A stretch of 64,000 nt of DNA from the NCBI GenBank assembly GCA_026929865.2, contig CM049408.1, forward strand, positions 22,212,501 to 22,276,500, in the 5' to 3' direction. The translations under genes were made by a program, and so were the position numbers. Positions within the stretch are counted from its first letter, which is position 1. Each line of letters opens with the position of its first letter. The DNA comes from Hyperoplus lanceolatus (taxonomy: Eukaryota; Chordata; Actinopteri; Uranoscopiformes; Ammodytidae). The notes under the pieces are model-generated. The model was not told the origin of the DNA, did not search any database, and was given only the letters and a program-made list of their open reading frames with translations. Shown piece by piece: positions 1 to 64,000 of the stretch.

Positions 1-565
1 GCGGCATGTGTGACGGTTTGGTGATCCTGCAGCTTTACGAGAAGGTTAATGTGCCCGTGAACTGGAAAAGAGTCAACCAACCGCCGTATCCTTACCTGGG
101 GGCCAATATGAAGAAGGTGTGTGTATAATGTGTACAACCATCAAATACACTGAAATCCTTGTGTGCAAAATATAAAGTATCTGAATGATAAATATTCTTC
201 ACGTTTCCTAGCTGGAGAACTGTAACTATGCTGTGGAGCTGGGCAGGGATGTGGCTCACTTCTCTCTGGTCGGCGTCGGAGGAGAGAACTTAAACGAGGG
301 GAGTCGGATTCACACCTTGGCGCTGGTCTGGCAGCTGATGAGGAGGTATGTGAACCATACCATACCGTACCGTACCATGCATACCATCCCATACTCCTTG
401 TACAGTTTCAGCTTTCGATATCCTGTGTGTTGTATCCCTTAAGGTACACAGTGCTGGTTTTGTCAGACCTGGGTGATGGAGAGAAGGTCGGAGATCAGAT
501 CATCCTCAACTGGGTCAACACCACCCTGAGCACGAAACACAAGGACTCACAGATCAGCAGCTTCA

Positions 566-653
<88 letters not shown>

Positions 654-1192
654 GTGCATGGTGTGTTTAAGTAAACACATACAAACTGTTTGGGACCAGA
701 AACATTCACATCGTTTACATATATTTACATCCACTTCAGTGCACCTTCTGTTCATATTCTCGATTAGCACAAAATGAACACATTTTTACACATAATTTTA
801 CATTTAAAATGCACTTATTTAGCTACTTTATATATTTTTTCTCATTTTCTTTATATTTTTGCACATTCTTGATGATTGCTGCTAAAAATGTGTTGTATAC
901 TGTGCCTTAACAATAAAGGGACCCTCAAAAGACATTTTTGCATTTGACCCTGTTTCCCTCTTACCCTGCAGGACAAACTGATCAGCACCAGCCTGCCAGT
1001 GATCGACCTGATCGACGCCATCGCTCCCAACACCGTCAAGTGGGACATGGTGAAGAGAGCAGACAAGGGAGTGCTGAAGGCGGACGATAAACAAAATAAC
1101 GCCAAGTAAGAGAGAAAAAAATCTCCACTGTTATAGGGCTTCTTTGTATTTGTCATTAGTCACCATTACTCACCACCATCATTGTCTCCCTA

Positions 1193-1229
<37 letters not shown>

Positions 1230-1236
1230 TCTCTAT

Positions 1237-1282
<46 letters not shown>

Positions 1283-1439
1283 TTTGTGCTGCCCGCCCAG
1301 GTATGCGATCTCATTGGCTCGTAAGATCGGAGCTCGTGTCTACGCGCTGCCCGAGGATTTGGTGGAAGTGAATCCCAAGATGGTCCTGACGCTGTTCGCC
1401 TGCCTCATGGGCCACGGTTTGAAGAAGGTCAACCGCTGA
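1..1439 (+). CDS. pls1: Plastin-1 (I-plastin/fimbrin), C-terminal part, 5' end outside window
   Basis: Actin-bundling protein with tandem calponin-homology (CH) domains; these exons carry the last part of the actin-binding core. Coding exons read as 1-116 (partial), 212-345, 444-567, 972-1105 and 1301-1439, all with AG/GT borders and compatible phases, ending at TGA 1437-1439. Recognisable plastin stretches include [74 protein letters not shown] and a C-terminus [14 protein letters not shown]. The fourth CH domain spans roughly the exons from 444 onward. Assignment to pls1 rather than pls3 or lcp1 rests mainly on the adjacent atr gene, the same neighbour as in human 3q23; the family call itself is firm. 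The third visible exon's donor at 568 opens directly into a long TG repeat. Confidence 0.93.
568..651. repeat. (TG)n microsatellite starting at a splice donor
   Basis: About 84 bp of uninterrupted TG. Its first GT is the 5' splice site of the pls1 exon ending at 567. Confidence 0.97.
1195..1280. repeat. (CT)n polypyrimidine repeat before the last pls1 exon
   Basis: CT-rich simple repeat with small interruptions, just upstream of the acceptor CAG at 1298-1300. It may serve as an extended polypyrimidine tract for that intron. Confidence 0.9.
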
Positions 1440-1709
1440 GACAGACAAAGAACACACCCACCTGGAAAACCAACCATCAATATACATTTTTATTTCTCTG
1501 CCTTTGTCCACCCTTTTTTTTCTCATTACTGTCATTTCTTAGCCTTCCCGTGATCTAAGCAAAACAATCTCTTTCATCCTCTGTTTTCATGAAAACAATG
1601 AGTCCTAATATCTGCAGTCAGAAATCACCTCTCATAAAAATCACTGCATTTGTTTTCTTTGATTTTATAATACAAGTTCATAATATATATTTTTTGCTAT
1701 AATTTATCA

Positions 1710-1715
1710 AATAAA
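1710..1715 (+). terminator. Candidate pls1 polyadenylation signal
   Basis: AATAAA about 270 bp after the pls1 stop, followed by a T-rich stretch. The region 1440-2588 otherwise holds the pls1 3' UTR and the atr upstream region; I see no other gene in it. Confidence 0.6.
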
Positions 1716-2588
1716 GGAATTGAATCTGTTTACATTTTCTGCTATGTGACCTGTAAAGGAGGAACAGAAAAGCCGAAGCGTACGCACACCTATCCTTTTT
1801 TGTCTGTTGTGCATTGAATATTGCTATTTAATTATAAAAAAAAATAATCCATTAAATATGCTTTACACTGTTATGTGTCTGTTGTCTTTAAATTATTTCT
1901 GAACTTCCCTAAGTTTAAAGTTCCATCAGTACATGAGAATATAACTGAAGCCACATGTCGCTAATGTAAGCTGTAAAAATGTGCTGTTTGCCAGTGTCCC
2001 TGAAAGCTTTACTGTAAAAATCACACTCATTTAGGCCTAAAAGTCGCTGTGAACAAACTACGTCACAATTTATTACTCAACTTATTACTTTCGCTTTGCC
2101 AATATTTGTATTAATTATGTCCATCAAACAATATACATGACTGAAAATAGTTCAGTTACCTAAAGGAGAAAGTTGTATTACACTTTTTTTAAATGTTGTA
2201 ACTGATTCAGTATCTGCAACATTCACAAAACACAAACGAAACTGAAAAGCAAACCTTCAAGTTAAACCATAACATAACATAATACAAGTGATGTTTTTGA
2301 CCATGAACGTACAAAATAAGACTGAAAGCAGCATTATACTGTATCAACTTTTCAAATAGGTAAAAAATAAATACTCCGCCAGGGGGAGCAGTTTGAGTTT
2401 ATATTACAGATGAAATGACCCTCGGTGGCTGCCGTACCAAAACAAAAACGTCATTTTGGAGCGAAACTTTTTTTTGAAGGGACTTGACAGGATGGAGGGC
2501 ATGCTCGAGTGTGCTGGTTAAAATTACATGTCACATTATTGGTGTTAAACTTTGAATTAGCGGTTCAAATAGAAACACACCTTTCAAA

Positions 2589-21276
<18,688 letters not shown>

Positions 21277-21441
21277 AACACACACACCTAAGTTTATATA
21301 AAAAGTTTGTTAAAAAAAGTATTTTGTTTGTTAAAAAGCTCTTTATAATGCCGCTTTTGTTCTGGTTATTCCATCATTGTTAACAGTTTCCTGTTTTCTG
21401 GAAACACACGATATTTTGTTTGCATTCCTGTACATTTATGT

Positions 21442-21447
21442 AATAAA
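21442..21447 (+). terminator. Candidate atr polyadenylation signal
   Basis: AATAAA about 165 bp after the atr stop, in an AT-rich 3' UTR. Confidence 0.65.
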
Positions 21448-21449
21448 AT

Positions 21450-22690
21450 ATATTTTTTTGCACATAAGTAGTTTGTAGGTATGTCTGAAGAAGATTCTTC
21501 TAATCTCTTAACCCTCCTTAGTTGCTCTTTGGCAGTCAGATTGTTTTAATCCCCTGTGCGCGTGTGTGTTTGTTTGTGTGTGTGTGTGTGTGTGTGCACG
21601 TGCTTGTGCCGTCTTGCATGTAGTCTACCCAATGGAGCTCACCTTATTCACAGAGAGCTTAGTGTTTGCTCATGAAAGCCTTAAGAGGCTGTAGACGACT
21701 AGGACAGGGACTGATTACAGGAGTATGAAGTAAGGGATTTTTCTTTTCTTTAAGTGAGCAAGAACTTTAACGTCCAATCATGAGTAGAGACACTCAAAAG
21801 GTCATGGTGTTTTTTATCATGACTTTTCTCATTTTTGTCAATGCTTGGCTGCTGTTTCAGCTTGCTTCTTGATGGAAGATGGCTTTAATGCTCGTTTATA
21901 ATCAACAGAAGCCTCCAAAACCAACTCTGGATACTTGCTTTTTTTTGAGGATTTCAATTTGGACTTTTATTTTTTTTCCTCATCTGCTTGGTGGCATGAT
22001 TTGTATGTGTGTGCTGGAGCTTATTTCTGGGGGAAACAAACCCGCCTTTGTGACCGGCTGCACAATGCTCTATTTACATTCATAATGTATTTTTTTGTTG
22101 CCAAGATGCTGCAGTATAATTGTTCCTAGAATAGTTATCAATGCAGCCTGTAATTCATGTTTTATTGCATTTTGCAGTTAAATTGTTTTGTGTAGGTTTG
22201 TAGAGAATGAGATTATGCTTTTATTCTGAAAGTGACGACCGGAAGTCTCATTTCTAAAAATATCTTCATTTAGATTTAAAGCAGGATTTCCACTATGGAC
22301 CCTGTTTAAGACCATTTTCTAAATAGGTAGCTGCTTGTAAACAATTTGTTTGATGTTAAACGCACTGATATTTGAAATGCATTGGACGTTACACCCTGCA
22401 GTGATGCAAATTAAAAGTCCTACTACATTACGATAATATCACAAAATACAAGATAAAGGGACATTCTATGCATAGCGAAAATAGTCGTTACGGTTGAACC
22501 GAAGTTGTAAACAGCAGTGCCCACAGCTGAGCAGCACTTCATACGGTGTATTCAGCATGGCCGGAGGATAAACTGTCAACAGCACACGCAGGTGCTTGGA
22601 CTTGGCTCGTCATCATGTTGTTCTGCGCTGGTCTGTGTTAACGGAACGTATAATCTGGCTCACCGAGGGAGAGGCTGGGAGACGGTCAGC
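21450..22690. other. atr to endophilin-like intergenic region
   Basis: No gene or recognisable element seen apart from a short TG repeat near 21570-21596. The part from about 22490 on is likely promoter and 5' UTR of the next gene; it has upstream ATGs (for example 22558 and 22693) that do not connect to the main frame. Confidence 0.5.
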
Positions 22691-22810
22691 GGATGAGGAG
22701 CAATGGCGGGGTCGCAAAACTGTTATTGTTGGTCTGTGGGCTTTTTATAGCTCCGTCCTGCTGGACCGTTAACGTTGTGTTGGACCGCGCGCGACCTTGG
22801 GGACGTTGTC

Positions 22811-25800
22811 ATGGATTTGACCCGGTTGGCTGTGGATGCTGGGCAGTTCATCAACCGGGCTGTTCAGGTACAAAAAGAAACACTAAAAGAAAAGGAAATA
22901 CGAGTAAGATAACGTTTACGAGTAATTAATGAGCTTGTTCCCGTGGCCTATTGTTATTAAACGTCATTAACATATTCCCTCGCAGTCATTATAGTAGGTT
23001 GCTGTGTTTGTTTACAATTATACAATAAAAAGTACGTAGCCCTGTGTTCAACACATCTTCATTGTAAAGTGGCTAGTATGTGTGACTTAAATGCATATGA
23101 TGCTATCCTGTAATTCCAGTACACCGGGGAGAGTCTTGGCCAGGCAGACAAGACAGAGCTGGAACCCGGGCTCGAGGAGCTCCTGGCCCGGGCTGACGCC
23201 ACCAAGACCTGGACGGACCAGATCATCTCCCAGACTGAGGTTTTACTGCAGCCCAGCCCTGGTGAGAGATTGTTTATTTGGTGGTATTAATGATCTGTAT
23301 TAATGTATCCATAGTGTTGGTGGTGGCTCAGCTGTGATTTCAAAGATTCATATCATCAACATCTTCAAACATAGCCTAAAGTAGGAGTATAATATGTTTA
23401 CTCTATTCAGATTCACCTGGCCAAATATTTTAGCCCTGATAAACACATCATCCTCCCCCATTTTGCACCAAACCACAAGCTGCATGCACTAACACCAACA
23501 AGTGGGCACTGGCAAGTATGGTCTACATAAAACCACATAATGCTAAAGGCTATATCAGCTCTAATTGCTTTGACTGTTAGTAGTGGGCCTGTTCAGATGA
23601 ATAAGGGCAGACGGTTATGCTTTTCCCCATCTGAATCCAATTACCTCAGTTAATGGAATTAGAAGTGGACATGGTCTGTAATCTATCAAATAAAATGACC
23701 ATTAGGTTGCCCGAAATAAATTATCCTATGAGTGGTTCAGCATCAAAAGGATATAAATACGTCGGCCATGTCGTGTTTATCTATCGGCCGAAGGTTTTTA
23801 GTCTCTATGAACAATCATTTTTTGCTTACCTCAGGTATGGGCTTTTATGACAGGGACCAGCAGTTTGCAAGCTTAATTTATAAAATATCGGTTTACAATG
23901 CTTAGAATACAGTATTATGTCAATACCATGCATTGACTATTACATTATTGAATTTAACCCAGTCTATAATTTAACCTTTAAAGACCAGTCTTTGGCACCC
24001 TTTTAAAGGTTGAATCCTTATGTGAAGGATTTGTTTTTTTGCTCAGATCTCAGAGCTAATAAAAAAATATCAAGAAAATATTTATATTAGTCTTATAGCT
24101 TCTTCTTAACCGACATAACATAATCAAAATACATTTTTTAGTGCCCGTTGAGAAAAAATATGATCCTTGCTTGAACCTGAATTGAGCTCATTGATCTCTA
24201 CTCAACAGGAGCGCGGTTAGAGGACCAACTGTATAAGCATCTGGATTGGAATGTCCCTCCCCGTCCTCGTCCACACGAGGCACTGGGAGACGAAATGACC
24301 CAGGCTGGGATGGAAATAGGCTCCAACACACCCTATGGTGAGTATACATTGATGTGGATGATTTGAAATGTTGTCAGTGTGAGTTTTTTTTGTTTTATTT
24401 TATTTTATTTTATTTTAACAGTAGTATTGTTTTTGTTTAGGAACGGCACTGATCAGATGTGGAGACGCTCAGAAGCAGCTCGGCGAGGCAGAGAGGAAGT
24501 TTGTCCAAAGCACAAACATCCACTTTCTCACTCCTCTGAGGAGTTTTACCGAGGGTGAATACAGAGCCATACAGGTAACACACACGTAAACACATACACA
24601 CACACACACACACATCACCATTATGATTTATGGCTCTGAATGCACAGTATGTTTTTGGTCACATTCTCTGTAATTGTTTCTCTAAGTTCTTCCTGTGTTC
24701 ATGGTCAATCTGTTCTACATAAATTGTTAGTGTACGAAACATGGTTTTTGAAAAGTTTGTGTGTGTATTTTTTCATAGGATGAGCGCAAGATGTTGTTGA
24801 ATAAGCGTTTGGACTTGGACATAGCCACTACCAGACTGAGGAAAGCCCATGAGGCCGACCGAGAGGCCAGAGTGAGTTACAATGTCCTGACTTTAGTTTA
24901 GTTAAGTTTAGTTTATTTGTTTACAGTATTGTGGACAGTCTCCTTTGATTAACGTTACAGTAAAAGGAGCAGCTTTAGCCTATTTGGCTCATTTCCAGCT
25001 GTAGTCGCCGGCCAGTTGTCAGTAGACAACCAAAAATACATTAGTTAAAATAAAATAAAAAGTTAAATAAAAATGAAATACATGACATTACATTTATAAT
25101 TACAGGAGGCCTAAACAAAAGGGGAAAAAGACAAACAAACGTATTGCACACAGTTGGAGCAAGAACAAACAAGCAAGCACAGATGATGGCTTAGATATCA
25201 AGGCAGTTCAACAACACAAATACACAGGAGACAAGGAAAATAGGCCACAAGGGTCACATTAGAAGCACGTAAGACAGAACATGCAGGCAGGTAACAGAGA
25301 TGGAGCGGCAGCAACAATGACTAAGACTATGTCACATCAAACACACCAGTCACGTCTGATGGAGATTAATGTGTGCAGTTATAGTTGTCGGAAAGCCATG
25401 TCTTAACCTTGTATAGAAACATAGCCTTAAAATACATCATGCCTGGATCAATCCAGAAACACAATAAAATCCCTTCTCTGTCATACAGTTCATTTGGTAT
25501 TCCAACCCTGTGCTTTTTTCCCCACATCTCTTTCAGAACCTGAATGCCAACCCGCTGGAAGACGACTACACTGCTCATGTTTCCTACATGTTCAGCTTCC
25601 TGCGTGTTAAATGGCTGAAGGTCAGTGACTGTAATAAATGGGCGTGAACTTTGACAGGCCCAGCTGGACATTCTGTTTGGTCATTGAATAAGTCAAGTTT
25701 ATGCTCTGTCTCTCTCATCCAATCAGATCTGGGCTCAGGAAATCTCTCAGGTGAGTTCATGTTTATCTTTGCACGCACACAGGATCTGATATTTAAGTGT

Positions 25801-27052
25801 TCATCATGCTTAAAGCCACTACGAGTAACATGGCACGTTGGCGTCCCCTTTGGACAAAAGCGGTAGTATTTTTACGACGCCCGCTGTCGCAAAGCTGTTT
25901 TCTAGCTCGTGCCAGGCGTGCGAGTGTGAACTGAGAAGGGCGCAATATAGTGTATGTCCGTGTGTTGAAAGTGTGAGGACTCTTTTCGGCTCTGTGAGAG
26001 TGGTTTTGACACTGCATCAACTAATGCCAGTCAGTGCTACACACACCTGATTGCAATGAGTTGATGCAGCAGCGTCACCTAACTACTCTCTCTCACGGAG
26101 CTGAAAGATTACGTGTCCTCACAGAAAGCGAATGAAATAGAGACGGCAGTTAGGATGGATCACGATGAGGTAATGTGTTTGTGTTGTTGATGTAAATAAT
26201 GACTATTTCAGATAATGGTTATCTGATGATGGTGAAGCAAAGCAAACTTTGTGTTAGTACCAACCGCTCATTCATTTAGGAGTAAACACTGCAGTCTAGT
26301 TTCTCTCTTGTGAAATTGTATATACGTAGTATACCCACCCATAGCCTATATCACTCTCCCTTTTAGCTTTTCTTCATTGCATTCTCTTTTTTTTCTTTGA
26401 TGGTTCAGCCTCGTTATCAGTCATTATGACGACAAATAACTGTCTCAAACAAGGCTCCCGCTCCCCTTCCCTCACCTGGAGGGATAGGCTTCTATCCGAC
26501 CAATACGGATATGTGACCATAGAGCCTGCACGAGCAAACCGAAAATCGGACTGGGTGTGCGACCAGACCAAAAGCAGTAATAAAAACTATATAAAAACGT
26601 CTTTCTTTGCACTGATGGTCTCGTTTGCTGTTAAAGGTAATTTATGATTATCAGGGGAAACATGAGGCTGTTTAAAAGATATTCAAATGTTACTCGTAGC
26701 CGCTTTAACAGAGGTAGAATATATATACTGCATACATTGCCAGCAGTCATCACATTGTTTTGAAATGCGTTTGTTGTTAGTTGTAGTAATCGTTTTCTTT
26801 CTATTGTTGAATTCCTTTAGACATGTGCCCTTCTGGGATTTTCGTTTTTCACTAATAAAACATTTCCATAAATAATAATAGAACCATAAATAATGGTTGA
26901 ACATAATTTGAAAGGACATAACAATTGATTTTGTGTGTAGGCAGAGATGGAGCTGAGAATCTGTCAGAGTCTGTTCGATCGACAGTCGGAAACTACAAGA
27001 CGAGTTGTGGAAGGACTCAGCAACACGCATGTATGTACACAAAAGAACGCAT

Positions 27053-27092
<40 letters not shown>

Positions 27093-28827
27093 AATAATGA
27101 TACATCTCAAGCTTGGTAATTATTCGTATAACTGTTTGTGTAATTGTCACATGAACTATCCACAGACACACACTTTGAAGAACCCAATGCCAACAAAAGT
27201 CTTAGGTGTTCTGTTTTCGAAACTGTCGTTTTTCATACAAACACAAATGTCAGTTTATGAATAGCGAATGCAAATGACATTATTTAGTTTTTATTATATT
27301 TTTATCATAGCTTTTTCCTTTTTTTCCCATTTTATTTATTCATCTTGTGTTGTCATTTATTTTTCAGACCAACCACATGAGGAGCCTGACTGACTTTGTG
27401 GAGGCTCAGGCCTGTTACTTCGACCAGTGCAACCAACAAGCTCAGGAGCTTCACAAACAGCTCGCCAGGTGTGTATGTTTAGCTTATCACAACCTACTGT
27501 AAGGTAATCATTGTTGAATAAAATAATAATGCATGGGAGTCAATCTTTGATTTATTTTGCTATTTGGCCATTGCTATGCTTTATCTTAATTGAGGATAGA
27601 GTTTTACAGTGAAAACCATTCCCCTCCAGTTATAGCAAATTTGATTAAGTGGTCCTTTATGGTTTGAGGAAATTCTACTATTTATTCGTCTATTTTAAAG
27701 AATTGAAAAATCAGAATGACACGAAAAATGCAATGTCATCAAACTTAAAACAGGTCGGTCTTTCTGAGCTCATAGAATTTGATATTTTGGAGGTATAGTG
27801 TTTTTGCAGGGTCACAAAATGCACTTTTAATGTGCCTTCCGTAACATAGGATGGAAGAAAAACTGTTCAAAACTATTTTCTACAGAAACTTAATTGAAAA
27901 TATCACTCCCAAATCTATGCATGTGAAACATGGGATTACATTTTTATTCAACTCTATAAACCGGTTGTCAAAAGATCTCCGTAAGCGTGGAGATGCCCAG
28001 CTTTTACCACAAAGATGGAGCCAGGACATCTGGTCTCACAAAGAACACAAGACTATTGAGAATAATCTTTTAAAGCAGATGAATTTGTCCACATGAACGA
28101 CTTGGTTATGATGCAATTTCTCCTTTGCAGCATTCCAGCTGTCCTCTGCTCCAATAACTGGCAGTCAGAGATAAGCAATGCAGTCGATCAGCCGTCAACA
28201 AGCAACCACCATGTAGCCAATGGGCTCGTCGGGATAGATCAGATCACTCCAATTCACGTAGACGGCCACCAAAATTCAAACTTCAACCAGGATTCCTCAC
28301 CTGCCAATCCATCGCCCGGATCGGAAAAAACAACAACTGGTCCCTCTTTAACAACACAGCTACCTGATAGGTCAAATATCAACAGTAACAACAACAACTC
28401 CTTCACTGATGGCCAGGCAACCAGCAACAACTGTTCAGTAGCTGACCAGGGCTTTGATGATGTCTGTTTATCTAATTCAGATAACCACCCAACAGATCAG
28501 ATCTCAGCATTCACAACAACAAACAGAGCAACAGCTGCAATAATAACCAATGGTGCAGCAGGTAGTCTGACAGTAACAACTACAACAGAAACTGCTTCGC
28601 CACCTTCTGAACTCAGTGGAACCTCGAACAAGTCTCAGACAGAAAATGCGGTAGAAGCTGGTGAGACCATAACAACCGATGACATCATGGCTAGTGAGAC
28701 CTCGACAACCAATGGCATGGCAGCTGAGTCCCAAACAACCAATGAAACGGCAAGCGAGCTGCCCACCATTAATAGAGGAGACGTTCAGGACTCACATACA
28801 GCCAGTCAGGAGGAAGTGGTTGAGTAG
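22811..28827 (+). CDS. Endophilin-B-like BAR protein with no SH3 domain
   Basis: Ten exons in one open frame: 22811-22867, 23120-23261, 24209-24337, 24441-24574, 24779-24871, 25537-25620, 25727-25750, 26941-27030, 27368-27468, 28131-28827; 516 residues. Residues 1-285 follow endophilin B closely: N-terminal amphipathic helix LAVDAGQFINRAVQ, then QTEVLLQPSP, YGTALIRCG, NIHFLTPLRSFTEG and THTNHMRSLTDFVEAQ, that is an N-BAR membrane-bending dimer. The short exons 25537-25620 and 25727-25750 (IWAQEISQ) correspond to the optional insert known from longer SH3GLB1 isoforms. After the BAR domain the last exon codes about 230 residues rich in Ser, Thr and Asn, with a stop at 28825-28827. No SH3 signature (ALYDY-like, WW, PxxY) occurs in this exon or downstream to 34 kb. 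Family is firm; orthology to sh3glb1 or sh3glb2 is not. Confidence 0.85.
24593..24614. repeat. Short (CA)n repeat
   Basis: Short CA run about 20 bp after the donor of the exon ending at 24574 (GTAACACACACG). Confidence 0.85.
25814..26704. mobile_element. TTAA-flanked non-autonomous DNA transposon
   Basis: TTAA at 25810-25813 and 26705-26708. The ends are inverted repeats: AGCCACTACGAGTAACA on the left, and the complement of the right end is AGCGGCTACGAGTAACA. About 890 bp with no transposase reading frame. It lies in the intron between the exons ending at 25750 and starting at 26941 of the endophilin-like gene. Confidence 0.7.
27054..27090. repeat. (CA)n microsatellite
   Basis: Pure CA repeat 23 bp after the donor of the exon ending at 27030. 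Confidence 0.95.
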
Positions 28828-30060
28828 AGACTTACATCTGGCAAGGGATCATGTGACTTTGCCAAACGCATATCAGCTCAGATAGAATTTGAATGGACAT
28901 TTAGCTGATTTAGACCAATGTAAATTAGCACTGTTTACTCGTCAATACACTACTGTATTAGAAATGGGTAGATAGACAATCATAACATGTGGTATGGTAA
29001 CTAAAAAAGCTTTTAATTATTCATGTGGGGAAGATAATGTGAAGTGGTTGTAAAAGTGCTTATTTTTCTAAACGTGATATAGTGCCACAATCATGTTTAG
29101 CCTTTAGCCATATTCATATACTATTCATGTTGTATAAAGATGATGGCTGTTGAGTATCAGTCCCTTCATGTAGCAATGGATGGATTGTCAAATGTATACT
29201 CTGTTGTATTTGGTAACCTGTGGCTGGGAGACCTGGCCCTATGTTATATTGCGAGTGTGTGATTGTGAAAATAAGTTTTTTCTGGTCTGTGAAACTAAAT
29301 CTTTATTTTTACTTTCAGCTAAATGAGAGAACTAATTAAGCTTTGTGCCAATTGTATGAATGTGTGTGCATTTTTTGGTGTAAAAAAAACATCAATTCCA
29401 TGTGTGTGTGTGTCTGTCAGTGACCCATAAGCACTCACCTGTATTTACAGCTCACCCAAACCTGTGACACATTTAAAAGGGAAGTGTGTGTATATTATAA
29501 ATACGTGTGACTGACTTGTGTTTCTACAAGCTGAGGTCATTTTCCGTATGCAACTTGTCACTTACGTGTGTTAGGGAGTCCGGCAAGGTGACAAAACACC
29601 ATGCTAAAGAGGACCTTTATGCTTTAGCGTGGTACAAAATATGTTTCCACATACACACTCAGGGTGTTTCCCCCTACACAATCCCCATATTCACTTTTAG
29701 CCCTTTAACCCTCCATTAGTAGAAACGGGTAGAAGTTTCCAAGTCCAGATGTTGTTCATTTTCTCTGTGAGGGGCTGCCTTGCTCCACAGTGGTGTGGGT
29801 CCACTCTGGGGATTCTCTGGATGGAAACACACACATATGTAGCACTGATGATGTAATCACCCAGCAGCACTACGCTCTATGCCTTTGTCTTGATATGTAA
29901 AGATTTGTGTGTGTCAGTAGCTATAATGTTCATAAATCTACTTGAAACCGTGTGTACATGCAGTCTTAACTGAGCCACATGTTGTATATCGAGCTGCTGT
30001 CATTGCGAGGTTGGTGTTTTCCATTGATCCATAAATAAATATGCAAATTAATCCAAGCAA
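28828..30060 (+). other. Probable 3' UTR of the endophilin-like gene
   Basis: No reading frame of note. The best AATAAA candidate is at 30034-30039, which would give a 3' UTR of about 1.2 kb. No SH3-coding exon is seen here. Confidence 0.45.
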
Positions 30061-30935
30061 GTGTGGATTCTATATCTTTGTTCTCCAGGCTAGACATTTC
30101 TGTTATTTCTTCGTTGAAAGAGGTTTCTTACTCATACCAGCCAAACCTACTGACCTAGATTTACACACACATGTGATAATTTCCAAGCAGAGGTTTTGAT
30201 CAGGCTTCCCAAGCCAAGTCCAGTAATATTACATACCATGCTGACTGACACACTGTAAAGCCTGCAGTTAAGAATGGCTTGCTTCACTGATTGCAGTATA
30301 TGTGACGTGTGTGTGCATACGCTTGTTGTAAATGTTATATACCACCAGACCTCATTATCCTTTTGATATTAATAATATTGCTCCTAAAATATTGGCAAGT
30401 TTGTGTGTGTGTGTGTGTGGGAGTTTCTGACGTAAGCAACTTTCGGGGACACACACAAGCATGTTGATTGGGGACGGCTTGTTCAATTGGGGACAAATGA
30501 TCCAGGAAATTAAAGCAAAGTCTAAGACTGTTTGTGTGTAGTATTTCCCTCCTTCTTCGCCTCTTTCCCATCTGAGGCTGTAAAAACAGATTAGATCGAT
30601 TAGGCAAAGGTTATGTGATATTGATCTTGAGTACAGTCAGGAGGCTTGCGAGTCAATACAACTATAAAAAAAATTATATCAAACTTCTACCAGCTCTACA
30701 TTTCAGAGGAGCCTCACATAGGACACTAACCAGTGCTTGAAGGCAGATTTAATAGTGTTTATTTTCCTGTAGCTTTCCTATGACTCAACCAAACACAAAT
30801 AGATTCTCTTCAATCTGTCCATCACTGCTTGCGAGTGCTTTTCCACCACACTGATACAGCATGTCCTTGCTATGTTTCCAACTAATTTTTATTTTTAATT
30901 TCCGGTATGCTATTCGTATCCTCAGCAGACAGCAG

Positions 30936-30938
<3 letters not shown>

Positions 30939-30972
<34 letters not shown>

Positions 30973-30980
30973 GACAGCAG

Positions 30981-31024
<44 letters not shown>
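30939..31024. repeat. Duplicated (CT)n block
   Basis: Two CT runs (30939-30968 and 30982-31024), each preceded by the same CAGCAGACAGCAGCA, so the unit was duplicated as a whole. Confidence 0.9.
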
Positions 31025-31027
<3 letters not shown>

Positions 31028-31721
31028 TTTCATGTGATTTTCTGCTCATACAGGAAGGAAGCGGAAGCTGGAATGATGCTTTGCAGCTCTGGTTGACATG
31101 AGTGTGTTATGAAAGCAGATAAAAGAGAATTGGGATCTTTCTAATCATATTTGTTTCGGTCCTGTCCTTTTCCCGAGGGGCACAGACGGATAATACTTCT
31201 ATAGATAGGTACAGTATTTAGTTATAGAGACATATTTAACCTGGTATAGCGCAGTGAGGTTTAAAACCTATTTTGCAAGGGAGACGTGGCCAATACTGCA
31301 GATTTAAAAAATGCGGGGAAAAATACAAAATCAGAGAACAGATAAGGCAATATAAGCATACTAATGCTGAAACAAGGATACTAAGCCAAAACGGACACAA
31401 TTAAGAATGGATTCTAACATTTTAGGACAAAAGTGTTAATTGAAAGTTGCAGAAATAATACAATGGTAATATTCGCAGAATATAATTAAAAAATATACTG
31501 TGGAAAGCTGGACAGAGATGGACAGCCAAGAGTCCACCATGTGTAAACACTGTGCAGATGCATTCATATACCATGATAAGAAAGTCACCACAGCCAGTAA
31601 AAAGGTGGTGGCAACCAGCCTTCTCTTCAAAAAGTGTAAATACTGTACCTTGATATTTGAATCGGCAGGCAATGTGAATTGTCTCACTCGGAACTCTAAT
31701 AACTCTTCCTTAATAACTGCT

Positions 31722-31952
31722 TCACAGAATGCAATGATACTGGAGTTTTAGTTCCATGTGCATTAAAACCTTAATAATTAATGTAAAAATAGAAAATAAG
31801 AACGGGCCCAGCACAGAGCCCTGATGTACTCCATTTAGTATGGTAAGCCAGTTTGTACTGTGCCCATTGACTTTGGAACAATGAGTCTTACCTGAGAGAT
31901 GATTACTAAACGTACTGCCTGCTTCCCAATCAGAAAACCTTATATGAAACAA
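31722..31952 (-). pseudogene. Reverse transcriptase fragment of a LINE
   Basis: On the minus strand a short frame carries NGVHQGSVLGPFLFSIF, the reverse transcriptase motif usually written NGVPQGSVLGPLLF, preceded by SNRT/WLTI-like context. Only about 75 residues remain and the catalytic YADD is not in this piece. A decayed non-LTR retrotransposon fragment (clade not assignable by eye). Confidence 0.75.
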
Positions 31953-32000
31953 CCACTGCTTCAGCAGGGCATGGTCTTTTCTTAACTAAGATTATTGTAA

Positions 32001-32297
32001 TGGTAAATGGACTTCTATAGCGCTATATCTCCGTTTATCACAGACTCAAAGCGCTTTACATTGTTTTTGTACACATTCACCCAGTCACACACACATTCAT
32101 ACACCGATAGCAGCAGCTACCACGCAGGGTAGGCTTAGCACTAGGGTGCTAAGCTAACTAAGCTAACTATCGGGAGCAATTCGGGGTTCAATGTCTTGCC
32201 CAGGGACACTTCGACATGAGGCGGGGAGACGGGGGATCGAACCTCCGACCCTGCACACCAGAGGCGAACTTCCTACCCACTTCGCCACTGCCGCCCC
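32001..32297 (-). mobile_element. tRNA-derived SINE with LINE-like tail
   Basis: Read on the minus strand it starts GGGGCGGCAGTGGCGAAGTG, has an A-box (GTGGCGAAGTGGGTAGG) and B-box (GGTTCGATCCCCC), a central part with TGTCCCTGGGCAAGAC, and ends in AGCGCTATAGAAGTCCATTT, a tail common in fish SINEs. Confidence 0.8.
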
Positions 32298-32299
32298 AA

Positions 32300-34500
32300 T
32301 AATCCTAACTTTGTCTCGTTTCGTCACTGTTTTTAGTACAACATAATTATCGACTTGTACAATCCTTTAAACATCATTAGACCTAATAATAAAAAGGCCA
32401 TATTCTTATAATGGCTCTATTGTCTTCACAGCATACTGTATTTTATTTAATCATATCTCCATGGTTTCCTCCCCTCCCCCCACTTGCTACATATTGGGGA
32501 TAAAAAGGGACGCACCCACTTCTCATAAAAGTGGCCTGTGTTGGCTGACTTTGCTGTGTTGGTGTCCGTTTGCAGTTTGTCCATCAGTAGAGTCCCGTTA
32601 CTCTTTTAAATGGCTCTGTTTTTAAAGCAATGGAAGTTCTGCTGACAACACCCAGTGTCCCATTTTCCCCTGTCTCTCTGGTTTAGTCAGAACAGGCCAT
32701 ACGACAAAATCTGTTCTCTTCTAATTTTATCCGGTCTTAATAAAATTCAAGGACAGATCGAGTCATTAAAAACAACTTCCATCATATATCTATCTTTATT
32801 TCCCCTTTCCCATATTTCCTGTATGTGTTATTATGTTTTATTCAGTCCTTCATCTCTCATCACTCCTCCCCCCGTCACTGCCAGCCGGGAGTGTTCTTCT
32901 GTGTGTCAGCTAAACTGTAGGTGTGGTGTGTGCAGGTGGGGGCGGTAAACAGCGTCTGGTGGCTGCTGATAAATGTAGCCCCCTTTAAATACAGTCACAT
33001 GATGACCTAAATAGAAAGATGACCTAAGAAGAAACACAAGCGGTGAAAATGCCATGGATTGGCACTGACGAGGACAAGAAAATCTGAGATTGCCTGACAC
33101 GCATTCTCACTGAATTTGATGTCAACAATTGCAAGTTTTAGACTATGAATGGCCAGGGAAATGCACACACTTGTGAGGTATTTTTTGCTAGAGCGAGGAA
33201 GGAAAAGATTATACAGATTTCCTCTGTCCCTGTGTACCTTTCCTCACCTACTATCCACCTTTGCCCTCTTCTCTGCATGTTCTCTCTTTTCCTGAGATAA
33301 ACCTGCCAGCTACTGATTTGAGTTGGTCCCTCTGCTACAATTACAATCTGCCACACACACAAAATCATACATGTTTACTGGCAGACATGCTGACATCTAC
33401 AGGTGTGTGTGTGTGTGTGGGGGGGGGGGGGGCTCAGTCTAGAGGTCTGCAGAGAGTAGAAAGGTCAGGGCTTTTTCCTTCTACCTTGACATGTCCTACT
33501 TTTGCTGCTTAACCTCAACACCTGTTGACCAAAGGCCCTCTCACTATATAGATAGAGTCGTTTGGGCCTTGCCAAGAGTCCACTAAAGCATAATTCTCCC
33601 TCACTGAATGTTTAATCGACAACGTAACCAGGCAACAAAATACAGTCACAGCCAGGAAGCAAAGTTCACAGTGTCGTTAAGCAACACAATTTGATTTGAA
33701 GTGGTGAAAAACAAACTCATTTCCATCTTAAAATATAAACCAGACTCTGCAATGTTGCAATATTGTTAGGGTTAAGGGATTTGGTGTTGATGCATAGAGC
33801 GGGGGGGAGTCTGACTCATCAGTAAAAAGGTTAAAGAGGCAGACGGATGTAGAGAGACGCGTGGGTTAAATTATCCTGCGTGAAATCTAAATAAACTCGG
33901 TTATAAAGGAGTTAAGAGAGAAGCTCACAACAATGGTGTGCTTCTTGCGATGACAAATAAAGACTCGGAGGAATCATTATATTTTGGCAAATGATTACTA
34001 AAATAAGAGAAAATCTGCTCATTGTGTTATGCGTTTCTATGTAGATAAATAACTGTATATTTTTCAATTCAAATATATACATTTCTTCCCTTCAGTACAA
34101 CTACTATGGAAGAGCTTTGCGTCTAATATTCATTCTGTTCTGATTCTTTGTCTTATTTAGTGTACATAGCAGGGGTAGAACTGCACTCCATTATCTGATT
34201 TAGAGGCAAAAATATTGGAAATTTAAGTGAAGGTGGAATCTGTTTTTTAACTTGTCGGTTTTGACTCTTTTTTTGATTTTTTGTTGTTCCTGGTGAGTCT
34301 ACCTTTCTCCCTATTTCACTTTTTATCCTCCCTCCATCCCTCCATCCCCCCTCCCCTTCCTTGTACTCCAAATCATACACTCCCCTGTCTTTCCCCATAA
34401 TGTCCCTATTTCCCATTCAGTTTGACTTTTGACATGTTACCTCCACTGAAGCATTACTCACCCAACCTCCACAGCACCCCCACCACCACCTCTGCCCCAC
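32300..34500. other. Intergenic region upstream of the ptx3-like gene
   Basis: No gene seen. It contains a short GT run followed by poly-G at 33404-33432 and pyrimidine-rich stretches near 34310-34520 on the plus strand. Confidence 0.5.
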
Positions 34501-34530
34501 CCTCCTTCACTTCCCTCCTTCTGGGCCCAT

Positions 34531-34536
34531 TATAAA
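34531..34536 (+). promoter_or_regulatory. TATA box of the ptx3-like gene
   Basis: TATAAA preceded by a GC-rich stretch (CTGGGCCCAT) and 165 bp before the chosen start codon. A TATA promoter fits an inducible secreted protein. Confidence 0.55.
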
Positions 34537-34695
34537 TTCAGCACTTGCAACAGATGGCTCAGTGTGAGAGAGTTTCACATATAGTGCAAGGGGAGTTTGT
34601 GACACGAGCAGCTGGAAAACTGGGTGACAAATACATACATTACCAGATATGTGTTTGTAATATTTCTTTCAAAAAAGCGACAAATTCAGAGCTCC

Positions 34696-36108
34696 ATGAT
34701 GCACGTTTTCGGGTTCTGGCGTGGGCTGTGTGTGCTGCTGGGCTTGGTGGGCGCGACGTTGTGTGTGAATGAAGTTGAGTACGAAGGGAACTACGTGGAT
34801 AACTATGACAACGAGATCTCTCAGGACCAGCAGGAAGGTGAGTTTTCGTTTATTTTTGTCCTTTTGTCTCCTTTGTTTTTCTTCTTTGCGTGAACAGATG
34901 GCAGAATAGAAGATGGAAGAATTTGTGCGCAGCTGTCATGTCGGATTTAATTGAGCCAATAAAAGCCTTCTTGTGTGTTTTGATTACAAAATGCATCAAC
35001 ACACCTTGATTTGTTAGTTTTCAAAGGTAATTAAAGGCTGCCCTGCATATAGTTGGTCCAATAATTTTCACTACATACAGTAGAGCTCTTCTACTTCAAT
35101 ATAATGTGTGTTTTTATGCAGATGATCTTAAACCGTCATGGAAGGGGAAACATAACTCATGTATTTTATATGTTCATCAACATGTACTTTCATCTGTGCT
35201 TTTTTCGTTGTAAGTTTTTGTTTAACACCATTTTCCCAAACTTCATGTCCAGTAGTGTGTCCTTAGGTAGCCTACCCAGTATTTCTTTTTTCAATCACTA
35301 TTCCAACATTTAAGTGCATGTTATACCTGATTTTGACAATAAAGGTATAGTTTTATAATAAAAGTGTTACCAAATTAAATAAACAGTAATGTTAATATCT
35401 TCATTTATATTCATTGTAACTTTAAAACTGACTTGAAGATTGTATAACCGATGCATCCTTGTGGCTGTTGTCTATGCAGGGGAAACTCCGACGACACCGT
35501 GCCAGGCTGCGGAGTTCTCTCGCTGGGACAAGCTTTTCATCGCTCTGGAGAACTCCCACATGAGGCAGAACATGCTGCTGGACTCTCTGGGGCAATGCTG
35601 TGGAGGAATGCTCTCTCTCAGGAACCAAGTGGACAAATTGACCACCAAGGGGACATGCCAACAGTGTCTACCCAGCCTGGAGTCAGCGTGTCGGGGGCAA
35701 GCAGAGCAGGCTAGTGTCAGGCTACATAGAGGCTTCGTTAAGCTACAAGAAGAGGGAGCGGAGAGGGAGAGGAGGTTCAACGCTACCTTGCATCAGCTCC
35801 TACACAGCAGCCATGAGGGGAACGCCCGGCTGCAGCGTCTGGAGGAAGATAGGGGCCACAGAGTAGACAGAGGGATGGGCCACCAACAACCGACACCGCG
35901 ACCCAGGGGTTTATGGCCACCGTTTGGGACAAAGCCCTTCCTATCTGACCCTAAGGAGCAGGATACGACTACTGCACCGCTGGATGCGGCCACCACAATG
36001 CAGAGGGCCCTGGTTGCCATAGTGACAGAGCTGCAGAATGTTCACCTGCAGCTGAGCCGAGTGATAGAGCAGGCGGGGACGTCGCAGAAGGACAGAGGGG
36101 ACACATGA
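34696..36108 (+). CDS. Pentraxin-3-like secreted protein lacking the pentraxin domain
   Basis: Two exons, 34696-34837 and 35480-36108, coding 256 residues. Two ATGs in tandem (34696, 34699) open a signal peptide with core LCVLLGLVGATLC, followed by an acidic Tyr/Asn-rich segment as in PTX3. Exon 2 has SRWDKLFIALENSHMRQNML, the closest match to the PTX3 N-terminal SEWDKLFIMLENSQMRERML block, then coiled-coil-like heptads and six cysteines (TPC, QCC, TC, QC, AC) suited to interchain disulfides. PTX3 normally has a third exon of about 200 residues with the pentraxin fold and its HxCxS/TWxS signature. Here exon 2 runs to its own TGA (36106-36108) after VIEQAGTSQKDRGDT, with no good donor before it, and I find no pentraxin exon before slc35g2. 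An ATTAAA lies at about 36311. Role unknown; oligomerisation or ligand binding by the N-terminal region is an inference. Confidence 0.82.
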
Positions 36109-36611
36109 ATTGCAAAAAGGGAGAGAATAGTCAAAGATGGAGGCTGGATACACTCCAGCGCTAAGGATTTTGCACAGTAATTTTTTTTTATTGTTACTTT
36201 TAAAGGGCCCCTTTTTTTTTTTTTTTTTTTTTAATATGTGAGCATGTTTATGTCTGTTAACAATGTATTTAAAAGTACCATAAAAGTGTTGGGTTTTTAC
36301 TATGTTGGAATTAAAACGTATTAAACAACCTAACCCGCCTTGTGGAAAGGTTTCCTCCCTCCTCCCACACGGTAATCATCTCGTGTTTGCTTAGTTTTTT
36401 TTTGCTTACGCTTTCGTGCACATGCTAACACTTCCTTTTGCCAGTGTCATAGTGTTGTATTATTATTTTTGTATTATGTGTTATACTGGGCAGGCCTCGC
36501 CCTCTCATTAGCTGCTTTAAGAGTCTGTATGAGGAGGGGCCACGACTCACAATGATCACAGCGTTAATGAAACCGTGCCAGAGCTTATTACACTGCCGCC
36601 GGTCCCTCCTG

Positions 36612-36615
36612 AACA

Positions 36616-36709
<94 letters not shown>
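36612..36709. repeat. (CA)n microsatellite
   Basis: About 95 bp of CA repeat downstream of the ptx3-like gene. Confidence 0.97.
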
Positions 36710-36710
<1 letters not shown>

Positions 36711-36899
36711 TACACAGTGGCTTGGCTGGTGTTCATTTGAGGTACTTTCCACATATTTTAATATGACAGTTTGGTGTTTTTGGTCCAGGAACACCTCTTC
36801 ATTGTTTTTTATTGTTCGTTGTTCTTAATTAGTCATTTATTAGTATAAATATGTTAGTAGAAGGAATGAGAGAAAGTGAGGAGGATGGCAGGGATAAAT

Positions 36900-37175
36900 C
36901 AGTACTGAAAGAAGTATTCAGATCCTTAAAATATGTAAATGAGTGATACTGTTCACAGTATTGCAGGCAAAATTCAGCTACGGTCAAAAGCAAAAGTACT
37001 TATTATGCAGCAGAAAGACTCCAGTCAGTGATATAATACAGACTATATTATTTCCATAATTATTACTTATGTATTAACCTGTAAGCAGAATATGGGGTAG
37101 AATAACTTAGAGTATACTATATACATATAAGTATAAATAAAGGTTAAGTGAAAAATGAAATACTCAATTACTTTG
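36900..37175. mobile_element. Degraded fish interspersed repeat
   Basis: Contains GAAAGAAGTATTCAGATCCTT, AAAGTACTTATTATGCAG and AAATACTCAATTACTTTG, text I recognise from an abundant fish repeat that ends in ACTTGAGTAAATGTACTTAG. No coding capacity. Ends cannot be fixed here. Confidence 0.5.
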
Positions 37176-37344
37176 CGTGCTTCACTGAATGTCCGTTGTT
37201 AAATTCCATCATTGGACATAATATAGCAACAAAGAATATTTGAACCGTATGTGAATTTAATTAGGCCAGCCCACTGACATCACTGAGTATTTTCACTAAT
37301 GAAAGGCTGACAACCATGGCATGGCATCAATGCATAACTTCTGC

Positions 37345-37345
<1 letters not shown>

Positions 37346-37395
<50 letters not shown>
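37346..37395. repeat. (GT)n microsatellite
   Basis: Pure GT repeat of about 50 bp. The remainder of 36109-38574 holds no gene that I can support; a CA/CG mixed repeat lies at 38230-38296. Confidence 0.97.
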
Positions 37396-37396
<1 letters not shown>

Positions 37397-38574
37397 CTGC
37401 ACCATTTCATATAAATTTGCAGCTGGGTGAAGATCTTTTTTTTCACATATTTTAAATGTCCCAGGCTACTAACAAGATGCCAAGAGGGCGTTGAGATGGA
37501 GCAACAAGGATAGTAGTTAAATGTCATGTCTCTACATCCTGCAACACCTGTTTCACCGTGGTATCTAGCATGAAGCAAACACAAGCAAACATAAGCACCA
37601 TGCTTGGTTGAATGCGGGGGCACTTATTTTCACTAAGAAGCCTCCATCTGTGCAGTGTGTGCTTGGGGATTTTAGTGAATGGTAGCTTTTTAGTGTCACG
37701 TCATGTTGCTTCATTCAATTTTAAAGAAAAACTGAGCGGAAAAAATGAAAGCAGGAAGCTAATAATGAGGAAAATATAGGTAGAGAGAGAGAGAAGCGGA
37801 GAAAGAGAATGACAGAATGTACTATGTGTCTGACAGGTACCTATTATGCATAATGACTGTTCTCCACACACAGTGTTTTTTATAACAGCCATCTGGTTAG
37901 CCCCAGCTAAATAGACAGTCACCATCAGAAGCCTCCCTTTCTCTGCCCTGGGCTTATACTTCTCTTTCATCTCCGTTTTCATCATTTTCCATCACTCTCT
38001 TCTTTCCCCTGCTTCTTATCTGTATGCCAATCCCATCATCTCCTCCCTCTACCCACCATCTATCTTCCCCTGATTGTGTGTCTCTCTCTCCTGCCTCTCT
38101 CCGCATCTCCTGTTTTGTGTCTCTCCTGCCAGCCACCGGCGGAGCAAATAGATTGCATCAATCATTGGCCTACTCTCAGCTGGCTGGTAAAAGTGACTGA
38201 CATTAGGGTCCTGTAAAATGTAGACATTGTACACACACACATACGCACACACACACGCACGCACACATGCACGCACGCACGCACGCACACACGCACAACC
38301 TCTTAAGGAGGCGAGATGCTGATGACAAGCGGCGTCAGTATAACTTGTGTTTGTCACATTGATTTTAATGTCACATCACGTATAGTCACCATAACACACA
38401 ACACACAATATTGGCACTTTCCCCAAAAAAGCAAAATGAGGACGATACAAAATAGATAAAGCTCCGATAAACATTTAGCAAGTCTCTTATGTACACTACT
38501 AGTAACAATCTCATGAAGGAGGGAGTGTGGTGGGGGGCGGGGGAGAGAAGAGAAGGATGTGGTGTTTAAGATGT

Positions 38575-39966
38575 CTATTTGATGGGAGAGTCCAGAATCT
38601 CCTCGTACTCCTCCCTCTGGCGCCGCCCCCCTCCGCGAGAAGGCAGCAGCTTAATGGCCACCAGCCAACCCACGCTCAGTATGACCATCACGCTCCCCAC
38701 CACCTCCGGCGCGCTGGGGGCCAGCGGCAGCACGGCCAGGTGCAGCAGCAAGGCCACGGGTACCTCCAGGCTCTGGGAGGTCGAGACCAGGGCCGGGTGG
38801 AGTCGTGTGAGGGCGTGCGTCATCCCCAGAAATGCGGCAACGGAGCAGGCGACCAGGCCCAAAACGAGACCCCAAGCTGGGGCACTCGAAGGCCAGGACC
38901 AGCCCTCCTGGAGCAGCACCAAGGAGGCCGGGGCTAGCAGACACCCAGTCCAGCTCACCGTGAACAAAGCCGTGCCCACCCCTACCCTGTCCTTGAGCGA
39001 ACGATACCCGACCAGCGCCAGGGCCATCCACAGCCCCGCCAGGGCCGAGAGAGACCAGCCAAACGCGCCCTTCCAGAACGCCACAGGGTCGGTGGGCGCT
39101 GGGTCCGAATTGCCCTCGTCGGCCCCCTCGGGAAGCAACGCCAGCCCCAGGCCACACAGTCCCGCCGCTATGGTGATCACGTCGGGCAACGCCAGCCTCT
39201 CCTCCAATAGCAGGAAGGCCAGGGTTGCCGACAGCGCCGTGGTCGCTAGGCGCCAGGTGGTGGTGCCGTTACCGACGGATATGAAGGTCAAGGAGGCGTA
39301 GGCGCAGCAGAGGGAGAGGGAGTAGGAGAGGCCGTAGCAGAGCAGACGCAGACGGTAGCCCTGTGGTCCAAAGGGGTTCTCCCCCTTGTAGAGCGGAGCA
39401 GCCACAGAGGCCAGCTGCAGGACGGACCGGACCAACAGCAGGAACAAGGGGCCGAGGCTGAAGCGTTCGGAGGCCAGGCGGGTCAATACGATCAGACAGC
39501 CGTGAGCCAGCGCCGCGCCGAGCAGCCCCACCCAGGTGAGCCGAGACGCGGACACCGACGCCTCCCCGAAGCTGGCCAGCTGGTTCCCTACCCCTTTCCC
39601 AGAAGCCTTTGCTGCCGTGCCTTTGCTCGTGCCCTCGCTCCCACCATCTCCTCCCCCAGAAGACTGAGGTTTGCTGCTGCTGCTGCCGGCTGTCGAGTCC
39701 TTGTCCTTGTCTTTGGAGCCAAACAGAGTCAAGGGCCACTTCCTGCCTTCCGTCAGCCGCTTCCTGTCTGACGTCTCCTCCAGGAAGGAGCCAAAGTCCT
39801 CGAAAGACGGCGCATCGTCGTAGCCCTCGTCCCCGGGCTGGGGGAAGTGTGTGTGCACACCGGGCTGAGGGGAGTAAGGGGTGTGCGTGGCGTATTTGGC
39901 CGTGACGGTTTGAGGGTGGATCTTGACTCTCTTTTTAGAGCCGCCCAGGAGGTGAGTGGACTCCAT
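38575..39966 (-). CDS. slc35g2: Solute carrier family 35 member G2 (TMEM22)
   Basis: A 463-residue DMT/EamA-fold membrane protein coded on one exon, minus strand. The N-terminus KKRVKIHPQTVTAKY, the FPQPGDEGYDD stretch and the C-terminus EEYEEILDSPIK match SLC35G2. In between are about ten hydrophobic helices forming two EamA repeats, with GSALAHG-like LGAALAHGCLIVLTRLAS, FGPQGYRLRLLCYG and FISVGNGTTTWRLATT. It is about 50 residues longer than human (412), the extra being a Ser/Lys/Gly-rich insert after residue 85 in the cytosolic N-terminal part. Transport substrate of this family member is not established. Codon use is very GC-rich compared with the flanking DNA. Start chosen because it begins the conserved N-terminus and lies 26 bp inside an exon with a good acceptor. 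Confidence 0.95.
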   Translation of the reverse strand: MESTHLLGGSKKRVKIHPQTVTAKYATHTPYSPQPGVHTHFPQPGDEGYDDAPSFEDFGSFLEETSDRKRLTEGRKWPLTLFGSKDKDKDSTAGSSSSKPQSSGGGDGGSEGTSKGTAAKASGKGVGNQLASFGEASVSASRLTWVGLLGAALAHGCLIVLTRLASERFSLGPLFLLLVRSVLQLASVAAPLYKGENPFGPQGYRLRLLCYGLSYSLSLCCAYASLTFISVGNGTTTWRLATTALSATLAFLLLEERLALPDVITIAAGLCGLGLALLPEGADEGNSDPAPTDPVAFWKGAFGWSLSALAGLWMALALVGYRSLKDRVGVGTALFTVSWTGCLLAPASLVLLQEGWSWPSSAPAWGLVLGLVACSVAAFLGMTHALTRLHPALVSTSQSLEVPVALLLHLAVLPLAPSAPEVVGSVMVILSVGWLVAIKLLPSRGGGRRQREEYEEILDSPIK

Positions 39967-39992
39967 CTTAGGTCTTCAGTGGCGACGGACAC
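39967..39992 (-). other. slc35g2: slc35g2 5' UTR part and splice acceptor
   Basis: On the minus strand CTTCTTCTCTTCGCAG ends at 39993, giving a strong acceptor 26 bp before the start codon. The gene therefore has at least one upstream non-coding exon to the right. Confidence 0.6.
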
Positions 39993-39999
39993 CTGCGAA

Positions 40000-42237
40000 G
40001 AGAAGAAGAAAGGACACTTTTAGAGCTACATACAAGAAAAAAATACAAACATACACACACACTGCTGCAAGTCCTCTCTCTCTCTTCTTCTGCCTCACAC
40101 TGTCTCACTGAGGGAGAGGCTGCCCAATATCTCATATATCTTTAATATCCCGGATAATTATAGCAGTGACTCACGATTTTCCCATGTGTGTTTTGGCAGG
40201 GGGATGTACGTAAGCTGTTCCGTGCGTCCGTGAGCAAATCACCGGTTCGATCGTGTTTTTTTTCTTTGTGTGGCAAGAGTCCACACATTGAGTTCATATT
40301 AGCTGAATCATACTGGCACCGTGATGGCAGATTAGCAGGGCTATTATCACTCACTTTTAGTCCTCTTGGATAACACGACCTTTAGAGAGGGTTACAGATT
40401 GTTGCCAATGACAGTTACACAAGTAGATGCTTCCTGCCTCAAATGTCTTTTATCTCTTTCTCTGTTGCTAACTATTTTTACTCGCTCTGTCTTTTATCCC
40501 TTCCCCTCCCTCCCTGCCTCCCTCTATACATCCAAACAGAGAAAATAAGAAATAGCCTATACAGAAAAGTGTTTTTCATTCCAGCCCTGTTATTTCTTAG
40601 TCCGTGCAAATGTTAAATATGTCCACTTTTACACTTAAGAAATGGTATATGGATCCTTGCCACCCATGTCTCTTCTAAATTACCCCTGTCTCCATAGAAT
40701 CCTTCTCCACCTCTATAACATTTCCATTAAAGTCCATCTCCACGGATCATTAACTTATTACTGGTGAAGTAACAGCTCTCTGCAGCAGAACAATACGACC
40801 ATGCAGGTGCTGTAGGGCACAAACCCACTGCTTTGCTGCATTCCAGGTTATACAACACCCAGCAATCCATGGTAAATTGGCTCCATATCTTTCTAATCCC
40901 TATCTTTATTTTATACTGAATAATCCCATATATGTAAATGACATGTCCATTGAATATATATAATGCATTCTGTAGAACTGCCATTCAAAATCAGATAAAC
41001 AAAGCAGAATTATAAAAAGAGATTGCCTTTTGGTAGGGATATTATAATTTATGAATGGAGAACGGAGAAAGTGTTAGGCAGAGGTTTAAAATGAACTGTC
41101 TATCTAAAACTAAATGTACAACAACCACATCTTCACTTGAATAATTGATATAGCAACTCACTCAATCTACACTCTAATCACAAATTAATTATTTCCTAAT
41201 ATATATATATATTAGGAAATAATTACAGAATAGGACATTTAAAATGTGGTGTGAATATATACATATCCTGATGGTCTATATCTTCTTGAAAATTAACCTT
41301 AGGACAGTGTATGGATTAAATAACATGACAGTAAGGCCTGTTTGCAGCTAATGTAGAAAATGAAATGCCTAACATACCGAAAAAAACAATGTTGGAAATC
41401 GTATACTTTGATTGTCCACAATGATCTAGTTAGTACACAGAAATGTGTATAGCATCTTTAGCCTATTACCTGACCCTAACAATTATTATACATGCCTCGA
41501 ATCATTAAAAAAGCATTTCAGCTTCATTATATCTTCCTGATGGGTTTAAAGGTCTGTGTGTGAATGATCTGACTGCAGTATAGGAAGTTTTTTTGGCAGC
41601 CGGCTGCTGTTTCTCACATCCTTTCTGGTGCAGTCTGTTTGATTTGGTCAAAGTGAGAGTTAGGCTGTGAATGTGTGGCTGGCTCCATAGCCTGTATATA
41701 CTCTCTGAGAAAATGTAAATTAATCCCAAGAAACAGACTACTAAATCGCCTTGTTACAAATCACAACAGCTGAGTGTCATCTGTGTGCTTCTCTCTGGTC
41801 AAGTGCTCATACATTATTTTATCAAAAACAGGATATAAAAAAATATTTCTTTGAAAATATGGGCTTTTTCGGGAAAGTTGTACAGACTAAATCACTTGAA
41901 AATGAATTATTTTTCTAACTCCTAAAACAACTCAATTTACCCCCTTCCCAGCTTGTATAAATGCCCTGTACTAAAAATCAATGATGAGCCATGAACCTGG
42001 CTTGAATGAAACTGTGGCTTGATTTCACAACTGTGCGGCTTCACTGAACCAAGTCAAGCAAATAACCACAGCAGGCATGAATCTGTGCCGATGATATTGG
42101 AGACGATCTCATCGTTTACTCTCAACAGAGGTACAATGAAACCCAATGTGCTGTTTTTATGAAACCACAAAGCTATCAGGATGTTCCTGTCTAACTGCTC
42201 TCCCCTCTTCTATTGTCCGTTAATATTTATTGTTTGG
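40000..42237. other. AT-rich non-coding region upstream of slc35g2 coding exon
   Basis: Probably intron of slc35g2. No gene seen; the only distinct structure is the palindrome at 41187-41224. Confidence 0.45.
41187..41224. repeat. 38-bp perfect palindrome with AT core
   Basis: Arms AATTATTTCCTAAT and ATTAGGAAATAATT around a 10-bp alternating AT core. Could be a tiny foldback element or a cruciform-prone site. Confidence 0.9.
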
Positions 42238-43525
42238 GCTATACTGCCGTGCAAAGGCAAAAGACCGTAACTTCATTTTTTTCAAAAATGAGTTTTTGTA
42301 ATTTTTGGAACACTGGCCATCAGTTTTATCATGTGAACAAATATCTTGAGTCAATTCTGTTGTTTTCATATCAAAATAAGATGCTGTTTTTGCCGTAACT
42401 TCCAAAAGCAGAGGGAAAGCCAAGGCAGAAGACCGTAACATCAGTTACGGTCCTTTGGCTTTGTTTTCGCGTCGCTATGGAACGTTCGGATGAAGTTACG
42501 GCTGAGTTACGGCGCTCTGCCTTTGTTTTACTTCTTTATATGTCCATGGTTTTACAAAGCACCACAGTGGAGTTACTGTTTACATCGCTGGAGTTACGGT
42601 GATTTGCCTGTGTATTGCATGTAATTGAAGCACTTCTGCGCTTCCACATTAAAAGCATTTCACTGCCATCACGTTAGCATGTCATTGGACAAACGTGAGT
42701 TGGCTTTTATTTTGAAGTAACAGGAAGGTGGGCAGCACCTTCACAGAGCCCACTGAGCTCGGCAGCGCTCCAGGAGCAACTAGCAAGACTGCTGTCTCCA
42801 CACAGCTATCGATAAATGCCAAATTATAAAACACGCATTTAAAAATGCGGGCTCACTGTCAATAACAATGTGGGACAACGTCTCAAAAGTAATTGAAATG
42901 CGTGACTGCCCCGCACAAAGCGGGACATCTGGTCACCCTACTTCTGTCACACACATTAACTTCAATAAAGTAGCCTAAGTAATAAGCTGCCTGCCAATGA
43001 CAGTCCAGTCCACTCACTGACTGAAAACAACGCGAGCGAGATGGCGATGCCTCAAGACACACCTCCCTGGCTCGGAGAAAACAGCCTGAACGATAAACCA
43101 ATCCAGCAGATCCTAGATCGCAGCTTACCTTTTCTTGAAATCTGGTCAAAATCAATGGCAAAAAAATATCCACCGAGGAGAAAAATCCATTGTCTAAATC
43201 CATAAAGAGTTATCAGTATTATTAGTCCATTCGCTGGCTTGTATATTTTCCGGTGCGGTGCCATAAAGTGATCAGCTGTCATAAAGTGATTTTGGTCTCA
43301 CGGCACTTGCTGAATACCACTTTTAAACATCTATAGCCTAGTCTAAAAGTATGTCTTCATACAAGAACGCACATTTGCTCGTGCTATCTCTGGATTTTCA
43401 GGGTATGAAGTGGGGCCTAACCAAACACCAATGTGTTTGTGAAAGTGTGTATTACAAAATGTTTTTTCATAATTATAAAGAGTAGCCTATTAGAATAGTT
43501 GTGGGAAGAATTAAGTCCCTGAAAT

Positions 43526-43585
<60 letters not shown>

Positions 43586-44271
43586 ATAAAAATATACATA
43601 GGCTACATTTTCTATTCCATCAAAAACGCAGTGTTTTTTCACTGACTCTAGAAAACTTGCACATAATGGCATCAAACAACCATATTCCTATACGTTTATC
43701 AGAAAATTATAAATGGCATACAAGAGAATACATTTTACTGACATCCAACCTTTCAAATATAAGAAATATAGGTGGATACTTTTAAGTGTTATTTTATCTC
43801 AAATAAGTACAACCATAATTATTTTTTAATTTTCCAAAAATGAATAATTTTAGCCATAAATTTTATTTATTTATTTTTTTTTTAATATTCAGTTTGTGTA
43901 GTATTATGCCTAACAAGACAACACTCAGTTAATGCTATCATTGTTATAACAGGAAATCTTGATATAGAGTGATACAAATCCAAATGGTCAATAGAATAGA
44001 AGTTAAGGTCTTTTGCCTTTGCATGACCCATTATTGTTTTGCAGATAATACAAAGGCAGAGTACAGTAACTTCCGAATAAGGGTCAAAGGTCAAGTTAAA
44101 ATTTTAGATTCTTGGGGGATAAATAACTTCCTTTTCATACAATAACATGCCAAATTTTCAAGTATCTACCTACAACTGATTTGGCAGGACAACAAAATAA
44201 CTTTGAACTCGTTTTTCTCAGTTCTACACTCTGGTGAGTTAAGGTCTTTTGCCTTTGTAGGGCAGTATAGC
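42238..44271. mobile_element. 2-kb DNA transposon with repeated subterminal motifs, unclassified
   Basis: Left end GCTATACTGCCGTGCAAAGG continuing CAAAAGACCGTAACTT; the complement of the right end is GCTATACTGCCCTACAAAGG continuing CAAAAGACCTTAACT, so about 37-bp inverted repeats. Copies of the core GTTACGG or its complement recur at 42265, 42391, 42431, 42444, 42494, 42503 and 42593, often next to TTTGCCTTTG; near the right end related forms sit at 43998, 44051 and 44238. No transposase frame seen; a (CT)n lies inside. Confidence 0.72.
43530..43584. repeat. (CT)n microsatellite
   Basis: Pure CT repeat inside the 2-kb element. Confidence 0.97.
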
Positions 44272-44669
44272 AGCCTACCCCTGCAGTGCTGCTGCTGCTG
44301 ATACTCTCAAAAGCTTGTTTTACACCTTACACAACCCTGATGTGTGTTAGCCGCTACCAGCCAGAGTGAGCACAGCAGCAGACTATGATCATGTTTCCAG
44401 AGAACACTTTCCCATGAAATCTAAAAGGGAAAAAGTTAATGATGCGTCTTCTGCTACATTTTATTCGATAAACATCCCCTAGGCATTTGATATAGACTAT
44501 TTATATGGGCCAATCATTTTAGAAATGGTGCTCCTACATTATTTATAATTTAACAATTGGAAAGCAATATGCAATATGGAGCTGTCATCGCTTATGTAGT
44601 CTATTCAAAGTAAGATGGATATGAGATAATGTTCTGCAAAATATAATATTTTGGTGACAGTTACAGAAC

Positions 44670-44787
<118 letters not shown>

Positions 44788-44899
44788 TCTTTGTTTTTTT
44801 TTTGCATGTTATGTAATTCCATGTGGTAAGCGAGGGGGTGTGTGTGTGTGTGTGTGTGTGAAGGCAGCCTATTTTCTCAAGGTTATCTGGGTCCCTTGG

Positions 44900-45000
44900 T
44901 GATGCGCCCCTGTGACGCCAGAGGTTCAGACACTGTGCGCGGCGTCTGCACCTGCAAAGACAGTGTTTCGAACCCCGCCCCTGACACAGTTTTATTTTCT
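44900..45000 (+). mobile_element. Candidate tRNA-derived SINE head
   Basis: A-box-like TGACGCCAGAGGTTCAGACA and, about 50 bp on, a B-box-like GTTTCGAACCCCGCCC. The spacing fits a pol III promoter but the anticodon region is not that of a true tRNA. Decayed copy, limits approximate. Confidence 0.4.
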
Positions 45001-45301
45001 CAATGTAGCCTATATGTTACATGTTGTAGCTATAGCCTATTATAACAAAAGTCTGACCCATGAATAATTTTTGAATGGAAGAGAAGCGCGCGCTCGTTCA
45101 CACTATGCATGCGCACGCGGAATTTGGCTCAACCCCGCGACTCAGCCCTCAGACAGTCTCCTAATTAGTGTGTAATTTCGTGTACTAGAATCACGTACTC
45201 CGGTCAATAAACCGCCAGGTGGCTGTTTAGTAGCCTACACCTACTGTTGATAAAAATTCAATATTTTTTTTTTAACACCTGCCCTGCTTCAATCAACTCA
45301 C

Positions 45302-45567
45302 CTGCTTTCCCGCAGACCAGCAGTGGAACTTTACACTCGTTCAGCCTTATAGTCATTTACCGAGCCTCTCCAGCGCTCCATCACCTCTTTATGGCCATTT
45401 TTCTTCTTTCTCTGCCACTACTCTCTGCTCGTCTTTCTCCTGCGTTAGTCAAAGAGTATTTTCAAGGGCAGCGAGCCACGGACCAGACAGAGCCGTCACC
45501 TGCTGCCACCTTCACTCCTCTCTGCGAGAGCGAAATGTACGTCTTATGTCGACCTGCTGCTCTTCCA

Positions 45568-45627
<60 letters not shown>

Positions 45628-45650
45628 CACTGACACAGATGCTCCTCCAC
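45302..45650 (-). other. Candidate non-coding first exon and promoter of slc35g2
   Basis: On the minus strand CGGGAAAGCAG|GTGAGTTG gives a consensus donor at 45301/45302. The sequence to its right is richer in GC than the surroundings and could be a 5' UTR exon joined to the acceptor at 39993 over a 5.3-kb intron. Upstream limit unknown. Supported only by the splice-site match and position. Confidence 0.33.
45572..45624. repeat. (CT)n microsatellite
   Basis: Pure CT repeat, with a GA run on the same strand shortly after (45675-45702). Confidence 0.96.
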
Positions 45651-45790
45651 AGCTCGGCCGAAGAGGAGCTAGGGAGAGAGAGAGAGAGAGAGAGAGGGGA
45701 GGGGGAGACTAATCATAACGTCTGAGCATGCGTGACATCCACTGAACACCAGCACTGTACCCCCCTGATGATCATTGTATCTCGTTATTT

Positions 45791-45792
<2 letters not shown>

Positions 45793-45867
<75 letters not shown>

Positions 45868-45905
45868 TGAGTGCGTTTGAGTGTGTGAGAGTGTGTGAGA
45901 GAGAG

Positions 45906-45989
<84 letters not shown>

Positions 45990-46018
45990 TGTGTGCGTGC
46001 GTGCGTGCCTGTGTGTGT
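45793..46018. repeat. Compound (GT)n microsatellite
   Basis: Two long GT runs (45793-45866 and 45910-45988 onward) separated by GA/GTGA interruptions, ending in GTGC units. Confidence 0.96.
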
Positions 46019-46428
46019 GATACCGTCCTAATGTCCTTGTTGTGCTGCAGCTGGAAGGGGGAAACACACTGTACCATATTTGTGGCTGGTTTATAAGAGG
46101 GCAGACCTATTTTGTCCCAAGAATAAAAGTAGTCCCTTTTCGGTCCCCGTCTTTTTGGAGAGATGGTGCTCTTAGAAACTTCGACCCAGTTTGAATGTGT
46201 ACGGATTTTGGTAATTTGATCAATTGCAAGTAAGTGCACCATTACATTACAATAAGAAGGCCTTTAAACCATTATTTATTAGAAGAGCCCATGCCAAAGA
46301 CATTTTTTTATTTCCATAACATTTATGTAAATTTGTCTAATTGAGTTTGTGAGGCTGGTTAGTGGTTGTCAATCATTTTAGGCTAACATCTATTTTTTAG
46401 ATTATATTTTAGATTAATTTAGATTGGA

Positions 46429-46578
<150 letters not shown>

Positions 46579-46662
46579 TATAGAATTGAATTTGCAGCAT
46601 TAGGAGGTCATATTTAGTGAAATAAAAAGCTATTTCAATCAAAAACATCTTAACAGGCCAAG

Positions 46663-47615
46663 TTACATATTAACATAAGACCCCTTCTTTGATATCACCT
46701 TCACAATTCCTGCATCCATTGAACTTGTGAGTTCTTGGGGAGTTTCTGCTTGAATATCTTTGCAGGATGCCAGAATAGCCTCCCATAGCTGCTGTTTTGA
46801 TGTGAACTGCCTCCCAACCTCATAGATGTTTTGCCTGAGGATGCTCCAAAGGTTCTCAATAGGTTTGAGGTCAGGGGAAGATAGGGGCCACAACATGAGG
46901 TTCTCTCCTTTTATGCCCATAGCAGCCAATGACACAGAGGTATTCTTTGCAGCATGAGATGGTGCAAAGATGATTTTACTACGGAAGGCACTGTCCTTCT
47001 TTTTGTACCACGGATGAAAGTGGTCAGTCAGAAACTCAGCATACTTTGCTGAGGTCATTTTCACACTGTCAGGGACCCTGAAGGTGCCAACCAGCTCTCT
47101 CCCCATGATTCCGGCCCAAAACATGACTCCACCACCTCCTGTCTGACGTTGCAGCCTTGTTGGGACATTGTGGCCATTCACCAACCATCCACTACTCCAT
47201 CCATCCGACCATCCAGGGTTACACGGCACTCATCAGTAAACAAGACTGTTTGAAGATGAGTCTTCATGTATTCCTGAGCCCACTGCAACTGTTTCAGCTT
47301 GTGATCATTGTTTAGGGGTGGCCGAATGATAGGTTTATGCACAACTGCAAACTTCTGGATCCTACACCTTGAGGTCCGAGGGACTCCAGAGGCACCAGAA
47401 GCTTCAAATACCTGTCTGCTGCTTTGTGATGGCATTTTAACAGCTGCTCTCCTATTCCGATGAATTTGTCTGGCAGAAACCTTCCTCATATTACCTTTAT
47501 CCGAACGAACCCGTCTGTGCTCTGAATCAGCCACAAATCTCTTCACAGTATGACGATCACACTTAGGTTTTCGTGAAATATCTAATGTTTTTTTACCTTG
47601 TCCAAGGTATTGCAC
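46663..47615 (-). pseudogene. Inactivated Tc1-like transposase
   Basis: Minus strand. The first part (47615 to about 47178) has the bipartite helix-turn-helix region and the first catalytic Asp in LFTDECRVTLDG. The frame then shifts near 47178-47229, where GGATGGTCGGATGGATGG-type tandem units have expanded. The second part has GGGGVMFWAGI and the catalytic-Glu block SSPDLKPIENLWSILRQN. The second catalytic Asp, normally in a QDNAPSHAAK-type motif, is missing: the text reads IIFAPSHAAK, a four-residue deletion. So both a frameshift and loss of a catalytic residue; the element cannot encode an active enzyme. Terminal repeats not clearly identified. Confidence 0.88.
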
Positions 47616-47688
47616 TATTTGACGCTTTTAGGCAGCAGAGAGATCCTTTTTCTTTTCCATAGTGCTTGAAATCTGTGGCCTGCTTAAT

Positions 47689-49070
47689 ACAGTTTTTCTC
47701 AGTTGCTTTGGTGCTTTTCTCAGATCAGAATGAAAATTCTCATAACTATTAGTTCAACCTCCGCAACATTTAGTCAATTGAGCACATCATAGTAGCAATT
47801 TCTCCTTCCTCTGAACAAATTGCAAATGCTTTTGGACATGTATCAGTTGCTTTCATACAATTATCTGCTGTTTTATAACATTGTCATTTGCTTATGTCAT
47901 GTCAGTCAAAATGAACTATACTTATGGATGCTGAATAGGCATTCCCAATAAAACTAATAGTCTTCATTTCATTGCTTGAGTCATTACATACACAATTGTT
48001 GAACTAGTTATCAAATTCTGTCAAGCACATTTTATACCTTTCTTTATATTTTTTCCTGGAAATGTCTCCTAAATTGAACAATTGCTCTCAGGTGGACTTC
48101 AGCTTTCACTCACGAGGAGGTGTGTGAAGTATTAGTTGTAACCAATGACAAGCCACTTGTTCACAGTCACTCAGGGATGAATCCCATGAACCCTCACTTG
48201 GCAAGCATATATGAACCGAGCAGGACATAGTGTGTAACATTTCTACAATTCTGTGACACAGAAATGGAAGGTCGGCATCGTGGAAGAGGATTGAGGATGC
48301 GGAGAGGAAGGGGAAGGGGACAAAACAGGGGAAGACGGAGCATGTGACGAAAATACAGCAGAGTCATGCAGAGGGTGGATTCGCCACTCCAGGAGATACT
48401 TTCCTCGCTGCATTGCAAGGGATAATATGTGGCCAGACTGACAGGAAGGTCTGGATGTGCCAGAATGATTTACCTATATATGTTCAGTTACAATATGTCC
48501 TGTTATATTGTTCACATTTGTGCACAGCTCTACCAAAAGGGTGTTTTTTATGTTTGTTATAAATAAGTGACTGAAGTGTATTTTTCTTTTGCACAATGCT
48601 GTAGAATTGCAAAGAGCATATACAGTAAACATGTGAAACATACGTATTCAGTGTCTTGTACTCACTTACTCCCCTACCTACAGCAATGTGTAACTTTACT
48701 GTAGTTTTCAAATGGCTGTACAAGTAGTGTATAGTGCTGTCTTGAGCATTTTCAGGTACTGTCACTGAGTTCTGACCTTTTTTTGCATTGAAAAAAACTG
48801 AGAGAATAAACTGTCATAATGAAAACATGACAAAGCCATTTGACTATCTTGTTCATAAACAATGGTGTCAAGACTTCTCATTTTGATGACACTGGCAGTT
48901 TCATTGACATGAATACTTGGTTTTGAGGAATAGACTATCCATTTTGAACAAGTGATGTACTTTTGCAGGTTATCCACTAGGTTTTGCAGTTTGCACTAAT
49001 TGTTTTGAGAAATGCACTAACTGCTGTGCAAATGTTAATAGTGATGTGAGAAAAGCACCAAAGCGACTGT
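47689..49070 (+). mobile_element. Internally deleted IS630-type (DDE) fish transposon
   Basis: Inverted ends ACAGTTTTTCTCAGTTGCTT and TGGTGCTTTTCTC on the left; GAGAAAAGCACCA and AAGCGACTGT on the right. Candidate AAT target duplication (47686-47688, 49071-49073). Inside, a start at 48264 codes MEGRHRGRGLRMRRGRGRG, the Arg/Gly-rich N-terminus typical of this transposase family. Only 85 bp later the frame of the C-terminal end appears (GWIRHSRRYFPRCIARDN, stop by 48442). Nearly the whole catalytic core has been removed, leaving start, stop and ends. Family call rests on my memory of the ending ARRYFPRCLARENIACDVDE. Confidence 0.72.
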
Positions 49071-49873
49071 AATGTGGAACGTCTTCGTTAAGTAGATTTC
49101 CTTTGATTGGGCTTACTTAGCAAACTGATTATCACAGGTGTATGAGATTGATTTCAATGATCCAAAGCGCCCTGAGACACAATACCATTCATGAGTTTAA
49201 ATTAATTACATGGGGTGGGGCTTAATCCCTGCAAAGATTCTGTTTCCAAAATCTAGTGCAAAGCCTTCACATAGAAGATGATGCCTTCATAGAAGCATAT
49301 TTATGGGTTTCCATATAATAGTAAACAGTTATAGATGGGCATAAGGTTTGTGTGTCTCTCCACAAACCCCTTGGCCAGTTTAAAATTGAACATAATGAAG
49401 AGATTACTATAAATAAAGAGGAGGCTACGACACCCAAAGCTTTGAAGACGATCAGTACAGTTTCTCCTCTCTCTCTCTCTCTCTCTCTCTCTTGCTATCT
49501 CCTCTGTTGTTTGACTCTCAGACGTTGCACAATCGCTTTCATCTTTTTTTGCAAGCTGACAGTAATTGCTTTGACATTTTGCTGGCATAAGATTTATGCT
49601 TGTTCCTTTTTTCCCTGTTTGTATTAACCTTTGCCAAGTGCAGCTGGGTTCACGGCTGTGTTGGGTTGCACCAGCTAACTGTTTAAAAACAAGAAGCCTT
49701 GGGCTGCTGTTAGCAAGGGATACTGACTCCTGCAGTTGGAACTGCAGTGGTCATACTATACATATAAAGATCATATTCGGTATGTACCAATGATCGTAAA
49801 ATGGGAAACCAAAAACCCAACTCCACATTCACTTCCTCCCAAGGTATTTGGATTATGGGAATAATACAGCCTG

Positions 49874-49905
49874 GTTAAGGTTAGGGTTAGGGTTAAGGTT
49901 AGGGG
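49874..49905. repeat. Short telomere-like repeat
   Basis: GGTTAAGGTTAGGGTTAGGG followed by TTAAGGTTAGGG, about five units of TTAGGG or TTAAGG. Too short for a telomere; an interstitial telomere-like tract. Confidence 0.7.
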
Positions 49906-50555
49906 ATAGGGTCTTCCAGGCAGCTTTGCCTTGAAGGCTCCGTTTGGGGCACAAAACACTTTCCTGTGGTGACTAAATGAGTGCCATAGAGAGTGGGCCT
50001 GCTCTCCCCGCCAAACCTACCACTGTGCCAGCCCATTTCACTAATTAGGTTTAGTCAGTGTTGAGGGTACACCACCTTAGATATCACTGTCAATGGTTCC
50101 ATTATATTCTTGCAAACAAATAATAGACAATCTGTGCTGTAGAGTATGGACCACTGCTGTAATGAGGCTACTGCAGCAGTATGCAAACTGTGGCCTAATT
50201 ACACTTTAGACAACAAGTAAATGTTAACATATACCTTCCGAGGCATGTTAACAAATGTATTTCCATGCACGTTTACTTCTATTTTTATCTCTGGGTTAGT
50301 CTTTACCATAGACATGTAGTTTTTTTACTAATTTCTTTAGGACATTTTCTAGGCACTTTAGCCGCTAAATGCTCCTATGTTCATCAACTAGATTATAACT
50401 TTGTCAGCTGGTTGGTGCTTAACTGGAAGTGCACCGTGTGACAGATGCCTGTTGCAGAGGAATATAAAGTTGACAAGAATACTGTTAATACTGGAACAAA
50501 ACAGTTAGTGTTGCAATATTGTGAAACCAAAGAATAAGCTGAAGTCACAGATGCT

Positions 50556-50845
50556 AAAAAAAAAAAAAAAAAAAAAAAAACGCCATGGAACTAAAGGACC
50601 GTTTGAGGCAATGCATGGTAATCTATTAGGAACATTTACTCTATAGGCATTGGGATCTGATGGAATTTGCGGGGGTGAAAAAAAAACACACTTTGTGGGG
50701 GACAAATCAAATTTAATTTTTAAACACAAAAAAATTAAAAAAAAAAAAAATAATTTATATTTTTTTTTTTTTCCCAGGGGGGGGGAGATTTTGTTAAAAA
50801 AAACGAAATTTAAACTTTTTTCCTCATGTCGACTTTGTTTGCAGC
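50556..50845. repeat. Low-complexity A- and T-homopolymer region
   Basis: A 25-bp poly-A, then further A-rich and T-rich runs and a poly-G. No gene. Confidence 0.7.
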
Positions 50846-51270
50846 ATGCATCCATGATTGTTCTACTGAGGTCTAAAGTACAACAGAAACACACATTTTC
50901 TTATAATAATCCACGGTTCTTGCTGCTTGAGGTTGTCATTTTTTCAGTTCCATGTGATTGAGTAAGTCTCATTGCACTGAAGCTTTAATACACTCAACAA
51001 AAATATAAACGCAACACTTTTGTTTTTGCTCCCATTTTTCATGAGATGGACTTATAGATCTAAAATTCATTCCAGATACACAATTGTGATTCACAAATCT
51101 GTCTAAATGTGTGATAGTGAGCACTTCTGCTTTGCTGAGATAATCCATCCCACCTCACAGGTGTGCCACATCAAGATGCTGATCTGACATCATGATTAGT
51201 GCACAGGTGTGCCTTAGACTGTCCACAATAAAAGGCCACCCTGAAATGTGCAGTTTTGTCTCACAGCAAA

Positions 51271-52862
51271 ATGCCACAGATGCCACAAGCATTGAGGGAG
51301 CGTGCAATTGGCATGCTGACAGCAGGAATGTCAACCAGATCTGTTGCTCGTGCATTGAATGTTCATTTCTCCACCATAAGCCGTCTCCAAAGGCGTTTCA
51401 GAGAATATGGCAGTACATCCAACCGGCCTCACAACCGCAGACCACGGCTGTGTCTTGATACAGGGGTTGCAGCCGACGTAGGCTGCATTTGAAGACCGAT
51501 TGCATCAAAGGCTGTCCCATTTGCAAGGCTCCTCATATGCGGCCGAGAAATGCAGCCTTCGTTTCACGGTTTTGAAGGCTGCATCAGATGTATCCTTCGT
51601 GGCCCAATATATCCCAAGATTCATTGCGTTTTTTCAGAGATTGCATAAAATAAAATAAAAAATAACAAAACAGCAACGTGTTGCTCCATCTTCTTAACTT
51701 TTATCTTCCTTTCTTTTTTTCTTGTACTTTTTTTTCTTTTCGTCTGGTAGGCAACTTCTTTTTATTTTTTCCTCCATTGACAGGGCTGTCTCCGTTGGCA
51801 GCAATCAGGGTTGCTAGGCAGCACAGGAGCGGCGAGTCGTCACGCAAGGTAACGGCTTGTTACGTAAACCGGAAATGCTCGTAAACGGAGACCTGTGGAG
51901 ACCGTCTCATTTAACAAGGCTCGTTGGCCTTGGAATCGGCCTTAAAATCGGCCTTCATAGGCTATAGCCTTCATAGACTGCGTCCTACCAAGTGCGTGGT
52001 CTCTGTAATGGGACATAGCACACGTGTAACCACACCAGCCCAGGACCTCCACATCCAGCAGGTTCACCTCCAAGATCGTCTGAGACCAGCCACTGAGACA
52101 GCTGCTGAAACAATTGGTTTGCATAACCAAACAATTTCTGCACAAACTGTCAGAAACCGTCTCAGGGAAGCTCAACTGCATGCTCGTCGTCCTCATCGGG
52201 GTCTTGACCTGACTCCAGCTCGTCGCCGTAACAGACTTGAGTGGGCAAATGCTCACATTCGATGGCGTCTGGCACGTTGGAGAGGTGTTCTCTTCACGGA
52301 TGAATCTCGGTTTACATTGTTCAGGGAAGATGGCAGACAGCGTGTGTGGCGTCGTGTGGGTGAGCGCTTTGCTGATGTCAATGTTGTGGATCGAGTGGCC
52401 CATGGTGGTGGTGGGGCTATGGTATGGGCAGGCATCTGTTATGGACGAAGAACACAGGTGCATTTTATTGATGGCATTTTGAATGCACAGAGATACCGTG
52501 ATGAGATCCTGAGGCCCATTGTTGTGCCATACATCCATGAACATCACCTCACGTTTCAGCAAGATAATGCACGGCCCCATGTTGCAAGGATCTGTACACA
52601 ATTCTTGGAAGCTGAAAATGTCCCAGTTCTTGCATGGCCAGCATACTCACCGGACATGTCACCCATTGAGCATGTTTGGGATGTGCTTGACCGGCGTATA
52701 CGAAAGCGTGCACCACTTCCCACTAATATCCAGCAACTTCGCACAGCCATTGAAGAGGAGTGGACCAACATTCCACAGGCCACAATTGACAATCTGATAA
52801 ACTCTATGCGAAGAAGATGTGTTGCACTGCATGAGGCAAATGGTGGTCACACCAGATACTGA
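51271..52862 (+). pseudogene. Tc1-like transposase interrupted by a 573-bp insertion
   Basis: The N-terminal part (51271-51446) begins MPQMPQALRERAIGML and carries the paired-type helix-turn-helix (STRSVARALNVHFSTISRLQ). The C-terminal part (52025-52862) begins at VTTPAQDLHIQ and contains all three catalytic residues: LFTDESRFTLF, FQQDNARPHVAR and AYSPDMSPIEHVWDVLDRR, a DD34E arrangement. It ends NGGHTRY, stop 52860-52862. The two halves are separated by foreign sequence that introduces stops; I see no other damage to the halves, which suggests recent insertion. As it stands no full enzyme can be made. Confidence 0.92.
51447..52019. mobile_element. 573-bp non-autonomous element inserted in the Tc1 transposase
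   Basis: Interrupts the transposase between its proline-arginine linker and VTTPAQ. Ends resemble inverted repeats: left GCTGTGTCTTGATACAGGGG, complement of right end GCTATGTCCCATTACAGAGA. Flanks CCACG and ACACG may be a 5-bp target duplication with one change. Internal copies of AAGGCTGCAT and GGCCTT(C/A)ATAGGC occur. Superfamily not clear. Confidence 0.7.
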
Positions 52863-54001
52863 CTGGTTCTGAGTCCCCAGACCCCCAATAAAGCAAAAAA
52901 AATGCACATTTCAGAGTGGCCTTTTATTGTGGATAGTCTAAGGCACACCTGTGCACTAATCATGATGTCAGATCAGCATCTTGATGTGGCACACCTGTGA
53001 GGTGGGATGGATTATCTCAGCAAAGCAGAAGTGCTCACTATCACACATTTAGACAGATTTGTGAACAATGTTTGAGAGAAATGGTAATATTGTGTATCTG
53101 GAATGAATTTTAGATCTTTAAGTCCATCTCATGAAAAATGGGAGCAAAAACAAAAGTGTTGCGTTTATATTTTTGTTGAGTGTACTTGGATCCTCTCCTC
53201 GAAGGATGATGTTTACTGCAACTCCACAAACACCAAACTCATTTTTAACGTTGATTAAATGAAGCTGCCCATTAAAAGTCCATCAGTGAAGAGCAATGTT
53301 CTGTCATGCAAGCAGTGCTCTCAAAGTCAGGAATCTAATTGGGACACGCTGGAAATATTAGGGATATTATCAACCTTTTCTTTAAAATAGAGCTCGAAAA
53401 CTACCTACTGCTTCTATGTGTTTCAGAAAACAGAATTTGAGCTCACTCTCAGGAGCCCTGTTCCCCTTATACAACACAAACAGCGCTATATGCAAATGAG
53501 CAATGTCAGACTCCAAACTGTTTATTTATTTGTTTTTATATAATAGCCCTGGACAGGCCGCCCAAATTGGCTGTTTAAATGAGAAATTTAACACTGATAG
53601 AAAAAGTTAATCTATTTCTCTTGCACTGTCTCTGGGGCTATTACAGTGACATGATGATGGTCCATAATTGAACGCAAATCACTTTTCTCTTTCTTTCTCC
53701 CTTTCTTTATTTGTTTCTCTCCATGCATATGCTTTAGGCCACTTATCTGGGGATGAGGAGGAATACAGTGTTTCCATGGTTACAGTGAGTAAGAAGTACA
53801 TCGGACCCAGCTATTTGGGGCACCGTTTAAAAAACCCATCGACTAGGCTACTCTTTGGGCAAGCTTCTGGGGGGGGGAATAAGTTCTTATCCAGGCTGGG
53901 AGGTGCAGCCTCCAGGGAGGAGTTGGTGACTTGCCATGATAAGAATGTGCCAAGTGAAGGAGAGACGAGCCCACCACAGGGAGAGAGAGACAGAGGGATG
54001 A

Positions 54002-54026
54002 GGGAGGGAGGGAGGGAGGGAGGGAG
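54002..54026. repeat. (GGGA)n repeat
   Basis: Six GGGA units in a purine-rich region; a poly-G lies at 53870-53877. Confidence 0.85.
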
Positions 54027-54239
54027 AGGGTGGCAGGGTGGAGAGTACAATTCAATTCAAGCAAAATGCAGGAGGCAAAAAAAAAATCAAGAAGCTTTCT
54101 GCACAGTCAGCTGTCTCTTGCTCCGTGCCTGGTCTGGATGAAATGAATTATGGAGTAGGCCTATATATACGGTGAAAGACAGACTTTGAGGAGTGCATTT
54201 AAGTTTTTTTCATTCTGTGTCTACCACTATTAGGCCTAT

Positions 54240-54560
54240 ATGCTGCAGTCCAACCCCATCTCTGTGTGAAGCTTTCTCTCTCAATCCAGAGCTTTCAAAT
54301 AATCTGCCCCATGTCTATGGAACACTCTCCAACCTCCTCACAGAGTCCGTCAACTTGACTTTCTTGATCAATTCAAATCACAACTCAAAACACGTCTGTT
54401 TAGATTAGCACACCCGGCATAATATAACTTCCACTCTGTCCACCCTTAATCTATATTAAATGTGTTCAACTGGTGACCTTAACTTTACCGTTTCTTTTGT
54501 TGTGCTTATATTAATGTTTTGTGTTCAAGTGCCCTGAAAGGCAGCGACAAATACTTAGCA
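54240..54560 (+). pseudogene. LINE 3' end remnant
   Basis: Plus-strand text corresponding to the C-terminal end of a LINE reverse transcriptase polyprotein (W-NSLP-like, then ESVNLT and NHNSKHV/LKTxLF-like coding), followed by an AT-rich tail. Several frameshifts. Clade not assigned. Confidence 0.45.
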
Positions 54561-54634
54561 CTAGTTAGCTAGCATAGTTAATGCCAGCTATGCATTAACT
54601 AATAACCTAACCATATCTTAAAAGTCTTAGTATT

Positions 54635-57530
54635 ACAGTTTTTCTCGATTGCTTACACACACGTTGCAGACTTTGGCCCAATGTGTCAAAACTTAACACA
54701 CAGGCCGAATAGGACAAAGCACATGGAGATAATCTTCTAATTTATACGGCAAAATGAAGCTCTTGAAACAAAACCTAACAATCCCATTTCAAAACTGTTT
54801 TTAGCATCAAAACAATACACACATGCACTTTTGAATTACTCTTTCCTAGCAGCAACAACACACAGATGAGCTTTATGCAAAACACAGCTGTATTCAGTAT
54901 ACTTTGGATGGTTTTTGACTTTAAAAGTCTCATACAGATTTTTTTTGTGAAAGACCGATCCACTACAGTTGATCTAGACACATGAAAACAAAATGTAAAC
55001 GCTTCAGATCTTTTATTTTATTTTGCCATTTCAGGTTTTTACAAAAGTACAGTTTTTGCCTAATGCATAAACACTAAAAGTGGTTGCTATGCCCAAAGCA
55101 TCACAACCTCTAACTTGTGTGACCATGCCCTAAACACAAGCACCAACCCTACAAACACAATAAGTGCTTTGCACTGTGTTTGAAATTCTCCAACACACTT
55201 TTTGCAAAACACTACACACAGTGTTTCACATATACACATTGGTCAAAAAGGAAATCACCTGCAATCCTTTGGAAAACCCTTCTATTTAAAATACAAAACA
55301 CAACTAAAATTGGAAAAGCACACAGACTCACATACATGAAAAATAAAAAATAAAGCTAATATAATACCAATCAGTGTGAGCCTTAGCATTACAAATAGAC
55401 CTCAGATGAGCTCAGTTCCTTTGTGAGACAGTAAGAGTCAGGGGAAGAGGACAAGAGAGAGCGATGGAGGACGATGACAAAGGAGACAACAGACGCAGAC
55501 AGGGTCACTATAGATTCCAGCCTAACAACACACTAGCTCCATAATTAGGCCATTTAGACGGGATATCAGGAATATTTTTTGCTGTTGCTTCTGAAAGGAT
55601 GACATTGCATGTGATGTCGGTGAGGCGATGTAGCCAGACACAAACGGGAGGCGGTATCTAAAGGATTCATAATCCACCCTCCCCATTCCTTACAACACAT
55701 CTTTTTTTTTACTGTAATTGTTTCAGAGTTCATAGTGACACACTGAATTGCTTGTTGAACTGCGATCCTAACTATTTGTTGTGTTTTTTTTCTTTTGTTG
55801 GCCAAAACCATGAAATTGCAATATAAACTTTTTTTATTTTCTAATTGAAAATATAGTGGATCAATCTTTTGGTTGGATACGGCACGCAAGGCGATATTTC
55901 CCCCATTGCTTGGCAAGGGAGGACATTGCCTGTGACGTGGATGAGGTGATGTGGCCAGATGCCAACAGGAGACAGGATTCATAGCCTAAATGTCTTCCAA
56001 TCATTCCCTTAGAACACTATGTTTTGTAGAACATTCTAGTTGTACCATTTCTTTTTTTACTTTTGCAAAAACCTGAAATGGCAAAATAAAATAAAGAATC
56101 TGAAGCGTTTACATTTTGTTTTCATGTGTCTAGATCAACTGTAGTGGATCAACCTTTCACAAAAAAAAATCTGTATGAGACTTTTAAAGTCAAAAACCAT
56201 CCAAAGTACTGAATACAGCTGTGTTTTGCATAAAGCACATCTGTGTGTTGTTGCTGCTAGGAAAGAGTAATTCAAAGGTGCATGTGTGTATTGTTTTGAT
56301 GCTAAAAACAGTTTTAAAATGGGATTGTTAGGTTTTGTTTCAAGAGTTTCATTTTGCCTTTATCTCCATGTGCTATGTCCTATTCGGCCTGTGTGTTAAG
56401 TTTTGACACATTGGGCCAAAGTCTGCAACATGTGTGTAAGCATTCGGCAAAAACTGTAAAAAAAAAAAAAAAACACAAAGACACACAAGAAATGGTACAA
56501 CTAGAATGTTCTACAAAACATAGTGTTGTAGGGGAATGATTGGAAGACATTTAGGCTATGGATCCTGTCTCCTGTTGGCATCTGGCCACGTCACCTCATC
56601 CACGTCACAGGCAATGTCCTCCCTTGCCAAGCAACGGGGGAAATATCGCCTTGCGTGCCGTATCCAACCTCCTGAAGAATTTTTTGGAAAGATTGATCCA
56701 CTATATTTTCAATTAGACACATTAAAAAAAATATATAGATAAGCTTCTGAAAAAAAGTGTATGTTGCAATTTCATGGTTTTGGCAAACAAAAAAACAATA
56801 GGTAGGATGCAGTTCAAAAAGCAATTCAGTGTGTCACTACTATAATGTAAACTCTGAAACAATTGCGAGAGAAAAAAAAACATTGTTGTACAGAATGGGG
56901 CGGGTGGATTATGAACCCTTTGGATACCGCCTCACGTTTGCGTCTGGCCACATCGCCTCATCGACATCACATGCAATGTCATCCTTTGAGAAACAACAGC
57001 GAAAATATTCCTAACATCCAGTATAAATGACCTAATTATGGAGCTATTGTGTAGTTGGGCTGGACTCTCTGCCCAGGCTCCTATATTGTTAGGCCATGAT
57101 CTATAACATGGTTCACTATAGTGACCCTGTCTCCGTCTGTTGCCTTCTTTGTCCTTGTCCTCCTGCCGCTCTCTCTTGGCCTCTTCCCCTAACTCTTACT
57201 GTACTGTCTCACAAAGAAGCTGAGCTCACCTGAAGTATATTTGTAGTGCTAAGTTGTAATCAATTAGTTTTATTTTGTATTTTTCATGTGTGTGAATCTG
57301 TGTGATTTTCCAAATTTGGTTGTGTTTTGTATTTTACATAGATGTGCTTTCCCAATGATCGCAGGAGATTTCATTTTTGAACAATGTGTCTTATGTAAAG
57401 AACTGTGTGTAGTGTTTTGCAAGAAGTGCTTTGGAGAATTTAAAAGACAGTGCAAAGCATATTTTGTGTTTGTGGGGTTGGTGCTTGTGTTTAGGGCATG
57501 GTCACCAAAGTTAGAGGGTGTGATGACGAC
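54635..57530. mobile_element. Interdigitated inverted-repeat block from IS630-type transposons
   Basis: Four segments in order P (54635-55048), Q (55049 to about 56048), reverse complement of P (about 56050-56457) and reverse complement of Q (about 56475-57530). P starts ACAGTTTTTCTCGATTGCTT and Q starts ACAGTTTTTGCCTAATGC, both like the end of the element at 47689. P-Q-P' looks like one element with 410-bp inverted ends; Q-P'-Q' looks like another with about 1-kb arms. Q carries a transposase 3' end twice. Confidence 0.8.
55871..55984 (+). pseudogene. C-terminal remnant of IS630-type transposase
   Basis: Frame reads GWIRHARRYFPHCLARED, then IACDVDEVMWPDANRRQDS and a stop at 55982-55984, the conserved end of this fish transposase. 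A diverged second copy lies at about 55593-55650 (DDIACDVGEAM, stop, PDTNGRR), and both appear again on the minus strand at about 56570-56690 and 56925-56995. Only C-terminal ends are kept. Confidence 0.72.
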
Positions 57531-58030
57531 TCTTGGAAATTCAAATATACACTTTTCAACAGTTCAATTCACAGTGTGGGGATTTATTGGATAAATAAAC
57601 AAGATGGAATAGGCTGAAATAGATTTGTGTAGTCCTTATCAATCAGTATTCATCACTGTGCTTCCTCTGTCTGTCCTAGGGATTGTAAAAAATGGGTCTG
57701 CTTTGTGTGTTTTGGTGTTTTTTAAAGTGTGAACAGGATGCCATCATTCAAAGCATGGGTGTCTGAGCTTGTTCCTCATTACAGCAGGAGCTGATGAGAG
57801 CAGAAATAAGTGAACCCAGCCACTGAAGACAGGGCACATTAATCACTGGGCCCTCCGTGGTGGAAAAGGGATAGAAGAAGGGAGTCAGAAAAAATAATAA
57901 CAGAAGTGGGCAAACCACTACTGCCGAAATGAAGATGAAGATCTTCTGCTGAAATTAGTAGCCGGAGGTGGTAGCGTGTGACATATACAAACTGCTGCAA
58001 AGAAAAATCTTGGCTCTGTCCACTTCCATC

Positions 58031-58160
<130 letters not shown>

Positions 58161-58903
58161 TGTGTACGTGTGTGCCTGTGTGTGTGTGCCTATGTCTGTC
58201 TGTGTCTGTGTGTGTGTTTTCGAATGAGGGAGGACTGCCTAGTTCACAAGTGAGAGTTATGGTAGACTTTGGATTTTTTCTTTGGTCCACAGCTACTATA
58301 GCACTCTACCTCTCATGCATTTTGCATTAACCACAGTGGTGGAAAGGGAGGAGAGAGGGGAGGGAGGGCAAGAGCAGAAAGAGACAGGGGGGGAGGAGGC
58401 AAATAAAATGTGTGGAGGGAGCATATATAGAATGTATGGGAGTCAAACATGGGGTGTCTGGTAACGGTCAAACAAGATAAAAAAAAACGCAGAAAAGAAG
58501 CCTTGAGAGTGAAAAGGGGCTGCGGGCAAAGTCAGAGGAATTTGAAAATAGAACAGTTCGTAGAGGCGCACACCAGTCAAAGTGAAGCGTCTCTGTTATA
58601 GGCAGCAGCCAGCCCCAGAGGTGAGGCAGAATAAATCAGATCTTTATTGCGTAACATAAGAGTGTGTGTTTCAGCATCAATACAGAGACAATAGGATTGA
58701 AACCCCACTGGGAGTTTCTTTTCCTATGTATTGAGATGTCTGTCAGTGCTCTTGACTAGCTGAGTATAAACCTGTGATTACCTTGACAGTCTATAAGGGG
58801 CTTCACTCCAGTGACACCACACCGCCAGACAGCCTCTGTTGCCATGGATACGGGGGCCTGGGATTCAGTTTTAGACTATACGATTGATGCTGTGAATGTG
58901 ATC

Positions 58904-59036
<133 letters not shown>

Positions 59037-60384
59037 CCACAGTTTGAGGCAGAATTGGGGCAATATGAACCCTAACAATCCTACCTAACGTCTTCTGGTT
59101 ATGTAACACAACGCTGCACCATGCATGCTTAAAAAGTGAAGTGTACTCCGTCTGAAACAGCCCCATTGCCTTAAACAATGGGGAGATATGATACAGATTA
59201 ACCTTGGAATGTCTGCTGTTTTAAGAGGATGAGGCTGTAAGTGTTGAGGATTTCGGTCTAAAGGGAATATAAAACGCTTGAAAAATAAATCCACAAAGCC
59301 GAACATGCAATATACTGCAATACAATAATACTGCATGCCCCCTTTTGTCTGAGTTTGTCTGAACAAGAGGATAACCAGACAGACATTGCCTATTTCAAGG
59401 CTGCATATAGTGTAAACAGCACGCATGCAAATGGTGAATGAACGGAGCATTTCTCACAGCAATGTAGAAGGTTAAATATGCAAAGTTATGGATTTGAGTT
59501 AATAGGTGTAGGTTTATTCATGATACATGATCGTTGTATAAGTCAACACGTGTAATTGAGAGCAATGCTGCCAGCCAAGTTCTCTTACATTCAGAATATA
59601 CAATATATGAATCACTGCATCTCATAGGTCGACAGCCAGAGGGTACATTGCTGGCATCACTGGGCTCAAAAGCGATATATCATCCATTCCAAATATAACA
59701 ATTTCTCCACGGGTTTTTATATTGTGCATAAAAACAGACAGAAATTTGTATCGCACTATTTAAAACATAAATTTACAAAGCGCTTCACACACAAAATTGA
59801 AGTGAAAGAAGAAATATAGAATGGTCAAATTAACAATCAAAATATTATAAAAACAGACCAAACACATAATGGTAATGCTGCTATTCTTACATCTGTTGTC
59901 TAATGCATGTTGTCTAAGAACTGAACATACTGTACATTTGTATCTTTGATGTCTCCCACAATGTAATTCGCTCTGGAGTGGCATATATTCTCAAGAGGAG
60001 AATCTCCCTTGAGAGAGGCGATATTAGAGTAGGTATTTTTAGACAAGATCAATACACTGAAAAGTAGACAAGATGCCAATGGGGGCGAGCCTGCTGACAT
60101 GCTGCATTAACACTGAATTTCTGCTTATGTTGCTTTCCGCTATAGCTGACCTTTGACCTCTCAAATAGGAGGAATAAGTAAAGATGTTTTATTTTTTTTC
60201 TGTGCTGGAAAGTTCAGAGAATCTTGAGGCAACATTAATGGGAGTTATTCCGCTGGTTTGTGTCTCCACAGCAACAGAGCTAGATGGGCATGGCGGCTGT
60301 GAAGCATCGAGACTTTCCCTGAAGTGGACTTAAGGAGCAGCACTTCCACATAAAGACAGATTCTAATGTGTATTGTCCTGTATT

Positions 60385-60532
<148 letters not shown>

Positions 60533-60951
60533 TGTTAGTCTGAAATATTTGTATAGTACTTAATACATGTTACCAGAGAAAATAAAAGATGAAAGATAAG
60601 AATTGAACAATATATTTTTTTTTCTATATTGGGTTTTACAAAAGTGTATACACAAGATTCCAATTTTACAAATCGTTTCTCCAAGGATTATTTCAAAGGA
60701 CTTGAATGAAAAAGGGGGCCTCTTTGTTATTTATTGTTTTTGCCTTGATATCATTTGATACACAATACACTAGTGGAATGCTTCACCACAGCACCAAGCA
60801 TATAGGAGGTCAATAACAGTGGAATATCTGTGTGTTTGTGCGTGTGTATTTGGTTTTGTGAAATGACCCTGAAGCAAGGATCTGGATGCAGCTATAATGG
60901 CAAAGACGTGCTGTTGCTATGGCAAACAACAGTGCGTCTGTTGAATGAAAC

Positions 60952-60955
<4 letters not shown>

Positions 60956-61031
<76 letters not shown>

Positions 61032-61036
61032 TGTGT
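60956..61036. repeat. (TG)n microsatellite
   Basis: About 80 bp of TG with one GG interruption near the end. Confidence 0.97.
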
Positions 61037-61854
61037 GCGTGCATGTGTCACTGCCTCATCTATTTCAAGGATTTAAACTATAATTAAAAAAATAAATGTA
61101 ATTTTCTTTCTCGCACTTCCTCTCTCTCCCTCTCTCACACACACAGACACACAAACACACACACACACACACACTTGTAATGTAGGTGTTTGAAATCCGC
61201 GTAATGAGTCTCAAGTGGGACTAATATAATTAACTGAAGGCTCTCCGTCTCTGACTTTCTGCCAGTATCAGGCCATGGTGGGCAGGGAGTGAGTAATGTA
61301 CATCAATCCAGGCTCTGTAATTGGATTTAAGCAGGCCCAATTCCAGCCCAAGGATCTCGAGGAGACAAATGGCACGGGAGTTTGGCCCTGTGTGTATACT
61401 AACTCTTCTCTCTGTCTGTCTAAAGTACAGAGGCAGAGATGAAAAAGCATCAAACATGACCCCAGGTCAAAGGTCATTAATGCACTCAAGTCATGTGTGT
61501 CTGCAAACTCAGTGAGCCGCATCTTGTCAATTTAAGATATATTGCTCTCAAGTATACATCCTTCACGTATCTATGCAGACACTGGGCACCACAGTGAGTC
61601 TAACAGAGATGAAATGATTAGTCCAGCAACAGAAAATTAATCTGCAACTATTCTGATGATCAATTGTATTAGTTTTGGTCATATGCAGGCGAAAAAATAA
61701 CAAACAATTACTGGTTCCAGCTCATCCAGTGTGTGATTTTGCTGCTTCTGATCGTCACAAATTATAGAATGGGCCATGACAAAACAATTTGATCTGTAAA
61801 TTCATTTATTTGTCTATTTTTCATTCATTCATTGAGACGTGAGTTACATTGGTT

Positions 61855-62235
61855 TTTATTTATTTTTAAATCCTTAATTGGTAAACAGCCACCCTATTTA
61901 TCAGCTATGCTCGACTGGAACTCTCAGGGCCGGTTTCGCAGACATGGATTAAGCCTAGTTCTGGACTAAATTGTACTTTCAATGGACAATCTCCATTCAA
62001 AATTCCATTTAGTCCAGGACTAGGCTTAATCCATGTCTGTGAAACTGGCCCTCAGTCTTATAGTACCCGATCCAGTGAGCTGCTGCTCTTAAAGGTTCCT
62101 AGAGCTCATTCTAAGCTAGGAACAACTGCCTTTAGCTATAGTGCCCCCACCTCTTGGAATGCCCTTCAGAGCAACTTCAAAATGACCATTCTCCCCACTT
62201 TTTGTTCTTTTAAATCTATGATTTCTAATTTTCAC
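61855..62235 (+). pseudogene. LINE reverse transcriptase C-terminal remnant, split by a MITE
   Basis: Reads FKSLIGKQPPYLSAML before the MITE. After it: STRSSELLLLKVPRAHSK, GTTAFSYSAPTSWNALQSN and FKM, which is the usual layout of the end of a fish LINE ORF2 (RS(S/A)xxxLLxVPRxxxxxGxxAFxxxAPxxWNxLP). The intervening 125-bp element at 61927-62051 interrupts it. Confidence 0.7.
61927..62051. mobile_element. 125-bp palindromic MITE
   Basis: Left half GGGCCGGTTTCGCAGACATG then GATTAAGCCTAGT; the right half is its near-perfect inverted copy. Flanked by TCA (61924-61926 and 62052-62054), a likely 3-bp target duplication. Confidence 0.88.
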
Positions 62236-62456
62236 CATCACCACTGCATTTGTTTTAACTGAATTCCTTTTAAGCTCTTTTATTGTAATTCTTTATTTCT
62301 TTTGATCTTTTTATCTTGCTAGGATTTTGTGTTTCTCTGTTTTATTCTATGTCACTCTGTTGTTATTGTTGTTGTTGTGTTTGTTGTGCGCTCGTCGGCG
62401 TTGTAAATGAGGGGAACCTCAATGCCTTTCGAGTTTGTATAAATAAAGGTTTTCAT

Positions 62457-62459
<3 letters not shown>

Positions 62460-62494
<35 letters not shown>
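62460..62494. repeat. (ATT)n microsatellite
   Basis: About 12 ATT units; may be the simple-repeat tail of the LINE remnant upstream. Confidence 0.93.
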
Positions 62495-62498
<4 letters not shown>

Positions 62499-63114
62499 TT
62501 TTACTAGCCTACTTCTTTTTGACTAAATGATTACATGGGAAAAATAAACAAAAGACAAATTATTATGAAAAAGAAAAGTTATAGCACTATTGGTGTCATA
62601 TTTCTTTTTCAAAATGCTTTATATAAAGTCATTTGTTTGTATTTGTTTTTGTTATGATATTTGATTTTTTTGTGAATTAGGGGGGCTATAATAAATTATG
62701 ATTGGTAATCGTTAATTGATAGTAGCAGCAGCCCTATAGTTTATGCATGTGGGTTATATCATATGGCCTTTCATATGAATGAAGCCTATTTATTTTTTTA
62801 AATCTCCTGTAGGCTATTAATTAAGGATTTTGTGATGTATTTTGACTCGGTTACATCATCATACATGTATTACTGTGTTGTGTGTAGCCTATAATATTCC
62901 AAAGGGTAATCAAAAAAGTGTGTTGTCTTTAGAGAGCTTTATATTATATAAATAATGAAACATTAGCTAATTAAACTGAGAAGAGGAGGGGGGAGAGTGT
63001 CTGCTCCTGTGCGCGTGCCCGTGAGGGTTGTGTTGGCGGGGTCTTGCGGGTCCCTCCCATCCCAGGCTCGGCCCCCTCTTCCCCGGGGCGCGTGCCCGCC
63101 GCGGCCCGGTGTGT

Positions 63115-63128
63115 CCGCCAGGGGGCAG
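63115..63128 (+). promoter_or_regulatory. CTCF-type motif 1
   Basis: CCGCCAGGGGGCAG, matching the CTCF core CCASYAGRKGGCRS at all but the third base. Confidence 0.6.
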
Positions 63129-63182
63129 CTGTGTCTCGGTCTGAGGCTGCGCCGCTCCCGCTGCATCACAGAGAGGAAAATA

Positions 63183-63196
63183 CCACCAGATGGCGG
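63183..63196 (+). promoter_or_regulatory. CTCF-type motif 2
   Basis: CCACCAGATGGCGG, a full match to the CTCF core CCASYAGRKGGCRS, 68 bp after the first and in the same orientation. Confidence 0.65.
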
Positions 63197-63335
63197 TTTA
63201 GGATTGCTGCTCTTCTCTCTAGGCGCGGTTCCGCTCGCACGGCCAATTTTCAATATTAAAATACGCACAATATTAACACGAAAATCGATTTATTGTTTCG
63301 GAAGGCGATAATCGATTCGGCGATGGTCGCTAAAG

Positions 63336-64000
63336 GTGAGTGTCTTGTGTTTTTGTCGTGTTTTGTGCGGCGGGGAAGGGAGACGGAGCACAGATTAAAG
63401 ATGGTGGACACAGACAGGGAAGACTGGTTGGTTGGGGGATGGGCGTTAGCGGCTAACGGAGGTGAATGTGCTTTCTCTCTCTTCCTCAGTTACATTATAG
63501 CCTAGCAGAGCCATTAGCTTGCGAGCTAGCCACACAATTTTCGGGCAAGAGAACTTGCTAGAGGGGCAAGTGGTTCCCGCAGCACCCGGCCTGTTTTTGC
63601 CCCTATATATGTTTTGTCCACCCGGAGCTGGAGTTTGGCTTGTCAACAAATAAAGAGCCATGTGGTGTGACGTGTTTTCTTGCTCTTTGCAAGACAGGAT
63701 TCAGAGCATCACCTTTTCTCATTTGCACAGCCGTATTATGATTGTGCGCTACAGTGTAGTTGCCCTCCTACCGTGCAAGTCTTTCTTTGGTTTGGGTTGT
63801 CATCTACGCAAATGCCACGTTGTTGCTGACTTTGTTGTCATCAACCCCCTTTTTGCACACTCAAAGACATGCACAATGTGAGATATGAACGGTTTCACAG
63901 TTGCTACTTTTTCTCGTGTCAACATCAGCACCCAAGCTCCTTCTTTTATCATCATGCCCTGCCAAGTTTATAGTAGTGGCGACTTTTTCACACAGCTAAT
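63336..64000. other. Probable first intron of the right-hand gene
   Basis: No conserved coding sequence or recognised repeat seen to the window end; base composition falls back toward the background. Confidence 0.35.

Follow-up and report, generated by a model that had tools for sequence, protein, structure and literature searches.

In the neuronal pentraxins and PTX4, a long N-terminal half stands ahead of the pentraxin domain. The N-terminal half of PTX3 alone supports matrix and binds FGF2 as a tetramer, and the ARPCA stretch at Cys103 of human PTX3 has a role involving FGF2. To our knowledge, it is only in the laboratory that PTX3 has been split into its two halves. The N-terminal regions of human PTX3 are joined by interchain disulfides and assemble into tetrameric coiled coils (PMC10598717), and recombinant N_PTX3 alone forms tetramers and restored cumulus matrix assembly (PMC3507621). 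The parts of PMC7409334 cited here report that primary cilia were lengthened by overexpression of a human N-terminal fragment and not of a C-terminal one, and that this effect runs through FGF. In section 2.1 of the same paper, zebrafish ptx3a and ptx3b are both described with three exons and a pentraxin signature; the synteny of ptx3a includes veph1, and the set around ptx3b differs.

The gene described here resembles PTX3 and zebrafish ptx3a and ptx3b in its leader, acidic segment, WDKLF-LENS-MR-MLL block, two corresponding cysteines, and intron 1 phase, and its helix ends near the position of the PTX3 exon 2/3 junction. Unlike PTX3, it has its own stop codon, lies outside veph1, and carries extra cysteines, and neither a pentraxin exon nor a good exon 2 donor was found for it. 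Recombinant N_PTX3, as described in the parts of PMC3507621 used here, is similar in extent, lacks the pentraxin domain, and has cysteines able to link chains; however, it is a laboratory truncation, whereas the present version is apparently encoded by a gene and has widely diverged in sequence. In searches of the open text of PubMed Central, no N-terminal-only PTX3 gene was seen among the papers listed.

Gene model and surroundings

The window, that is, the whole stretch of DNA that was analyzed, comprises 64,000 nucleotides (C14:22212501-22276500; genome total, 806.7 Mb), and in our judgment its gene content points to a fish. Re-translation showed that the coordinates proposed in the initial annotation were exact, with coding parts at 34696-34837 and 35480-36108 on the plus strand and a coding length of 771 nt (256 aa plus stop). 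A second in-frame ATG follows the start codon at 34696. The coding part of exon 1 (34696 to 34837) encodes a leader that is hydrophobic by sequence inspection and is a putative signal peptide, followed by an acidic segment with 9 acidic and 0 basic residues among the 30 residues after residue 24. Intron 1 (34838 to 35479, plus strand) is a phase 1, GT-AG intron with the donor AAG/GTGAGT. The coding part of exon 2 (35480 to 36108) contains the WDKLF-ALENS-MR-NMLL block, a cysteine cluster, and a C-terminal heptad stretch, and ends in TGA at 36106-36108. The GC contents at the three codon positions were 0.611, 0.432, and 0.677; the intron had a value of 0.332, and the 292 bases past the stop had one of 0.342. 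On the same strand, a putative TATA box (TATAAA, 34531 to 34536), proposed from its position only, lies 165 bases 5' of the start codon, with three further TATA-like hexamers within 1 kb upstream. A scan of that 1 kb gave a single core match each for AP-1 and PU.1, counts that point neither way, and no NF-kB, C/EBP, or STAT consensus. About 200 bases 3' of the stop, ATTAAA occurs twice as a poly(A)-type signal (36310 and 36320, together 36310 to 36325, plus strand).

Upstream, atr (PDB ATR, 4e-26; FATC, 1.8e-13) is followed by an endophilin-B-like gene and then by the PTX3-like gene. Downstream, in tail-to-tail orientation, lies a gene with an EamA match (5.5e-10), which we, like the initial annotation, take by recognition to be slc35g2. 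Farther along C14 lies a gene for cohesin SA whose best PDB match is SA-1, together with genes that we recognized by eye and take to be hltf, gyg1, pccb, and msl2. Since the human counterparts of these neighbors lie on 3q22-q24 and PTX3 on 3q25, an old link between the window locus and the PTX3 region is plausible.

The endophilin-B1-like gene (window 22811-28827, plus strand; BAR domain, 1e-53; PDB endophilin-B1, 9.4e-82) was modeled by splice consensus with ten exons encoding 516 aa. Endophilin-B1 has an SH3 domain at the C-terminal place; the last exon modeled here encodes a Ser/Thr/Asn-rich tail with no SH3 match, so that two successive genes, endophilin-B1-like and PTX3-like, are without their usual C-terminal domain. 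By eye, two Tc1/mariner-like transposase frames were seen in the window, one at 46666-47627 on the minus strand in two overlapping pieces and one at 51915-52859 on the plus strand, open over 315 codons. Immunoglobulin light-chain-like segments were likewise seen at C14:22145600-22160300 (L028 and L027), about 52 to 67 kb upstream of the window.

Similarity to PTX3 along the protein

When the PDB was searched by phmmer with the 256-aa protein, human PTX3 was the top match (7zl1; E = 4.8e-11; residues 26 to 145), and a second human PTX3 entry was also found (8s50; E = 6e-11). The sole other match up to an E value of 1 was a ribosomal protein (0.72), and no neuronal pentraxin was among the matches up to that value. 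A two-sequence profile matched the protein at 1.1e-22 in a nominal search of 100,000. The whole protein aligned with the human N-terminal region at a local score of 152, which was reached in 0 of 2,000 shuffles. The similarity to PTX3 therefore goes beyond chance, and the possibility of a chance resemblance was rejected. Pattern searches for relatives gave no match in viral contigs, and none of the 211 pattern matches in prokaryote genomes was a relative by tblastn; both results are as expected for a fish gene.

The initial annotation had pointed to true ptx3 genes elsewhere in the genome, and a complete copy with a pentraxin domain was indeed located within veph1 on C4. This gene (C4:25634344 to 25642915) encodes 468 aa, matches human PTX3 at 7.3e-91, and has four coding exons as modeled by splice consensus. 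A further intron (C4, L009 2789-3335) divides its exon 2 and appears to be absent from the window copy, in which exon 2 is unsplit. Its intron 2 is about 3.5 kb as modeled. Among the 8 pentraxin loci inspected by eye, of at least 63 in the genome, only this one carried PTX3 hallmarks. With the human VEPH1 sequence as the query, 11 matching stretches were found in 70 kb of C4, which place ptx3 between veph1 exons on the opposite strand; the same query matched nothing in the 264 kb around the window gene on C14. Human PTX3 also lies inside VEPH1. In a further comparison, exon 1 of zebrafish ptx3a, whose sequence is contained in a homology arm given in PMC9747719, scored 73 against exon 1 of the C4 gene and 45 against that of the window copy. 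Because of its veph1 location and these scores, the C4 gene fits ptx3a. The window copy looks like a lineage other than the C4 ptx3, and its assignment as the counterpart of ptx3b is only a guess.

The window gene and the complete C4 ptx3 share the phase (1) of intron 1, and their first exons align at a score of 53 (mean of 1,000 shuffles, 21.2; standard deviation, 4.3; highest, 40). The alignment with human PTX3 and the C4 ptx3 showed a common acidic segment, WDKLF-LENS-MR-MLL block, and last helix-like stretch. Within the 22-residue core around the WDKLF-LENS block, the window copy is identical to human PTX3 at 16 residues and to the C4 protein at 14. Together with the phmmer match, the score of 152, and the common intron phase, the claim of the initial annotation that exons 1 and 2 match PTX3 was borne out. 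Counterparts of the N-terminal interchain cysteines of the human protein (47, 49, and 103) are present by alignment, the bonds themselves being predicted: Cys55 of the window protein aligns with the second member of the human 47/49 pair, for which both the window protein and the C4 ptx3 have a single cysteine, and Cys110 aligns with human Cys103. The window protein has extra cysteines at 87, 88, 107, and 118, which could alter the disulfides. Neither the window copy nor the C4 ptx3 retains the ARPCA sequence that human PTX3 has at Cys103.

The strength of the PTX3 homology is, on these alignment scores, uneven along the protein. The part past the WDKLF block scored 56 against human PTX3 (1 of 2,000 shuffles as good), and residues 85 onward scored 51 against the C4 protein, which is within the shuffles (mean, 31.0; highest of 1,000, 61). 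The last stretch of the window protein, RALVAIVTELQNVHLQLSRV, aligned with human RALAAVLEELRQTRADLHAV, and the last 45 residues scored 35 against human PTX3 (shuffle mean, 19.0; 1 of 2,000 as good). The tail scored 25 against the C4 ptx3, not above the shuffles (328 of 2,000 as good), as was also the case for the last 60 residues, and it was missed by the two-sequence profile (second domain, -1.2 bits). The best heptad stretch of the window protein was LDAATTMQRALVAIVTELQNVHLQLSRV; shuffles as good were obtained in 5 of 300 trials for this protein, 8 of 300 for human PTX3, and 26 of 300 for the C4 protein.

The end of exon 2 and the pentraxin exon

As the initial annotation had stated, exon 2 ends with its own stop, and the frame is open up to the TGA. 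When the three proteins are aligned, the final stretch is free of gaps up to the residue at the exon 2/3 junction, and only two codons more separate this point from the end of the window gene's frame. The place that would correspond to the PTX3 exon 2/3 junction, as suggested by the alignment of a weakly similar tail and by the bases, is 36097 to 36102 on the plus strand. The bases there are G/GT in the C4 ptx3 versus G/GG, followed by GAC ACA TGA, in the window gene. The zebrafish ptx3b junction also reads G/GT in the primer and morpholino sequences given in PMC7409334. Scored with a donor matrix, the four donors modeled in the window gene and the C4 ptx3 reached 6.0 to 12.3, and none of the 22 GT dinucleotides in exon 2 scored above 2; the first GT above that score is at 36177, past the stop.

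The pentraxin exon was sought in 264 kb, comprising the window and 100 kb on each side. A tblastn search of this region with the complete Ptx3 encoded on C4 gave one match below an E value of 1, to the N-terminal half, and the pentraxin half gave E values of 2.3 or above. A profile built from six pentraxin exons of the same genome, run unfiltered in six frames with stops masked, gave a best E value of 0.74 in the region versus 1.7e-71 on C4 as a control. The earlier statement that no pentraxin exon precedes slc35g2 thus holds over the whole 264 kb. By Pfam, which gave the protein no family even at an E value of 1, and by the lack of such an exon in the 264 kb, the C-terminal pentraxin domain is absent from the window protein, and the three-exon structure of PTX3 was not found in its gene, with neither an exon 2 donor nor an exon 3 detected. 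The gene is a relative of PTX3 by descent and not a pentraxin by domain.

The genome as a whole contains at least 63 matches to the Pfam pentraxin family. Clusters of these are seen on C68 (14 copies; C68:649-44827) and C13 (6 copies; C13:28273120-28280201 and C13:28757587-28758239), with identical or almost identical scores; in 9 of the 20, the stretch that matched contains an in-frame TAG. Among the matches listed, two are on C14, near 2.59 Mb, about 19.6 Mb from the window gene.

If a far pentraxin exon were joined by long-range or alternative splicing, the gene would be an ordinary long pentraxin whose end had been misjudged. The only point in line with this explanation is the long intron 2 modeled in the C4 ptx3. 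Such an intron would have to span slc35g2, which is found in tail-to-tail orientation about 2.5 kb downstream; no pentraxin match was found in the 100 kb downstream, the nearest among the matches listed on C14 being those near 2.59 Mb, and no GT before the stop scored above 2. Splicing out of exon 2 before 36108, the outcome that the initial annotation had set against its own reading, is thus unlikely by sequence, with no GT in exon 2 scoring above 2 and no target exon found within 100 kb, and we regard the far-exon explanation as extremely improbable. An assembly error, in which exon 3 of the true gene was dropped or a stretch was misjoined, is also very improbable, and nothing was seen in its favor. 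The window contains no N, so that a marked gap cannot account for the missing exon, and it lies on a contig of 32.5 Mb; a misjoin would have to mimic a frame running past the old junction, an own stop, and poly(A) signals; and no second locus with PTX3 hallmarks was recognized among the 8 inspected by eye. Both explanations were judged unlikely. The observation made in the initial annotation is right, and stronger than was stated there. For the end of the gene, the simplest history suggested by the sequence is that the donor was lost, translation read through into the former intron, and the last exon was lost, probably by deletion; this history leans on the weak tail alignment.

Age of the copy and its proposed product

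The local scores were 170 between the window copy and the C4 ptx3, 152 between the window copy and human PTX3, and 190 between the C4 ptx3 and human PTX3. The window copy therefore appears to be about as distant from the C4 ptx3 as from human PTX3. Synonymous differences between the two fish copies approached saturation, with block values of pS from 0.63 to 0.76, and pN was 0.27 in the core, 0.31 in exon 1, and 0.55 in residues 104-256, which have strongly diverged from the C4 protein (dN, about 1.0). From these values, the window copy is probably old; greater divergence can also reflect faster change instead of greater age. In neutral simulations of the window frame (2,000 runs per level, no insertions or deletions), the frame stayed free of stops in 2 of 2,000 runs at 0.3 substitutions per site and in 0 of 2,000 at 0.5. 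Because neutral frames this old rarely stay open, constraint probably acted on the frame during most of its past. The argument does not reach to the time after the loss of exon 3, because at 0.05 substitutions per site 486 of 2,000 runs were still open.

The gene could instead be a recent relic, a full ptx3 copy until recently that lost exon 3 in this lineage and persists as a still-open, decaying fragment. Short neutral periods do leave such frames open (1,160 of 2,000 runs at 0.02, 486 at 0.05, and 141 at 0.1 substitutions per site), and the three exons and pentraxin signature of both zebrafish genes (PMC7409334, section 2.1) are in line with a recent loss: if the window copy corresponds to ptx3a or ptx3b, exon 3 was lost later than the ptx3a/ptx3b split. 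On the other side, the start, donor, acceptor, and stop are all intact and are followed by poly(A) signals, and the search within 100 kb revealed no trace of the pentraxin exon, which fits an old loss and also a clean deletion. We consider a recent relic unlikely, though well within consideration.

The best explanation, which we hold to be probable, is that the window gene is an old ptx3 duplicate that has lost its pentraxin exon, has its own stop and poly(A) signal, and encodes a secreted oligomeric linker. Its mRNA would have two coding exons, and the protein would be secreted and form covalent oligomers, probably tetramers, through the coiled coil and the cysteines matching PTX3 Cys49 and Cys103. 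It would be a multivalent linker that lacks pattern recognition. It may bind hyaluronan-bound heavy chains or TSG-6 and thereby cross-link matrix, it may trap FGFs, or it may mix with full-length Ptx3 subunits and so compete with Ptx3. Of these roles, the one in FGF trapping is less certain, because ARPCA is kept in neither fish copy. The suggestion in the initial annotation that a free N-terminal protein could modulate immunity or matrix is reasonable, since the recombinant N-terminal region alone, in the part of PMC3507621 used here, tetramerizes and works in matrix. Our functional reading of the gene is likewise plausible, if unproven. A wider proposal is tentative and rather doubtful: a fish-wide family split from ptx3 and kept by selection with the oligomerizing half only, serving as a dedicated matrix cross-linker or growth-factor trap released from the recognition of microbes, or as a built-in competitor that restricts Ptx3 assembly.

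What is new here is a PTX3 paralog cut down to its oligomerizing half, so that the genome appears to encode a fragment like the one made in the laboratory. As the Pfam result for the 256-aa protein illustrates, annotation by domain profiles can miss such genes. If the gene does act in nature as the N-terminal half of PTX3, its removal in a fish could show which functions of PTX3 need the pentraxin domain.
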